This document shows, in pieces, positions 1-64,000 of a stretch of DNA of 64,000 bases (position 1 is the stretch's first letter; each line of letters opens with the position of its first letter). The position numbers and the translations under genes were made by a program. This DNA comes from a gamma proteobacterium symbiont of Ctena orbiculata (lineage in GTDB: Bacteria; Pseudomonadota; Gammaproteobacteria; Chromatiales; Chromatiaceae): the NCBI GenBank assembly GCA_003058495.1, contig QBVC01000024.1, positions 62,001 through 126,000 on the forward strand, written 5' to 3'. The notes beneath the pieces are model-generated. The model was not told the DNA's origin. It made no database searches and saw only the letters and a list, made by a program, of their open reading frames with translations.

Positions 1-113
1 TTAAGCAGCTAAGTTTTATGACATCTACAGCAGTAAATAGGAATTAAAAGGCATAGCATGGAGTATATGTAAGGGATAGAAAAATAAAAGGACTATAAAA
101 TTTACGGGTTAAA

Positions 114-224
114 TTAGACTGGTCCGCCCAACTTGTGCGGCAGCCCCGCTTTGCGCAGATCGGGATCTTCCCAAGGTGAAATCCATTACTAACTGGCGGG
201 TTTTTCGCGGTAACCAGAAACCGT
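114..224. other. AT-rich left edge and gene-poor start
   Basis: The first 224 bases carry no convincing gene. Bases 1-115 are clearly more AT-rich than the rest of the window. On the minus strand, in frame with the rhodanese gene but after its stop, a short stretch (114-182) reads as about 22 sense codons before a TAA; with no start and stops on both sides, it is not called as a gene. Confidence 0.4.
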
Positions 225-893
225 TCACTGGTCCATCAACTCCCCGTCGGGGCTGACCACGGGCAAACCGAACACCTGCCATAACTGCATACCACCACGG
301 TAGTAGCGAAGCCTGTCCGCGGGGTACCCGATGTCAAGCAAACCGCGGATAGCCGTGGGTGATTGACCACACCAGGGTCCGTTGCACCACAACACCAAGA
401 TTTTGGCGGCGGTGAAATCCCACTTATCCCCTGTCTTGGTCACCCCGAACAGCGCCAACGACTCCTCCAGGGTTATCTCGTCCGCCCCCTGCTGTGGATT
501 GAGATGGGTAAAGGGAACGTTGATCGATCCCGGGATGGTGCCGCGCTCGTGCCAATCCGGAGTCCTGGCGTCGATGAGCAGACCGCTGTTGTCGTCCAGT
601 GCCGTTCGCATGAACCCAATCAACTCCACCTCGCCAAGGGTTTCGACACCCTCCGCCACATGCATCGGTTGGGCGCAAAAGGGCGGACAGGGCCTCGAGG
701 TGCGCGCGAAGTCGAACTCAAGCAGGGCGTCAGTATCCTGGTTACGTTTTATCGAAAGCTCTTTGCCGGCATGCCCGACACTGAACTCCCCGATCTGCGG
801 TGTAATCATGACCTCCAAAGCGGAGACATATTGTGCCGCCGATAACAGCACAATAAGCAGATTTACCGCCAGCACAGACTCGATTGGTTTCAT
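225..893 (-). CDS. periplasmic rhodanese-domain sulfurtransferase
   Basis: A 222-residue protein with an N-terminal hydrophobic segment (about residues 8-25) that looks like a signal peptide, so it probably acts in the periplasm. The C-terminal half is a rhodanese domain: LIDARTPDWHERGTIPGSINVP is the usual first motif, and LWCNGPWCGQSP holds the active-site Cys, which would carry a persulfide sulfur. A Cys-Pro-Pro-Phe-Cys motif near residue 70, before the domain, is a second possible thiol pair. In a sulfur oxidiser such proteins are thought to move sulfane sulfur, but the substrate is unknown. It is a lone leftward gene with a long gap to the divergent kinase gene. The domain call is firm; the role is inferred. 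Confidence 0.85.
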   Translation of the reverse strand: MKPIESVLAVNLLIVLLSAAQYVSALEVMITPQIGEFSVGHAGKELSIKRNQDTDALLEFDFARTSRPCPPFCAQPMHVAEGVETLGEVELIGFMRTALDDNSGLLIDARTPDWHERGTIPGSINVPFTHLNPQQGADEITLEESLALFGVTKTGDKWDFTAAKILVLWCNGPWCGQSPTAIRGLLDIGYPADRLRYYRGGMQLWQVFGLPVVSPDGELMDQ

Positions 894-994
894 ACTCTCT
901 TCCTGCCGGTTTAAGAACCGAAACGTTTCCTGCCTAAGAATAACTGAATTAGAACATTGAAGCAGCTGATGGAAAACAGCTCCACCCCCTATGG

Positions 995-1016
995 TTCCTG
1001 TGCATGCACACAGGAA
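995..1016. other. perfect 8-bp stem hairpin
   Basis: TTCCTGTG and CACAGGAA (995-1002 and 1009-1016) form a perfect 8-bp dyad with a 6-base spacer, between the divergent rhodanese and kinase genes. There is no T-run, so an operator or a cruciform is as likely as a terminator. Confidence 0.4.
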
Positions 1017-1133
1017 TTCAGGTCGTTAATCAGATACGGCATTGAGAGGATGCCTCCCCGAAACAGAGAACGGCCAGGCTTGCGAAGGAAAAGAAATTTG
1101 ACCTTGTGACGGCAGCTCACTAGGCTCAAGGGA

Positions 1134-3227
1134 GTGACACCAACAGTAGGGCCTGCCAACACCACTCCTGCAGACATGGCTAGGGCAAACGAATTCAAAC
1201 ATCTCGTAGACAACTTGCAAGCTGCCACTGCACGCATCAAGCAGCGCCTGTCGGATAGATACCTTGCAAAGATCTCGAAGCGGAAAACAACGGAGAAGAT
1301 CCCCGATCCCAGGTCTATCTGGTGGGGCTACTATCCGGTAGTGCTGGTCGCGGTCATGGGTCTCTTGATCACCGTTGCGCTTTTCGTACAGTCGACACGA
1401 TGGGAAAAAAGCCAGGTTGAAATCGCCTTCAGGGAGGCCTCCCAGGATAGAATCCTGGTCATTCAGCGGGAGATCAAACACTCTCTTCGCATCGTTATCG
1501 ATATTGCCAGTTTTTTCGAGGCTTCTGAAATGGTCGGCCGGCGCGAATTCCGCAAGTTCGTCGGGCCAGCGCTGAAGAACCAGGCTGGGATCAAATCCCT
1601 GGAGTGGGTGCCCGTGGTGACTGGCGAGATGCGCAGTCACTTCACCGAACAGGCCCGCAACAGCTTTCCACCCTTCGAGATCCTGGAGAGGGATGACACC
1701 GGAGCGCTCACCAAGAGTTCAACACGACCTGTCTACTACCCTGTACTCTATATACAGCCCTATCAATTCAACAAACAGCTGCTTGGACTCGACATCGGCA
1801 CCGATCCGACCGCCTACAGCCTGTTGAGCGATGCGGAATCGTCTCGGGAGATGCAGGTATCTCCCGGCCTCTATCTCAATGACGACGGGGAGCGAAAGTC
1901 CGGCATCATGGTCGCTGCCCCCGTCTTTTATAAAGCCGACGAACCCAGGAATGAAACGCCATCTCGGTCAGCTGCTTCCACAAGAGGATTTGCCATTGGC
2001 ACTTTCTTCATTGGCGAGATAGTGGAGCGGGCCCTGCAGAGCCTGCGCCCCGCCGGTATCGACATCCATTTCTACCAAAATCATGGCAGTGAGGTTGAAC
2101 GGCTGCTCTACAGCCACCGCACCAGGCTTGATGACGGGTCTCATCTCGGTTCCGGCGAGGAGAGTGCAGCCGTTTCCTATACCCAGGAGATAAGCGTCGG
2201 AACCCAGAAATGGCAAATTATCTGCAACAGCGCATTGGGTAAATTCACCGCCAACACCTGGAGCAGCTGGGTTATCTTTTTCGGCGGCATGGCCTTTACC
2301 CTGCTTTTTACCATCTATGTGGCCACTCTCGTGGGCCGCGCAAGGCAGGTCAGGCTCGAGGTCGAGGAGAGAACTTCCCAGTTATGGGAGGTGGTGCAGG
2401 CCCTCAACCAGGAGGTGGTCGAGCGCAAATCGGCTGAACAGCAGTTGCAACGGCTGAATGAAACCCTGGAACACCATATCGCCAACCGTACCGCCGAAGC
2501 CGAACGCAGGGCACAATATCTTGAACAGTTTGCCTATGTGACCTCGCACGATCTGAAAGCACCATTAAGGGCGGTCTCGAATCTTGCACAGTGGATCGAA
2601 GAGGATCTCCAGGATAAGCTTGACGACGCCTCGAAGGAGCAGCTTTCCCTGCTCCGCGATCGAGTTAAAAGAATGCATGACCTGATTGAAGGTCTGTTGG
2701 AATACTCAAGAGTCGGCAGAACATCCGCACAGAAAAGCAGGGTTGATTGCCGGCAGCTGGTTGAAGAGATAATCGATACCCTATCGCCTGCTGCAGGATT
2801 CTCAATCAAAGTCAAAGGCAAGATGCCCAGGTTGACGGCTGACCGTCTACAACTGGGCCAGGTGTTCTCAAACCTAATCGGCAACAGTCTGAAACACCAT
2901 GGCGGCAAGAAGGGAAAGATACGCATCAGGTGTGAAGACAGTGACCGTTTTTACCAGTTCTCGGTTTGTGACGACGGCCGGGGAATCGCGCCGCAATATC
3001 ACCAAAAGGTTTTCCTCATGTTCCAGACCCTCGAGTCGAATGATTTTGAAAGCAGTACCGGTATCGGCCTTGCATTGGTAAAAAAGATTGTGGAAGAACA
3101 TGGAGGCACAATAAAATTGAGATCCGAACCCGGCGAAGGGGCATGCTTCTATTTTACCTGGCCGAAATCCAACCCATCTCAACAACATGAGGACGAGACC
3201 CTATTCCAGACACTTCTCTCCGAGTGA
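1134..3227 (+). CDS. CHASE-domain membrane sensor histidine kinase
   Basis: A 697-residue inner-membrane kinase. Transmembrane segments near residues 66-88 and 372-395 enclose a periplasmic CHASE sensor domain of about 280 residues. A coiled coil (about 400-460) leads to a HisKA domain with phospho-acceptor His near residue 471 (SHDLKAPLR). The HATPase domain has an N-box (FSNLIGNSLKHH), a DDGRGIAP box and a GIGLALVKKI box. This kinase subtype, common in phytochrome-like systems, usually pairs with small Rcp1-type receivers, and one follows 16 bases downstream. The ligand of the CHASE domain is unknown. The start used is GTG; an ATG 14 codons later (1176) would also give a complete protein, and neither has a strong Shine-Dalgarno. 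Confidence 0.9.
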   Translation: MTPTVGPANTTPADMARANEFKHLVDNLQAATARIKQRLSDRYLAKISKRKTTEKIPDPRSIWWGYYPVVLVAVMGLLITVALFVQSTRWEKSQVEIAFREASQDRILVIQREIKHSLRIVIDIASFFEASEMVGRREFRKFVGPALKNQAGIKSLEWVPVVTGEMRSHFTEQARNSFPPFEILERDDTGALTKSSTRPVYYPVLYIQPYQFNKQLLGLDIGTDPTAYSLLSDAESSREMQVSPGLYLNDDGERKSGIMVAAPVFYKADEPRNETPSRSAASTRGFAIGTFFIGEIVERALQSLRPAGIDIHFYQNHGSEVERLLYSHRTRLDDGSHLGSGEESAAVSYTQEISVGTQKWQIICNSALGKFTANTWSSWVIFFGGMAFTLLFTIYVATLVGRARQVRLEVEERTSQLWEVVQALNQEVVERKSAEQQLQRLNETLEHHIANRTAEAERRAQYLEQFAYVTSHDLKAPLRAVSNLAQWIEEDLQDKLDDASKEQLSLLRDRVKRMHDLIEGLLEYSRVGRTSAQKSRVDCRQLVEEIIDTLSPAAGFSIKVKGKMPRLTADRLQLGQVFSNLIGNSLKHHGGKKGKIRIRCEDSDRFYQFSVCDDGRGIAPQYHQKVFLMFQTLESNDFESSTGIGLALVKKIVEEHGGTIKLRSEPGEGACFYFTWPKSNPSQQHEDETLFQTLLSE

Positions 3228-3243
3228 CAGGAATCCAAAATAC

Positions 3244-3657
3244 ATGCTAGGCAACAACGAGACAATTCTGCTGATCGAAGATGACAGGGTCGACATCATG
3301 ACCGTTCAGCGAGCACTGCAAAAAAACAATTTAAGCAACCCCCTGCATGTCGCCAGAACCGGACTGCAGGCCCTGGACATGCTGCGAGGCGCAAATGGCG
3401 TGGTAAAATTAGACCCCTTGCCCGCGCTCATACTTTTGGATCTCAATTTACCCAAAATGAGCGGCATCGAATTTCTTCAGGAGCTGCGCAAGGATCCGCA
3501 ACTTTCGGCGCTCCGTATAATCGTGCTGACGTCGTCCAACGAACCGCAGGACCGAGCCGCTGCATTCGAATATGAGGTTGACGACTATATCGTCAAACCG
3601 CACTCATTTGACGAATTCACCCGCGCCGTTGCGGCAATACTTGCGCTCTGGGATTAG
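3244..3657 (+). CDS. Rcp1-like single-domain response regulator
   Basis: A 137-residue stand-alone receiver. The acidic pair (IEDD) is near the N-terminus, the phospho-acceptor Asp is in LILLDLNLPKMSG, and the conserved Thr/Ser and Lys lie in IVLTSSNEP and DDYIVKPHSF. There is no output domain, so it probably acts through protein contacts or as a phosphate carrier. The long loop before LILLDLNLP is typical of the Rcp1 subgroup. The ATG at 3244 is chosen because it follows the kinase stop by 16 bases and has a GACAGGA-type ribosome site; an in-frame earlier ATG would overlap the kinase gene. It forms an operon with the kinase and is its likely partner. Confidence 0.9.
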   Translation: MLGNNETILLIEDDRVDIMTVQRALQKNNLSNPLHVARTGLQALDMLRGANGVVKLDPLPALILLDLNLPKMSGIEFLQELRKDPQLSALRIIVLTSSNEPQDRAAAFEYEVDDYIVKPHSFDEFTRAVAAILALWD

Positions 3658-3863
3658 AAAGGGCATCCTCGTCATGGTGTGGTTTGCCAACGCCTCTTCG
3701 CGGCCGCGCCTACGCCAGCCGATAACCTTGATCTCGCTTGGGTATTCACATATTCATGCAGTCTGCAACAGCGACTTTAGGGCGCACTGCATATATTACA
3801 TAGGCTTGGTGACAGCGACTCATACTCCAAACCGATAACGGAAAAGATTTACAGGGAAGTAAG

Positions 3864-4028
3864 ATGAACAGACCTATAGTCCACGAACAATCAACTTTCC
3901 ACTCCACTCAACCTGCCCGCTGCATAGCGAAAGACCGAGGCAGGTCAATCCAACCATGGTGCGGTCCCTGCCAAGTCGGGACCTGCCAATCACGCATCAG
4001 GATTTTAATTCCTTCACACCATGACTAA
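3864..4028 (+). CDS. candidate Cys/His-rich leader peptide overlapping the receptor start
   Basis: A 54-codon frame starts at ATG 3864 behind a good ribosome site (GGGAAG at 3854-3859) and ends with TAA at 4026-4028, eight bases inside the TonB-receptor gene. The peptide has Cys at 20, 33, 36 and 41 and His at 7, 13, 52 and 53, with a thioredoxin-like Trp-Cys-Gly-Pro-Cys motif at residues 32-36. The receptor's own start has poor ribosome-site spacing, so its translation may depend on ribosomes finishing this frame. A Cys-X-X-Cys upstream frame coupled to a TonB-receptor gene is known for copper control in Bordetella (CruR); this peptide is not recognisably homologous. The frame is certain; expression and role are inferred. 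Confidence 0.5.
   Translation: MNRPIVHEQSTFHSTQPARCIAKDRGRSIQPWCGPCQVGTCQSRIRILIPSHHD
3911..3987 (+). promoter_or_regulatory. mutually exclusive hairpins in the receptor leader
   Basis: Segment B (GGCAGGTC, 3939-3946) can pair with either A (ACCTGCC, 3911-3917) or A' (GACCTGCC, 3980-3987). The A-B hairpin encloses a small CGCT-GCAT-AGCG hairpin. If B pairs with A, a further hairpin GGTCCC/GGGACC (3963-3968 with 3978-3983) can form; that hairpin overlaps A' and excludes the B-A' pairing. The whole switch lies inside the leader-peptide frame and 34 bases before the receptor ATG. No known riboswitch motif, including a cobalamin box, was recognised. Confidence 0.45.
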
Positions 4029-6102
4029 CTGCAAACTAATACTCCTGATTATCGGTTTAGCGGCAAACATCCCGGTCTATGCGGCCCATGAGCGACAGCT
4101 GGATCACTTCCTCTCGCTAAGCCTGGAAGAGTTGATGGAGCTGGAAGTTACGATCTCCACCGATACCAAGAAGCCACTATCCCAGGCACCTGCAGCCGTA
4201 ACCGTAATCACTGAGGAAGACATCAAGGCTACCGGCGCCACCAACCTTGTAGATATCCTGGAGAGCGTCCCGGGAATCCACGTCAGAGCCAACCAATTCG
4301 CCTTTCGGCCGCTGGTCCAGTTCCGCGGTACCAGCGCCATTCAGACCCTGCTGATGATCAACGGTGTTTCGATGCGGGACTTGATGTGGGGTTTCGGCAT
4401 CTTTTGGAAAGGCATACCAAGCAGCATCATCGATAGAGTGGAAATAATCCGTGGCCCAGGATCCGCACTGTTTGGCGCCGACGCCTCGGCCGGGGTAGTG
4501 AACGTGATAACAAAAACCGCCGGGAAAATAGACAGCACTGAAGTCGGCGTCAGGAGCGGCAGCTTCAACAGCAACAGTGGCTGGCTGCAGTATGGCGATA
4601 GCTGGAATGGGTTTGACATCGGCCTCACCATCGATCTCTCCGGCACGGACGGCCACGATCCATTGGTCGAATCCGATGGCCAGACACAACAGGATCTGGC
4701 ACTGAACACTGAGGTATCGCACGCACCCGCAAATGCACAATACGGCTGGGATAATCAGGATATACGCTTCTCTGTCGCCAACCGTGGATGGCGCCTTCAT
4801 CTGGACTACATGCGTCATAGCAAGGTCGAAGTCGGACTCACCGGCGCAGGCGTTCTAGATCCCCTGACCAGGGCCGAGGATAGCCGTTTCAACCTCGATC
4901 TACTCTATAACAACCCTGATCTGAGCGATGTCTGGGGCATAGATGCAGAACTTCGCTATCAGGACCTTGACTATTCATCGGGCGACGGCTTTCAGGAACG
5001 CCCTCCCGGTGCATTCGGCGGTGACTATCCGCAGGGCGTGATCAATCGAATGCGTTCCGCTGAACGCAGGATGGCCTTCGAGGTCAGCGCTCTCTATTCC
5101 GGTTTCAACGCCCATTCGCTGCGCCTGGGCGTTGGCTACACCTGGCAGGACCTCTACTACGTCAAGCAGTTGATCAATAGTGGTATAGGCCCGGATGGCA
5201 ACCTGCTAGCACCGGGAAGCCCGCTTGTGGATGTATCGGATACACCGTTTGCCTTCGCGCCTGAAAAGACCCGAACCATTCGCTATCTCTTTCTCCAGGA
5301 TGTCTGGTCGATGATGGATGATTGGCAACTGACTGCCGGGATCAGATACGACGACTACTCGGATTTCGGCGATACCCTTAATCCGCGATTGGCGCTGGTT
5401 TGGCAGACCAGCGACAGAATCACAACGAAACTGCTTTATGGCAGGGCATTTCGCCCGCCATCCTTCCAGGAACTCTTCGCAGAAACCTCATTTTCGAAAC
5501 CCAATCCGGACCTCGATCCTGAGCGCTCTGAAACGGTTGAATTGATCCTAACCTTCATCCCCAGCAGCGACCTGACCATCGGGATCAATCTCTATCGATT
5601 GGATCAGTCTGATATTATCCGCGCAGTTACCTTGCCAGGTCAGAGCGATCGACAATTTCAAAACACAGGTGAACATGCCATTCGCGGAATTGAACTGGAA
5701 ACGAAATGGCAAGCGACAGAGAGCCTGAGATTCTCCGCGAACTATACCGTTAGAGACTCGGACGACAGTGAGTTTCGCGCGGTCGATCAACCAAAACAGG
5801 ATGCCTATGTGCGTACCGATTGGCAGTTCAACTCTGATTGGAACTGGAATATTGAGGCCAATTGGATTGGCGGAAGGACTCGCAGTGATAATGATTCCAG
5901 GGAGGCGCTTGACGACTACATCATAACCGACACCACTGTACGATATTCCGGCGTGAATGGATGGGAATTCGGATTTTCAGTTCGCAACCTGTTCGATGAG
6001 GATGCAAGGGAACACACAGCATCCTCCGTTGCCGAGGACCTGCCGCTTGCGGAACGAAATGTGTATGCAGAGATTCTGTATAAGTTTTCCGGCGGTTCGT
6101 AA
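4021..6102 (+). CDS. TonB-dependent outer-membrane receptor
   Basis: A 693-residue protein with a signal peptide (about residues 1-21). A TonB-dependent plug domain follows (about 50-160): VTVITEEDIKATGATNLVDILESVPG, then MINGVSMRD, then DRVEIIRGPGSALFGADASAGVVNVITK. The rest is a 22-strand-type beta barrel rich in aromatic residues, with a RAFRPPSFQELF motif and a C-terminal beta signal ending in LYKF plus four residues. It would move a bound ligand (iron chelate, cobalamin or another scarce nutrient) across the outer membrane using TonB energy. The two genes behind it, a YfiR-like protein and a hybrid kinase, suggest that transport or ligand presence is also sensed. Its ribosome site is weak and its start overlaps the preceding small frame. 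Confidence 0.92.
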   Translation: MTNCKLILLIIGLAANIPVYAAHERQLDHFLSLSLEELMELEVTISTDTKKPLSQAPAAVTVITEEDIKATGATNLVDILESVPGIHVRANQFAFRPLVQFRGTSAIQTLLMINGVSMRDLMWGFGIFWKGIPSSIIDRVEIIRGPGSALFGADASAGVVNVITKTAGKIDSTEVGVRSGSFNSNSGWLQYGDSWNGFDIGLTIDLSGTDGHDPLVESDGQTQQDLALNTEVSHAPANAQYGWDNQDIRFSVANRGWRLHLDYMRHSKVEVGLTGAGVLDPLTRAEDSRFNLDLLYNNPDLSDVWGIDAELRYQDLDYSSGDGFQERPPGAFGGDYPQGVINRMRSAERRMAFEVSALYSGFNAHSLRLGVGYTWQDLYYVKQLINSGIGPDGNLLAPGSPLVDVSDTPFAFAPEKTRTIRYLFLQDVWSMMDDWQLTAGIRYDDYSDFGDTLNPRLALVWQTSDRITTKLLYGRAFRPPSFQELFAETSFSKPNPDLDPERSETVELILTFIPSSDLTIGINLYRLDQSDIIRAVTLPGQSDRQFQNTGEHAIRGIELETKWQATESLRFSANYTVRDSDDSEFRAVDQPKQDAYVRTDWQFNSDWNWNIEANWIGGRTRSDNDSREALDDYIITDTTVRYSGVNGWEFGFSVRNLFDEDAREHTASSVAEDLPLAERNVYAEILYKFSGGS

Positions 6103-6169
6103 ATAGATATGGATACTTGAGCCATATGTTATTTGCATAAGTAAACTCTCGCTAAATGGTTAGATAGAC

Positions 6170-6709
6170 GTGACGACAAGGCTGTTGATACATATCACAC
6201 TGTTACTGCTTTGGTGTATTTCACCTCAGGCAAATGGCGTTGAGCAACGGAGCGACGAGAATCTATTGAAAGCAGTCTTTATCTACAATTTCGCCAAGTT
6301 CACACGCTGGCCCTCCGATACATGGCCCGAGAACGGAGCTGCCCTAAGAATCTGCGCTATCGGAAATGATGAATTGTCTCAAGCGCTGGTAAGGTTGAAC
6401 GGCAGAAAAGTCAGGGAGCTTCCGGTTACCATCGAGCACAGGGAGGAGAGAAATGACCTGGACAACTGCCATCTCCTCTATCTTGCCCGCTCCATGCAAC
6501 ATCTAATGATTGAAATCAATGAATCCATTCGCACCAAACCCGTTCTTACGGTCAGTGAAATTACGGATTTTTCCAAGCAAGGGGGCATGATTGAGCTTTA
6601 TCGTATAAACAGCAGGATACGATTTAAAATCAACTTGCAGGCCACTCGCGAGGCAGGGCTCGACCTCAGCTCCCGCCTTCTCAAGTTGGCCGTTGACGTA
6701 AAGAGGTAG
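6170..6709 (+). CDS. YfiR-family (DUF4154) periplasmic protein
   Basis: A 179-residue protein with a signal peptide (about 1-23) followed by the YfiR/DUF4154 pattern: LLKAVFIYNFAKFTRWP near the N-terminus, then a Cys-containing ICAIGND segment, NCHLLYLA, and near the end GGMIELYRINSRIRFKINLQA. In Pseudomonas, YfiR binds and restrains the periplasmic part of a membrane signalling enzyme. Here the gene ends 8 bases before the hybrid kinase, so that kinase is the likely partner. The start is a GTG at 6170 with little ribosome-site support, but it gives a complete signal peptide. Confidence 0.85.
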   Translation: MTTRLLIHITLLLLWCISPQANGVEQRSDENLLKAVFIYNFAKFTRWPSDTWPENGAALRICAIGNDELSQALVRLNGRKVRELPVTIEHREERNDLDNCHLLYLARSMQHLMIEINESIRTKPVLTVSEITDFSKQGGMIELYRINSRIRFKINLQATREAGLDLSSRLLKLAVDVKR

Positions 6710-6717
6710 CAATAATT

Positions 6718-9069
6718 ATGGATCTGTTGCGCAATGCCTCAATAAAACTCAAGCTTGAAGCCATCATACTGTTCATAACAGCCACGGTTCTGCTGCTCAG
6801 CCTGCTGTTGTTCATGGTTTTCGAGATCAACTCGGCACGCGGTGAAGCGGCAACCCGCCTGCAATCGCTGGCATTGCTCCTTGGCGCGAACAGTAGCGCT
6901 GCAATCACCTTCAGCGATCAGGATACCGCAAACGACATTTTGGCAACCTTATCGACGCAGCAAGATGTTATTGAAGCGACTATCACGCTGAATAACGGCG
7001 ACAGGTTTGCCCGCTACGTCTCCGCCAAGTTCGAAGCGACCAGCAAGCCAGAACGAGAGACCACGCCGGTCGCCTCCTACTTCAGACTGATCACCGTCGA
7101 GGAGCCGATCCTACTCGACGGCGAAGGCATCGGCACGCTGCACATTGTCGGCGATATGAGTAGAGCGAAATCGATTCTGCTGCAGCAGTCGCTTCTCGTA
7201 CTCGGTGTATACATCGTCTCCATGGTATTCGCATTCTGGCTCTCCAACCGCTTTCAGCGCCTGATCTCGAAGCCTGTTCAGCAACTGCTCCGCACCATGA
7301 AAAAGGTGGCGGTAAAGCGGGATTTCACACATCGGGCACACCGCCTGAGCAATGATGAACTCGGCAGCCTGGTGGATGGCTTTAATGCCATGCTTGACCG
7401 CATTCAAAAACACGACAGCAAACTCGCCGCGTATCATCAGGACCTGGAACGCCAGGTGACGGAACGCACCCGGGAGTTGAATACGGCAAAGAATGAAGCC
7501 GAGGCAGCGAGCCAGGCAAAGAGCGATTTTCTGGCCACCATGAGCCATGAAATACGCACACCGATGAGTGGAGTGATCGGATTTGCACATCTATTGAAGA
7601 AGACACAATTAGACGATCAGCAGGATGAGTATACAGAGATCATCATCAGCTCAGCTCAGAGCCTGCTTGAGATTATTGATGACATCCTGAATTTCTCCAA
7701 AATGGAAGCCGGGAAACTGTCCCTGGATTGCAGTAACTTTGCATTGCAATCCCTGATCCATGGAGTCGAAGTGCTGTTCACTCCAAAAGCCATGGAGAAG
7801 GGCCTTACCCTCTCGACCTCGGTCGGGGATAATATCCCCGCGATGCTGTATGGTGATCCCGCCAAACTGCGACAAGTGCTTATCAATCTGGTTGGCAATG
7901 CAATCAAATTCACAGACACCGGAAGCGTCAGTGTCAAGCTCGAAATGGAGGATCAGACAGAGCAACGGCTAATACTTAAAATTACCGTCTCCGACACGGG
8001 TATCGGCATCACCCCTGAACAGAAGTCCATGCTGTTTCAACCCTTTCAACAGTGTGATGGGTCGCTTACACGCAGCTATGGAGGTACCGGTCTCGGCCTC
8101 GTCATCGCTCAGCGCCTTGCGGATTTGATGGGCGGGGACATCAGGCTGACAAGCACGCCAGGCAGGGGTTCAACATTTATTGCACGCCTACGCCTTGAAG
8201 TTGCAAAACCTGTAAATGAATCCGGCCTGGCTGCAGTCGAGCCGCGTAAAATGCCTTCCTCGCCCGAATCCCGGAACAGGGATGAAAGCGGAGATCCGCT
8301 TTTCAGCAAATTGACTATCCTCGTTGTCGATGACAGCCAAGTCAACCTGACCCTAGCCAGCACGCTGCTGCGCAAAAAGGGGGCAAATATCATAGCCGTG
8401 TCGAGCGCATTCAAAGCCCTGGAGGTGATCCGGAAACAGGCGTTCGACCTTGTCCTCATGGATCTGGAAATGCCGGGAATGAGCGGTATTGAGGCGGCCA
8501 GAAAAATTCGCTCATTCCATAACTCGGAGAAATTACCGATCATTGCCGTTACCGCGCACATCCTACCGCAGAAGCAACAGGACGTCTTTGCCGCGGGTAT
8601 GGATGACCTGTTGGCCAAACCCTATCTGCCGGATCAGCTCTACACAATCATACGAAAATGGTCCGGTGACCATTACGACTCCGCCGCTGCAACAACGGTC
8701 GATTCAGAACTTGGAGATGAATCGGCTGTTTATAACCAACATGCCGCACTCGCCAGTGTGGAGAATGACAATAACACCGCTGACCTGATACTCGAGGAAT
8801 TTCTCCATATGCTGCCAGGCAGTGAAGCCGCCATGCGTGACGCCCTCGCGAACGGTGACCATTCTGCGCTCTACCAGGCCGCTCATAAACTGGCAGGTTC
8901 AGCCAGTTCGAGTGGCGCCTCCTCGATATACATTGGCGCTGTCACAGTTAAAGAGTCTTTAATGCAAGAGTCAGCAGATGCAGCTGACATCGAACAGCGA
9001 GTCAAGGCTCTCCTCGAGGAGACAGGCAAATTCAAGGACTATTTCGCCTCCAAAACCAAGACCAGCTAA
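6718..9069 (+). CDS. hybrid sensor histidine kinase (HAMP-HisKA-HATPase-REC-HPt)
   Basis: A 783-residue BarA-like phosphorelay kinase. Transmembrane helices near residues 16-36 and 158-178 flank a periplasmic domain of the CHASE8 type found with YfiR partners. HAMP lies at about 180-235, then HisKA with the phospho-acceptor His near 277 ([14 protein letters not shown]), and a HATPase with DTGIGI and GGTGLGL boxes. A receiver starts near 532 (ILVVDDS), with its Asp in [15 protein letters not shown]-terminal HPt domain has its His near 721 ([13 protein letters not shown]). The final target regulator is not adjacent. The order receptor, YfiR-like protein, CHASE8 kinase suggests one sensory unit. 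The kinase architecture is certain; the stimulus is unknown. Confidence 0.92.
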
Positions 9070-9145
9070 CCAACCGAGGTAAATGCGCCAAACCAGACAC
9101 CACCCCACTGACATGCTAGCAAATGAGCGACCGGACAGTGACAAA

Positions 9146-9208
9146 GTCCCGGCTGTCACCGGGACTATCTCGATTGTTCGACGGGTTTGACGACACCTTT
9201 AAAAGGTG
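9146..9208. terminator. two hairpins between convergent genes
   Basis: A GTCCCGG/CCGGGAC hairpin (9146-9165) and a CACCTTT-AAAAGGTG dyad (9194-9208) lie between the stop of the rightward hybrid kinase and the end of the leftward small gene. The first has no strong T-run; the second is AT-rich at its centre. Together they probably serve as a bidirectional terminator. Confidence 0.5.
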
Positions 9209-9219
9209 AGGATAAACCA

Positions 9220-9630
9220 CTAATCCCTTAAATACCTATCGTGACGGTGACTGGAGTATGCATCGTGAAAGGCAATATAGCGATCGATTCCGTTACTCAT
9301 GAATTCCCTGATCAAGTGACTGTTTTTGTCCAGCTTACGAGTCAAATGCCGATACTCGCTTCTCGACAGATAGCCATCCGCACGGTATTCCCTGGATAAT
9401 CGACTTATCTTGCGGTAGCGCTTTTTCAGTTTTCTTGCCTCTTTGTGGGTCAGTCTGTCTTTCTCGATACCGCGTTCGATCCTGTGATATTGACGATGCA
9501 GTCGCCGTTCTATTTTGCCTATCTTTCTCTCATGGCAATATTCACCATTATGACGATGGTCCGCGAATACAGGTGAGACCATAACAAGGCTGAGGGACAG
9601 GGCAATAAGAGTAGTACTGACAGTATTCAT
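9220..9630 (-). CDS. small basic secreted protein of unknown function
   Basis: A 136-residue protein with a clear signal peptide (cleavage probably after VFA, about residue 23). The mature part is very rich in Arg, Lys, His and Tyr and looks all-helical, with recurring segments around KIERRLHRQYHRIERGI, KLKKRYRKISRLS and YRHLTRKLDKNSH. It has a His-rich start (HRHNG) and end (SHRHDRYLRD), which could bind metal or nucleic acid, but no function can be assigned. It stands alone, with its promoter in the gap before the next rightward gene. Codon use looks ordinary. Confidence 0.7.
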   Translation of the reverse strand: MNTVSTTLIALSLSLVMVSPVFADHRHNGEYCHERKIGKIERRLHRQYHRIERGIEKDRLTHKEARKLKKRYRKISRLSREYRADGYLSRSEYRHLTRKLDKNSHLIREFMSNGIDRYIAFHDAYSSHRHDRYLRD

Positions 9631-9894
9631 GCTGATTTCTCCTGGGTTCGAATTTCACCAAAACTCAATTACAGGATATGCAGTGAATGCTGAACAAAAA
9701 CTGAATGGAGAAAATGTTCGAAAAACAATCTGCCGGGTTAAAAAGTGCCAATTCGATACTGGCACAGATCCACGCTATTCGATATCCTCATGACGGAATA
9801 TATATAGCGGGGAACGGATCGAACTGCCGATCTTACCTGATACACCACCGATAGTGGCTTTCCTTGCTTGCCGATGCTCCGAGGGACGGTTTGA

Positions 9895-10518
9895 ATGAAG
9901 TACGCTAGATTCTGTTTGTTGAGCCTCATCCTGTTCGGCTCCAGTTCCACCTTGATGGCGGAAACACGATATGTCACTGACGAACTGCAACTCTCCCTTT
10001 ATGAACTGATCAACTCCCAGGGAAAGCTCCTGAAGCGCCTCAATAGCGGTGATCAACTCGAACTGTTGGAACAGGAGGGTCTGTTCGCCAAGGTACGCGC
10101 CACGGATGGCACGGAAGGATGGACCAAGGCCGGCTTTCTGATCAAGGAAAAACCCGCGCGCACTCAATTGACCGAACTCCAGCAGCAACATGACGCACTG
10201 GCGCAGAAACTGGAACAAAGCGAGGCCGAGCTGCAGCGGTCCCGGGTTGATCTGGAGACGCTCAGGCAGCAGGAGCAACAAGCCAATGCAGAGTTGCGGG
10301 ATCAACTTGCAAACACTGAAGGCGTAGTGGCTGCACTCGATAGGATTCAGCAGGAAAACGAGGCGCTGCGCAACAGCCAAGACCGCATGAGCACCGCGAT
10401 TCCGTTTAACTGGGGATTGATCGCGGCGGGTATCGGCTTCGTACTGGGCCTGACCGCCGGAATTGCGCTATTCGACTACATCAGTCGAAGACGCCACGGC
10501 GGTTACCGTATCTACTAG
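9895..10518 (+). CDS. TIGR04211-type SH3 domain and coiled-coil membrane protein
   Basis: A 207-residue protein with a signal peptide (about 1-22) and a bacterial SH3 domain (about 25-85; RYVTDELQLSLYELINSQGKLLKRLNSGDQLELLE). A coiled coil of about 80 residues rich in Gln and Glu follows, and then a C-terminal transmembrane helix (about 168-190) with a short basic tail. This matches the TIGR04211 family related to E. coli YgiM. The protein would sit in the inner membrane with the SH3 domain outside, perhaps touching the cell wall. The molecular role is unknown. The neighbour downstream is convergent. Confidence 0.85.
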   Translation: MKYARFCLLSLILFGSSSTLMAETRYVTDELQLSLYELINSQGKLLKRLNSGDQLELLEQEGLFAKVRATDGTEGWTKAGFLIKEKPARTQLTELQQQHDALAQKLEQSEAELQRSRVDLETLRQQEQQANAELRDQLANTEGVVAALDRIQQENEALRNSQDRMSTAIPFNWGLIAAGIGFVLGLTAGIALFDYISRRRHGGYRIY

Positions 10519-10566
10519 CGCGCGTATAACGGGCAAACCTCTCGCGTGGCGGAAAAACCGAGTGGT

Positions 10567-11523
10567 TCAACACTCGATGGCGTACTTTTTCATGCGGTAG
10601 AGAAGGGTATCGCGACTGAGCCCCAGAAGTCTTGCGGCCTTGCTGCGGTTGCCGAAGGTCTTCACCAGTGCCTGTTCTATCAGACTGGCCTCCAGCTCAT
10701 CCATGTTAAGGCCCTGATCCGGAAGCAGAAAACGACCATTCTTGGCTGCATGCCCTGGGGCGCGCTGATGATCCGCGGAACGGCGAAACTCCTGGGGCAG
10801 GTTTTCCGGCTCGACGTTTCTGCCAGAAAACAGGATTAGCATACGCTCGGCGAAATTCTTGAGTTCTCTCACATTTCCCGGCCAATGATAGTTGTTCAGC
10901 AGCTTGAGAACGGCCTTGCCATAGGTGGGCGGGCGCAGCTTGTAGCTCGCCGCAAGCTCCGCCGTCAGACCTTTGAGGAGCAGATTCACATCGCCCTGAC
11001 GCTGCCTCAAGGGTGGTAATTCGAGGGGCACGACATGCAGGCGATAGTAGAGGTCGCGGCGAAAGCCTCCCTCCTCGATCAACTGGCCGAGATCACGGTT
11101 GGTGGCGGCAATCACCCGCACGTCAACCCGCTGGCTGTTCGCCCTGCCGACGGTCTGGCACTCTCCGGTCTCGAGAAATCGCAGCAGTTTTGCCTGAACC
11201 GACGGCGGAAGCTCACCGATCTCATCGAGAAACAGAGTTCCTCCATTCGCCGCCTGAACCTTGCCCAGGCTGTCGCTGGCAGCACCGGTAAACGCCCCCT
11301 TACGGTGGCCAAAGAGCTCACTTTCGGCCAGCTGGGTCGGTAGCGCCGCGCAGTTGACCGTAATCAAGGCCTTGTCCCGACGACGGCTGTTCCGGTGCAG
11401 CGCCTGCGCCAGCAGTTCCTTCCCCGTTCCGCTCTCACCGCTAACCAGTACCGTGGCGTCCGTCGCCGATACTATCCGCATCGCCCTTAGCAAGGACTGG
11501 AATTCAGGGGCCTTTCCTAACAT
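10567..11523 (-). CDS. sigma-54-dependent transcriptional activator without receiver domain
   Basis: A 318-residue activator consisting of an AAA+ domain and a Fis-type helix-turn-helix. Walker A is GESGTGKE, the sigma-54 contact loop is GAFTGA, Walker B is GGTLFLDEIGEL, and the arginine-finger region (FRRDLYYRLHVVPLELPPLRQR) is intact. The C-terminal HTH is NRSKAARLLGLSRDTLLYRMKKY. There is no N-terminal receiver or ligand domain, as in PspF, so activity is probably set by a partner protein or by amount. The ATG at 11523 is chosen because GGAGA lies 5 bases upstream; the open frame extends to 11634 without family support. The target genes are unknown. Confidence 0.88.
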   Translation of the reverse strand: MLGKAPEFQSLLRAMRIVSATDATVLVSGESGTGKELLAQALHRNSRRRDKALITVNCAALPTQLAESELFGHRKGAFTGAASDSLGKVQAANGGTLFLDEIGELPPSVQAKLLRFLETGECQTVGRANSQRVDVRVIAATNRDLGQLIEEGGFRRDLYYRLHVVPLELPPLRQRQGDVNLLLKGLTAELAASYKLRPPTYGKAVLKLLNNYHWPGNVRELKNFAERMLILFSGRNVEPENLPQEFRRSADHQRAPGHAAKNGRFLLPDQGLNMDELEASLIEQALVKTFGNRSKAARLLGLSRDTLLYRMKKYAIEC

Positions 11524-11639
11524 AACCGTCTCCACATCAAATCCCGCGTCATTGTAAAACAGTTTTTTAATTGAGGAAAATAGCCTGGGAACGAGGTTCT
11601 TCAAACAGCCGCCACTGCGCCCGGACGACTGCACGGAAA

Positions 11640-12560
11640 CTACTCAAACACTTCCTTCACAATCTCGAGAAACCGCTTCGCCTGGGGAGAGAGGAATTTG
11701 CCGCGGCGCAGCACGATTCCGTAGCTGCGATCGGGAAAATACTCGCCCAGGGGGATGGTCGCGATCTGCTCTTCCCCGGTAAGGCAGACGTCTGTGACGA
11801 TGGATATGCCGAGACCGATCTCGACATATTTCTTTATCACCTCCCAACCGCCGGCCTCCAGGGTAACGTTGTAGTTGGCGTTGTACTGCTTGAAAACCAG
11901 GTCGACCATGCGCCAGGTACTCAAATGATGGGGCGGCAGGATGAGGCCGTAGGGGCTGATATCATGCAGCTGTATCGACTCCTTTTTTGCCAGCGGATGA
12001 TCCAGCGGAGTGATCAATACCGGCGCGTAGTTGACCACGGGCTGGTAGGTGACATCGTCGGGAATCTCCAGCATCGAACCGATTGCGAGATCTGTCTCGT
12101 CCGCCCTCAACATCGCCATGCCGTCCCGCCCGGTCACATTGTGGAGCTTTACCCTTATCCCCGGATAGCGTTCGGCGAAAAGACGTATGGGTTCGGGGAG
12201 GATATAGAGAATGGTGGATTCACCCGCGGCGATATTCAATTCACCGCTCTCGAGCTTTCCACAGGAGGCGGCGAAGGTCTCCTGCAGTTTATCCATACCC
12301 TCCACCAGGGGCTGAGAGAGTTTGTAGAGGGTCTCTCCCTCCGGCGTCAGCTTGATCTTCGGCCCGCGCCGTTCGAAGAGGACAGTCTCCAGCTCACGTT
12401 CCAGTGCCTGGATCTGCAACGATACCGTGGGTTGGCTCAGGTAGAGCCTATCCGCCGCCTCACTGATCGAACCTGTCTGAGCCGCATGACAGAAGGCGCG
12501 CAGTTGCTTCAAGCGATTTTGCTTGTAGTGAATCTGTGGAGTTCCAGCCATGTCAGCCAT
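11640..12560 (-). CDS. LysR-type regulator of the CysB-like group
   Basis: A 306-residue LysR regulator. The N-terminal winged HTH is clear (LKQLRAFCHAAQTGSISEAADRLYLSQPTVSLQIQALERELETVLFERRG), followed by a two-lobed ligand domain with GGWEVIKKYVEIGLGISIVTD, a stretch shared with CysB-like members. CysB-type regulators usually sense acetylserine, sulfate or related sulfur compounds, but the effector here cannot be read from the sequence. The gene precedes the sigma-54 activator in the same direction with a gap of over 100 bases. The start could be ATG 12560 or ATG 12551; an earlier start would add an unlikely hydrophobic stretch. Confidence 0.85.
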   Translation of the reverse strand: MADMAGTPQIHYKQNRLKQLRAFCHAAQTGSISEAADRLYLSQPTVSLQIQALERELETVLFERRGPKIKLTPEGETLYKLSQPLVEGMDKLQETFAASCGKLESGELNIAAGESTILYILPEPIRLFAERYPGIRVKLHNVTGRDGMAMLRADETDLAIGSMLEIPDDVTYQPVVNYAPVLITPLDHPLAKKESIQLHDISPYGLILPPHHLSTWRMVDLVFKQYNANYNVTLEAGGWEVIKKYVEIGLGISIVTDVCLTGEEQIATIPLGEYFPDRSYGIVLRRGKFLSPQAKRFLEIVKEVFE

Positions 12561-12755
12561 CCGGTGAGTATTAAGTAAATCAATACTAGATGCAAAAGTC
12601 ACCAATAGCAATAATAAATACATCTAACCCGGGCGATCGACTCGCAATCATGCCGGAGATTTCGCTATTCTTACCCTGAACGGCAGCCACCCGGTAGATC
12701 AGGATGGAGGGATCGTTCCGACTTAATCTTCGGCTATAGAGTAAAAGAGGTATCC

Positions 12756-13094
12756 ATGCAGAAGCCCCAGCTGAAACAGAACCCGATGCATCAACTGCTA
12801 AAAGAGGGAAAAATCGAGGAGTTTAATCAACGCAGGGCCGCGGGTGAGCCCTGCGATCTACGCAATGCCGATCTGAGAGGTGTCGACTTGAGAGACCTGG
12901 ATGCGCGAAACCTGGATATGAGCGGGGCCTATCTGCGCCATGCCGACCTGCGCGGGCTAAACCTGAGCGAGACCAATCTCGAGGGCGCAAGCATCAACAG
13001 CGCAAAGATCTCCGGCACCTACTTCGCGTCCTCTCTCTCCGCCGAGGAGATCACCCTGTCCCTGGTACACGGTACCCGCCTGCGCAATCGTTGA
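12756..13094 (+). CDS. small pentapeptide-repeat protein
   Basis: A 112-residue protein. Residues 33-90 hold about ten A(D/N)LXX pentapeptide units (DLRNADLRGVDLRDLDARNLDMSGAYLRHADL and onward), which form a right-handed quadrilateral beta helix. The N-terminal 30 residues are a short charged helix. No signal peptide or enzyme motif is seen. Similar small proteins occur widely, and the few studied bind proteins such as DNA gyrase. No role can be assigned. The gene is transcribed alone, with an ATG at 12756 behind AAAAGAGGTA. Confidence 0.8.
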   Translation: MQKPQLKQNPMHQLLKEGKIEEFNQRRAAGEPCDLRNADLRGVDLRDLDARNLDMSGAYLRHADLRGLNLSETNLEGASINSAKISGTYFASSLSAEEITLSLVHGTRLRNR

Positions 13095-13143
13095 TCGGGT
13101 CAAACCATCCAGGGGGGTAAACGCCGGCGGTTAAGCATGACAA

Positions 13144-13258
13144 GTCCGCAAATGAACGCGAATGAACGCAAATAAAGAGAAAAATTAATTCTACTTTCCC
13201 AATGCCCAGGATCAATACATAACTCAGCATTTTTTTACATTTGCGTTCATTTGCGGAC
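13144..13258. repeat. palindromic intergenic repeat (MITE-like)
   Basis: The left arm 13144-13173 reads GTCCGCAAATGAACGC followed by a near-copy of its second half. The right arm 13239-13258 is the exact inverse of a 20-base version of the left arm. The arms bound a 115-base AT-rich element between the pentapeptide gene and tatC. The size, terminal inverted repeats and lack of an ORF fit a small non-autonomous element or REP-type repeat. Confidence 0.6.
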
Positions 13259-13289
13259 TGATTTTCTTAACAATATCAATGGTGATGGG

Positions 13290-14414
13290 CTAGTCGTCCG
13301 AATCGAGTTGGGCGAGGATGTTCCGCGCCACCACCCGTTGATCGGGATTACCCTCCTCGAGGATCTGATAGAGCAGTTCCCGGGCGCCATCCACATCCCC
13401 GTCGTCGCGCAACTTCTGCACCTGCTCGAGTTTGATCCTCACCCTGTCGACCTCTGCATCGCCCTCCTCCTGCTCGAGGGCCTCGATGGCATCCATTTCC
13501 GCCTCCATCTCATCATCCGTCATGGGTACGAAACGATCCGGGTCCACGTAGTCGGCCGCGGGATCGATCTCGCTGCCCACTGCCTCTTCCGTCGCCACCT
13601 CCTGCTGCCCACCCCCCTCGGTCGCGGCCGACACGGCGACCGCCGCATCGGCGCCGTCAGCGGAATCCGGCATGCGCTTGTTGACAAAGCCCTTCGAAAA
13701 GATGAGTCCAAGCTCAAACAACACCCACATGGGCAGTGCCAGCAGGGTCTGGGATATCACATCCGGCGGGGTCAGAAACATGCCGATCACGAATGCGCCG
13801 ACGATGACATAGGGACGCTTGTGGCGTAACTTCTGCGGTGTGGTGACCCCCATCCAGACCAGAATAATGGTGGCTATCGGCACCTCGAAGGCGACACCAA
13901 AGGCAAAAAAGAGGGTCATCACGAAGTCGAGATAACTCCCCATGTCGGTCGCCACCTCGACACCATCCGGGGCTGTACCCGCGAGAAAGGTGAATACCAG
14001 GGGAAAGACCACGAAATAGGCGAAGGCCATGCCGAGGTAGAAGAGCAGGGTGCTTGAGACCAGCAGGGGCATTACCAGCCGTTTTTCATGGCGATAGAGA
14101 CCGGGGGCCACAAAGGCCCAGAACTGATAGAGAATGAAGGGAACGGCGATGAATATGGCCAGCTGCAGGCTCAGTTTAAAGGGTATGAGAAAGGGATCGA
14201 TGGGCTTTGTGGAGATCATGGTGCTGCCTTCCGGCAGCGCTGCCCGCATCGGCCCCGCAATGGCGCTGTAGAGATCGTTGGCGAAAGGAAACAGCACCAG
14301 GAACACCGCCAGCACAACCAGGACCATGCGCAACACCCGGTCGCGCAGTTCGATCAAATGGGAGACCAGGGGTTGTTCCTTGGCTGTGGAATCGGGGATC
14401 TGTTCTGCCGACAT
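13290..14414 (-). CDS. tatC: twin-arginine translocase subunit TatC with long acidic C-terminal tail
   Basis: A 374-residue protein. About 250 residues form the six-helix TatC core that binds twin-arginine signal peptides: [17 protein letters not shown] at the start, [14 protein letters not shown], and the conserved Glu region FGVAFEVP. TatC is normally about 240-260 residues. The extra 120 residues are acidic and linker-like, then end in a helical segment ([50 protein letters not shown]) that resembles the C-terminal domain of FimV. It is the last gene of the leftward his-tat run and starts 2 bases after the tatB stop. The core call is certain; the tail homology is by eye. Confidence 0.95.
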
Positions 14415-14416
14415 CG

Positions 14417-14761
14417 CTATTGACTGGTTTTGCTGTCGGAGTTGGATTGATTGTCGAGAGCCTCCTGACCCTCCTTCACCTGTTGGCTCGCTTCCTGTTT
14501 GATCTCATTGAGATCACTCCGGGTCTCTTCCACGATCTCATGCACCGGATTGGCGAGGGTGGCCTGTTTCTCGATGATCTCCTTGAGCTCCTCGGCCTTG
14601 ATCTCTCTATCGATATCCGCCTTCACATTGGCGATGAAGCGGCGCCCACGACCCAGCCAGAGGCCGGCGGTACGCGCAACCTTCGGCAGGCGCTCGGGAC
14701 CGATCACTATCAATGCCACCAGTGCGATGATTGTCAGTTCCCAGAAACCGACGTCAAACAT
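14417..14761 (-). CDS. tatB: twin-arginine translocase subunit TatB
   Basis: A 114-residue protein with the TatB N-terminus ([42 protein letters not shown]): one membrane helix with a Glu near its start, the GPERLP hinge and an amphipathic helix. A charged, probably disordered tail follows. With TatC it forms the receptor for folded proteins carrying RR signal peptides. It lies between tatA and tatC in the same direction. The conserved FDVGF start and tail length separate it from TatA. Confidence 0.95.
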
Positions 14762-14800
14762 GGCGTCTTTCCATCAGCATAGTTGTCGCGACCGCAGGCT

Positions 14801-15043
14801 TCAGCTCTTGTCACTCTCCTTGGAGGTGACCTCGCCATCGACCACGGTGCCTGACTCAGACTTTTCGATCTGTTCCTGCTGCTTGTCGTTGGCCTTTTCA
14901 CCCTCGGACATCGATTTTTTAAAGCCCTTGATGGCGCCGCCCAGATCGGCGCCGATGTTTTTCAGTCGCTTGGTACCGAACAACAGCAGGACAATGACGA
15001 GAATAATCAACAATTGCCAGATACTGATACCACCAAAACCCAT
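14801..15043 (-). CDS. tatA: twin-arginine translocase pore subunit TatA
   Basis: An 80-residue protein: [45 protein letters not shown] is the typical TatA membrane helix, FGTKRL hinge and amphipathic helix, followed by a charged tail. TatA subunits assemble on TatBC to let folded proteins cross the inner membrane. The ATG at 15043 is chosen because GGAGAAG sits 3 bases upstream; a GTG four codons earlier would overlap that ribosome site. It follows hisE by about 150 bases, the usual order in gammaproteobacteria. Confidence 0.95.
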
Positions 15044-15199
15044 AATCTTCTCCACTCACCGGCCTGGCCGGTTTCTCACTGCCGCCTGAAACCGCGGCTT
15101 CAGGCTCAATTCTGTTTGTCAATCAGCCCTGTAAGGAACCCAACAGAGCCTTACCATGTCAGGGATCATACCCCAGATAACGACTCCCTGTCTCCCGCG

Positions 15200-15517
15200 C
15201 TAATCGACCCTTTGCGCCTTCTCCTCAAGCCCGGAGAGGCCGAAACGGCGCTCGAGCTCCCTCAGCACATGCGCCGGACCCAATCCTTGATGCGCCAACA
15301 GCACCAGGGTGTGAAACCAGAGATCGGCGGTCTCATAGACAACCTTCTCCGCATCCCCGTCCTTGGCCGCCATCACCGTCTCGGTCGCCTCTTCACCGAT
15401 CTTTTTCAGGATCGCATCGAGTCCCTTGGCGTAGAGTTTCGCCACATAAGAGCTGTCGGGATCCGCCTGTTTTCGCTGTTCCAGCACCTGGGCCAGTTGT
15501 TGCAATACATCGCTCAT
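15200..15517 (-). CDS. hisE: phosphoribosyl-ATP pyrophosphatase
   Basis: A 105-residue all-helical enzyme of histidine synthesis that removes pyrophosphate from phosphoribosyl-ATP (step 2). The family pattern is clear: [35 protein letters not shown] and [20 protein letters not shown], with the Glu and Asp residues that bind Mg. It is a separate gene here, not fused to hisI as in E. coli. It follows hisI after a 320-base interval that is filled by a repeat-like element. Confidence 0.95.
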
Positions 15518-15841
15518 GTTGAATCCTTAGACCATTTAATTTCTGCCCGGTTACCATGCTACTCAGCTATTGCTCACACAACCTCTAAAAAAGTTCTGAG
15601 TTTTCAGTTATGAGTTTTGAGTTGACATGTTCGCTTCGCTCACAGCCTGTTAGGTTCTCTTAGCCCTAATGCAATCGCGGTTTCAGAAGCAAGGAGCGTC
15701 ATGGGAATCGCCTGTACAAACAGATACAACTTAAAACTCATAACTGTAAACTCAAAATATTTCAGCAGTTTCCACAATTCTTACAACCCGCCCCTTTGAC
15801 AGGGCATGATGGGGCATCTAGGTGGATATGCTGAAATCCGC
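15518..15841. repeat. inverted-repeat element filling the hisE-hisI gap
   Basis: This 324-base stretch has no gene. Bases 15605-15624 and 15727-15746 are inverse copies with one mismatch in 20. The section next to the right arm (15749-15811, through TTTCCACA and TTCTTAC to GATGGGG) has a diverged second copy between nhaD2 and prk (50736-50805). This looks like a mobile or REP-type intergenic element inserted in the his operon. Confidence 0.6.
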
Positions 15842-16222
15842 CTATTTGTAGATCTCCCCGGGATCTTTCAGCACCGGCAGGATCTCCACCCACTCATCGC
15901 CCTGCAGTTCACGAAAGAAGCAGTTATGCCTGCCGGTATGACAGGCGATGCCCCCCTTCTGCTCCACCTCCAGCAGGATCGCGTCACCATCGCAATCGAT
16001 GCGGATCGACTTCACCCGCTGCTGATGCCCCGACTCCTCGCCTTTATGCCAAAGCTTCTGTCTGGAGCGGGACCAGTAGACCACATGTCCGCTCTCCCTG
16101 GTGAGGCGCAGCGCCTCCTCGTTCATCCAGGCCATCATCAGCAGCTTGCCGCTGCCGGACTCCTGCGCGATAGCCGCCACCAGACCGTCGGAATCCCATT
16201 TCACCGCGTCGAGCCAGCTCAC
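15842..16222 (-). CDS. hisI: phosphoribosyl-AMP cyclohydrolase
   Basis: A 126-residue enzyme that opens the purine ring of phosphoribosyl-AMP (histidine synthesis step 3). Family motifs are present: [60 protein letters not shown]. The Asp-Cys-Asp and Cys-His residues bind Zn and Mg. Its start overlaps the hisF stop by four bases, so translation is probably coupled. Confidence 0.96.
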
Positions 16223-16989
16223 AATCTCACCTCGATTCCGTTATCCTGCATGTAGTGCTTGGCTTCACCGACCGTATACTCGGCGAAGTGAAAGATGCTC
16301 GCCGCCAACACCGCATCCGCGCCACCCTGCTTCACGCCGTCCACCAGATGCTGCAGATTGCCGACGCCCCCCGAAGCGATCACCGGAATCGGCACCGCAT
16401 CGACGATTGCCCGGGTAAGGGCATTGTCGAATCCGATCCTGGTGCCATCCCGGTCCATGCTGGTGAGCAGGATCTCCCCCGCCCCGTAGTCGCTCATGCG
16501 CCGCGCCCACTCGATGGCATCGAGTCCGGTAGGCTTGCGCCCGCCATGGGTGAAGATCTCCCATTTCAGCGGCTCGCCCTCCGCGCTCACCTGCTTGGCA
16601 TCGATGGCAACCACGATGCATTGCGACCCGAATCGCTCGGTGGCCTGTTTGACAAACTCCGGGTTGAACACCGCGGCGGTGTTGATGGCCACCTTGTCGG
16701 CGCCCGCATTGAGCATGCGCCGGATATCCTCCGCGGTGCGAATACCGCCGCCGACGGTCAAGGGGATAAAGACCTCGCTGGCCACATCCTCGACCACGTG
16801 AACGATGGTCTCGCGGTCGTCCGAGCTGGCGGTGATATCGAGGAAGGTGATCTCGTCGGCACCCTCCTCGTTATAGCGCCGCGCCACCTCCACCGGATCA
16901 CCGGCATCGCGGATATCGACGAATTTCACGCCCTTGACCACACGGCCGGCATCCACGTCGAGGCAGGGAATGATGCGTTTGGCTAACAT
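16219..16989 (-). CDS. hisF: imidazole glycerol phosphate synthase cyclase subunit
   Basis: A 256-residue TIM-barrel protein that, with HisH, closes the imidazole ring and releases AICAR. It has the usual start [23 protein letters not shown] with catalytic Asp11, the central VAIDAK strand with the second catalytic Asp (about residue 130), and phosphate-binding loops ([26 protein letters not shown]). The length is standard. The gene lies between hisA and hisI; the gap to hisA carries a palindromic repeat. Confidence 0.97.
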
Positions 16990-16997
16990 ATATCTCT

Positions 16998-17110
16998 AAT
17001 TTTGAATTGTGAATTTTGAATTATGAATTGTGGTGCTCGCTTACGCGAGCGATTTGATTTAAATAGGCGTGCGCGCAGCGCACTCGACTTAATACACAAT
17101 TCACAATTAT
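16998..17110. repeat. palindromic element between hisF and hisA
   Basis: AT-rich arms made of AATT-TTGAATT-type units (16998-17032) and an inverse CACAATT repeat (17095-17110) surround two GC-rich hairpins, GCTCGC-TTA-CGCGAGC (17034-17050) and GTGCGC/GCGCAC (about 17069-17083). The right arm supplies the TAA stop of hisA (17107-17109). It looks like a small inserted element that the operon tolerates. Confidence 0.55.
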
Positions 17111-17844
17111 CCCGATATTTCGTCGGCCAGCTTCTGGCCCTCGGCCAGGTCGAGGGTGCCCTCATAGATGGCCCGACCGGTTATCGCACCCATGATATTG
17201 GTCGTCTCCGCCCTGCACAGCATCTCGATGTCACCGATATGGGTGATGCCGCCGGAGGCGATCACCGGCGTGGAGACCGCATTCGCCAAAGCGGCCGTGG
17301 CTTCGATATTGGGGCCGGAGAGCATACCGTCGCGCCCGATATCGGTGTAGACGATGGCGGAGATGCCGTCATCCTCGAAGCGTCTTGCCAACTCGGTCAC
17401 CTCCTGGTCGGTGACCTCGGCCCAGCCGTTGATCGCAACCTTACCCGATACCGCATCGAGACCCACAATGACATGCCCGGGAAAGGCCTTGCAGGCCCGG
17501 TTCACGAACGCCGGCTCTTTCACCGCCTGGGTGCCGATGATGCAGTAACCGACACCCGCCCGCAGATAGGCCTCGATGGTAGCCTCGTCGCGAATCCCGC
17601 CTCCCACCTGAATCGGCACATCCGGATAGGCGCCGGCGATGGCGCGAATCGCATTGCCGTTCACCGGCTCGCCGGCAAAGGCGCCGTTGAGATCGACCAG
17701 GTGGAGTCGCCTTGCCCCCGCATCGATCCAGCGTGCCGCCATCTCCAGCGGGTTGTCCGAAAACACGGTGTCGTCCTCCATGCGACCTTGGCGCAGGCGT
17801 ACGCACTGGCCATCCTTGAGATCAATAGCAGGTATCAACAGCAC
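17107..17844 (-). CDS. hisA: ProFAR isomerase
   Basis: A 245-residue TIM barrel that isomerises the ribose of ProFAR to PRFAR (histidine synthesis step 4). It starts [20 protein letters not shown] with catalytic Asp8, has the [11 protein letters not shown] and [12 protein letters not shown] phosphate loops, and carries the second catalytic Asp in [11 protein letters not shown]. It is similar in fold to HisF. It lies between hisH and hisF. The stop codon falls within a palindromic repeat, so the last residues may differ slightly from relatives. Confidence 0.97.
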
Positions 17845-17868
17845 GATTAACTTCCCGAATCTGTGAGG

Positions 17869-18510
17869 TTAGACAGTCCAATTTAGAAAATTCCGCAGCA
17901 GTTGCAAACCCGCGTCGGCGCTCTTTTCAGGATGAAACTGCACCGCAAACAGGTTTCCTTCCGCGATCGCACTGGCAAAGCTGACGCCATAATCCGTCGT
18001 CGCCGCCACCAGTTCCTGTTGCGCCGGATCCACATAGTAGCTGTGGACGAAATAGAAACGGCTCTCCTGCGCTATCCCCTGCCACAGGGGATGTCCGTAG
18101 CCCTGACGCACCCGGTTCCATCCCATATGGGGTATTTTCAAGGCCTCCCCGTCGGGGGCGGTGCCGCCCGGGAAGCGCCGCACCCGACCCGCGATCAGAC
18201 CCATCAACTTGGTACCCTGGTTCTCTTCGCTGAATTCGAGCAGAACCTGCTGCCCCATGCAGATGCCGAGAAAGGGCTTGCTCTGTGCGGCATCCACTAC
18301 CGCGCGATTGAGATGGTGATGGGAGATCGCCGCCATACAGTCCCGGGCGGCACCCTGCCCGGGGAATATGATCCTGTCGGATGCCGCTATCAGCCCGGGA
18401 TCGTCGGTCACCAGCACCTCATCTTTATCATCCGCCACATGTTCCACCGCCTTGGCGACGGAACGCAGATTCCCCATACCGTAGTCGATCACGGTGACGC
18501 GTTGTGCCAT
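17869..18510 (-). CDS. hisH: imidazole glycerol phosphate synthase glutaminase subunit
   Basis: A 213-residue class I glutamine amidotransferase that feeds ammonia to HisF. The nucleophile Cys is in PFLGICMGQQVLLEFSEE, and the His and Glu of the triad are in FAVQFHPEKSADAG. The start VTVIDYGMGNLRSV and oxyanion strand PGQGAARDCM are typical. It lies between hisB and hisA, and would bind HisF as a heterodimer. Confidence 0.97.
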   Translation of the reverse strand: MAQRVTVIDYGMGNLRSVAKAVEHVADDKDEVLVTDDPGLIAASDRIIFPGQGAARDCMAAISHHHLNRAVVDAAQSKPFLGICMGQQVLLEFSEENQGTKLMGLIAGRVRRFPGGTAPDGEALKIPHMGWNRVRQGYGHPLWQGIAQESRFYFVHSYYVDPAQQELVAATTDYGVSFASAIAEGNLFAVQFHPEKSADAGLQLLRNFLNWTV

Positions 18511-18528
18511 CTCTACACCTGTGAAGCG

Positions 18529-19119
18529 TTACAGACTACCCTTGGTGGAGGGTATTTGTTCAACCATTCGCGGATCGGGCTGCAGCGCCATGCGCAGGGC
18601 CCGGCCAAAGGCCTTGAAAACCGTTTCCGCCTGGTGGTGGGCGTTACTCCCCCGCAGATTGTCGATATGCAGGGTGACGCCGGCGTGATTGACCAGTCCC
18701 TGGAAAAACTCCTGGAACAGATCGACGTCGAAGTCACCGATGCGCGCGCGGCTGAATGCCAGCTCGTAGGCCAGTCCAGGCCGTCCGGAAAAATCGATCA
18801 CCACCCGTGACAGGGCCTCGTCCAACGGCACGTAGGCGTGTCCGTAACGATTGATACCCTTTTTATCACCCACCGCCTCGGCGAGGGCCTGGCCCAGGCT
18901 GATACCCACATCCTCCACCGTGTGGTGGGCATCGATCTGCAGGTCTCCCTTGGCCTTGATGCTGAGATCGATCAGACCGTGGCGGGCAACCTGATCCAGC
19001 ATGTGATCGAGAAAAGGGACGCCGGTATCCAGCCTGGCATCGCCGCTCCCATCCAGGTTCAGCGTCAGGCTGATTTGGGTCTCCAGGGTATTGCGCTCAA
19101 TCTGCGCGGTACGCTGCAT
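18529..19119 (-). CDS. hisB: imidazoleglycerol-phosphate dehydratase
   Basis: A 196-residue enzyme (histidine synthesis step 6) with the Mn-binding motifs [34 protein letters not shown], and [31 protein letters not shown]. It is the single-domain form, without the histidinol phosphatase part found in E. coli. The start ATG 19119 ([14 protein letters not shown]) is chosen because it matches family length; the open frame extends 24 codons further. It is the first gene of the leftward his-tat run. Confidence 0.95.
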
Positions 19120-19283
19120 ACTGATAACTCCGGTACTAATAAGCCTTGATAGGGATTCGCCAGCAGTTGCATGAGTGGCATAGATGGGCACTGACCCACC
19201 AAAAACAGCTTATTTTAGTGGAAATCGCCTAAAAAGACAGCGCCGAATTCGCCTCGGGAATCCGACATGGGATCCGGGCCCCG

Positions 19284-20243
19284 CTAAAACAGTTCTGCCT
19301 CGACTTCCAGATAGGCCAGGCTGATATGCCGGCCCACATTACGCTGAAAGTCCACCCAGTCATGAAATTGACTCAGCGACCGAATGATCAGCGGGCTCAT
19401 TTCAAAATCGCTCAGTCCCTCTTCATAATGCCTTACCACCGCGCCCTTGAGTCGGGTCAGATAGCCAAGGTAGATCTCGGGCACTTCTCGTCCCCCCGTC
19501 TTGCCATGGCCGGGAACAAAGATCTCCGCCGGGGTGGCCAGCGCGCGCTCGATGGCGGCGATGTTGCCGCCGAAGGTGCCGTGGTCCATTCGACCCATGC
19601 GCCTGTTCATGACGTTGTCACCGAGAAACAGCACCTTCTGCTGCGGCAGCTCAATCATGATATCCGAGTGGCTGTGGGCCTTGGCTTCATAGTGGATTCG
19701 CAGGGTCACTCCGCCCAGGACCAGCTCATCTCCCTGTGCTGCGGAATGGTCAGGCGGAACCTCGACGGTGCCTGCTACCGCCCCCTCCGTCATCCTCATC
19801 AGGGTAGCGAGAAAGGCCTTACCCTCTCCCTGCTCCACCAGCCGGCGCATCTCCTCATGACCAAAGATCTTCGCATCGGGATAGGCATCCCGTATTGCCT
19901 GGTTGGCGAGCCAGTGATCGCCGTGAATATGGGTGTTGAAGACCGCCACCACCGGCAGATCGCTCAATTTTCGGATCTGCCGCAGGACCATCTCCCCGGT
20001 CTGAACGCTCGAACCCGGGTCGATGACGATCACCCCATCCCGGCCAATGACAAATCCCGGGTTGTTGATGAAGCCCTGGTTCTCTACCGAGGGCACACCC
20101 AGGGGGCCATGTATGACATAGACATCCTCCGCTATGCGCTCGGCTGGATGGTCCGGTACCGCGGGGCCACGCTCCGCGGCCATCGCCAGTGAAGTGAAAA
20201 GAAGCGGGATGAACAGCAGTCGTGGCAGATAGGGATCAAGCAT
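19284..20243 (-). CDS. exported metallo-beta-lactamase-fold hydrolase (SoxH-like)
   Basis: A 319-residue protein with a signal peptide (about 1-22, ending SLAMA) and an MBL domain. The zinc-binding motif is NTHIHGDHW; further metal ligands lie in KAHSHSDIMI and VLFLGDNVM, and VPGHGKTGG closes the site. This arrangement is shared by SoxH-type and related periplasmic hydrolases in sulfur oxidisers, but also by other MBL families with unknown substrates. It follows dtd in the same direction after a gap of about 60 bases, in which a perfect dyad lies. The fold is certain and the substrate unknown. Confidence 0.85.
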   Translation of the reverse strand: MLDPYLPRLLFIPLLFTSLAMAAERGPAVPDHPAERIAEDVYVIHGPLGVPSVENQGFINNPGFVIGRDGVIVIDPGSSVQTGEMVLRQIRKLSDLPVVAVFNTHIHGDHWLANQAIRDAYPDAKIFGHEEMRRLVEQGEGKAFLATLMRMTEGAVAGTVEVPPDHSAAQGDELVLGGVTLRIHYEAKAHSHSDIMIELPQQKVLFLGDNVMNRRMGRMDHGTFGGNIAAIERALATPAEIFVPGHGKTGGREVPEIYLGYLTRLKGAVVRHYEEGLSDFEMSPLIIRSLSQFHDWVDFQRNVGRHISLAYLEVEAELF

Positions 20244-20272
20244 GATGTTGTATGCACCTCAATACAGCGTTG

Positions 20273-20288
20273 TTATACGACAGTATAA
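20273..20288. promoter_or_regulatory. perfect 6-4-6 dyad upstream of the MBL hydrolase
   Basis: TTATAC-GACA-GTATAA is a perfect inverted repeat 30 bases before the hydrolase start codon. It could be a repressor site or, because of its AT content, part of a promoter. No matching regulator is adjacent. Confidence 0.35.
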
Positions 20289-20302
20289 GAATTTTTTCCG
20301 AT

Positions 20303-20740
20303 TCAGCTCTCCAGCCAAAAAGTGACCGGACCGTCATTGACCAAGGCTAGCTGCATATCGGCGCCGAAAACACCGCAAGCTACCGGGTGATATTGCGCCT
20401 CTGCCCTCTCCTTCAGATAGCTGAACAGCTCCCTGCCGAGTTTCGGTTCAGCGGCTGTTGAGAATCCCGGCCGCATCCCCTTCCTGGTATCCGCCGCCAG
20501 GGTGAACTGGGGGACCAGCAGCAAGCCACCCTCTATCTCCCCGAGGTTCAAATTCATACGGCCGTTTGCGTCGCTGAATACGCGGTATCCCAAGACTCTT
20601 TCAAGCAGGCGGTCGGCCCTGCGCTCATCGTCATCCCGCTCGACACCCACCAACACCGCAAGTCCCCGCCCGATCCCGGCGACAGGGGCGCCGTCGATGT
20701 GAACGCTTGCCTCGTTCACCCGCTGCAGAAGAGCGATCAT
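20303..20740 (-). CDS. dtd: D-aminoacyl-tRNA deacylase
   Basis: A 145-residue enzyme that removes D-amino acids from tRNA. The family hallmarks are present: the start MIALLQRVNEASVHIDG, the Ser-Gln-Phe-Thr-like motif LLVPQFTLAADTRKGMRPGF, and the C-terminal GVFGADMQLALVNDGPVTFWLES with the Gly-Pro cis loop equivalent. The start overlaps the pip stop by four bases, so the two are probably translationally coupled. Confidence 0.96.
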   Translation of the reverse strand: MIALLQRVNEASVHIDGAPVAGIGRGLAVLVGVERDDDERRADRLLERVLGYRVFSDANGRMNLNLGEIEGGLLLVPQFTLAADTRKGMRPGFSTAAEPKLGRELFSYLKERAEAQYHPVACGVFGADMQLALVNDGPVTFWLES

Positions 20741-21687
20741 GCCAATGCCTTGACAAAGTTGTCCGTCGCCTCGATCAAGGCACTGCGGATGCCCGGTTCA
20801 GCCGCGGAGTGAGCTGCGTCCCCAATCACCTTCAGTTCGCTCCCCGGCCAGGCGTTGTGCAGCTCCCAGGCAGAGGCCATGGGGCAGATAAGATCGTAGC
20901 GTCCCTGGACAATGACACCGGGTATATCCGCCAGTTTGGCGCTCTCCGCGAGCAGTTGATTGGGACGCAGGAAGGCGTGATTGACAAAATAGTGGCACTC
21001 AATCCTTGCCAGACTCAAGGCTGTGTGGGCATCGGAAAAAAAATTGACTACCGAGGGATTGGGATGGAGGCTGGCGGTGCGTCCCTCCCAGATCGACCAG
21101 GCCTTGGCCGCCGCCATACGCTCGATATCGTTCCCGCCGGTGAGGCGGCGATGGTAGGCATGCAGCAGATCCTGCCGTTCCCGCTCGGGGATCGGCGCCA
21201 GGAAATCCTGCCAGTAATCGGGGAAGACGCGGCTCGCCCCCTCCTGGTAGAACCATTGAATCTCCTCGTCACGACAGAGGAATACACCTCTGACGATCAT
21301 CCCCTTGACCCGCTGGGGATGGGCTTGCGCATAGGCGAGGGCGAGGGTCGATCCCCAGGAGCCCCCGAACAGCAGCCAATCCTCGATATTCAGCTGCCGG
21401 CGGATCCGTTCGATGTCATCCACCAGGTCCCAGGTGGTATTGCCCTCCAACGAGGCATGGGGCGTGGAGCGGCCGCAACCCCGCTGATCGAAGAGTACGA
21501 CACGATAGTGTTCGGGATCGAAAAAACGGCGGTGGTAGGGCTCACAGCCCGCCCCCGGCCCACCGTGGAGAAACAGCACCGGGATCCCGTCCGGTCTGCC
21601 GACCTGTTCGAGATAGAGCCGATGACCCTTATCCACTGCCAGCAGTTGGGTGCGGAACGGCTCAATGGGTGGATAGAGGTCTTTCAT
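20737..21687 (-). CDS. pip: proline iminopeptidase
   Basis: A 316-residue alpha/beta hydrolase that cleaves N-terminal proline from peptides. It shows the oxyanion HGGPGAGCEPYHRRFFDP motif, DQRGCGRSTPHASLEGNTTWDLVDDIERIR, the nucleophile elbow GGSWGSTLALAYAQ, and an Asp-His pair in QGRYDLICP and AAHSAAEP. The start ATG 21687 (MKDLYPPIEPF) matches the family; the frame is open a little further upstream. The product is cytoplasmic (no signal peptide). Confidence 0.95.
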   Translation of the reverse strand: MKDLYPPIEPFRTQLLAVDKGHRLYLEQVGRPDGIPVLFLHGGPGAGCEPYHRRFFDPEHYRVVLFDQRGCGRSTPHASLEGNTTWDLVDDIERIRRQLNIEDWLLFGGSWGSTLALAYAQAHPQRVKGMIVRGVFLCRDEEIQWFYQEGASRVFPDYWQDFLAPIPERERQDLLHAYHRRLTGGNDIERMAAAKAWSIWEGRTASLHPNPSVVNFFSDAHTALSLARIECHYFVNHAFLRPNQLLAESAKLADIPGVIVQGRYDLICPMASAWELHNAWPGSELKVIGDAAHSAAEPGIRSALIEATDNFVKALA

Positions 21688-21804
21688 CGTCTGTTTCAAC
21701 CGCTGTGTAGGAAAATTCCTACACGGATTAGAGAAAAATCTCACAAATAATGTGTGCAGAATCCCACAGTAAAAGTTACATTTTGTGTCAATATTAAGTT
21801 GTCG

Positions 21805-21923
21805 TCATCAGGGATGTACCCCCAGGACTCAGAGCTCAGGAGAGCACAGGGACGAGTAGCTTAGCCAACCAAGCCGACGACTGTAAGCCCAACTGCAAGG
21901 ATTGCAGTTGGGCTTCTCTTTTT
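21805..21923 (+). ncRNA. candidate CsrA-binding (RsmY/RsmZ/CsrB-like) small RNA
   Basis: About 119 bases between leftward pip and typA, on the plus strand. GGA motifs sit at 21812, 21825, 21839, 21850 and 21899. The first reads CAGGGATGT, fitting the CsrA consensus CANGGANGU; the third is in the loop of a GCTC-AGGA-GAGC hairpin; the last is in the five-base loop of the terminator. A TATTAA -10-like box lies at 21792-21797, with no good -35, which would fit activator control. Repeated loop GGAs plus an intrinsic terminator are the hallmarks of CsrA-sequestering RNAs, but no sequence homology was shown. No GacA-type box was recognised. No ORF fits the stretch. Confidence 0.5.
21886..21923 (+). 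terminator. strong intrinsic terminator
   Basis: AGCCCAACTGCA (21886-21897) and its exact inverse (21903-21914) form a 12-bp stem with loop AGGAT, followed by TCTCTTTTT. The T-run is on the plus strand only, so it ends a rightward transcript, although both flanking genes are leftward. Confidence 0.85.
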
Positions 21924-21989
21924 GTGTCACTGACAATACCTTAGACCATCCATCCAATCCAGCATCAGGAGGGGGGGCCGCACACCCCG

Positions 21990-23801
21990 CTACTCCCGTG
22001 ATGCCCGCTTGCGTTCATGCTCCTTGAGATGCTTCTTGCGCAGGCGCACGGCACTGGGGGTCACCTCCACCAGTTCGTCATCCTCGATGAACTCCAGCGC
22101 CTGTTCCAGACTGTATTGCAGCGGGGGGGTCAGAATGATCGAATCATCCTTGCCGGCGGCCCGTATATTGGTCAGCTGCTTGCCCTTCAGCGGATTGACC
22201 ACCAGGTCGTTCTCCCGGGCGTGGATCCCCACGATCTGTCCCTCGTAGACCTCTTCACCGGGGGATGAGAAGAGCCTGCCCCGCTCCTGCAGGTTGAACA
22301 GGGCGTAACCCAGCACCTTGCCCTGGCCATTGGCTATCAGGACGCCGTTCTTGCGCGGTGCAATCCCGCCCTGCTGGGTCGGGCCATAGTGATCGAACAC
22401 ATGATAGATCAGGCCGGTGCCCGATGTGGTGGTCATGAACTCGGTCTGAAATCCGATCAGGCCCCGGGACGGGATGGCGTAATCGAGGCGCACCCGTCCC
22501 TTGCCGTCAGGCACCATATCCTTCAGCTCACCCTTGCGGGTGCCCAATGCCTCCATGATACTGCCCTGATCCTTCTCCTCCACGTCCACGGTCAGCTGCT
22601 CATAGGGTTCGCAGACCTCACCGTCGACTTCGCGAAAGATCACTTCCGGTCTCGAGACCGCCAGTTCGAATCCTTCCCGGCGCATGCTCTCGATCAATAC
22701 CGAGAGATGCAGCTCGCCGCGCCCGGAGACCTTGAATTTCTCGGGATCCGTACCCTCCTCGACCCGCAGCGCCACATTGTGGATCAGCTCCCGTTCGAGG
22801 CGCTCCTTGAGCTGCCTGGAGGTGAGGTACTTGCCCTCAAGCCCGGCGAAGGGCGAGGTGTTGACCTGGAAGGTCATCGACACCGTGGGTTCATCCACCG
22901 TCAGCGGCGCCATCGCCTCCACATGCTCAGGATCGCAGAGGGTATCGGAGACATTGGGGGCCTCCAGGCCGGTGATCGCGATGATGTCGCCCGCACTCGC
23001 CTGGTCCACCTCGAAGCGCTCCAGGCCGAGATAGCCGTAGACAATACCGATCTTGCCGCGCTGCAGCTCACCGTCATATTTCACCACCGTCACCTGTTGG
23101 TTCGGCCGCACGCTGCCCCGGGTCACCCTGCCCACGGCGATCGCTCCCACGTAACTGCTGTAATCCAGGTTGGAGATCTGCATCTTGAAGGGTCCGTCGG
23201 GATCGACCTCGGGAAGCGGGCAGTGATCGACGATGGTTTCGAACAGGGGCTGCATATCGCCATCGCTCACCCCGCTATCGAGCCCGGCATAGCCATTGAC
23301 CGCGGAGGTATAGACAATGGGAAAATCGAGCTGCTCGTCGGTGGCACCGAGGCGGTCGAAGAGCTCGAACACCTGGTCGACGACCCAGTCAGGCCTCGCC
23401 CCCGGCTTGTCGATCTTATTCACCACCACGATCGGCCGCAGACCATGCTTGAACGCCTTCTGGGTGACAAACCGGGTCTGCGGCATCGGCCCCTCCTGGG
23501 CGTCGACCAGCAGCAGCACGGAATCGACCATGGAGAGCACCCGCTCCACCTCGCCGCCGAAATCGGCATGCCCCGGGGTGTCGACGATGTTGATCCGATA
23601 GTCGTTCCAGCGGATGGCGGTGTTCTTCGAGAGGATGGTGATACCCCGCTCCCGTTCCTGGTCATTGGAATCCATGACCCGTTCGACCTTGCCAAAGCGA
23701 TCACCCAGGGTTCCCGACTGCTTCAGCAGTTCATCGACCAGGGTGGTCTTACCATGATCGACATGGGCGATAATGGCGATATTTCTGAGGTTCTCAATCA
23801 C
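21990..23801 (-). CDS. typA: ribosome-associated translational GTPase TypA/BipA
   Basis: A 603-residue GTPase related to EF-G that helps ribosome assembly and stress growth. The GTP-binding motifs are [15 protein letters not shown] (P-loop), RERGITI (switch I), [14 protein letters not shown] and [14 protein letters not shown]. The C-terminal domain [44 protein letters not shown] is specific to this family. The start is GTG at 23801. The gene stands alone, with its own promoter upstream. Confidence 0.97.
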
Positions 23802-23834
23802 TGAACAGCCTTAACAGAGAGAAAAAGATGGCGG

Positions 23835-23862
23835 ATTATACCCTTATCCGATTAATTGTCTT
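23835..23862 (-). promoter_or_regulatory. likely sigma-70 promoter of typA
   Basis: On the minus strand a perfect TATAAT (-10, 23835-23840) and AAGACA (-35, 23857-23862) are separated by 16 bases. Transcription would start about 30 bases before the typA GTG. Confidence 0.6.
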
Positions 23863-24489
23863 TTTAAAAATTTAATTAAACATTTAATCAATGAGTTATA
23901 AATAAATCTGAATGATGATAGTTATCATCTATCGGCAACACCCTTGCATTTCGCAGCTTTCGGAATTACCCACAGCTGCTGTGGATAACATTGTTGATAA
24001 ATCCTGAAAACCAGCCTTAAAGCCTGATTAAACGTGCATTTTCATTAAATCGTAAAAAAAGTGAACAAAACGTATTTCGTGCTACAAAACATAGAGTTAG
24101 GTCAATATGAAAACAGCCCGGCAAATCAATAGCCGGCTCTATGCCAAAGCTGATCCGGCGGCCATTTCAATGTGCACAGTTTGGCTTTTATAGGGCATGA
24201 AAAGGGGGAATCCATTGGCGTGGGTGGGCTGATCACAATCAACAACCGCCCTCGAAGGGGCGACATCAACAAAACCTGTGAAAACCTTGCAACCGAAGCA
24301 GTGACTAAATAAACAGTTACTAATAATCAAATAGATTGGACTTCTTCTACTACTTGCACTCCGCAGCGAATATCGACAGGATAGGCCGGGACACAGCCTG
24401 GGCAAGAATAAAGCCGGGGTTGGCTGACGAGGCCAATACCTTAGCGCTGTGCAGCTTTATCAGAAACAATAAATGAAGTAGAACCACCC
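23863..24489. other. AT-rich intergenic region with DnaA-box and Fur-like sites
   Basis: No gene could be supported between typA and moxR. Bases 23850-24100 are far more AT-rich than the window. TGATGAT-A-GTTATCA (23913-23927) matches 12 of 14 positions of the 7-1-7 Fur consensus. TGTGGATAA (23980-23988) is a perfect inverse DnaA box, TGTTGATAA (23992-24000) a one-mismatch copy, and CCACAG-CTG-CTGTGG (23970-23984) forms a hairpin. The right half (24100-24489) has only small hairpins. No target gene for a Fur site is adjacent. Confidence 0.4.
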
Positions 24490-25446
24490 ATGAACTCATC
24501 CGAACTTGCTCCGCTGCGTGACCATCTGGCTTCGCGCGTCATCGGTCAGAACAGTTTTATCGAAAGCATGTTGATCTGTCTGCTCAGCGATGGCCATCTG
24601 CTCATCGAGGGTCTCCCGGGCCTGGCGAAAACCACCGCGGTAAAGGCCCTGGCAGAGGCCATAGAGGGTGATTTTCACCGTGTCCAGTTCACCCCCGATC
24701 TGCTCCCCTCAGACCTCATTGGTACCGATATCTATCGCCATGAGAAGGGTGAGTTCGAGTTCCGTCAGGGACCGCTGTTTCACAATATCCTGCTCGCCGA
24801 CGAGGTCAACCGCGCCCCCGCCAAGGTGCAATCGGCGCTCTTGGAGGCGATGGGGGAACAGCAGATCACGGTGGGCCAGACCACCTACCCCCTGCCCCCG
24901 TTCTTCATGGTGCTGGCAACCCAGAATCCGGTTGAGCAGGAGGGCACCTACCATCTGCCGGAAGCACAGCTCGACCGCTTTCTCATGCAGGCCAACGTGG
25001 AGTACCCCAATCGCGATGAAGAGCTGGAGATCCTCGACCTGGACAGCGCCCATCAGAAGCAGAAGCCGACACCGCCGGATAAGCCGCTGAGCCAAAAAAA
25101 GCTCTTCTCGATTCGGCAAAAGGTCGCCGAGCTCTATCTCGATCCCAAACTCAACAGCTATATCGTCGACCTGGTCCAGGCGAGCCGCGAGCCCAAGGCC
25201 TACGACAAGGACCTGGACCGATGGTGCCGCTTCGGGGCCTCCCCCCGCGCCAGTATCGCATTGTCGCGATGCGCCCGGGCAAAGGCCTGGCTGGATGACG
25301 AGGAGTTCGTGGCACCCCACCACATCCAGGCCGTGGCCCCAGCCATATTGCGCCACAGGATCCTCTTGACCTTCGAGGCGGAAGCGGAAGGGATCACCAC
25401 CGACGACTTCCTCTCCCGTCTGTTGGACATGGTCGCCATACCCTAG
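24490..25446 (+). CDS. moxR: MoxR-family AAA+ ATPase
   Basis: A 318-residue ATPase. Walker A is the MoxR-type GLPGLAKTTAVKALAE, Walker B is ILLADEVNRAPAKVQSALLEAM, and sensor and lid motifs follow (LATQNPVEQEGTYHLPEAQLDRFLMQ and GASPRASIALSRCARAKAW). MoxR ATPases act as chaperones that remodel or load metal into partner complexes, typically with VWA proteins. It is the first gene of a seven-gene operon in which two VWA proteins follow. Start ATG 24490; the ribosome site is weak. Confidence 0.93.
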   Translation: MNSSELAPLRDHLASRVIGQNSFIESMLICLLSDGHLLIEGLPGLAKTTAVKALAEAIEGDFHRVQFTPDLLPSDLIGTDIYRHEKGEFEFRQGPLFHNILLADEVNRAPAKVQSALLEAMGEQQITVGQTTYPLPPFFMVLATQNPVEQEGTYHLPEAQLDRFLMQANVEYPNRDEELEILDLDSAHQKQKPTPPDKPLSQKKLFSIRQKVAELYLDPKLNSYIVDLVQASREPKAYDKDLDRWCRFGASPRASIALSRCARAKAWLDDEEFVAPHHIQAVAPAILRHRILLTFEAEAEGITTDDFLSRLLDMVAIP

Positions 25447-25468
25447 CCTTCAGGCTGACCCGGTTGCA

Positions 25469-26380
25469 ATGAGCCTGTTTCCCAACATCGACGATCTGCT
25501 TGAGCTGCGCCATTCGGCCCACGCCCTGGGTCTCGCCTCCCACCATCTGGTCAATTCCAGCTTCAGCGGCCTCTACGCCTCTGTGTTCCGCGGCACCGGT
25601 CTCGATTTCGAGGAGGTGCGGGAGTACCGGGAAGGCGATGATATTCGCAACATGGAGTGGAATGTCACCGCCCGTACCAACGTCCCGCACATGAAGATCT
25701 TCCGCGAAGAGCGGGAGCGCAGCGTGGTGCTCTGCATCGACCGGGGACCGCACATGAGCTTCGGCACCCGGGGCACCTTCAAATCGGTGCAGGCCGCAAA
25801 AGCGGCCGCGCTGCTCGGTTGGGCCGCATCCAGGCTCAATGACCGGGTCGGCGGTCTGCTGTTCGGTGACTGCGAACTGGAGATGCAGTATTTCCGCCCC
25901 ACCAAGGATCGCCGCGCCCTATGGCGTCTGCTGCACGCCCTGACCCAGGAGGGCGCCACCCATCAACCGCGCAAGGATTGTCTCTCCGAGGCCCTGCAAC
26001 GGGTCGACAGGGGCACCACAACCGGTTCGCTGATCTTCGTCATTGCAGACATGAACCGGGAGATCCTGGAGCTGAAACAGACCCTCGGAAGGCTCTGCCA
26101 ACGCCACACCCTGGTGTTGTTGCCGGTGGATGATCCGGCGGACAGGGGATTGCCCGAAATGGGCCGGGTGACCTTTGTCGGCCCCGACGGCAACGCCATG
26201 GAGATCGATACCGGCGACCGTCAGGCCAGAGAGCGTTACAACGAGGCCTGGGGGAAGCGCCGGCGGTTGTTGCAGCATCTGAGCAATGCCCTGGGCATAC
26301 CGCTGATGCCGATCGCCACCAATGAAGAGATCCACCTGGCCCTCTCCCATGGTTTGATGAAGCACTTTGGCAGGCACTGA
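25469..26380 (+). CDS. DUF58-domain protein of the MoxR/Bat operon
   Basis: A 303-residue protein. It has the DUF58 signature FRGTGLDFEEVREYREGDDIRNMEWNVTARTNVPHMKIFREERERSVVLCIDRGPHMSF, which runs into a VWA-like fold; the metal-site motif DRGPHMS replaces the standard DXSXS, so MIDAS metal binding is doubtful. No transmembrane helix is seen. DUF58 proteins nearly always follow moxR and are thought to be adaptor or client subunits of that ATPase. It is 22 bases downstream of moxR and directly abuts the next gene. Confidence 0.92.
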   Translation: MSLFPNIDDLLELRHSAHALGLASHHLVNSSFSGLYASVFRGTGLDFEEVREYREGDDIRNMEWNVTARTNVPHMKIFREERERSVVLCIDRGPHMSFGTRGTFKSVQAAKAAALLGWAASRLNDRVGGLLFGDCELEMQYFRPTKDRRALWRLLHALTQEGATHQPRKDCLSEALQRVDRGTTTGSLIFVIADMNREILELKQTLGRLCQRHTLVLLPVDDPADRGLPEMGRVTFVGPDGNAMEIDTGDRQARERYNEAWGKRRRLLQHLSNALGIPLMPIATNEEIHLALSHGLMKHFGRH

Positions 26381-26860
26381 ATGGACCCGTTGCGCGATAT
26401 TCGAGGCCTAGATCCAGCCCCCTGGTGGCCGCCCGCGCCAGGCTGGTGGATGTTACTGCTGCTCCTGCTGCTGACCGGGGTGCTGATCTGGGGAGTGATC
26501 AGATGGCGCAGGCTCTATCCTTTGGGCCGATGGCAGCATGACGCGCGACGCCACCTGCTCGCACTGCGGCGTCGCATCAAGCGTGAACCGGCCAAGCTGG
26601 TGGCCAGCGAACTCTCCGAACTGCTGAGGCGCATCGCGATTGCGCGCTGCGGCCGGGAAAACACCGCCGCGCTCACCGATGAGGCCTGGCTCGATTGGCT
26701 GCAGAGCAACGATTCCAGCGGCTTTCGCTGGCGGGATAAGGGAGCGCTGCTGCTGGTGCTCCCCTATGCGCCCCCCGAGCGGAGCGCCGACAAGGGGGAT
26801 CTGGCGATCCTGATCGATGCCGCCATCCGCTGGGTCAGCGAGGAAGCCTGCCATGTTTGA
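26381..26860 (+). CDS. DUF4381 single-pass membrane protein
   Basis: A 159-residue protein. It starts MDPLRDIRGLDPAPWWPPAPGWW, the DUF4381 N-terminus, followed by a membrane helix (about 25-45) and a helical cytoplasmic domain with basic residues (RHLLALRRRIKREPAKLVASELSELLRRIAIARCGRENTAALTDEAWLDWL). The function is unknown; it is a conserved member of moxR-DUF58-VWA operons in gammaproteobacteria. Its end overlaps the next gene by 8 bases, supporting translational coupling. Confidence 0.9.
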   Translation: MDPLRDIRGLDPAPWWPPAPGWWMLLLLLLLTGVLIWGVIRWRRLYPLGRWQHDARRHLLALRRRIKREPAKLVASELSELLRRIAIARCGRENTAALTDEAWLDWLQSNDSSGFRWRDKGALLLVLPYAPPERSADKGDLAILIDAAIRWVSEEACHV

Positions 26861-27893
26861 GTTTCACTGGCCCTGGATGGCGCTGCTGCTGATCCTGCCG
26901 CCCTTGGTGAAGCGCTTCTGGTCCTGGCCCCAAAGCGAACAGCATGAATCGGTGGAAGGGATGCAGACCACCCTGCTCCACCCGAGCCTCGCCCATCTGC
27001 AGGATGCCTTCAATACGCGAAAACCGCGCCAGCCGCTGAGCGCGCGGCTCTATGGCTGGCTTCTCTACCTGCTTTGGCTGGCCCTGGTGCTGGCGCTGAT
27101 GCGCCCGCAGTGGCTCGAGCCCTATACCGAGAACCGCACCGCCGGCTACGACCTGATGCTGGCCGTGGACGCCTCCCACTCCATGAATGCCCTCGATTTC
27201 ACCCTCGACGAAGAGCAGGTCAGCCGCATGCAGGTGGTGAAGGGCGTGGTCGCAAAATTCATCGAGGGGCGCCAGGGGGATCGCATCGGCCTGGTGATCT
27301 TCGGCAGCAGGGCCTACGTTCTCTCCCCTCTCACCTATGACCGCAAGGCGGTGAACAGCCTGTTGAACGAAGTGATCCCCCGCATCGCCGGCGACGGCAC
27401 CGCCATCGGCGATGCCCTGGGCCTGGGGGTGAAGAAACTCAGAGAGCGACCCGAAGGCTCGAGGGTGCTGCTGCTGATCGCCGACGGCGAGAACACCGCG
27501 GGGACCATTCCACCCTTGAAAGCGGCCCAGCTGGCCGCCCAGGAGGGAATTCGAATCTACAGCATCGGTGTCGGCAGCGATAAGAAACGGGTGCCGATCA
27601 TGGAGAACGGCCGCATCATCACCCGCGACGACCTGGGTTTCAACGAAGAGGTGATGCGTGAGATCGCCGAGACCGCCGATGGCGCCTACTTTCGTGCGAC
27701 CGATACCGAGGCCCTGGAGAAGATCTATCAGCATATCGATGAGCTGGAGAAGACCGAGGCGGAATCCCGTACCGTGTTCATACCCCAGCCGCTCTACTAT
27801 TGGCCGCTCCTGGTTGCCCTGCTGCTGTTGCTGATCCTGGGCATCTACCCCGAAGGCAAGCAGCGGCGGCTAAAAGGGGGCGGCTATGCCTGA
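26853..27893 (+). CDS. batA: BatA-like VWA-domain membrane protein
   Basis: A 346-residue inner-membrane protein. Two N-terminal helices (about 5-22 and 68-84), a VWA domain (about 95-290) and a C-terminal helix (about 315-335) are seen. The metal site is intact: LAVDASHSM (DXSXS), a Thr in YDRKAVNSLL region and IADGENTAG. The N-terminal FEFHWPWMALLLILPPL is the typical aerotolerance-regulator start. The start ATG 26853 overlaps the preceding gene. Together with the next VWA protein and MoxR it probably forms a membrane complex linked to stress tolerance. Confidence 0.92.
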   Translation: MFEFHWPWMALLLILPPLVKRFWSWPQSEQHESVEGMQTTLLHPSLAHLQDAFNTRKPRQPLSARLYGWLLYLLWLALVLALMRPQWLEPYTENRTAGYDLMLAVDASHSMNALDFTLDEEQVSRMQVVKGVVAKFIEGRQGDRIGLVIFGSRAYVLSPLTYDRKAVNSLLNEVIPRIAGDGTAIGDALGLGVKKLRERPEGSRVLLLIADGENTAGTIPPLKAAQLAAQEGIRIYSIGVGSDKKRVPIMENGRIITRDDLGFNEEVMREIAETADGAYFRATDTEALEKIYQHIDELEKTEAESRTVFIPQPLYYWPLLVALLLLLILGIYPEGKQRRLKGGGYA

Positions 27894-28914
27894 CGTTCTG
27901 TTCCATTTCGCCCGCCCCCTCTGGTTGCTCGCCCTGCTTGGACTGATTCCGGTTCTCGGTTGGCTGGTCTACAGCGTGGTGCGCCCCAGCAAGGGCCCCA
28001 TCGATCGCTATGCCGACGAGCATCTGCTGCCCCATTTGACCGGGGTGCGAGAACTCGATGTCAACGAGCGCTGGAGCCGGTTCACCCGTTGGGGCCTGTT
28101 ATGGATCCTGCTCGTGTTTGCCCTCGCCGGTCCGCGCTGGGACTACACCGACATCGAGGCCTTCTCGCCGGCCAGCGATTTGGTGGTCCTGATGGACATC
28201 TCCCGCTCCATGAACGTGGCCGATGTGCCCCCGTCCCGCTTGGCCCGGGCACGCCAGGAGGTACAGGACCTGGTGCTGCTCAATCGGGAGCTGCGTATCG
28301 GCATGATCGCCTTCGCCTCGGTGCCCCATGTGGTGTCACCGATCACCGAGGATAGCCAGAGCATCCTCAACGCCCTGCCTGCGGTCTCATCCGAACTGGC
28401 CAATCTTCAGGGCAGCCGCCTGGTCGCGGCCCTGGAGCGGGCAGAACAGCTGCTCGGCAGTGAAGGCAGTGGCAACGCGCGCTCGATCCTGCTGATCAGC
28501 GATGGTGATTTTGACGAACCTGAGCTGATGCAACGGATCAAGACCCTGGCGGATGAGGGCGTTGTGCTGCATATCCTGGGCATAGGCACAACGGGTGGCG
28601 GTCCGGTACCCGCGCGCATCGGCCAAAGCGATTTGATGCGGGAGCGCAGCGGCAAGATTATCGAGTCCCGGCTCAACGAAGGCCTGCTGCAGCAGCTTGC
28701 CCAGGCGGGTGGCGGCTACTATCAGCGCGCCGACTTCAGGGACCAGGACAGTCGCAATATCCTGAAACTGGCCAGTGGCGATATCGGCAGGCCGACACCG
28801 ACCCAGGAGAGGACCCGGGTCTGGAACGAGCGCTTCTACTGGCTGCTGCTACCCATGCTGCTGCTCATATTGAGCAGATTCAGGGCCAGGCGTCCGGGGG
28901 AGTCGCAAGCATGA
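27886..28914 (+). CDS. batB: BatB-like VWA-domain membrane protein
   Basis: A 342-residue protein. It starts MPDVLFHFARPLWLLALLGLIPVLGWLV (membrane helix), has a second helix near 68-82, a VWA domain with the intact motif VVLMDISRSMNVAD, and a C-terminal helix (about 320-335). This is the same layout as its neighbour, from which it probably arose by duplication. It overlaps batA by 8 bases and the following gene by 4, so the genes are co-translated. Confidence 0.92.
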   Translation: MPDVLFHFARPLWLLALLGLIPVLGWLVYSVVRPSKGPIDRYADEHLLPHLTGVRELDVNERWSRFTRWGLLWILLVFALAGPRWDYTDIEAFSPASDLVVLMDISRSMNVADVPPSRLARARQEVQDLVLLNRELRIGMIAFASVPHVVSPITEDSQSILNALPAVSSELANLQGSRLVAALERAEQLLGSEGSGNARSILLISDGDFDEPELMQRIKTLADEGVVLHILGIGTTGGGPVPARIGQSDLMRERSGKIIESRLNEGLLQQLAQAGGGYYQRADFRDQDSRNILKLASGDIGRPTPTQERTRVWNERFYWLLLPMLLLILSRFRARRPGESQA

Positions 28915-30335
28915 AGAGACCGCTTGCCTGGATAGTGCTGATCCTCTTTCCACCCCTGCTGGGAGCCGACTGGTTTCTGAATCAGGAGCAGCGGGCGGAA
29001 GAGGATTACAACCAGGGGCACTACGAAGAGGCGGCCAAGGGGTTCGAGGATCCCTATCGTCGCGGTGTCGCCCACTACCGCACCGGCGAATACCAGGCCG
29101 CGAGCGAGGATTTCAATCGGGTCGAGCGGGAAGAGGTGAAACAGGACGCCCTCTACAACCTGGGTAACAGCCGCTACAAGCTGGAGGACTACCAGGGCGC
29201 CGTCGTCGCCTACGAGACAGTACTCGATAGCGATCCCGATCACACCGACGCACGCCACAATCTGGCTCTGGCAAAAGAGAAACTGGCGCAAATGCATACG
29301 GAGGAAGAAAGAGAGGAAGAGGAAGAGGAAAAGGAGGACCAGGAGTCCGAGTCGGCCGAGCAACAGCAGCAGGAGCAGCAACAATCGGAGGAGCAACAGC
29401 AATCCGGCGACCAGCAGCAGGAGCAACAACAATCGGGGGATGAGCAGCAGGAGGAGCAGCAGTCCGGTGATCAGCAGCAGGAGGAGCAGCAGTCCGGCGA
29501 CCAGCAGCAGGAGGAGCAGCAGTCCGGCGACCAGCAGCAGCAGGAGCAGCAGTCCGGCGACCAGCAGCAGGAGGAGCAGTCCGGTGATCAGCAGCAGCAG
29601 GAGCAGCAGTCCGGCGACCAGCAGCAGGAGCAACAACAAGCCGGTGGTCAGCAGCAGGATGAGCAGCAATCCGGTGGTTCGGATGCCGACCAGCAACAGG
29701 AGAGCGGCGAGGAAGAAGCAGAGCAGGATCGGCAATCCAAGGAGGGCGAGGAGCAAAAGGACGAAGCGACCGAATCGGGCGAGCAGGAGGAGCAGCGTGA
29801 ACATAGTGAGGATGGCAGTGAGGCAGATGAGCGCGCGCAGGAGGAGTCGACAGGACAGGAAGAGGAGCAGTCCGATGAGAGCCGTGGCGATGAGATCAGC
29901 GACGAAGAGGATAGAGCCGAGGGGGATAAAGAGCAGGAGGACCGACAGCGCGAGGGAAAACAAGTTGATGAAATGTCTGCTAATCTCGGAGAGGAGAAAG
30001 ATGAACAGGAACAGCGCCGGATGGGTGCGCCACGGCAGGATGAACTTGGGGAGGATAGCGGTGAGCGCAATGTCCGTCCCGAAGACGAAGCCCGTTCGGA
30101 TGCGGTAGAGCGGGTCGACCAGAGTGGTCAGCCCCAATCCCCGGAGAGCGAGGAAAAGACCGCCGGCGGCGGCGAAGAGAGGGATCGCCTTGGTGGGGCC
30201 AATACCCTGATGGAACAGTGGCTCGACCAGATCGAGGGGGATCCGGCCCAGCTGATGCACCAGCAGTTCAGATTGGAAGAGTACAAATATCTACGCAGCC
30301 GAGGCGGCCGCGATACGGAGACAAGGCCCTGGTAA
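28911..30335 (+). CDS. TPR protein with long Gln/Glu-rich repeat (BatC-like)
   Basis: A 474-residue protein. A signal-peptide-like start (about 1-19) is followed by three or four TPR helices (about 27-130: YNQGHYEEAAKGFEDPYRRGVAHYRTGEYQAASEDF and DALYNLGNSRYKLEDYQGAVVAYETVL). From about 133 to 420 the protein is almost entirely E, Q, D, S and G, including about eight copies of a QQSGDQQQEE-type unit. The last 50 residues return to ordinary sequence (LMEQWLDQIEGDPAQLMHQQFRLEE), a conserved BatC ending. TPRs probably bind partner proteins; the repeat is probably disordered and strongly acidic. Confidence 0.9.
   Translation: MKRPLAWIVLILFPPLLGADWFLNQEQRAEEDYNQGHYEEAAKGFEDPYRRGVAHYRTGEYQAASEDFNRVEREEVKQDALYNLGNSRYKLEDYQGAVVAYETVLDSDPDHTDARHNLALAKEKLAQMHTEEEREEEEEEKEDQESESAEQQQQEQQQSEEQQQSGDQQQEQQQSGDEQQEEQQSGDQQQEEQQSGDQQQEEQQSGDQQQQEQQSGDQQQEEQSGDQQQQEQQSGDQQQEQQQAGGQQQDEQQSGGSDADQQQESGEEEAEQDRQSKEGEEQKDEATESGEQEEQREHSEDGSEADERAQEESTGQEEEQSDESRGDEISDEEDRAEGDKEQEDRQREGKQVDEMSANLGEEKDEQEQRRMGAPRQDELGEDSGERNVRPEDEARSDAVERVDQSGQPQSPESEEKTAGGGEERDRLGGANTLMEQWLDQIEGDPAQLMHQQFRLEEYKYLRSRGGRDTETRPW
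29403..29670 (+). repeat. coding tandem repeat, about 27-30 bp units
   Basis: Imperfect units built on CAGCAGTCCGGCGACCAGCAG, with the period alternating between 27 and 30 bases (nine or ten codons), about eight copies. All unit lengths are multiples of three, so copy-number change would alter the acidic region without a frameshift. The reverse strand is also open, giving a false leucine-rich frame. Confidence 0.8.
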
Positions 30336-32041
30336 TGAGCTATCCGTTGCGACAGAGCGGCAAACTGCCCTTGGGAGCCGTCGGCCTCCTGCTTGGCCTG
30401 CTGGCGGTTCACGACCCCGTCTCAGCCAATCCCTATCAAGGCAGCCAACCCTGGCAGGGCCTGCCACCGGGGCAGTGGAACTTCGCGCCCCCCAACCATC
30501 GCCAGAGCGGCACGCCGTCGCAGACTCAGCCGGCAACGAGCCAAACACCCTACGGCGCCTGGCCAAGCCCCCAATATCCCGGCTATTCACCTCAGGGCTA
30601 CTACCCGACCCCGACGCAGCCGCCCCAGCTCGAAACCAATCTCTCCAGCGAGAATCCCTATCTGCAGCAGAGCGTGTTGCTCAAGCTCAGTATCATCAGT
30701 GAAAACAACCTGCGCACCGCAACACCCTACGTCCCACAGAGCGACAACTTCATCCTGAAACAGCTTGAGGGTCCGATCACCTATTCCCGCACCCGCAACG
30801 GGAAGCGGCAGATAGTCAACGATTTCCATTATGCGGTAACCCCCATTCGGGCAGGCCGCCATGCGCTTCCCGCTATCAGTGTCTCGGGTGAGGAGGAGCA
30901 GGCTGCGTCCTATGGCCGGGGGAACCGCTCATTCGAGGCAACCACGGGCAAGCCCATCGAGTTGGGGATAAGGGAGAGCAGCCCGGAGAGCCTGCCCTGG
31001 CTGCCGGCAGAACATCTGGAGCTGAAGATCAGTCTGCCGAAAAAGCTCAAGGCCGCCGCCGGCAAACCCTTTACCCTGGCTACCGAAATCAGTGCGGTCG
31101 GCATCCCGGGAGAGCAGCTGCCGACCCTCGAGCAACAACTCAAGTCCGACGCCTTTCGCATCTACCGCGAACAGAGCCGGGTCGAGACCGATCTCAACCG
31201 GAGCAGCAACAAGCTCTTTGGCCGTCGACTGGAGAGATTCACCCTGGTGCCTCAATATGGCGGTGACCTGAAACTTCCCCAGTTGAGCATAAACTGGTGG
31301 AATACCCGCAGTCACGTGGCGCAGCGCGCCTCGATTCCCCTGCAGCCGATCGCGGTCAGCGGCAACCGCCGAGCGACCGGCCTCTTCGGTTCCGATACGG
31401 AGAGCACCCCGTTCCCCGCCGGTTCCTCGTCGGCCTTCTGGGTACCCCTGGCAATGGTATTCGGCGTTATCTTCGGCTACTGGCTCGCGATTTGGATCTC
31501 CCACCGCAAAAAGGGGGGAGGTCAACACTCGCCGCTGGAGCCCTTGATCGGCTTCCTGCAACGTCCGATGCGTCAGATGGCCCCCGCCTTCTCGCCCCTC
31601 AAGACCAAGCTGCGCAACACCACCGCCGTGCTCAATCCAGCCACCCACTGGCCGCGTTGGCGCCGCAACCTGGTCGGCATGCTCCCCCTCTCGGTGCGTT
31701 TCTGGTTCTGCGTGCGCTTCGTCGACGAAGAGACCGACCCGGAAGTCTGGGGCTACACCCTGCGGTTCCTCGCCAACAAGCATCTCGCCCTGCCACCCAA
31801 TGTGCCCTTCAGTGTCATCGGCAGACATATCCACGAGTTCCATCCCAAGGCGGATGAGAAGAGGATCAACGCCCTGATCCATGAGCTGGAACAGGCGATC
31901 TACGGCCACAACGACCTCGATTTCGACCGCTGGAAGGAGGCCTTCAAGCATGAGATACGGCCCAGCCTGCGGCTCTGGCCGCGACGCCCCTCCAGAGAAA
32001 GAGGCGACCGCAGCGCCCTGTTACCAGGCCTCAACCCATAG
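30335..32041 (+). CDS. BatD-like membrane protein
   Basis: A 568-residue protein. A signal peptide (about 1-32) is followed by a Pro/Gln/Tyr-rich linker, then tandem beta-sandwich domains (LETNLSSENPYLQQSVLLKLSIISENN; FHYAVTPIRAGRHALPAISVSG; LELKISLPKKLKAAAGKPFTLATEI), then a membrane helix near 375-392 and a C-terminal cytoplasmic helical domain. This is the BatD layout (DUF7939-type proteins of aerotolerance operons). The start ATG shares a base with the TAA of the preceding gene (TAATG), so translation is coupled. It is the last gene of the operon; a tRNA gene follows. Confidence 0.85.
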   Translation: MSYPLRQSGKLPLGAVGLLLGLLAVHDPVSANPYQGSQPWQGLPPGQWNFAPPNHRQSGTPSQTQPATSQTPYGAWPSPQYPGYSPQGYYPTPTQPPQLETNLSSENPYLQQSVLLKLSIISENNLRTATPYVPQSDNFILKQLEGPITYSRTRNGKRQIVNDFHYAVTPIRAGRHALPAISVSGEEEQAASYGRGNRSFEATTGKPIELGIRESSPESLPWLPAEHLELKISLPKKLKAAAGKPFTLATEISAVGIPGEQLPTLEQQLKSDAFRIYREQSRVETDLNRSSNKLFGRRLERFTLVPQYGGDLKLPQLSINWWNTRSHVAQRASIPLQPIAVSGNRRATGLFGSDTESTPFPAGSSSAFWVPLAMVFGVIFGYWLAIWISHRKKGGGQHSPLEPLIGFLQRPMRQMAPAFSPLKTKLRNTTAVLNPATHWPRWRRNLVGMLPLSVRFWFCVRFVDEETDPEVWGYTLRFLANKHLALPPNVPFSVIGRHIHEFHPKADEKRINALIHELEQAIYGHNDLDFDRWKEAFKHEIRPSLRLWPRRPSRERGDRSALLPGLNP

Positions 32042-32095
32042 GGAGTCTGCCGCAATGGCGGTTTTTCCGGACCGCTGCCATACTCAGTCTGTACC

Positions 32096-32171
32096 GGGGA
32101 CGTAGCTCAGCTGGGAGAGCGCGGCGTTCGCAATGCCGAGGTCGGGAGTTCGATCCTCCTCGTCTCCACCA
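32096..32171 (+). tRNA. tRNA-Ala (anticodon CGC)
   Basis: A 76-base cloverleaf: acceptor GGGGACG pairs with CGTCTCC, the D arm is GCTC-AGCTGGGA-GAGC, the anticodon stem is CGGCG/TGCCG with loop TTCGCAA (anticodon CGC, reading GCG), the T arm contains GGTTCGA-like GAGTTCGATCC, and CCA is encoded at the 3' end. The third acceptor pair is G-U. Confidence 0.95.
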
Positions 32172-32267
32172 ATTCCCCCTGTTTTCTGCCTCTCATCCGC
32201 TTGTTTAAAAATGACCCGAGAGGGGAAAACTGTTTGACTTATTCCTCGCAACACTTAATTGTTAGCC

Positions 32268-34418
32268 ATGTCTTTACCCAGGTCCCAACACGCCCCCCTC
32301 TTCTCCCACCGCCCCTACTGGGCCGTCCGCTTCGGGACCGCACCGGTGCTGCCCATGAGCCGCGCCGAGATGGACCGGCTCGGCTGGGACAGCTGCGACA
32401 TCATCATCGTCACCGGCGACGCCTATGTGGACCACCCCAGTTTCGGCATGGCGCTGATCGGACGGCTGCTGGAGGCCCATGGATTCCGCGTGGGGATCAT
32501 CGCCCAGCCCGACTGGAGCAGCGCCGAGGCCTTTCGCAAGCTCGGAAGACCCAATCTCTTCTTCGGCGTCAGCGCCGGCAACATGGACTCCATGGTCAAC
32601 CGCTACACCGCCGACCGGCGCATCCGCAGCGACGACGCCTATACCCCAAACGGCGAGGCTGGCAAACGCCCCGACCGTTCGGTGATCGTCTACGCCCAGC
32701 GGGCGCGGGAGGCCTACCGGGGGGTGCCGGTGGTGATCGGCGGCATCGAGGCGAGCCTGCGCCGCATCGCCCACTATGACTACTGGTCGGACAAGGTACG
32801 CCGTTCGGTGCTGCCCGACTCCAAGGCGGATATGCTGATCTATGGCAACGCGGAGCGGGCGGTGGTGGCGCTGGCCCACCGCCTGGCCGCCGGGACCCCG
32901 ATCGGGGAGATCACCGACATCAGGGGTACCGGCTTCATGCGCCAAGGGCTGCCGGAGGGGTGGTGTGAGATCGACTCGACCCATCTCGATAAACCCGGCC
33001 GCAAATTCCACCACCCCGATCCCTACCAGGCGGAGCCCGCCTGTGAATCCCCCGTGGCGCGCTTCACCCCCCACCAGCGTCCCGCCGGCCTCGACCGCTC
33101 CCACACGGTGGTGCGTCTCCCCTCTTACGACCAGGTCGTTGCGGACGAGCTGCTCTATGCCCACGCCTCCCGGGTCTTCCACCTGGAGACCAACCCGGGC
33201 AACGCCCGCCCCCTGGTGCAGCGCCACGGCAGGCGCGATGTCTGGCTCAACCCGCCACCGATACCGCTCACCAGCGAGGAGCTGGACCGGGTCTACGAAC
33301 TCCCCTACTCCCGCAGGCCCCACCCGGCCTATGACGAGGCGCGCAATCCGGCCTGGGAGATGATCCGCTTCTCGGTCAACATCATGCGCGGCTGCTTCGG
33401 CGGCTGTACCTTCTGCTCCATCACCGAGCACGAGGGGCGCATTATCCAGAGCCGTTCCGAGGACTCCATCGTGCGCGAGGTGGAGGCGATCCGCGACCAG
33501 GTGCCCGGCTTCACCGGCAACATCTCCGACCTGGGCGGCCCCACCGCCAATATGTACCGTCTCGCCTGCAAGGAGAAAAGGATCGAGTCGGCCTGCCGCC
33601 GCCTCTCCTGCGTCTACCCGGAGATCTGCGGCAACCTCGACACCGACCACCGGCCGCTGATCAGCCTCTATCGCCGAATCCGGTCGCTGCCTGGCATCAA
33701 ACGGGTCTTCATCGCCTCGGGCCTGCGCTATGACCTGGCGCTGGGCTCCCCGGAGTATATCCGCGAGCTGGTCACCCACCATGTGGGAGGCTATCTGAAG
33801 ATCGCCCCGGAGCATACCGAGGCGGGACCCCTGGGCAAGATGATGAAGCCGGGCATCGAGAGCTACGAACGTTTCAAGAAGCTGTTCGACAAATACTCCG
33901 CCGAGGCGGGCAAGGAGCAGTATCTGATCCCCTACTTCATCGCCGCCCACCCCGGCACCAGCGACGAGGACATGCTCAACCTGGCCCTCTGGTTGAAGCG
34001 CAACGGTTTTCGCCCGGACCAGGTGCAGGCGTTTTTACCGACCCCCCTGGCGGTCGCCTCGGCCATGTACCACACGGGTCGCAATCCACTGCGTCGAATC
34101 CGCAGCGACGGCGAACGGGTCGAGGTGGTAAGGGGCCTGAAACAGCGGCGATTGCACAAGGCCTTCCTGCGCTACCACGATGCGCAGAACTGGCCCCTGC
34201 TGCGGGAGGCCCTGAAATCCATGGGCAGGGCCGATCTCATCGGGAACGGCAAGCGTCATCTTGTGCCGAAATGGCAACCGGGCAAGGGAAAGGTGGCGAA
34301 AACCGACGCCAGGCGGGAGGGCGGCAAGGGGCACCGTTTCGTTAAGAACAAAACCAGGACGACCGGTCGCAAACAGGGCCCCAAAAGGAACCGAACCGGG
34401 AGCGCCAAGCGATCCTGA
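32268..34418 (+). CDS. ygiQ: YgiQ-family radical SAM protein
   Basis: A 716-residue protein. The N-terminal UPF0313 domain ([48 protein letters not shown]) resembles a cobalamin-binding fold, and the radical-SAM cluster motif is [21 protein letters not shown], with the three Cys that bind 4Fe-4S. Further typical segments are [11 protein letters not shown] and LKIAPEHTE. The C-terminal tail is basic and disordered ([20 protein letters not shown]...). The reaction is unknown in the family. The start ATG 32268 is preferred to an in-frame TTG three codons earlier. Confidence 0.93.
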
Positions 34419-34595
34419 GAGTCAGCCCGGGAAGCAGATCCACCGGGTCCGCGGCTTGCGGAAATCCTGGCATGAGAGGGGTTTGGAATCAGCCCCGGAA
34501 GCGGCACCCGCCAATCCCGATCCACCCGGTTTTTTCCGGCGGTCAAATCAATGGGACAAATCGGATATTACTGGAGATACAGGGCCCGGCAGGGA

Positions 34596-34624
34596 GTTGA
34601 AAATCGGCCCTGGCGGGACCATAT
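34596..34624 (+). promoter_or_regulatory. candidate heat-shock (sigma-32) promoter of hsp20
   Basis: GTTGAAA (34596-34602) and GACCATAT (34617-34624) resemble the sigma-32 boxes CTTGAAA and CCCCATNT with a spacing of 14 bases. A transcript starting near 34632 would give a short leader ending in a strong ribosome site (AGGAGGT). There are mismatches in the -10 box. Confidence 0.4.
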
Positions 34625-34660
34625 TTATAGTAGGGACGGGTAGTTTATAGGAGGTAAATC

Positions 34661-35104
34661 ATGAACATCACACGTTATGACCCTTGGCGCGCACTGGAAG
34701 ACTGGCGCCAGGAATTCGACCGTGCGTTCCACCCGCTCCTGCATCGAGAAGACGATACCTCTCGCGTAGTGGGAGGCGAATGGGCGCCTGCGGTCGATAT
34801 CAAGGAAGAGGATAAAAGGTATGTTATCCGAGCCGATATCCCGGGTGTAAAACCTGAAGATATCGAGGTCACCATGGAGCATGGCGTCTTGACGATCCGT
34901 GGTGAACGCAAGTTCGAAGAGACGGAAGAGAGAGAGAATTTCAAACGCATCGAACGCTCTCATGGCGTCTTCTATCGTCGTTTCTCACTGCCGGACAACA
35001 CCGATGCGGATGCTGTCGAGGCAACCGGCAAGGATGGCGTGATTGAGGTCATCATCCCCAAGACAGAGGGAAAACAGCCGAAGCGCATCGAGGTGACCCA
35101 TTGA
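34661..35104 (+). CDS. Hsp20-family small heat-shock protein
   Basis: A 147-residue holdase chaperone that binds unfolding proteins. The alpha-crystallin domain (about 40-140) shows APAVDIKEEDKRYVIRADIPGVKPEDIEVTMEHGVLTIRGERK, ending in the GVIEVIIPK strand. The C-terminal IEV motif (KRIEVTH) docks into neighbouring subunits. The AGGAGGT ribosome site is 7 bases before the ATG. The gene is single, with its own terminator. Confidence 0.95.
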   Translation: MNITRYDPWRALEDWRQEFDRAFHPLLHREDDTSRVVGGEWAPAVDIKEEDKRYVIRADIPGVKPEDIEVTMEHGVLTIRGERKFEETEERENFKRIERSHGVFYRRFSLPDNTDADAVEATGKDGVIEVIIPKTEGKQPKRIEVTH

Positions 35105-35137
35105 GGCGGTGAGTCTTTATAAACGGCGTTGCTAAAG

Positions 35138-35167
35138 AACCCTCTCCTGACCGAGAGGGTTTTTTTA
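35138..35167 (+). terminator. intrinsic terminator of hsp20
   Basis: AACCCTCTC and GAGAGGGTT form a 9-bp stem with loop CTGACC, followed by a T-run (TTTTTTT in total) 34 bases after the hsp20 stop. The next gene is convergent. Confidence 0.9.
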
Positions 35168-35217
35168 TCTCCACAATAGTTCCAGCGATCGTCTTCCGCA
35201 GGGAGCCGGCAGCAGGA

Positions 35218-35838
35218 TCAAAAGCTGAATATCAGACCCAGATTGGTTTCGAATTGGGGAAAGGCATCACCCTCGATCTGCAGATTGCACCCGGCATCGC
35301 AGAACAGGGTTTCATTGGAGTCGATCAGGGTACTGTAGCCCCGCATCTCAAAACGGATACCGAGCCGCTCCGTGGGATACCACTTCAGGCCACCCCCAAC
35401 ACTGAGCGAAAAGCGGGTTTCGTCATCATAGCCCCTGTGCGAGGGATTCATGATGGTCATACCGAGACCCCCGGTGATATAGGGGGTGATCTTCTCCTCG
35501 TTGTAATTGAGGGTATGGACATCCACCGTGCCGCCCAGATGGACATAATGGATATCCAGGCCGAAGGCGTTGTTGGGATCGGTGGTGTCGGCCAGCGACG
35601 AATCCTGATGGCTGTAGAGAAACTCGTAGCGCGTCGAATCGGATGCGGCCTGGCTGATGGTAAAGCCCCAGTCCGTCGAGTTGTCGACATCCATACGGCT
35701 GTAGTCAGTGTCGAACTCGAAGGAGCCACCGAATCTATGCCCGGTGAAGGGGGCGAACTCCAGGTCGTTGGCGGCCAGCAGGCTCGATGAGCCTGCAGCC
35801 AAGATCAACCAAACTGTCAGAAAGAAGAGTCTGTGCAT
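35218..35838 (-). CDS. outer-membrane beta-barrel protein
   Basis: A 206-residue protein with a signal peptide (about 1-22) and alternating beta strands (GGSFEFDTDYSRM, TRYEFLYSHQDS, DIHYVHLGGTVDVHT, KITPYITGGLGMTIMNP, FSLSVGGGLKWYPTERLGIRFEMRGYST) ending in the C-terminal aromatic NLGLIFSF, the outer-membrane insertion signal. It resembles eight-stranded OmpW/OmpA-type barrels. A CDAGC motif near residue 185 may form a disulfide. The role is unknown; no operon partner. Confidence 0.82.
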   Translation of the reverse strand: MHRLFFLTVWLILAAGSSSLLAANDLEFAPFTGHRFGGSFEFDTDYSRMDVDNSTDWGFTISQAASDSTRYEFLYSHQDSSLADTTDPNNAFGLDIHYVHLGGTVDVHTLNYNEEKITPYITGGLGMTIMNPSHRGYDDETRFSLSVGGGLKWYPTERLGIRFEMRGYSTLIDSNETLFCDAGCNLQIEGDAFPQFETNLGLIFSF

Positions 35839-35917
35839 GACAACGCAATAAGCTTAACCACTCTATTGGGTAATTATTGTAAAGAACCGTGAAAATTACC
35901 TGGCATCACTTCACATA

Positions 35918-36760
35918 TTAGGTCTTGTTGATGTTAAGCGCTTGTTTATATAGTATATTTTTTTTCTGGCCTGATATCTTGGATGCTAATGAGACGGCCT
36001 GTTTGAGAGGTAGTTCCGCCAATAGCGTGATCAATATCTGTTCAGCATCGACCTCGACGCGCGCCTGGGAATCCTGTTCCACCCCTTTGACGAGGATGAC
36101 GAACTCCCCTTTGCGCTGATCGCTATCCTGCCGCAGGTTATCGATCAGCCGCTCAAGACTGCCCCTGAGGATGGTTTCATGCAGCTTGGTCAGCTCCCGT
36201 GCGACAACCCCTTCCCGCTCAGGGCCGAACACCTGGCGCATATCGGAGAGTGAATCGACCACCCGGTGACTCGACTCGTAAAACACCAGCGTTGCGGCCT
36301 CGCGGGACAGGTTTTGCAACCAGGCGAGCCTCTGCCGGGTCTGTCGTGGAGGAAAACCGAGAAACAGAAACCGGTCGGTGGGAAGACCGGCGGCGGAAAG
36401 CGCGCATATCAACGCACTGGCACCGGGTATGGGGACCACTCGCCCTCCCCTCTTAATCAGCTCCCTCACCAGGGGGAATCCGGGATCACTGATCAGCGGC
36501 GTACCCGCATCGGAGACCAGGGCGATCGAGGCGCCGGCCTCCAGGGACTGCAGCAACTGCTCCAGCCGCGCATGCTCGTTGTATTGATGGAAGGCGCGCA
36601 GCGGCGTATTGATGCCGTAGTGTTTCAGCAGCGGACGGGTATGTCGTGTATCCTCGGCAGCAATGAGATCGACTCGCTGCAACGTCTCCAACGCACGTTG
36701 CGAAATATCTTCGAGATTGCCGATTGGTGTGGCAACAACGTAAAGTACGCCCTTTGACAC
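35918..36760 (-). CDS. rsmI: 16S rRNA 2'-O-methyltransferase RsmI
   Basis: A 280-residue SAM-dependent tetrapyrrole-methylase-fold enzyme that methylates C1402 of 16S rRNA. It shows LYVVATPIGNLEDISQRALETL, AAEDTRHTRPLLKHYGI, SDAGTPLISDPGFPLV, PIPGASALICALSAAGLPTDRFLFLGFPP. The GTG start at 36760 has AGGA 7 bases upstream and gives the standard length; the open frame runs 19 codons further. It is divergent from lpoA, the usual gammaproteobacterial order. Confidence 0.95.
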   Translation of the reverse strand: MSKGVLYVVATPIGNLEDISQRALETLQRVDLIAAEDTRHTRPLLKHYGINTPLRAFHQYNEHARLEQLLQSLEAGASIALVSDAGTPLISDPGFPLVRELIKRGGRVVPIPGASALICALSAAGLPTDRFLFLGFPPRQTRQRLAWLQNLSREAATLVFYESSHRVVDSLSDMRQVFGPEREGVVARELTKLHETILRGSLERLIDNLRQDSDQRKGEFVILVKGVEQDSQARVEVDAEQILITLLAELPLKQAVSLASKISGQKKNILYKQALNINKT

Positions 36761-36811
36761 GACTGTTCCTGATGTAGAATGAACACTCCATCCTGCCACA
36801 GATATCAAGCC

Positions 36812-38809
36812 ATGCAAATTGATCGACTCCTATTGCCGCTAGCCGTCACCCTGCTCCTGGTGATACAGGGCTGCACCACAGCGCCGGAGGTGACCTCCTA
36901 CGAACCCGCGGAGTTGCCCCCGCAGGTAAGACTGCAGATCGATCTCATGCTGGAGAGCGGCGATTTCGCCGCCGCCGCGGAGCGCCTGGAGTCACTCGCC
37001 GCAGAGAGTGCCTCACCGCAGCGCGAGTGGCTCTTGCTGGAAGCGGCGGAGTACTGGCTGAAGGCCGGCGACCAGGCAAAGAGCCGTCTACTGGTTGAGC
37101 AGTTGCAAGCCTTCGACAGCGACCCCGATTTCACCCTGAAATGGCGCATGCTGCGCACGGAGATTGCGGTATCGGAAGGCGACATCGAACAGGCGCTCGA
37201 TATGATGGAGCCGGCGCCAGGTGCGGAGGCGCCGCTGATCCTGCGCCGTCACTACCACAGAAACATGGCGGAGATATTCCGCCTCTCGGGTAATCTGCTG
37301 GAAAGCGCCCGTGAGCTCGACGTACTCGATCTGCTGTTCGAGCAGGATGAGGTGGCCCGCCTGGCGTCTCAGCAACTGCTGGTACAGACCCTGACCAGCA
37401 TGACCGATAGCGCGCTCAGCATGCTGCAGCCGCCACCCCCCTCCACCCTGATCGGCTGGATGGAACTTGCCAAGGTCATCAAACTGCCGCTCACCGATCC
37501 AACCGAGCTGAGCAGCATGCTGGCGGCCTGGCGGGAGCGGTTTCCGGAGCACCCTGCGCTGCAGTCCCTGCTCGCCGGATATCTGCAACAGCAGGGCTTG
37601 AGCAGTGAAGACCATATAGCCGTGATGCTTCCCCGCAGCGGGCCCTACGCCAAGGTGGCGGCGGCGGTTCGGGATGGATTGATGGCGGCCTGGTATCAGC
37701 AGCCCGCGGCGCAACGGCCCAGTCTGCAATTTTATGACAGCAGTGAACTGAAGGATATCCTGCATATCTATCAGCAGGCGGTTCTCCAGGGGGCGAAAAT
37801 GGTCATCGGCCCGCTGAATAAAGATGCGGTCAGAATGCTGCTCGGCCTGGAGTATCTGGATCATCCCATATTGGCATTGAATCAGGTCGACGATGCTGAG
37901 CTCACCCATCCGAACCTGTTTCAATTCGGACTCGCCCCGGAGGATGAGGCGCGGCAGATTGCAGAGCGTGCCTGGCTCGAAGGCCACAGGACGGCATTGA
38001 TTCTGACCCCAACCGGACAGTGGGGAGAGCGTATCGCCGGCAGTTTCCGTGAACGCTGGGCCACGCTGGGCGGCCAGGTGATGGAACAGCAGCAGTACAA
38101 CGCCAGCGAGAACGACTTCTCCGTGCCGATCCGCATGCTGCTCAACATCAACGAGAGCGAAGCCAGGAGCCATGCCCTGCAGAAACTGCTGGGGCGCCGG
38201 CTGGAGTCTGAATCCCGCCCCCGTGGGGATACCGATTTCATTTTTCTCGGCGCTCGACCGCAGAAGGCGAGGCAGCTGCGGCCGCAGCTCAGGTTCTTCC
38301 ATGCGGGGAGTCTGCCGATCCTCTCCACCTCCCATATCTACACCGGGGTGGCGCAGAAGGAGCTGGACCGGGATCTGGGTAAAATCAGTTTCGTCGACAC
38401 GCCATGGCTGTTTGAAGAGAGCCAGGGGGGGCCGCTGTCGCGCAACAACCTGGAAAGACTGATGCCCGGCGTCAAGGGGCGCTACGCCCGACTCTATGCA
38501 ATGGGCATCGACAGCTACAACCTGCTGACCCAACTCCAGCATATGCAGAACCAGCCAGGCCGCATGTTCAGCGGCAAGAGCGGCACCCTCTACCTGGATG
38601 AGAGAAACCGCATCCACAGACTCCTCGCCTGGGCGGATATGGAGGGCGGCCTGGCGGCGATCAGCGGCTATGCCCCGCGCCTGGGTCGATTCGGCAACAG
38701 CGGGCAGACAACCTTTGATCCCCAGCCGGACGAGTATCCACCAGGGCCTGACCCGGGTCTGCCGCCGCTAACCGACCGTGAACCAGTCCCGGCGGGCCCA
38801 CGGCGATGA
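36812..38809 (+). CDS. lpoA: outer-membrane lipoprotein activator of PBP1A
   Basis: A 665-residue lipoprotein with a lipobox (LVIQGC at about residue 20). The N-terminal TPR-like half (LMLESGDFAAAAERLESLAAE...) is followed by a periplasmic-binding-protein-like domain (about 270-600: IAVMLPRSGPYAKVAAAVRDGLMAAWY, VIGPLNKDAVRMLL, HRTALILTPTGQWGERIAGSFRERW). This is the LpoA layout, an outer-membrane factor that activates the cell-wall synthase PBP1A. It begins an operon with yraN, diaA and dolP. Confidence 0.93.
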   Translation: MQIDRLLLPLAVTLLLVIQGCTTAPEVTSYEPAELPPQVRLQIDLMLESGDFAAAAERLESLAAESASPQREWLLLEAAEYWLKAGDQAKSRLLVEQLQAFDSDPDFTLKWRMLRTEIAVSEGDIEQALDMMEPAPGAEAPLILRRHYHRNMAEIFRLSGNLLESARELDVLDLLFEQDEVARLASQQLLVQTLTSMTDSALSMLQPPPPSTLIGWMELAKVIKLPLTDPTELSSMLAAWRERFPEHPALQSLLAGYLQQQGLSSEDHIAVMLPRSGPYAKVAAAVRDGLMAAWYQQPAAQRPSLQFYDSSELKDILHIYQQAVLQGAKMVIGPLNKDAVRMLLGLEYLDHPILALNQVDDAELTHPNLFQFGLAPEDEARQIAERAWLEGHRTALILTPTGQWGERIAGSFRERWATLGGQVMEQQQYNASENDFSVPIRMLLNINESEARSHALQKLLGRRLESESRPRGDTDFIFLGARPQKARQLRPQLRFFHAGSLPILSTSHIYTGVAQKELDRDLGKISFVDTPWLFEESQGGPLSRNNLERLMPGVKGRYARLYAMGIDSYNLLTQLQHMQNQPGRMFSGKSGTLYLDERNRIHRLLAWADMEGGLAAISGYAPRLGRFGNSGQTTFDPQPDEYPPGPDPGLPPLTDREPVPAGPRR

Positions 38810-39168
38810 TTGCCAGGCATCTGGAGTTCGGGCAACAGGCGGAGCAACAGGCGCTCGATTTCCTGCAGCGCCGGGGACTCAAACTGCTGCAGCGAAACTT
38901 TCGCTGCAAGACGGGCGAGATCGACCTGGTGATGAGAGAGGCCGAGACACTGGTCTTTGTCGAGGTTCGCTATCGGCAGACAAACGACTTCGGCCGCGCC
39001 CTGGAGACGGTGACGGCAAGCAAACAGCGCAAGCTGCTCGCCACCGCGAATCGCTATCTTCAGTTGAAACGTCTGGACAGCGCCTGTCGATTTGACGTCA
39101 TCGCTCTCAATGGTTCGGGGTCCACACCCGTAGAGTGGATAAAAAATGCGATTCAGGTCGCCTGGTAG
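38806..39168 (+). CDS. yraN: YraN (UPF0102) nuclease-fold protein
   Basis: A 120-residue protein with the UPF0102 motifs: GQQAEQQALDFLQRRGLKLLQRNFRCKTGEIDLVMREAETLVFVEVRYRQ, which contains the D, E-X-K-like residues of the restriction-endonuclease fold. The function is uncertain; a role in DNA uptake or repair has been proposed for relatives. The start overlaps the lpoA stop by 4 bases. The gene order with lpoA and diaA matches E. coli. Confidence 0.93.
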   Translation: MIARHLEFGQQAEQQALDFLQRRGLKLLQRNFRCKTGEIDLVMREAETLVFVEVRYRQTNDFGRALETVTASKQRKLLATANRYLQLKRLDSACRFDVIALNGSGSTPVEWIKNAIQVAW

Positions 39169-39202
39169 CAACAGGTCAGGGAGCCAAGGTGCTGTGAGAT
39201 AG

Positions 39203-39790
<588 letters not shown>

Positions 39791-39839
39791 GCTATGAGGC
39801 AAGGCTAACATTTTGGTTTATTACTATCTGAGGAAGGTC

Positions 39840-40421
39840 ATGCAAAAAAATTTCGCATCACTGCTTGCCATCTGCATCGCCGTATCGATTCTGCAGGGCT
39901 GCGCCGCGGCCGTTGTGGGGGGAGCGGCCGCCACTGCAACGGTCGCCCATGACCGACGCACCACGGGGACCATCGTCGAGGACCAGAGTATCGAGCTCAA
40001 GGCCTACGACCTGATGAGCAAGGATCCCAGATTCAAGCAGCAAAGCAGCATCCACGTCACCAGCTACAACCTGGTCGTACTGCTGACCGGGCAGGCAGCC
40101 GATGAGTCCTTGCGCAGCAAAGCCGAGCAGCTGGCAGCAAGCATCGATCGGGTGCGCCGGGTGGTGAACGAAGTCGAGATCGGCAGTACCTCGACCCTGG
40201 TTGAAAACAGCCGCGACGTCGCCCTCACCACCGAGGTCAAGGTCAGGCTCGCGAAGATCAAGCTACCCGATTTTGACCCCTTGAGGGTGAAGGTGGTGAC
40301 TGAAAGGGGCGCGGTATTTCTCTTGGGCTTGATTACCAAGAAGGAGGCGGATGCGGTTACCGACGTAGTTCGTCATATCAGCGGCGTCCGCCGCGTGGTG
40401 CGCGTGTTTGAGTATATCTGA
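39840..40421 (+). CDS. dolP: BON-domain outer-membrane lipoprotein DolP
   Basis: A 193-residue lipoprotein with lipobox (SILQGC, about residue 20) and two BON domains (about 50-115 and 125-190; IHVTSYNLVVLLTGQAADESLRSKAEQLAASIDRVRRVVNEVEIG and VKVVTERGAVFLLGLITKKEADAVTDVVRHISGVRRVVRVFEYI). DolP (YraP) supports outer-membrane integrity by binding anionic lipid. It is the fourth gene of the lpoA operon. Start ATG 39840, behind GAGGAAGG. Confidence 0.92.
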   Translation: MQKNFASLLAICIAVSILQGCAAAVVGGAAATATVAHDRRTTGTIVEDQSIELKAYDLMSKDPRFKQQSSIHVTSYNLVVLLTGQAADESLRSKAEQLAASIDRVRRVVNEVEIGSTSTLVENSRDVALTTEVKVRLAKIKLPDFDPLRVKVVTERGAVFLLGLITKKEADAVTDVVRHISGVRRVVRVFEYI

Positions 40422-40424
40422 GCC

Positions 40425-41852
40425 TTGAACTCCCACCTCGATAAGCAGCTTATCAGGCAATTCAAGGCAATTGTCGGCGATCAGGGGCTGTTTACCGACC
40501 CCGCCGATTGCCTGCCCTACGGCTATGACAACAGCCGTCTTCAGGCCACCCCGGAGGCGGTGTTGTTCGCCCATGAGCATGACCAGGTGGCGGCGATCGC
40601 GCAACTCTGCCATCAACAGCGGATACCGTTGATCGCCCGCGGCAAGGGAACCGGAACAACCGGCGCCACCGTACCCCAGCAGGGCGGTATCGTGCTCTCC
40701 CTTGAACGCATGAACCGCATCCTCGAGATCGATGCGGACAATCGGCTGGTGAGAGTCGAGCCGGGCGTTACCAACAAGGCGCTCCAGGACAGCGTGGGCA
40801 GGCAGGGCTTCTTCTGGCCGCCGGATCCCTCCAGTGCGGCGGTCTGCACCATCGGCGGAAATCTCGCCTACAATTCGGCAGGGCCGCGGGCGGTAAAGTA
40901 CGGCACCCCCCGGGAGAACACCCTCGGTCTGAAGGCGGTGACCGGCAGCGGCGAGACCATCACCACCGGAGTCAGGACAACCAAGGGCGTCGTCGGTTAC
41001 GACCTCACCCGCCTCTTGATCGGTTCGGAAGGTACTCTGGCGATCATTACCGAGGCGATCCTCAAGCTTACCCCCAAACCGCAAACCAAACGAACCCTGC
41101 AGGCCAGCTACAGGGATATCCACAGCGCGGCAAACGCCGTCTCATCGATCATGCGCCAGGCTGTCATACCTTGTGCGCTGGAGTTCATGGATGGTACCGC
41201 GCTGGACATGGTCAGGGACTTTTCCGATCTGCAGCTCGACAGCCGTGTCGGCGCCCTGCTGATGATCGAGGTTGACGGCTCTGAACAGAGCATCAGGCAG
41301 GACGCCGCCACCCTGGCCGATGCTGCAACAGTGGATGGGCTGGTGGAGATACACACGGCCGAAACCGAGGATGAGATAACACGGCTCTGGAAGACCCGCA
41401 AGGCACTCTCCCCGGCATTGAGGAATATCGCACCAAAGAAGATCAATGAGGATGTGGTGGTACCCGTGTCCCATATCCCCAAACTGATCGAATCCCTGCA
41501 GGACCTCTCCCGGGAGAGCGGCATCACCATCGTCAACTTTGGTCATGCAGGCAACGGCAACATCCATGTCAACCTGCTGCTGAATCCCGACGACCCGAAA
41601 CAGGTCGAGGCTGGAGAACACTGCCTCAAATCGCTGTTCGAACTGGTGTTGGGCCTGGGCGGAACCCTGTCGGGTGAACACGGCATCGGGGTGGTCAAGC
41701 GCCAGTTTGTGGACCAGGAGATCGATCCGGTCTCGCTGCGTCTGATGCATGCCGTTAAACGGCAGTTCGACCCCCATCTGATCCTCAATCCCGGGATCGG
41801 ATTTCCCGACCAGGAGCCTGCCCGGGCGGCAAAAAAAACACCCTCCGCATAG
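40425..41852 (+). CDS. FAD-linked 2-hydroxyacid oxidase (GlcD/D-lactate dehydrogenase-like)
   Basis: A 475-residue flavoprotein. The FAD-binding type 4 domain has IPLIARGKGTGTTGATVPQQGGIVLSLERMNRILEID and GGNLAYNSAGPRAVKYGTPRENTLGL; the C-terminal FAD-oxidase domain has FGHAGNGNIHVNLL and GTLSGEHGIGVVKRQF. These fit GlcD or D-lactate dehydrogenases that oxidise D-2-hydroxyacids. In a Calvin-cycle organism a glycolate oxidase for photorespiratory glycolate is plausible, but no GlcE or GlcF subunit is present. The start is TTG 3 bases after the dolP stop; the ribosome site is weak. Confidence 0.88.
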   Translation: MNSHLDKQLIRQFKAIVGDQGLFTDPADCLPYGYDNSRLQATPEAVLFAHEHDQVAAIAQLCHQQRIPLIARGKGTGTTGATVPQQGGIVLSLERMNRILEIDADNRLVRVEPGVTNKALQDSVGRQGFFWPPDPSSAAVCTIGGNLAYNSAGPRAVKYGTPRENTLGLKAVTGSGETITTGVRTTKGVVGYDLTRLLIGSEGTLAIITEAILKLTPKPQTKRTLQASYRDIHSAANAVSSIMRQAVIPCALEFMDGTALDMVRDFSDLQLDSRVGALLMIEVDGSEQSIRQDAATLADAATVDGLVEIHTAETEDEITRLWKTRKALSPALRNIAPKKINEDVVVPVSHIPKLIESLQDLSRESGITIVNFGHAGNGNIHVNLLLNPDDPKQVEAGEHCLKSLFELVLGLGGTLSGEHGIGVVKRQFVDQEIDPVSLRLMHAVKRQFDPHLILNPGIGFPDQEPARAAKKTPSA

Positions 41853-41866
41853 AACGGAGAGTGCTA
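41831..41866 (-). terminator. intrinsic terminator of the leftward crp transcript
   Basis: Read on the minus strand, CACTCTCCG and CGGAGGGTG (one mismatch) form a stem followed by TTTTTTTT. It sits over the end of the oxidase gene, about 330 bases past the crp-like stop codon. Confidence 0.7.
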
Positions 41867-42191
41867 CCCAATGTAGAGGAAATACCCTCTGTTTCTTGGA
41901 GTCACTGAACTATGCAGCGGTTCCTCAATTGTTTGCGACCTGCATGCGATAAAGTTGAGCACGACATGCCGCCAGGATTCGAGCAGCCGGCTTCGCCGCA
42001 GGCAACCGCACCACACTGGTGCGAAGACTGCCAAGCGCAACCACTCGATGGAGAAATAGTAACCATTGCATGCTGTCAGCGCAGTGAAGTATTCACGCTG
42101 CGACTGTGTAATTTTTGGCAAATTCGTCAACAGGTGATCACGGCCGTGTCACCTGTCAGGCATCCGGGAAAACTGGATAGGGGGCGCCGCC
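41867..42191. other. gene-free stretch after crp-like gene
   Basis: About 325 bases with no supported gene. Small frames exist on both strands (41912-42220 rightward, 41864-42130 leftward), but they have no ribosome site, no family pattern and overlap the regulator gene or the terminator. It is probably the 3' untranslated part of the leftward transcript. Confidence 0.5.
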
Positions 42192-42836
42192 TCAATAGCG
42201 AGCCGGCAGCTGTTTGTTGATAGTGAACTGGTTGGAGCTGGTCGTGATGTAGCCGCCTTTCACAAGGTCCTTAAAAATGCGGCACACCATCTCCCGCGAT
42301 GCGCCAATCCGGTTTGCCAGCTCCTGCTGGGTTACATGGCCTTCGATAACCAGCAGACCGTCACGCTCGGTAGCCAGGCTCATCAGGGTCTTGCTCAACC
42401 GCCCGTAGACATCTGAAAGCGCCAGGCTTTTCACTTCATCGGTCAAGGTTCTCACCCGCTGCACCAGATCCTTCAACAGATGAATCGCGATGTCGGGATT
42501 GTTTTTCAACACCTGATGAAAGGCCTGCTTGGACATAATAGCCATGGTGGACTTGACCATGGTCATGATCGAAGCGGATCGCTTGTAGTCGTCGATCAGC
42601 GAGAGTTCGCCGAAATACTCTCCCGCCTCCTGGTAGTTGATGATCGCCTCCTTGCCGTTTTCATCGTTCAGATAGACTTTCACCCTGCCGCTGAGAATGA
42701 CATAGAGTGAATCGCTGTTATCCCCTTCGGAAAGGATGATGGTGTTCCGCGGGTAGGTCCGGCGGACCATCCGCTGTTCGATCAGCGCAATGTCACTCGG
42801 CGACATGCCGGTGAAAATGGAGACGTTTTCAATCAT
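42192..42836 (-). CDS. Crp/Fnr-family transcriptional regulator
   Basis: A 214-residue regulator. The cyclic-nucleotide domain (about 5-125) has ILSEGDNSDSLYVILSGRVKVYL and a phosphate-binding cassette GEYFGELSLIDDYKRSASI, in which the GEL and RSA residues that bind cAMP in Crp are kept. There are no Cys for an iron-sulfur cluster as in Fnr. The C-terminal winged HTH is VTQQELANRIGASREMVCRIFKDLVKGGYI. It is divergent from a nucleotide cyclase gene, so a cNMP effector is likely. Targets unknown. Confidence 0.93.
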   Translation of the reverse strand: MIENVSIFTGMSPSDIALIEQRMVRRTYPRNTIILSEGDNSDSLYVILSGRVKVYLNDENGKEAIINYQEAGEYFGELSLIDDYKRSASIMTMVKSTMAIMSKQAFHQVLKNNPDIAIHLLKDLVQRVRTLTDEVKSLALSDVYGRLSKTLMSLATERDGLLVIEGHVTQQELANRIGASREMVCRIFKDLVKGGYITTSSNQFTINKQLPARY

Positions 42837-43067
42837 AAGCGTATTATATACTCTCTACTAAAAAACGAATGAGGCCTGTGGGCCATCCGGCGCCCCGGGT
42901 TTCAACGCCTTACCGAGCACACTATCATTCCATGATTGATGGTCAAGCTGGATATTGAGAGACAACATATAAAACTTTAACAGAAAAAATGCCATCTAAC
43001 AGGTTGAATTCGATGGAGACCGCTGCCGATACGTCGATGTCGTCGCAATCCTGCCGCGGGATGCCCG

Positions 43068-45221
43068 ATGAACTTTGAGGCAATCCTTCGTAGCGCGGGT
43101 CTCGGCCTATTCATCGGCCTTTGCGGAATTGTGATCAGTTTCTCGCCGGGCAGCGCTGCCTGGGAAGAGAATATCGGCCTCAGTCTGTTGTTTGAGTTGC
43201 GCGGTCACCGACCACCCCCGTCGCGGGTTGTCATCGTTTCGATAAACGGCGAGACCGCAGAACAGCTCGGACTGGGCGAAGAGATCCCACACTGGCCCAG
43301 ATCGATCCATGCCAGCCTGATCGATCGCTTGAACCAGGCGGGGGTCGCTGTCATCGCCTTCGACATCTTCTTCAAGAAGGCACGCCCTCCCGGGTCCAAT
43401 GAATCCATGGTCCGGGCGATCCGTGACGCGGGCAATGTTCTGCTCGTGGCCTACCTGCAGCAGCAACGCATCCTCGATGGCCAAACCCATGTCGACATCG
43501 AAAGATTGATTCCACCGACAGAACAACTAGCCGAGGCTGCATTGGGCATCGCACCCTTCGTGCTGCCGAAAATACCGGTCAGGGTCAGTCGATTCTGGAC
43601 TTTTACCGGTGAAAACAGATTGATGTCCCTGCCGGCTGCGGCACTGCAGCTGATCGCGGACCCGGACGGCAGCCACCTGCGTAATTTGCTCCAATCCATA
43701 GGTGAAAAGCCCAGCCTGCCAAGCGATTGGCAATCGCAACTCCATGCAGCCCGTGAAATATTCAACGACAGCTCCCTGCAGGGGCGATTGCTGGAGGCCT
43801 TCTCGACTGGCCAGCCAACATCGCTCAACCCGTCCCAACGAAGCCTGCTAAGGTCTCTGCTGACGCTCTATACCGGTCATGCATACCCCTATATCAACTT
43901 CTACGGTCCACCTGGAACCATACCGACAATTCCGATTGACGAGATTATAGGGGCCCCTCCCGGCGGGCTCGACAATCTCAAGGACAAGGTCGTCTTCATC
44001 GGTTACGCCGGCACCTATCAACCGAAACAGAAGGATGGCTTCTACACCGTCTACTCTCAACCCAATGGCCTCGACTTAAGCGGCGTCGAGATCGCCGCCA
44101 CGGCATTTGCCAACCTGCTGGCGGCTGAAACCCTCTCTCCCCTTGGCCGCGGCAGCCTGGCAATGCTCCTGCTCGGTTACGGCATGGCCATCACCCTGTT
44201 GTTCCGCTGGCTACCCGGGTTGCGAAGCATCCTTATGGGATTGGTCATCTGCCTGCTCTATCTGACCCTGGCCTATGGCCTTTTCGAACAGCAGAATCTT
44301 TGGCTTCCCTGGTTCGTTCCGGTCGCACTGCAAACCCCATTAGCCCTCATTCTGAGCCAGACCTGGCACTATCGACAGATGCGAAGCAGCCGGGAACGCC
44401 TGCGGGAGCTGTTTGGATACTACCTGCCAGGCGACGTCATCGACCAGTTGGCGCAACACAAAAAAGAACCGATGACAGACAGCAGCACGGCCTTCGGCGT
44501 CTGCCTGGCGACCGACGCCCAGAGCTACACGGAGTTCGCGGAAAGCCTTGATCCCGTTGAACTGCAAAACTATCTCAATCGCTATTATGAGATCCTGTTC
44601 AAGCCGGTCAGAGCAAGGAATGGTGTCGTTTCAGACGTGGTCGGCGACGCGATGCTGGCTATCTGGCCCTCCACCGAGCCGGACCCCAAACTGCACCAAA
44701 TGGCCTGTGAAGCGGGATTGGCGATCAATCGATCACTGCAACAATCCGACCTGGAACCGAAGCTCTTTACCCGCATAGGCCTGCATGCCGGGGAATTGGT
44801 GATGAGTCATGTCGGCGCGATTGACCATTTTGAATACAGGGCGGTTGGCGACATGGTAAACACAACCTCTCGAATCGAAAATCTCAACAAGCTGCTGGGC
44901 ACATCGATTCTGGCGTCGAGTGCGACGGTGGACGGGCTCAAAGGCATTGCAACCCGTGAAGTGGGACAATTCGTCGTTGCCGGCAAACAGCTACCGATCA
45001 CAATTCATGAGGTCGCCGCAATGAGTGATGAGGTATCGCCAGGGCTACGACGGCTGCATGCGGATTTTGCCGATGCCCTGGCAGCATGGATGCGCGGCGA
45101 CCGGGAGTCGTCCTATGAGAAGTTCAAGCGCATCCTGGCCGAGCATCCCGATGACGGACCGACTCAGTACTATGTTGAGCAGTACCGCGAACGCAGGAAA
45201 TCCCGAAAAAACCTGGTTTGA
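43068..45221 (+). CDS. CHASE2-domain class III adenylate/guanylate cyclase
   Basis: A 717-residue membrane cyclase. After one N-terminal helix (about 5-25), a periplasmic CHASE2 domain (about 35-350) has VVIVSINGETAEQLGLGEEIPHWPRSIHASLIDRLNQAGVAVIAFDIFF. Three helices follow (about 352-445), then a catalytic domain (about 475-660): FGVCLATDAQSYTEFAESLDPVELQNYLNRYYEILF, VVGDAMLAIWP, GLHAGELVMSHVGAIDHFEYRAVGDMVNTTSRIENLNKLLGT. The metal Asp residues and the D-N-R catalytic pattern are in place. It makes a cyclic nucleotide in response to an unknown periplasmic signal, and lies back to back with the Crp-like gene. Confidence 0.92.
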   Translation: MNFEAILRSAGLGLFIGLCGIVISFSPGSAAWEENIGLSLLFELRGHRPPPSRVVIVSINGETAEQLGLGEEIPHWPRSIHASLIDRLNQAGVAVIAFDIFFKKARPPGSNESMVRAIRDAGNVLLVAYLQQQRILDGQTHVDIERLIPPTEQLAEAALGIAPFVLPKIPVRVSRFWTFTGENRLMSLPAAALQLIADPDGSHLRNLLQSIGEKPSLPSDWQSQLHAAREIFNDSSLQGRLLEAFSTGQPTSLNPSQRSLLRSLLTLYTGHAYPYINFYGPPGTIPTIPIDEIIGAPPGGLDNLKDKVVFIGYAGTYQPKQKDGFYTVYSQPNGLDLSGVEIAATAFANLLAAETLSPLGRGSLAMLLLGYGMAITLLFRWLPGLRSILMGLVICLLYLTLAYGLFEQQNLWLPWFVPVALQTPLALILSQTWHYRQMRSSRERLRELFGYYLPGDVIDQLAQHKKEPMTDSSTAFGVCLATDAQSYTEFAESLDPVELQNYLNRYYEILFKPVRARNGVVSDVVGDAMLAIWPSTEPDPKLHQMACEAGLAINRSLQQSDLEPKLFTRIGLHAGELVMSHVGAIDHFEYRAVGDMVNTTSRIENLNKLLGTSILASSATVDGLKGIATREVGQFVVAGKQLPITIHEVAAMSDEVSPGLRRLHADFADALAAWMRGDRESSYEKFKRILAEHPDDGPTQYYVEQYRERRKSRKNLV

Positions 45222-45240
45222 GCGCCAAGGGTCCCGGTTC

Positions 45241-45684
45241 TCAATGCAGCCAGCCACCCATCCGGCCGGCCTCGGAATTTGTCCAATAAAGTCTGCCGTT
45301 CCATGAACAATCACTGTCACCATCCGTTTCCTCTACTACCGCTGCAGGGGGATCATCCCGTTCTCCGCCCAGTTCGACGATGACATTTCCATAGCCAGCG
45401 ACCAAGAGGATATTCGCAGCCATGATACCGCGGCGGTAGGACGAAGCTATGAGGCGGATGGAGCTGTTCCTGTTCAATCCATGCTCCATCAACAGTTCAT
45501 TCACGGAGAGCAGGAACAGGTTGTTGACCGGATTGCTGTAGGCCCGATAGAGCTCGCTCCACTCATCCATATCGCCACCCCTGTAGGGGATATGCGCGTC
45601 GACATTATGAAGAGATCCCAACAACAGCACCTCGACACTGCTACGCATATCGATGGATATCAGTCTGTCACTCGATTTCCACAT
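45241..45684 (-). CDS. degenerate rhodanese-like protein of unknown function
   Basis: A 147-residue protein. The C-terminal part, SSIRLIASSYRRGIMAANILLVAGYGNVIVELGGERDDPP, resembles the end of a rhodanese domain, but Ala replaces the catalytic Cys position (LIASSYRRG where relatives have LICXSGXRS). An aspect of the first rhodanese motif is weak (NVDAHIPYRGG). If the homology is right, it cannot transfer sulfur and may bind a partner instead. The start ATG 45684 has GGCGGAGG upstream; an ATG at 45717 that overlaps the transferase gene is also possible. It follows the sugar transferase in the same direction. Confidence 0.55.
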   Translation of the reverse strand: MWKSSDRLISIDMRSSVEVLLLGSLHNVDAHIPYRGGDMDEWSELYRAYSNPVNNLFLLSVNELLMEHGLNRNSSIRLIASSYRRGIMAANILLVAGYGNVIVELGGERDDPPAAVVEETDGDSDCSWNGRLYWTNSEAGRMGGWLH

Positions 45685-45703
45685 TGTTTTCGGCCTCCGC
45701 CCA

Positions 45704-46450
45704 CTACCTCGCGCCATGCCCGGTCAATACCACGGGGATGGTTTGAAGAATGATGAGAATGTCCTGCCACAGGCTGTTTCGACGTATATAGTTGAGGTCG
45801 TAATAGAGTTTGTTGGCCGCGTCTTCGACAGTCTCGCCATAGGGATAACGCACCTGTGCCCACCCGGTGATACCCGGCTTCACTTGATGTCTCAGTGCAT
45901 AGCCATCGATCTGTTTCTGAAAACTGGAGACAAACTCCGGTCTCTCCGGACGAGGCCCGACCAGACTCATCTCGCCCTTGAGAACATTGAATAACTGCGG
46001 CAGCTCGTCGATTCTGGTGGAACGGATAAAACGGCCGATAGCCGTGACCCGGGAATCGTTGACGCTCGCCATCTGCGGCCCCGATTTCTCCGCGTCAACC
46101 CGCATGCTTCTGAATTTCAGCACATAGAACTCCTTGCCTTTGAGGCCGACGCGAAGCTGCCGGTAGAAGACAGGATCGCGCCCCAGAGAACTGAGCCATA
46201 TCAAGGCCATTGTGCCCAGCATGACAGGGGATGCGATCAGTAGAATCAACAGACCCATGATGATATCGAACTGTCTTTTTCCGAATGTCTCGTGTGATGA
46301 CTGCCTGGAAACGACCAGCTGGTTGAAGACCAGAGCCCCCCTGATCGATGCCGTCGGATTAATGACACCCAGCGAATCGGTTGTGCTGATCTGGTCCAGG
46401 TGATAGTCGTTTTGGTAGTCTCGGGAAGTAGACTCATGACCTCTATTCAT
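45704..46450 (-). CDS. undecaprenyl-phosphate sugar transferase
   Basis: A 248-residue membrane phosphoglycosyl transferase (PF02397 type). One hydrophobic segment (about 62-88) is followed by the catalytic domain: [68 protein letters not shown] and [15 protein letters not shown]. It moves a sugar phosphate to undecaprenyl phosphate, the first step of polysaccharide assembly. It lacks the N-terminal multi-helix domain of the large WbaP-type enzymes. No glycosyltransferases or Wzx/Wzy genes are adjacent, so the polysaccharide cluster is elsewhere or absent. Confidence 0.92.
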
Positions 46451-46629
46451 AGTTGCTATCCTCTCTCCGCTGTTTTTTATGTTTCTGCTCCCTGCTTCAG
46501 CGGTTCAACTGACGCCGGGATCAGGTCGCCTCCAGCACCATCTTTCAATAACTGCAATGACGACTCTGCATGGGTTCATGATTTCAGATCCCGGCCCCTT
46601 TGATGTATCGAATGGCGCACTATGGATGT

Positions 46630-46695
46630 GTGACAAATTCACTTGTCACCACGATCGGTCCTTGATTGAATCGGACGGAGCGTCCGTATTTCGGT
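46630..46695. other. two hairpins in a gene-free stretch
   Basis: Between the sugar transferase and the next gene (46451-46728) no ORF is credible. GTGACAA/TTGTCAC (46630-46636, 46643-46649) and GGACG-GAG-CGTCC (about 46674-46686) form hairpins; no T-run follows. Confidence 0.4.
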
Positions 46696-46728
46696 GGGTT
46701 GTCAGGCCGGTTGCGACCGACGGGGGAC

Positions 46729-47436
46729 TCACTGCAGACCGGCTTCGACAATCGATGATGGCAGGTAGCCAGGATTGGGCGTCAAGCGGGTGGACGGATC
46801 CTCGGCTGTAGTGAACAGCGACGCCAGCTCCTGCTGAGAGTCGATGCTGATATGCGACTCCACCTGGTTACCGAACACCGGTGTAAATCCATCATCCATA
46901 TCGGGTACATGGTTCCATGAGAGCACCGCCCTGAGTTTGGGCTGCACACCCTCATTCAGCAGGCGGTTGTAGCGATCGGCGTCGAAGCGGCAGGAGACAA
47001 GATGGTAGCTGGGAAGCGTACGCTTTATCCCCTCGTCGATATTGTCGCACACCCTGAAATGGCTCAGGCCCGCCGCCTGCATCTCCATTCCATCACGCCA
47101 ATCGATAAAAAACCTGACATACTCGATGGAGCCATGTTTGCGCAGGATCCCGCTGTAGCCATCCGTCTGGCGAATGCTGACCACCGCCATCAGATTGGAT
47201 GCATTCGGATTGAATACCGCGCACAGCAGCTCTTCCCAATAGGTTACAGTGGTGTACCTTCTGGCAAACCGCACCACCTCGCTGGGCGCCAATTTCGCCG
47301 CGAACAGGTGAGCCAGGAGTATGTTTCTCGTCAGCATCAGCTCATTCAGGCTGTGATCTTCCGAGCCGTTTCCTATCCCCTCGTAATCCATCTGCCGATC
47401 CTCAATCAGGCCTTCCTTACCCCCGTAATATTCCAT
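46729..47436 (-). CDS. uncharacterised conserved-family protein
   Basis: A 235-residue protein. It has no signal peptide, no membrane helix and no recognised enzyme motif. The central part (GYSGILRKHGSIEYVRFFIDWRDGMEMQAAGLSHFRVCDN and RAVLSWNHVPDMDDGFTPVFGNQVESHISI) follows a pattern I recall from a scattered bacterial protein family that has no known function. The start is uncertain: ATG 47436 is used, ATG 47391 has a better-spaced GAGGAT site, and the frame is open to 47676 over the upstream nhaD leader. No operon partner. Confidence 0.6.
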   Translation of the reverse strand: MEYYGGKEGLIEDRQMDYEGIGNGSEDHSLNELMLTRNILLAHLFAAKLAPSEVVRFARRYTTVTYWEELLCAVFNPNASNLMAVVSIRQTDGYSGILRKHGSIEYVRFFIDWRDGMEMQAAGLSHFRVCDNIDEGIKRTLPSYHLVSCRFDADRYNRLLNEGVQPKLRAVLSWNHVPDMDDGFTPVFGNQVESHISIDSQQELASLFTTAEDPSTRLTPNPGYLPSSIVEAGLQ

Positions 47437-47678
47437 CTCTCCGCCCTCGGCCCCTATGACAAGAGACCGCCTGGGGTGTGACTTTTTCACTTGACACCCC
47501 CTTCTCAGGCCCCGATTCAGCGTGAAAATCCAGCCCAAGGCCCTCCTTTTCACCGCCAACCTCTGAGATTTTGCGAACCGCCAGGTGCTGAAAAAGTTGA
47601 CCCGCCTGCGGCCATCACAGAGAATTTGGGTTTTGAAAAAAACAGAGCTGTCGACAACAATCAATTTGGGGTGCATCA

Positions 47679-49154
47679 GTGAGACTTATAGCGACCATTC
47701 TCTTCTGCCTTCTCCTGCCGTCCGTGTCATTTGCCGCGGCCTCATCCGGGGGAGATCGTTTCGACCTGACCGACCATTGGGTCGGTTTCACCGCAATCGC
47801 TATATTCACTGTCGCTTACCTGCTGGTGATGGCCGAGGAGTTCACCCATCTGCGCAAATCCAAACCGGTGATCCTCGCCGCCGGGATGATCTGGGGCCTG
47901 ATCGCCTGGTACTACCACACCCACGGCCTCCCCCATGCCGCCGAAGAGATGGTGCGCCACAACCTGCTGGAATATGCCGAACTGATGCTCTTCCTGCTGG
48001 TGGCGATGACCTACATAAACGCCATGGATGAGCGCAATGTGTTCGAAAAACTGCGCTCCTGGCTGGTGAACAAGGGTTTCAGCTTCCGCCCGCTGTTCTG
48101 GATCACCGGCGTGCTGGCCTTCTTCATCTCCCCCATCGCCGACAACCTGACCACCGCCCTGCTGATGTGCGCCGTGGTGCTCGCCGTCGGCGGCAGCAAC
48201 ACCAAATTCATCCTCCTCGCCTGTATCAATATCGTGGTGGCGGCGAATGCCGGCGGTGCGTTCAGCCCGTTTGGCGACATCACCACGCTGATGGTGTGGC
48301 AGAAGAATGTGGTGACCGTCCAGGGACCCGTCGATTTCTGGGCCTTCTTCGCCCTCTTCCTGCCCTCGCTGGTGAACTGGCTGGTGCCCGCCTCGATCAT
48401 GCATTTCGCGGTCCCTGACGAAAGTCCCCAGGGAGGCGATGACGGGGTGGAGATGAAGCGTGGCGCGAAGCGCATCATGGTCCTGTTCCTGGCGACCATC
48501 GTCACTGCCGTCAGTTTCCATAACTTCCTCGGCATGCCGCCGGTGATCGGCATGCTGACCGGCCTCGCCTACCTCCAGTTCTTCGGTTTCTACCTGAAGA
48601 AGACCTTCCACCTGGAACACCCCCACCTGACCAAGGAGGACCTGATCGAGATGGAGCACGATGGACAGATGGGCGACATGGTCTCCTTCGACGTATTCAA
48701 TAAGATAGCCCGCGCGGAATGGGACACCCTGCTCTTCTTCTACGGCGTGGTCCTCTGCGTCGGCGGCCTGGGATTCATCGGCTACCTCGCGGTGGTCTCC
48801 GAGATCATGTATACCCAGTGGGGCGCGGCAATGGATCTGACCCAGGCGATGAATGCAACGCCGGCAAACATCATGGTCGGCATACTCTCCGCGATTGTCG
48901 ATAACATCCCGGTGATGTTTGCCGTGCTGACGATGATGCCCGACATGTCCATGGGCCAGTGGCTGCTGGTCACCCTCACCGCGGGAGTCGGCGGTTCGAT
49001 GCTCTCGATCGGCTCCGCGGCCGGGGTCGCCCTGATGGGACAGGCGCGGGGAAAATATACCTTTTTCGGTCATCTCAAGTGGGCACCGGTGATCGCCCTG
49101 GGCTACGCGGCCAGCATCGTCGTTCACCTCTGGGTCAACGCAGGAAGCTTCTAA
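47679..49154 (+). CDS. nhaD: NhaD-type Na+/H+ antiporter, first copy
   Basis: A 491-residue inner-membrane protein with about 12-13 hydrophobic helices of the ion-transporter superfamily. A signal-like start (about 1-20) is followed by DHWVGFTAIAIFTVAYLLVMAEEFTHLRKSKPVILAAGMIWGLIAWYYH; the family core ANAGGAFSPFGDITTLMVWQKNVV is complete, as is DNIPVMFAVLTMMPD near the end. It swaps external protons for Na+ or Li+ at alkaline or saline conditions. The start is GTG 47679 with GGGGTG upstream. A second copy follows in tandem after 105 bases. Confidence 0.93.
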   Translation: MRLIATILFCLLLPSVSFAAASSGGDRFDLTDHWVGFTAIAIFTVAYLLVMAEEFTHLRKSKPVILAAGMIWGLIAWYYHTHGLPHAAEEMVRHNLLEYAELMLFLLVAMTYINAMDERNVFEKLRSWLVNKGFSFRPLFWITGVLAFFISPIADNLTTALLMCAVVLAVGGSNTKFILLACINIVVAANAGGAFSPFGDITTLMVWQKNVVTVQGPVDFWAFFALFLPSLVNWLVPASIMHFAVPDESPQGGDDGVEMKRGAKRIMVLFLATIVTAVSFHNFLGMPPVIGMLTGLAYLQFFGFYLKKTFHLEHPHLTKEDLIEMEHDGQMGDMVSFDVFNKIARAEWDTLLFFYGVVLCVGGLGFIGYLAVVSEIMYTQWGAAMDLTQAMNATPANIMVGILSAIVDNIPVMFAVLTMMPDMSMGQWLLVTLTAGVGGSMLSIGSAAGVALMGQARGKYTFFGHLKWAPVIALGYAASIVVHLWVNAGSF

Positions 49155-49259
49155 CCGAAACCCCGGGATAAAAACCAGATGTAAAACAACTTGAAATCCG
49201 ACCGACATTTTGGGATAGATAGCATCGGCCATTGAAACAACCCTAGTCCACTTGCTGAC

Positions 49260-50699
49260 ATGAAGAGACTGACGGTTTCGGTTGCACTGTTCTGCGCTTC
49301 CCCCGGCATGGCGCTGGCGGAACATATGTCGGCCAGTGGCTACAGCATGAGCACCCATTGGGTGGGGTTTCTCAGCCTGACGGTATTCGCAATCGCGCTG
49401 ATCGCCGTCACCCTCGAAGAGTTCATCGAGCTGCGCAAATCCAAACCCATGCTGTTCGCGGCCGGGATCATATGGGGCTTGATCGGTTGGTATTCACACC
49501 AGAATACCGGCGGCCATCATGCCGAGCTGGCACTCAGGCACAGCCTGCTGCAGTACGCCGAGCTGATGCTGTTCATCCTGGTGGTGATGACCTATATCAA
49601 CGCCCTCGCCGAGCGGCGGGTCTTTCTGGCGCTGCGCACCTGGGTCGCCAACCGCAGGTACAGCTATAAACACCTGTTCTGGACCATCGGACTGACAACC
49701 TTTTTCCTCTCCCCCTTTCTAGACAATCTGTCGACTGCGCTGTTGATGGGTGCGGTTGTCTTGAATCTGGAGCGGGACAACCATAAATTCGTCACCCTCA
49801 ACTGCATCAATGTTGTGATGGCCTCCAACGCGGGCGGCGCTTTCAGCCCATTCGGCGACATCACCACCCTGATGGTGTGGCAGCAGGATATTGTCAGTAC
49901 CAATGGCCGGGTCGACTTTTTCTCCTTCTTCAATCTGTTTCTGCCCGCTTTGGTCAGCTATCTCATACCCGCTGCGATCATGCATCTCGCCTTGCCGCTG
50001 GGTCATCTCGCCAGCAGTCAGGAGCAGATAAGGATGCGACGCGGGGCGAAGCGCATCATCGGCCTGTTTCTGCTGACCATCGCAACCGCGGTCCTGTTTC
50101 AGGGGCAACTCTTTCTGCCCGCCGCCATCGGTATGATGACCGGACTCTCCTACCTGCAGTTTTTCGGCTATTTTCTCAAGAAGACCCATATCCCAAGCCA
50201 GGAGAAGATCACCACCACCGAATCACCCGATTTCTCGGTGGTGGTCGAGAGCAGGCAACCCTTCGATGTTTTTCTCCGGGTCGCCAGATCGGAATGGGAC
50301 ACCCTGCTGTTTCTCTGCGGCGTCATCCTCTGCGTCAGCGGCCTCGGCTATCTCGGTTATCTGACCCTGGCATCGGAGCTGCTCTATATCCAGTGGGGTG
50401 CGACCGCGGCCAACATCTCCATCGGCGTCGCCTCCTCCATCCTCGAGAACATCCCCACCATGACCATGGTGCTCAATATGCGGCCCGATATGTCTCTCGG
50501 GCAATGGCTGTTGGTCACCCTCACCGCCGGCATCGGCGGCAGTCTGCTGTCGATCGGATCGGCGGCCGGGGTTGCCCTCATGGGCCAGGCACAGGGTCGA
50601 TATACCTTTTTTTCACACCTCCGCTGGACCCCGGTTATCGCCCTGGGTTTCATTGTCAGTGTCGTCCTCCACATCTGGTTGAATGCCAGCCTGTTTTGA
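49260..50699 (+). CDS. nhaD: NhaD-type Na+/H+ antiporter, second copy
   Basis: A 479-residue paralogue of the preceding gene, with the same start pattern (THWVGFLSLTVFAIALIAVTLEEFIELRKSKPMLFAAGIIWGLIGWY), the same core (ASNAGGAFSPFGDITTLMVWQQDIV) and SILENIPTMTMVLNMRPDMS near the end, where the first copy has DNIPVMFA. By eye the two share well over half their residues, so they come from a tandem duplication, though clearly an old one. Possible differences in ion or pH optimum cannot be read from the sequence. Confidence 0.93.
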   Translation: MKRLTVSVALFCASPGMALAEHMSASGYSMSTHWVGFLSLTVFAIALIAVTLEEFIELRKSKPMLFAAGIIWGLIGWYSHQNTGGHHAELALRHSLLQYAELMLFILVVMTYINALAERRVFLALRTWVANRRYSYKHLFWTIGLTTFFLSPFLDNLSTALLMGAVVLNLERDNHKFVTLNCINVVMASNAGGAFSPFGDITTLMVWQQDIVSTNGRVDFFSFFNLFLPALVSYLIPAAIMHLALPLGHLASSQEQIRMRRGAKRIIGLFLLTIATAVLFQGQLFLPAAIGMMTGLSYLQFFGYFLKKTHIPSQEKITTTESPDFSVVVESRQPFDVFLRVARSEWDTLLFLCGVILCVSGLGYLGYLTLASELLYIQWGATAANISIGVASSILENIPTMTMVLNMRPDMSLGQWLLVTLTAGIGGSLLSIGSAAGVALMGQAQGRYTFFSHLRWTPVIALGFIVSVVLHIWLNASLF

Positions 50700-50735
50700 G
50701 GAATCGGGCCTGTTCCCATTCTCATGCATCGCTGA

Positions 50736-50805
50736 AAACTCAAAAGTTTTCAGTGGCTTCCACAGTTCTTACGAGTGCTTTCCCCTGTCTGGAGATGATG
50801 GGTAA
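50736..50805. repeat. second copy of an intergenic repeat fragment
   Basis: Similar by eye to 15749-15811 (AAACTCAAAA, TTTCAG, TTCCACA, TTCTTAC and GATGGG in order). It lies in the 311-base nhaD2-prk gap. The rest of the gap holds a GTCCGG/CCGGAC dyad (50933-50938, 50969-50974) in the likely prk leader; no CbbR-type site was recognised there. Confidence 0.45.
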
Positions 50806-51010
50806 TCAGAAAAATTTAACCGCCCATTAGCAGAATTCTGTTGCAGGAAAGGGCCAACACAGGCATTTCATAGTCGCTGGAAATCGGACTTCCCCGTGTT
50901 ATAGTTGGCACCAATTTTTTACTCAGAACCCGGTCCGGAGATAACAAAACAGCCTCATGCAAGGCCAACCGGACAAAACAATATAACGAATTAGATTGAG
51001 GGAGAAGCAC

Positions 51011-51883
51011 ATGTCCAAAAAGCATCCTGTGGTCGCCGTAACCGGCTCGTCGGGCGCCGGCACCACCACCGTCAAGCGCGCCTTCGAACATATCTTCTAT
51101 CGCGACGGTATCAAGTCCGCCGTGGTTGAGGGTGACAGCTTCCACCGTTATACACGGGTGGAAATGCGCGAGAAAATGACTCAAGGGCTGAGCCATTTCG
51201 GCCCGGAGGCAAACCGCTTCGACAAGATTGCAGAGCTGTTCAAGACCTACGGCGAAACCGGGGGCGGAGAGAAACGCTACTATCTGCACAGCCCGGAGGA
51301 GGCGGCCGAGCACAATGCCCGGCTCGGTTGCGACCATCAGCCCGGTGAATTCACCCCCTGGGAAACCATCGATGAGGGCACGGATCTGCTCTTCTATGAA
51401 GGCCTGCACGGCATGGTGGTGGATGGCGATGTGGATGTCGCCAAGTATGTGGATCTGGGCGTCGGCGTGGTGCCTATCGTCAACCTGGAATGGATCCAGA
51501 AGATCTTCCGCGACAACGCTGAGCGCGGTTACAGCGAGGAGGCAATCGTCGATACCATCATGCGGCGCATGCCCGACTACATCAACCACATAACACCGCA
51601 GTTCTCCCGTACCGACATCAACTTCCAACGGGTACCGACGGTCGATACCTCCAACCCCTTCATCGCCCGTGACATCCCGACACCGGATGAGAGCTTCGTC
51701 GTGATCCGCTTCAGCGATCCGAAGAAGTTCGATACCGACTTCCCCTTCCTGCTGTCGATGATCGACGGCTCGTTCATGTCTCGCCGCAACAGCATCGTCG
51801 TCCCCGGCGGCAAGATGGGGTTTGCCATGGAGATCATTCTGCAACCCATCATCGAGCGCATGATGGATGCCCGCAACGTCTAA
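51011..51883 (+). CDS. prk: phosphoribulokinase
   Basis: A 290-residue bacterial-type (class I) phosphoribulokinase, which makes the RuBisCO substrate ribulose bisphosphate. P-loop GSSGAGTTTVKRAFE, EGDSFHRY with the catalytic Asp, GPEANRFDKIAELFKTYGETGGGEKRYYLH, and DLLFYEGLHGMVV are all intact. The ATG 51011 has GGGAGAAG 3 bases upstream and gives the family length. It is about 5 kb from the cbb operon, not in it, so a separate promoter is needed. Confidence 0.97.
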   Translation: MSKKHPVVAVTGSSGAGTTTVKRAFEHIFYRDGIKSAVVEGDSFHRYTRVEMREKMTQGLSHFGPEANRFDKIAELFKTYGETGGGEKRYYLHSPEEAAEHNARLGCDHQPGEFTPWETIDEGTDLLFYEGLHGMVVDGDVDVAKYVDLGVGVVPIVNLEWIQKIFRDNAERGYSEEAIVDTIMRRMPDYINHITPQFSRTDINFQRVPTVDTSNPFIARDIPTPDESFVVIRFSDPKKFDTDFPFLLSMIDGSFMSRRNSIVVPGGKMGFAMEIILQPIIERMMDARNV

Positions 51884-51890
51884 CGCGAGC

Positions 51891-51919
51891 GGCCGCATAG
51901 CCCTTTCGGCTATGCGGCC
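51891..51919. terminator. 12-bp hairpin between prk and gloB
   Basis: GGCCGCATAGCC and its exact inverse flank the loop CTTTC, 8 bases after the prk stop. No T-run follows, but the position between convergent genes suggests a bidirectional terminator. Confidence 0.7.
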
Positions 51920-51967
51920 ATGCCGCCCTCGAAACCCTCTATCCCGGTATCCAGGCCCGAATCCGGA

Positions 51968-52747
51968 TTAATCGTACTTGCTGTCCTTCCACTGCCGCAG
52001 TGCGGTGAAGACCTCGCGGGGTGTGTTCAGACTTCGGCCCGAGGCATTTTCCGCCGCCTTCACGACCATAGCTTCAGCGGTACGCAGGAAGGGGTTGGTC
52101 AGCAGTTCCTCGCTGAGGAGAGAGGGTACCGTCGGCGTGCCCGCTTCCCGCTTTTCCCGCTCCCGCCTGATACGACTGGCCAGATCGCTGTTCTCCGGCT
52201 CGACCCACTGGGCAAAACCCAGATTGGCGAGGGTGTACTCGTGGGCGCAGTAGACCCGGGTATCACCCGGCAGAGCGGCTATGCGCAGCAGCGAGTCCGA
52301 AAGCTGTTCGAAGGTGCCCCCGAAAACCCGTCCACAGCCGGCGGCAAACAGGGTATCGCCGCAGAAAAGCGCCCCCTCGCCAAAATAGGCGATATGTCCC
52401 GCGGTGTGACCCGGCACCTCCAACACCTGGAAGTCGGCCTCCAGACCGGCGATATGCGGCCTCTCACCCTCCCTGAGGAGATGGTTCACACCGCGTATGG
52501 ATTCGTTTGCCGGACCGTAGACTGCGACCTGCGGAAAGGCTTGCCGCAGTTCGGCAATCCCGCCTACGTGATCATAGTGGTGGTGCGTGATGAGGATTGC
52601 ACTGAGACTGCAGCCGTTCTCCTGCAACCATTCCAGCACCGGGACCTCATCTCCAGGATCCACCGCGACGGCCTGGGATGAGGCGGGATTCTTCACCATC
52701 CAGATATAGTTGTCATCAAAGGCATCGACGCCTGAAATCTCTATCAT
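51968..52747 (-). CDS. gloB: hydroxyacylglutathione hydrolase (glyoxalase II)
   Basis: A 259-residue MBL-fold enzyme that hydrolyses S-lactoylglutathione to lactate and glutathione. It shows the two-metal motif THHHYDHVGGIAELR, the ligands in VPGHTAGHIAYFG and GDTLFAAGCGRVFGGT, and the glutathione-binding C-terminal region CAHEYTLANLGFAQWVEP and NPFLR. Start ATG 52747 (MIEISGVDAFDDNYIW) matches the family; an ATG 13 codons upstream is open but not conserved. It follows dxs in the same direction. Confidence 0.95.
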   Translation of the reverse strand: MIEISGVDAFDDNYIWMVKNPASSQAVAVDPGDEVPVLEWLQENGCSLSAILITHHHYDHVGGIAELRQAFPQVAVYGPANESIRGVNHLLREGERPHIAGLEADFQVLEVPGHTAGHIAYFGEGALFCGDTLFAAGCGRVFGGTFEQLSDSLLRIAALPGDTRVYCAHEYTLANLGFAQWVEPENSDLASRIRREREKREAGTPTVPSLLSEELLTNPFLRTAEAMVVKAAENASGRSLNTPREVFTALRQWKDSKYD

Positions 52748-52786
52748 CCTGCCCCCACCAGGCAAAATACCTGATTCCGGATCCAC

Positions 52787-54700
52787 TCAGACCACCTGCA
52801 ACTTCGTCTCTCTGTTGACCCGCTCGATGGCCGCAACGATGCCATCGAAATCGAGTCCGGCCTCTGCAAGCTGCTCCTGGTGACTGGCATGATCCAGATA
52901 GCGATCGGGCAGCCCGAGATTGAGCACCCTCATCTGCTGGCCGGAGGCAGTCAGGTACTCATTTACCGCGGAGCCTGCCCCGCCCATCACCACGTTCTCC
53001 TCCAGGGTGACCAGGATCTGATGGCCGGCTGCCAGCTGATCGATCAGTTTTCTATCCAGGGGCTTGATAAAACGCATGTTGGCCAGGCTCGCATCCATAT
53101 GGTCGGCGACCCGTTGCGCCGTCGCCAGCAGACTGCCGAATACCAGCATTGCCACACCGCTGCCCTTGCGTCGCAGCTCCCCTTCGCCGATCGGCAGCGG
53201 CGCCTGAACAGCGGCATCCACTTCGACGCCGGGACCGCTGCCCCGGGGGTAGCGCACCATGGCGGGTCCCTGATGCTCATAGGCGGTCTGCAGCAGACGG
53301 TTGCACTCCTGCTCGTCGCCCGGCGCCATTATCACCATATTGGGTATCAAGCGGGCATAGCTCAGGTCAAAGCTCCCTGCATGGGTCGCTCCATCCGCAC
53401 CTACCTGCCCCGCCCGGTCCACGGCGAGGGTGACGTCGAGATCCTGCAGCGAAACGTCGTGGATCAGCTGGTCATAGGCTCGCTGGAGAAATGTCGAATA
53501 GATCGCCACCACCGGCTTCAGCCCCTCGCAGGCCAGTCCGGCGGCAAACGTAAGCGCATGCTGCTCCGCGATACCCACATCGAAATAGCGGCCGGGATGG
53601 CGTTTGGCGTACTCCACCATGCCCGAACCTTCGCACATTGCCGGGGTGATGGCGACCAGCCGCTCGTCCTCCGCGGCGGTGGTACAGAGCCAGTCGCTGA
53701 ATACCTGGGTGTAGGTCTTGCCGGCGCTGCTCTTCTCCATCTTCCCGGTATCGGGATCGAATGGGGTTACCCCGTGGTAGACACAGGGATCCCGCTCCGC
53801 ATGGCTATAACCCCGCCCTTTTTGGGTTACCACATGGAGCAGCCTGGGTCCGGTCATATTGCGCATGTTCTGCAGGGTCGCGACCAGGGTATCGAAATCG
53901 TGGCCGTCGATGGGGCCGATGTAGTTGAACCCCATCTCCTCGAACAGGGTCCCCGGCATCACCATGCCTTTCATGTGCTCTTCCGCCCTGCCGACCAGAT
54001 CGCTGACCTGATGCGGTAGATGGCTGAGCGCGGTCTTGCCCCCTTCACGCATGCTGGTATAGACCTTGCCCGAGAGCAGACGCGCCAGGTGGTTGCTGAA
54101 ACCGCCGACCGGTTTTGAGATAGACATATCGTTGTCGTTGAGGATCACCAGCAGATCCTGGTCCAGGGCACCCGCCTGGTTGAGGGCCTCGAAGGCCATT
54201 CCCGCCCCCATGGCGCCATCGCCGATGATCGCCACCACGTTGCGCTTCTCTCCCTTCTGTTTTGCCGCCACGGCCATGCCGAGGGCGGCGCCGATGGAGG
54301 TGCTGGAGTGGCCGGTACCGAAGGTGTCATATTCGCTTTCACTGCGCTTCGGAAACCCCGAGAGACCACCCTTCTGCCGCAGGCTGGCCATCCGCTCCCA
54401 TCTTCCGGTGAGGATCTTGTGGGGATAGGCCTGGTGCCCGACATCCCAGACCAAGCGGTCGTAGGGGGTGTTGAAGACATAGTGGAGGGCGATGGTCAAC
54501 TCCACCACGCCGAGTCCGGCCGCCAGGTGCCCCCCGGTCTGGGATACCGACTCGATGAGAAACCGCCGCATCTCGGCGGCCAGGGACCTCAGCTTGGCCT
54601 GATCCAGTTGGCGCAACTCCCGAGGCAGTTTGACTTTGCCGAGGATGGGATAACCCTCGAGACGGTTTGGGCTATGGTCTGAGCTGCCCCGGTCTGACAT
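52787..54700 (-). CDS. dxs: 1-deoxy-D-xylulose-5-phosphate synthase
   Basis: A 637-residue thiamin-diphosphate enzyme, the first step of MEP isoprenoid synthesis (pyruvate plus glyceraldehyde 3-phosphate). The thiamin motif is [36 protein letters not shown], with a catalytic His in [14 protein letters not shown], and a transketolase-like domain [21 protein letters not shown]. Full family length. Ends next to gloB. Confidence 0.97.
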
Positions 54701-54897
54701 GGTATGGAGATCTCATAAAGTAGTAAAAAGCCATTGGCCAAGAGCTAACTATGACAGCAATGGAACTGGATCGTTGATTCTAGCGCAACCGCCGAATCAG
54801 TGCATATTCAAGCCCAGCCCATCCCGGCAGGCCCTGGGCCGCTGCATTTAAAAACTACTGGCAAATTGTGGATATTCGACTTCAGGGGCCGGTGTAG

Positions 54898-55806
54898 TCA
54901 GATCGGCGCCTCTTTGATATGCAGGGCCTCGGCCATGACGAAATCGTGAAACGCCTTGGCCGGCGGGGAGAGCCGCTTGGTCTTTCGATAGACCATGTAC
55001 CAGTGGCGCAGGATGGGAAAACCTTCGATATCGAGGATCACCAGACGACCGGTCTCGACCTCGAGTTCGATCGTGTGGGTGGAGACCACCCCCAGCCCCA
55101 TGCCCGCCCGCACAGCCTGTTTAATGGCCTCGTTTCTGGTCATCTGCATCCCGGTGCGGATGGTGATTCCCTGTTCCTTGAAATAGCGCTCCATGGCCAG
55201 CCTCGTTCCCGATCCCGCCTCGCGCATGATAAAAATCTCCTCTTCCAGGCGTTGCATGGGGATCTGCCGCCGCCCCTCCAATGGGTGTCCGGGGGGCGCG
55301 ATGACGACCAGGGGATTGTCCATGAAGGGTTCATAGACCAGATCGATATCCTCCGGGGGCAGGCCCATCAGCACGATATCGATCTCATTGTTCTTCAGCA
55401 GCCCCATCAGGCGTTCGCGGTTGGTGACATCGAGACGCAGATCGATCCCCGGGTATTGACGGCTGAAGCCGGCGAGCAGTCTCGGTGCGAAATAGTTGAC
55501 CGTGCTCGCCACGGCAATATTGAGATGGCCGGTATCCAGACCCTTCATGGCATCCAGGACCTCCTCCATCTCTTCGAATGTCTGGAAGATGGTCCGCACG
55601 TACTGGTACATCTCCTTGCCGGCCTCGGTGAGCTGAATCTTCTTGCCGGCATGTTCAAACAGGGGAAGACCCACAGACTCCTCGAGTTGCTTGACCTGCA
55701 TCGAAACCGCCGGCTGGCTGAGATGAAGCTGCTGCGCCGCGCGGGTGTAGTTGAGGTGGCTGGCCACGGTGGTGAAGACCCTCATCTGCCTCAAGGTGGT
55801 ATGCAT
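54898..55806 (-). CDS. cbbR: LysR-type regulator of CO2 fixation CbbR
   Basis: A 302-residue LysR regulator: winged HTH LRQMRVFTTVASHLNYTRAAQQLHLSQPAVSMQVKQLEESVGLPLFEHAGKKIQLTEAG, then an effector domain with VASTVNYFAPRLLAGFSRQYPGIDLRLDVTNRERLMGLL and MREAGSGTRLAMERYFKEQGI, matching CbbR. It senses metabolites such as RuBP, PEP or NADPH in relatives. It is divergent from cbbL across 311 bases. Start ATG 55806 has GGGAG 10 bases upstream; two earlier ATGs are less likely. Confidence 0.95.
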   Translation of the reverse strand: MHTTLRQMRVFTTVASHLNYTRAAQQLHLSQPAVSMQVKQLEESVGLPLFEHAGKKIQLTEAGKEMYQYVRTIFQTFEEMEEVLDAMKGLDTGHLNIAVASTVNYFAPRLLAGFSRQYPGIDLRLDVTNRERLMGLLKNNEIDIVLMGLPPEDIDLVYEPFMDNPLVVIAPPGHPLEGRRQIPMQRLEEEIFIMREAGSGTRLAMERYFKEQGITIRTGMQMTRNEAIKQAVRAGMGLGVVSTHTIELEVETGRLVILDIEGFPILRHWYMVYRKTKRLSPPAKAFHDFVMAEALHIKEAPI

Positions 55807-55905
55807 GGATGACGTTCTCCCATTGCTCATGCGCTCAGGCACCGCGCTGTCAGCGCGGCACATGACGCGGTCGATTTCAGGCCTCCGCCTGGAAAACCGA
55901 ATTAT

Positions 55906-55920
55906 CAGAAAATTTTTCTG
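55906..55920. promoter_or_regulatory. perfect 7-1-7 dyad in the cbbR-cbbL region
   Basis: CAGAAAA-T-TTTTCTG is a perfect inverted repeat 100 bases upstream of cbbR and 30 bases left of the proposed CbbR box. It could be a second regulator site or the cbbR promoter region. Confidence 0.4.
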
Positions 55921-55935
55921 TCATGGCTATATGGT

Positions 55936-56001
55936 ATAAGTTTTATCTTATGATTCCAATTAAAAGTTCTGACTTCACATAAGCGAATTCCCCCCTATAC
56001 T
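55936..56001 (+). promoter_or_regulatory. CbbR site and cbbL promoter
   Basis: ATAAG-TTTTAT-CTTAT (55936-55951) is a LysR-type dyad. Downstream, TTCACA (-35, 55974-55979) and TATACT (-10, 55996-56001) are 16 bases apart, giving a start near 56008. The dyad would then centre near -64, where LysR activators bind their main site. A 110-base leader follows before the cbbL ribosome site (GGAGGAA). Confidence 0.65.
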
Positions 56002-56117
56002 AGCTGCACCTTGTTTAAGGTTGTTTAGACAAAGATTTATTTACTGACAGCATGGAAAGTTTTTCCACAAGCTGTATTTCAAGGCAACGCAATCCCAAAT
56101 CTGGAGGAATCGCTAAC

Positions 56118-57536
56118 ATGGCCAAGAAATATGATGCGGGCGTGAAAGAGTACCGCGAAACATACTGGATGCCGGAATACACCCCGGCAGACACCGATAT
56201 CCTAGCCTGCTTCAAGGTTGTCCCGCAGCCTGGCGTACCCCGTGAAGAGGCCGCGGCCGCGGTTGCCGCCGAGTCTTCCACCGGTACCTGGACCACCGTC
56301 TGGACCGATCTGCTGACCGACCTGGACTACTACAAGGGCCGTGCCTACGCCATCGAAGACGTCCCCGGTGACGACACCTGCTTCTACGCCTTCATCGCCT
56401 ATCCGATCGATCTGTTCGAGGAAGGCTCGGTTGTAAACGTATTCACCTCCCTGGTCGGTAACGTATTCGGCTTCAAAGCGGTACGTGCCCTGCGTCTGGA
56501 AGACGTGCGCTTCCCGCTGGCCTATGTAATGACCTGTAATGGTCCGCCCCACGGCATCCAGTCCGAGCGCGACAAGATGAACAAGTATGGTCGTCCGCTG
56601 CTGGGTTGTACCATCAAGCCCAAGCTGGGCCTCTCCGCCAAGAACTACGGTCGTGCCTGCTACGAAGGCCTGCGCGGCGGTCTCGACTTCACCAAGGACG
56701 ACGAAAACGTCAACTCCCAGCCCTTCATGCGCTGGCGCGAGCGCTTCAACTACGTTGTTGAAGCCATCCACAAGGCAGAGGCGGAGACCGGCGAGCGCAA
56801 GGGTCACTACCTGAACGTTACCGCACCTACCCCTGAAGAGATGTACAAGCGTGCCGAATACGCCAAAGAGCTGGGCGCGCCGATCATCATGCACGACTAC
56901 CTGACCGGCGGCTTCACCGCCAACACCGGCCTGGCCCAGTGGTGTCGTGACAACGGTATGCTGCTGCACATCCATCGTGCCATGCACGCGGTCCTCGACC
57001 GCAACCCCCACCACGGCATCCACTTCCGCGTACTGACCAAGGCGCTGCGTCTCTCCGGTGGCGACCACCTCCACTCCGGTACCGTTGTCGGTAAGCTGGA
57101 AGGCGACCGTGACGCCACCCTGGGCTGGATCGACATCATGCGTGACAGCTACATCAAGGAAGACCGTTCACGCGGTATCTTCTTCGATCAGGACTGGGGC
57201 TCGATGCCTGGCGTACTGCCGGTTGCTTCCGGCGGTATCCACGTATGGCACATGCCTGCGCTGGTCAGCATCTTCGGCGACGACTCCGTGCTGCAGTTCG
57301 GTGGCGGTACCCTGGGTCATCCTTGGGGCAACGCTGCCGGCGCGGCGGCCAACCGTGTTGCGGTTGAGGCCTGTGTCGAAGCGCGCAACCAGGGTCGCGA
57401 GCTGGAGAAGGAAGGCAAGGACATCCTTACCAACGCTGCCAAGTCCAGCCCCGAGCTGAAGGCTGCCATGGAGACCTGGAAAGAGATCAAGTTCGAATTC
57501 GACACTGTCGACAAACTGGACGTATCTCACAAGTAA
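56118..57536 (+). CDS. cbbL: RuBisCO large subunit, form IA
   Basis: A 472-residue catalytic subunit that adds CO2 to ribulose bisphosphate. The carbamylated Lys lies in [24 protein letters not shown], with catalytic regions [51 protein letters not shown] and [20 protein letters not shown]. Start ATG 56118 follows GGAGGAA. Followed by cbbS, cbbQ and cbbO, the arrangement of the IAq-type (non-carboxysomal) locus; no carboxysome genes are seen here. Codon use is strongly biased towards C- and G-ending codons, fitting very high expression. Confidence 0.98.
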
Positions 57537-57555
57537 TCGACAGAGTCGATTACTT

Positions 57556-57655
57556 GGCTGTCAGCCACCAGCTATCAGCAGCCAGCCGTGGACGGCCTAG
57601 CCGCTCGCACATTGAGCTGGCCGCTGGCAGCTGGAAGCTGGAAGCTGGCCGCTTC
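57556..57655. repeat. palindromic AGCTGG-type repeat between cbbL and cbbS
   Basis: CAGC-rich units (about 57556-57588) and inverse AGCTGG/AAGCTGG units (about 57614-57651) form an imperfect stem across the cbbL-cbbS gap. Related AGCTGGC units occur before cbbO (59243-59272). It lies in the transcribed spacer, where it could fold in RNA and set the LS ratio. Confidence 0.55.
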
Positions 57656-57723
57656 AAGGTTTAGTGATTTTTCTTGAGCCAGACATCCACACTGGAATCT
57701 GGCCAAAACAGAGGATTTATCCA

Positions 57724-58080
57724 ATGAGTGACATGCAAGACTATCAATCCAGTCTTACCGATACCGCGAGCCGCAAGTTCGAGACCTTCTCCTACCTGCC
57801 GGCCATGGACTCCGATCAGATCCGCAAACAGATCGAGTTCATCGTCTCCAAGGGCTGGAACCCCTCCATCGAGCACACCGAGCCGCAGAACGCCACCGGT
57901 TCCTACTGGTACATGTGGAAGCTGCCGATGTTCGGTGAGACCGACGTAGACGCCATCCTGGCCGAGTGCGAAGCCTGCCACAAGGCCCATCCGGAGAACC
58001 ATGTTCGCCTGCTGGGCCTGGACAACTATGCCCAGTGCGCCGGTGCTTCCATGGTTATCTACCGCGGTAAGCCTGCCTAA
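57724..58080 (+). CDS. cbbS: RuBisCO small subunit, form IA
   Basis: A 118-residue small subunit: [100 protein letters not shown]. The [13 protein letters not shown] motif is typical. It caps the L8S8 complex. Start ATG 57724 has AGAGGA 7 bases upstream; an earlier in-frame ATG would lie in the spacer. Ends 21 bases before a strong hairpin. Confidence 0.97.
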
Positions 58081-58101
58081 TTCCCAATCGGAATTTAGCA
58101 G

Positions 58102-58145
58102 GCAAGGTCCCGCCTCCGGTTCGGCGGGCGGGACCTTGCAACCCT
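58102..58145 (+). terminator. strong hairpin after cbbS
   Basis: GCAAGGTCCCGCC (58102-58114) and its exact inverse (58127-58139) form a 13-bp stem with a 12-base loop, followed by AACCCTTTTAAG. The weak T-run suggests partial termination or an mRNA-stabilising 3' end, which would give more cbbLS than cbbQO. Confidence 0.7.
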
Positions 58146-58254
58146 TTTAAGTCTTGAATTATGGGTTTTTGACTCACCTGCGAACCCGGGCAGGATGGGA
58201 CCGAGAGAGTCCATATTTCAACACTCAAAACTCCAAGCAGACCCGGAGAGGAAA

Positions 58255-59061
58255 ATGAGCGATATCGACCGCGATCAGTATACGATCACAGAGGAGCCTT
58301 ATTACCGCCCCGTGCATAATGAGGTTGAGATGTATCAAGCCGCATACGATGCTCGCATGCCGGTGATGTTGAAGGGCCCTACCGGTTGCGGCAAATCCCG
58401 TTTCGTCGAATACATGGCCTGGAAGCTGCAAAAGCCGCTGATCACCGTCGCCTGCAACGAGGACATGACCGCCTCCGATCTGGTCGGCCGCTTCCTGCTC
58501 GATATCAACGGCACCAAGTGGCAGGACGGCCCCCTGACCGTGGCGGCCCGCATCGGCGCCATCTGCTATCTCGACGAGGTGGTCGAGGCGCGACAGGACA
58601 CCACCGTGGTGATCCACCCCCTCACGGACCATCGCCGTGAACTGCCGCTGGAGAAGAAGGGCGAGCTGTTGAAGGCCCATCCCGATTTCCAGATCGTCAT
58701 CTCCTACAACCCGGGCTATCAGTCGCTGATGAAGGATCTGAAGCAATCCACCAAGCAGCGTTTCGGCGGCATGGATTTCGACTATCCGGAAACCGCGGTC
58801 GAAATCGAGATTGTCTCCCATGAAGGCGGCGTCGACCGGGAGACCGCGGAAAAACTGGTGCAGATCGCCCATCGCTCCCGCAATCTGAAAGGCCACGGCC
58901 TGGATGAGGGCATGTCCACCCGCCTCCTGGTCTATGCGGCGCAGCTGGTGGCGAAGGGCATAGATCCCCTGCCCGCCTGTCAGATGGCGCTGGTGACGCC
59001 GCTGACCGACGATCCGGATATGCGCGACACCCTGGGTGCGGCGGTGAATACCTACTTCTAG
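58255..59061 (+). CDS. cbbQ: RuBisCO activase subunit CbbQ (MoxR-type AAA+)
   Basis: A 268-residue AAA+ ATPase that, with CbbO, removes sugar phosphate inhibitors from RuBisCO. Walker [18 protein letters not shown], Walker [14 protein letters not shown], sensor [24 protein letters not shown] are intact. Start ATG 58255 with GGAGAGGA upstream. It follows the post-cbbS hairpin; a 217-base spacer separates it from cbbO. Confidence 0.96.
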
Positions 59062-59242
59062 GCGGCCAGCGGCACGAGGATCAGCGGGATGCTGAATCCT
59101 GTCAACATATGGAAATGTGATAAGTATGAGGGACTATCTAAGACTGACGGTTTTGTCCAGGGCAGATGATCGACAATGATGACATGCAGAATCACCGCTA
59201 GCCTTCCCGAACTACGCCAGATGAGAGCCGCTCTCCTGAAAA

Positions 59243-59272
59243 AGCTGGCAGCTGGCCGCTGACAGCTGGGAG
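59243..59272. repeat. AGCTGGC repeat before cbbO
   Basis: AGCTGGC-AGCTGGCC and TGACAGCTGGGA units in the 217-base cbbQ-cbbO spacer, similar to the larger element between cbbL and cbbS. The rest of the spacer has no gene. Confidence 0.4.
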
Positions 59273-59278
59273 CCTGAT

Positions 59279-61669
59279 ATGACCATCGATTTTTCAGAAT
59301 ACGTCACCTGCCTCGAGGAAGGCGATCACGAACACACCGAAGCGCTCGAGTCCTCTTACCACGAGGCGCAACGCGTCATGTCGCCCCGCGGCCTGCAGAA
59401 CTATCTCGAGGGCATGCGCGCCTTCTGTACCCTCGGCCGGGGCCAGGACCTTGTCCTGACCTATGTCCAGGAGATGCCCGGCGTGGCCAAGGAGGTCGGC
59501 GAGGATATCATCCCTGACATCGTCGAGGCGATGATGAAACTCTCCTCGCACACCTCCGGCAGCGTGATCACCATGATCGTCGCCAATCTGCCCCTCGCCG
59601 CATCCCGCCTCGGCGATGCCGAGGTCATGCGCAGCTTTCTGAAACTGCTCCACCAGATGACCGGCAAGGCGCCGCGCGGCCTGCGCCCGATGATGGAAAA
59701 CCTGGATGAACTGCTCTCCAAGCTGACCCTGGGCGGCCTGCGCCGCTGGGTGATGTGGGGGGCGCAGGCCCATCAAAGGGACCTCGATGGCCAGCTCGCC
59801 TACTTCGGGTTGCAGACCGAGTCATCCCGCTCAATCCTGCAGTCGGAAAGGCGCGGCACCCTCTTTATCGACAATCAGCGCAAGCTCAACTTCTACCTGC
59901 GGGCGCTCTGGGCTCGGGCCTTCTTCATGCGCCCCACCGCCGGCGATTTCGAATCACGCCAGGGTATCCGTCCCTATATCGATGATTTCCAGATCCACGT
60001 GCCGGACGCCTTCGACCCGTTCCACGGTATCGACGGCATGGAGATCTACCGCGCTGCCGTCGCCCACGCTGCCGCGCACATGGTCTACACCCGCGAACCG
60101 ATCTCCGCGGAACAGCTCTCCCAGGCCCAGATGCGCATGATCGAGCTCTTCGAGGATGCCCGCATCGAGTACCTCGCCTACAGCGAGTTTCCCGGCCTGC
60201 GCAAACTCTGGCTGCAGTTCTTCACTGCGGAACCGGGGGAAAACGACGATCATGGCAAGCCCCATGAAACCATGGATATGATGATGCGCACCACCCGCGC
60301 GATCATGGATCGCGACTATCGCGACGAGCTGGATCTGATCAACCAGGTTGCCGACGACTACCACGCCCAGCTGCAGGAGGATCCCTACAACCCGCGCATG
60401 GCCTGGATGGCGGGCGTCGACTTCTACAACCGGATCGTCGAGATCGCCAAGATCCCCAGCGTGCGCATCCTCAGCGAGTGGCCGATCCCCTACCGGGACG
60501 ACAATCGCTATTTCTGGGACTTCTCCGAGAACATGTTCGAGTCCCAGGGCGTCGACTATATGCCGACAACCCATGGCACGGTGCGCCGCCACGTGAATAT
60601 CATGGAGTTCGTCAACGAGATCGACTCGGAGATGACCCACGACAACCCGGACGAAATCCTGGTGCTCTCCAGCGAATTGTTTCCCTACGAGGATGACCTG
60701 GAGACCACCAAGAGCTGGAACGAATCCGAGGGCGTCGAGCCGGTCTCCGATCCCTATCACTACAACGAGTGGGACTACCATGTGCAGCTCGCGAGACCCG
60801 ACTGGGCCACCGTCATCGAGCGCAAGCAGGGCAAGGCCGATCCTGAAATCATGGACGAGATCCTGACCAAGCACAAACCGATCGCCTCGCGCATTCGCCA
60901 CCTGATCGATGCGTTGCAACCCCAGGGCATCGTACGCCGCCGCGGCTACGAAGAGGGCGAGGAGGTGGATCTGAACGCGGCCATTCGCGCCATGATCGAC
61001 ATCCGCCGCGGGGTCATGCCGGACCCGCGGATCAACATACGCATCACCCGCCATATCCGCGATCTGTCGATCGTGCTCCTGCTCGACCTCTCAGAGTCGA
61101 CCAACGAGAAGATCGGCGATATCGCCGAGGGCGAAGAGGGCTATGAGGATCAGGAGAGCATCCTGGACCTGACCCGCGAGTCGGCGGGGTTGCTCTCCTG
61201 GGCCATCGACTCCATCGGCGATAATTTTGCGGTCCACGGCTTCGCCTCCGACGGCCGCCACGACGTCCAGTACTACCGCTTCAAGGACTTCGAGCACGGC
61301 TACGATGACGAGGCGAAAGCGCGGATGGCCGGCATGAAAGGCGGACTCTCGACCCGCATGGGCGCGGCACTCCGGCATGCCGGCTGGCATCTGACCCAGC
61401 AGAATGCGCAGAAGCGCCTGGTACTGCTCGTTACCGATGGTGAACCCGCCGATATCGATGAACGGGATCCGCAGTACCTGCGCCACGATGCCAAGAAGGC
61501 GGTGGAGGACTTGGCGATGCAGGGCGTCTATACCTACTGCCTGACCCTGGATCCCAATGCGGACCGCTATGTGGCGAGAATCTTCGGCGAGAACGGCTAC
61601 TCCATTGTCGACAACGTGGAACGCCTGCCCGAGAGACTACCCAGCGTCTTTGCCGCTCTGACCGGATAA
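59279..61669 (+). CDS. cbbO: RuBisCO activase adaptor CbbO (VWA)
   Basis: A 796-residue partner of CbbQ. The large helical N-terminal part ends near 590; a C-terminal VWA domain (about 590-795) has an intact metal site: VLLLDLSESTNEK (DXSXS), and VTDGEPADIDERDPQYLRHDAKKAVEDLA. In the studied system the VWA domain contacts RuBisCO while the rest binds the CbbQ ring. Full family length. Start ATG 59279 is preceded by GGGAGC. Confidence 0.95.
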   Translation: MTIDFSEYVTCLEEGDHEHTEALESSYHEAQRVMSPRGLQNYLEGMRAFCTLGRGQDLVLTYVQEMPGVAKEVGEDIIPDIVEAMMKLSSHTSGSVITMIVANLPLAASRLGDAEVMRSFLKLLHQMTGKAPRGLRPMMENLDELLSKLTLGGLRRWVMWGAQAHQRDLDGQLAYFGLQTESSRSILQSERRGTLFIDNQRKLNFYLRALWARAFFMRPTAGDFESRQGIRPYIDDFQIHVPDAFDPFHGIDGMEIYRAAVAHAAAHMVYTREPISAEQLSQAQMRMIELFEDARIEYLAYSEFPGLRKLWLQFFTAEPGENDDHGKPHETMDMMMRTTRAIMDRDYRDELDLINQVADDYHAQLQEDPYNPRMAWMAGVDFYNRIVEIAKIPSVRILSEWPIPYRDDNRYFWDFSENMFESQGVDYMPTTHGTVRRHVNIMEFVNEIDSEMTHDNPDEILVLSSELFPYEDDLETTKSWNESEGVEPVSDPYHYNEWDYHVQLARPDWATVIERKQGKADPEIMDEILTKHKPIASRIRHLIDALQPQGIVRRRGYEEGEEVDLNAAIRAMIDIRRGVMPDPRINIRITRHIRDLSIVLLLDLSESTNEKIGDIAEGEEGYEDQESILDLTRESAGLLSWAIDSIGDNFAVHGFASDGRHDVQYYRFKDFEHGYDDEAKARMAGMKGGLSTRMGAALRHAGWHLTQQNAQKRLVLLVTDGEPADIDERDPQYLRHDAKKAVEDLAMQGVYTYCLTLDPNADRYVARIFGENGYSIVDNVERLPERLPSVFAALTG

Positions 61670-61690
61670 CAGCAGCGTCAATGCCGTTGC

Positions 61691-62146
61691 TCAATGCCCC
61701 TGTTTCGGGAACGGCAATACCCGTTTCACCCGCGCCTCGCATCCACTCTCCTTGAAACGCGCCTCCATGACGTCGAGGGCCTTCTTGAAGTCGCCGATCA
61801 ATCTGGTATGCAGCTCACGGGCCTGGTCGTCGTAGTAGATCAAATCGATGGGGGCGGGTTCGGTAAGACTCCCCCGCTCCTGGTCCCGGCGAAACTTCCA
61901 CGCCAGGCGGATCAGCTTACCCCCCTCACCATCGCGAACGGCATAGGCCTGATTATCGACGAAGATCACCTCAACCTCGTCAATTACCGCCTGGATCTGC
62001 ATGGTGCGAATGGGAATGAAGACATGCTCGTACTGGCAACGCGACAACATCAGCCTGCACTGGTTATAGAGTGGAGACGGGATTGTCAGGCGCTCACAGG
62101 CAAGCTCGTCAGGGCGAAAGAAGGTCTCGCTTAGGCTACCACTCAT
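61691..62146 (-). CDS. hypothetical protein facing cbbO, first of two
   Basis: A 151-residue soluble protein with no signal peptide. Parts look globular (LYNQCRLMLSRCQYEHVFIPIRTMQIQAVIDEVEVIFVDNQAYAVRDGEGGKLIRLAWKF; IDLIYYDDQARELHTRLIGDFKKALDVMEARFKESGCEARVKRVLP). No domain recognised. It ends 21 bases from the end of cbbO and follows the gene at 62166-62468 after 19 bases, so the two form a leftward operon. It could be part of the CO2-fixation neighbourhood, but that is only guilt by position. Confidence 0.65.
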   Translation of the reverse strand: MSGSLSETFFRPDELACERLTIPSPLYNQCRLMLSRCQYEHVFIPIRTMQIQAVIDEVEVIFVDNQAYAVRDGEGGKLIRLAWKFRRDQERGSLTEPAPIDLIYYDDQARELHTRLIGDFKKALDVMEARFKESGCEARVKRVLPFPKQGH

Positions 62147-62165
62147 AACTACAGCCTGTTGTCAC

Positions 62166-62468
62166 TCAGTCATCTTCACCCAGTTCGGGATTCCAGCCCT
62201 TCTCCCTGGCTTCGCTGACCGCCTGCTGATAGATACGGCTGTGCCGCTCCGCCAACTCAGGGGGGAGATTGGAGACCAAGTGCCCATATTTCTCCCACTC
62301 TTTGGTGACTTTGTCGTAGAGGTCATTTATCCCCTGCACCATCCACCCCTCGCAGGTCTCGGTTTCGGGAATCAAGCCGAACACCCAGGCATCACGGATG
62401 ATGTTGCCGGTGGGATTCATGGCGCCGGTGGGATCCTTGTCTATACCCTGGTATCGCTTATCTGCCAT
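62166..62468 (-). CDS. hypothetical protein facing cbbO, second of two
   Basis: A 100-residue acidic, soluble protein: KRYQGIDKDPTGAMNPTGNIIRDAWVFGLIPETETCEGW, then a helical part (QGINDLYDKVTKEWEKYGHLVSNLPPELAERHSRIYQQAVSEAREKGWNPELGEDD). The well-formed motif GxxDPTGxMNPTGNIIRDAWVFGLIPE looks conserved rather than random, and I recall similar small proteins in sulfur-oxidising bacteria, but no function is known. First gene of the two-gene leftward operon. Confidence 0.65.
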   Translation of the reverse strand: MADKRYQGIDKDPTGAMNPTGNIIRDAWVFGLIPETETCEGWMVQGINDLYDKVTKEWEKYGHLVSNLPPELAERHSRIYQQAVSEAREKGWNPELGEDD

Positions 62469-63151
62469 TATAAAAATCTTGCTCTTATTGATGGGCTGCC
62501 GAAATTATCTCTAAAATCAGGCAGGTTTTAACCGTCTCATACATATTATACCGATAGTTCCTTGACCCATAGGCCAGGTGTGAAGAAACGGCCACCGCCG
62601 CGGCCTGTAGCCTCGTTGCTCACGGCTTTCCGGCGCGCCTGCCGCCGATAGTCGAATGCGAGAGCTGACATTGGCAACCCCGGGATCGGAATATACATAA
62701 ATAAATACTTATATATAACAAACAACTTAATGTTATATATTTATAGATAAATCCCACAGATCCCTTCCCAGGCATGGCTTTATGGCGCCGGTCAGCATCC
62801 GTGGTGCGGCCCGGACCTCGATGCCCTGGCGGCAGTTTTCAATGAAACCATGACCTCCATTTCCCGCCCGTCACTCATCAGCAACGGATGACGGCGCAGT
62901 CTCTGTCGCTGCGCATGCTGTTAACAAGGCAACAGCATGACGGATCACGCTCGCTGTTATCCTCGGCCTGCAAAAACCACGCATTTCCTACAGTCTTTGA
63001 TTGTTGCTGCAGATCGGGGCCGTCAACCGATAGCAAAACGACTTAACTCAGACTGACAAACCTATCATATTGCGGCCATTCGCTTATCGCCGATTTTTCC
63101 TATGCATGTATAATCTCTCTTTTATTTTGATCTGCATTTAAACTTCAACGC
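62469..63151. other. gene-free interval with palindromes before aroG
   Basis: No credible gene in 680 bases. ATATATAACA (62711-62720) and its exact inverse (62731-62740) form an AT-rich dyad in a strongly AT-rich stretch (62690-62755). CATGCTGTT/AACAGCATG (62914-62922, 62931-62939) forms a 9-bp hairpin with no T-run. The end of the interval holds the aroG promoter. Confidence 0.5.
63109..63114 (+). promoter_or_regulatory. -10 box of the DAHP synthase gene
   Basis: A perfect TATAAT 38 bases upstream of the aroG start. No convincing -35 at normal spacing was seen (TTATCG at 63084-63089 is 19 bases upstream), and no Trp or Tyr operator was recognised. Confidence 0.5.
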
Positions 63152-64000
63152 ATGAAACAGACTGACGATCTTCGCATCAACGCCATCAAGGAGTTGAGCC
63201 CTCCTGCACTTATTCACGAGGAGCTTCCGATCTCGGAGAAGGCGGCCGATACGGTGTATGGGGCACGTAAGCAGATACATCGAATCCTCCACGACGAGGA
63301 TGACCGGCTGCTGGTCATTATCGGTCCCTGTTCAGTGCACGATCCCAAGGCCGCCCTGGAGTATGCCCAGCGCCTGCAACCGGTGCGTCAACGGCTGAAG
63401 GCTGACCTGGAAGTGGTGATGCGTGTCTATTTCGAGAAACCACGCACCACGGTGGGGTGGAAGGGATTGATCAACGACCCGACCCTCGATGACAGGTTCG
63501 AGATTAACTCTGGACTGCGGCTGGCGAGAAAACTGCTCCTGGATATCAATAATCTCGGTGTTCCCGCAGGCACCGAGTACCTCGACTTGATCAGCCCGCA
63601 ATATATCGCGGATCTCATCAGCTGGGGAGCAATCGGGGCCCGCACTACCGAAAGCCAGGCCCATCGCGAGCTCGCCTCCGGTCTCTCCTGTCCGGTGGGG
63701 TTCAAGAATGCGACCAACGGCAGCATGCGGGTTGCCCTCGATGCGATACGATCCTCGTCCCGCCCCCACCACTTTCTCTCCGTCACCAAAGAGGGGCGGT
63801 CCGCGATCTTCTCCACCCATGGCAACCAGGATTGCCATATCATTCTTCGCGGCGGCAGCCGTCCCAACTATGACTCGGAGAGTATCAACATCGCCGCTGA
63901 AGAGATGGAAAGCAATGGCCTCAAGCCCAGATTGATGGTCGATTTCAGCCATGCCAACAGCCGCAAACAGCACCCCCGCCAGCTCCTGGTCGGGCGCGAT
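63152..64000 (+). CDS. aroG: DAHP synthase (type I, AroG-like), 5' part
   Basis: 283 codons with no stop before the window ends; the full enzyme is about 350 residues. It makes 3-deoxy-D-arabino-heptulosonate 7-phosphate from PEP and erythrose 4-phosphate, the first step to aromatic amino acids. Signature segments are LLVIIGPCSVHDP, VYFEKPRTTVGWKGLINDP, ISWGAIGARTTESQAHRELASGLSCPVGFKN, and HIILRGG with metal and PEP residues. Start ATG 63152; the ribosome site is weak. Closest in pattern to E. coli AroG, but feedback specificity cannot be read. Confidence 0.95.
   Translation, partial: MKQTDDLRINAIKELSPPALIHEELPISEKAADTVYGARKQIHRILHDEDDRLLVIIGPCSVHDPKAALEYAQRLQPVRQRLKADLEVVMRVYFEKPRTTVGWKGLINDPTLDDRFEINSGLRLARKLLLDINNLGVPAGTEYLDLISPQYIADLISWGAIGARTTESQAHRELASGLSCPVGFKNATNGSMRVALDAIRSSSRPHHFLSVTKEGRSAIFSTHGNQDCHIILRGGSRPNYDSESINIAAEEMESNGLKPRLMVDFSHANSRKQHPRQLLVGRD

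Follow-up and report, generated by a model that had tools for sequence, protein, structure and literature searches.

A short leader frame with a conserved translation start, possibly coupled to a TonB-dependent receptor gene in Candidatus Thiodiazotropha

The window, by which we mean the whole 64,000-nucleotide stretch of DNA that was analysed, contains a gene for a TonB-dependent receptor followed on the same strand by genes for a YfiR/HmsC-like protein and a hybrid histidine kinase, and the receptor gene is preceded by a short leader frame that runs into its start (Table 1). Upstream of the leader, Pfam identifies a kinase with a CHASE domain and a response regulator. Relatives of the kinase follow the receptor in L002 to L015 of the orthologous loci, which are numbered here from L002, the window's own, to L016. 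The same kinds of gene adjoin one another in the TOL_0244/TOL_0243 set (NF053590, NF053591, NF053592); the YfiR-like protein of the window scores above the curated cut-off, whereas the receptor and the kinase-domain matches fall under theirs. At gathering score, Rfam finds a single tRNA (32096..32168) in the whole window, and its three sub-threshold matches near the locus were judged to be due to chance. A promoter and terminator scan of 3560..4120 returned no terminator and one promoter-like match on the minus strand, where 0.6 were expected.

Table 1. Features at the leader and receptor locus (window coordinates)
Feature	Position	Strand	Basis or remark
Candidate CsrA/RsmA-type hairpin UUAC[AGGGAA]GUAA over the ribosome site	3849..3862	+	12-mer match 10/12; local 30-nt fold
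Translation-start block CARGGAWGTANNRTGANCAGAC: ribosome site, ATG/GTG start, first codons	3852..3873	+	16/23 invariant columns, six genomes
Shine-Dalgarno AGGGA of the leader frame	3853..3857	+	6 nt 5' of ATG 3864; -5.1 kcal/mol with 16S tail
54-codon leader frame	3864..4028	+	ATG to TAA; 8-base overlap with receptor start
AU-rich island TCAGGATTTTAATTC before the receptor ATG	3997..4011	+	12/15 invariant columns, six genomes
TonB-dependent receptor (Plug and barrel)	4021..6102	+	Pfam PF07715, PF00593
YfiR/HmsC-like protein, likely operon	6170..6709	+	PF13689; NF053591 above cut-off
Hybrid histidine kinase CHASE8-HAMP-HisKA-HATPase-REC-Hpt, likely operon	6718..9069	+	Pfam

The first-pass annotation had described a 54-codon frame with a good ribosome site that ends eight bases inside a receptor gene whose own start is poorly spaced, and our computations agree with it on each of these points. 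AGGGA stands 6 nt from the leader ATG, and the TAA of the frame ends at 4028, past the receptor ATG at 4021; the closest AGGA to that ATG (3999..4002) is 18 nt away, and the computed pairing with what we take to be the 16S tail sequence is -5.1 kcal/mol for the leader frame vs +0.6 kcal/mol for the receptor. Translation of the frame also yields the four Cys (residues 20, 33, 36 and 41 of 54) and four His (7, 13, 52 and 53) that had been reported, including Trp-Cys-Gly-Pro-Cys (WCGPC). Two further elements lie within the leader. The first is a nested second frame (3956..4024) of 22 aa from an ATG at 3956, with a stop that overlaps the receptor start at +1 (ATGA); its computed Shine-Dalgarno (SD) energy is -8.7, and its counterpart in L003 extends to +25. 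The second is an inverted repeat, ACCTGCC/GGCAGGT (3911..3945), whose arms are kept in L003 with a divergent loop and whose fold energy is not significant.

An open frame at this position is by itself weak evidence: dinucleotide shuffling leaves the window's leader open 589 times in 2000, and the same stretch is also open in a second forward frame. Among the 277 ORFs of 40-80 aa in the window, at least four Cys together with at least four His occur in 3, compared with 17 of 1500 open shuffles; CxxC is found in 25 and WCxxC in one, which is the leader frame itself. The Cys/His content of the leader peptide is thus unusual, yet not decisive. Weak ribosome sites are frequent too, since 19 of the 41 ORFs of at least 280 aa in the six frames of the window have an SD weaker than -2.5, and 8 have one of +0.6 or weaker, with starts that were taken as the first ATG and are putative. 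The overlap by itself is ordinary, because a frame of at least 20 aa ends on the receptor start (within -6..+12) at 14 of the 15 orthologous loci (L002 to L016); at 8 of the 15 the SD of such a frame reaches -3 or better, and L011, L012 and L014, which lack the start block described below, are among them. The shuffles, the 277 ORFs of similar size, the common weak ribosome sites and the common overlaps all favour the view that the frame is open by chance and without function, the receptor starting independently. We nevertheless hold this to be quite improbable, given a start block that is conserved at a nearly fixed distance from the receptor in six genomes.

That start block was sought among 22 genomes of the genus of these clam symbionts, Candidatus Thiodiazotropha. 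Some match to the receptor was present in 52 of the 56 genomes of a first search, and an orthologue at E 1e-150 in 14 of the 22 genus genomes. Six of these 14 carry the block: the window's own genome (G000), G006, G016, G010, G004 and G020, which together represent only three lineages. The receptors of the five other carriers are 76-89 % identical to that of the window and are the closest to it; the block is absent from the remaining 8 orthologue-bearing genus genomes, where receptor identity is 62-69 %. The pattern was derived from the six carriers, so that an exact match in them is given by construction; with up to 2 mismatches allowed it occurs once per genome in 6 of the 22 genus genomes, solely at the receptor locus.

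A regulon-wide role for the block was also considered and rejected. The window's own genome holds the block just once with up to 3 mismatches, and when up to 1 mismatch was allowed across 210 genomes of the order, the same six genomes were found plus a hit in G061 without a start codon.

The alignment of the six carriers (L002 to L007) contrasts the block with what surrounds it. Invariant columns, counted over segments whose limits were chosen after the alignment had been viewed, number 9 of 56 at -230..-175, 16 of 23 in the block (-170..-148), 21 of 123 in the body, 12 of 15 in the AU-rich island (-24..-10) and 13 of 49 at -9..+39. Within the block the leader start codon varies between ATG and GTG only, both of them initiators, while the bases just 5' of it are free; the distance from the start codon to the receptor ATG is -157, -157, -158, -158, -167 and -166. 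The island is read in a different frame in L004, L005 and L006 than in L002 and L003. As judged from these alignments, the pattern that goes beyond chance is the conservation of the start block and not of the body, and it is the start block that carries the argument.

The body of the leader drifts at the level of the peptide. After the start codon, 47 of 159 positions distinguish L002 from L003, with no indel, and the two share 26 of 54 residues; the differences fall 13/17/18 by codon position, which gives no third-position bias, and dN/dS between the two is 0.65 for the leader frame vs 0.15 for the receptor. The peptides of L004, L005 and L006 are unrelated to that of the window. Among the 22 genus genomes, 18 have some peptide match at E 1, and the only convincing relative is in G006 (49 %, 5.5e-12), the next best after it and the window's own genome having an E value of 0.04; no relatives were found at E 0.01 in 72,556 plasmid records. 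Judged by these comparisons, the leader peptide itself is not the conserved element.

This bears directly on the earlier proposal that the Cys/His-rich peptide couples metal or redox sensing to translation of the receptor, as in a CruR-like leader, in which the nascent peptide would bind metal or sense redox state and so control the receptor. The likeness to the CruR (DUF2946) uORF before bfrG in Bordetella pertussis is that of a leader ORF ahead of a TonB-receptor gene with CxxC in the window's peptide, and the four Cys, the four His, WCGPC, and the retention of W32, C33 and C36 in L003 (as WCSCC) all fit it. CruR, according to those parts of PMC9426467 that describe its motifs, has CXXC at 90-93 and RAPP at 139-142 near its end, and acts via Rho termination. 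The leader frame here is unlike it in having 54 aa, no RAPP motif in the peptide and no family match, with CxxC common to the window and L003 only. Pfam gave no match to the leader peptide at E 10, and DUF2946 was not found in the window's genome at E 0.001 in a search that found it in 1 of 14 control genomes; the absence of visible homology to CruR, already remarked in the first-pass annotation, is upheld. Between L002 and L003, 5 of the 8 Cys/His positions are kept, as are 21 of the 46 remaining ones (Fisher p 0.46), so that Cys/His fare no better than the rest, and the peptides of L004 to L006 are unrelated. With a peptide that drifts and no preference for Cys/His, the sensing proposal did not find support; a sensing peptide is unlikely by these sequence criteria, and the specifically CruR-like form of it appears very improbable indeed.

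The frame has mostly been kept open while its codons changed. In L002 to L006 it extends as far as the receptor start, with 54, 54, 53, 53 and 56 codons, the first base of the stop being at +1 or +5, so that it is open in the window and in four of the five block-bearing relatives; L005 and L006 differ by indels of 11 nt and 2 nt that together preserve the frame. The exception is L007 (G020), which has lost one base from a CCC run relative to L006, so that its frame ends at -37, although the receptors of the two are identical at 1974 of 2000 bases. The first-pass annotation had named a frameshift as evidence against the leader if one were seen in a close relative with the receptor retained; this is the case once, and the other four keep the frame intact. 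As to the two features whose conservation was to be checked in relatives, the overlap is kept in these four and the Cys/His codons are not preferentially conserved.

How far this openness exceeds chance depends on the leader. After shuffling, 589, 366, 276, 152, 130 and 121 of 2000 sequences remain open for L002 to L007, respectively, and when the changes between L002 and L003 are placed at random, the frame survives in 759 of 5000 trials, or in 1097 of 5000 in the opposite direction. The joint chance that L003, L004 and L005 are all open is approximately 0.002 (0.15 x 0.14 x 0.076), a product that ignores kinship and leaves out the window, where the frame was first noticed; L007 counts against it.

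The computed SD energies lie between -5.1 and -5.4 for the leader frame in all six genomes and at +0.6 for the receptor in five, with L004 (receptor SD -4.3) as the exception; a well-placed receptor SD is thus missing in five of the six. L010, which has neither the block nor an overlapping frame, has a good receptor SD of -5.9, an observation from one lineage. Translational coupling is consistent with a conserved start ahead of a freely changing body and with a stop placed at the receptor start, and we lean, by a modest degree, towards a leader that is a short ORF kept for the act of translation and not for a particular peptide, and that is coupled to the receptor as a ramp or switch for translation. 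Ribosomes would enter at the conserved site (3853-3866) and translate 53-56 codons of freely drifting sequence up to a stop that falls on top of the receptor start, where the terminating ribosome, or the mRNA that it has opened, would permit initiation on the TonB receptor. What we infer is a translated leader on which the receptor depends and whose start is the target of a regulator, perhaps CsrA.

Several observations weigh against coupling: the block-less L011, L012 and L014 also have SD-led overlapping frames, the body gives no codon-position signal, L007 has its deletion, L004 has its receptor SD, and the window has its second frame from 3956. The claim of coupling made in the first-pass annotation consequently stands in part, strengthened by the conserved start, the frame open in four of five relatives and the weak receptor SD, and weakened by the broken frame in G020; on sequence evidence, coupling is supported, if not proven, and is slightly favoured.

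RNA structure was computed for the same leaders. With the body melted, the computed cost of exposing the receptor start falls in L004 to L007 from 11.4, 7.4, 6.9 and 7.5 to 5.6, 1.1, 0.2 and 0.2 kcal/mol (uncontrolled values) and changes little in L002 and L003. Coupling is usually accompanied by structure that hides the downstream start. Here, occlusion of the receptor start does not clearly exceed that in shuffled leaders, 13, 52, 18, 21, 17 and 5 of 60 of which were as occluded or more for the six leaders (the 5, for L007, is borderline); nor is the leader start clearly more structured than it is with shuffled flanks, the lowest count being 5 of 60 (L002, short context). An RNA fold as the conserved element was rejected, with z from -1.31 to +1.31 over two stretches in each of the six leaders; an exception is the 191-nt fold of the window at 3850..4040 (z -2.85), which 1 of 200 shuffles equalled.

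Other arrangements are found ahead of the receptor elsewhere. L013, L014 and L015 share a 32-aa frame that runs from about -88 to +8 relative to the receptor start and has an SD of -0.6 to +0.3; the same frame in L014, taken from a start that gives 58 aa, has an SD of -5.0. L008 (minus strand) and L009 have a different ORF of 27 codons, led by AAAGGA and located between 121 and 38 nt ahead of the receptor ATG, with a stop that begins 40 nt upstream of the receptor; the differences between the two fall 7/2/6 by codon position, with 2 synonymous and 8 non-synonymous codons. Eleven loci of a set of 16, among them L038, the record behind L010, were inspected for leader frames as well; with putative starts, the frames listed there include no short one that is led by an SD and stops at the start of the receptor. 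At L043, if the receptor ATG is placed at 2052, a gene for a large hybrid histidine kinase comes immediately before the receptor, its stop beginning at -4.

The sequence over the ribosome site resembles a binding site for CsrA. The block scores 10 of 12 in all six leaders against the CsrA SELEX consensus RUACARGGAUGU (given in a passage of PMC7652899); on the two strands of the window, 4 of 2256 GGA-anchored sites, the block's own among them, attain this score. ACA, GGA and GU are all present in L002 to L004, and only CA precedes GGA in L005 to L007. The hairpin over the ribosome site forms in the local fold, while the 191-nt fold pairs the site otherwise. AGGATTT of the island matches less well, scoring 8 or 9 in five of the six leaders, and the genome has one csrA match. 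The CsrA site is a lead only, because any SD contains GGA-like bases and so resembles such a site.

These same data can be read as showing that the block is an untranslated regulatory element (a CsrA/RsmA, small RNA or DNA site) that happens to resemble a start, with the open frame incidental. The body has no coding signal, the frame is broken in L007, overlapping frames are common at the receptor (14 of 15 loci), and the six leaders share a CsrA score that few GGA sites reach in a genome with a csrA gene, all of which such an element would explain; it would not account for an ATG or GTG at SD distance in all six genomes, nor for a frame open to the receptor start in five of them. We regard it as unlikely, while keeping it in serious consideration. 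As to control of the coupled leader ORF that we prefer, it is a tentative and rather doubtful suggestion that CsrA/RsmA or a small RNA gates its initiation and thereby indirectly controls the receptor-YfiR-kinase set, the peptide being irrelevant.

Two known systems bear comparison with such an arrangement, as far as they are set out in excerpts of the sources cited. In E. coli, iraD ORF27 (idlP) is a coupled uORF repressed by CsrA (PMC5574718; review PMC7652899); the leader is like it in being a short ORF with its own SD, a stop overlapping the downstream start and a CsrA-like GGA on the SD. It is unlike it in its downstream gene and in that the CsrA site here is predicted from sequence; the iraD ribosome site is moreover described there as hidden by structure, whereas occlusion of the receptor start here is not clearly above that of shuffles. 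If the suggestion is true, the logic of iraD ORF27 recurs at an unrelated gene. In Pseudomonas aeruginosa, the uORF uof of pqsR is opened by the small RNA PhrS (PMC8395346, also in excerpt); the likeness is of a downstream gene coupled to a leader ORF (here presumptively) whose initiation is the control point, and the difference is that folding shows no clear excess of structure at the leader start here over that with shuffled flanks.

The literature searched yielded nothing on this leader, and the TonB passages of PMC6461927, the one paper found in which both Thiodiazotropha and TonB occur, mention no leader ORF. The locus offers a caution against taking a chance CxxC for a metal sensor, and an example of how a leader ORF kept for translation may be told from one kept for its peptide: the start is conserved, the frame is mostly open and the codons are free. 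It also adds the TonB-receptor gene set of a chemosynthetic symbiont as a candidate for a coupled uORF, with a lead towards CsrA.
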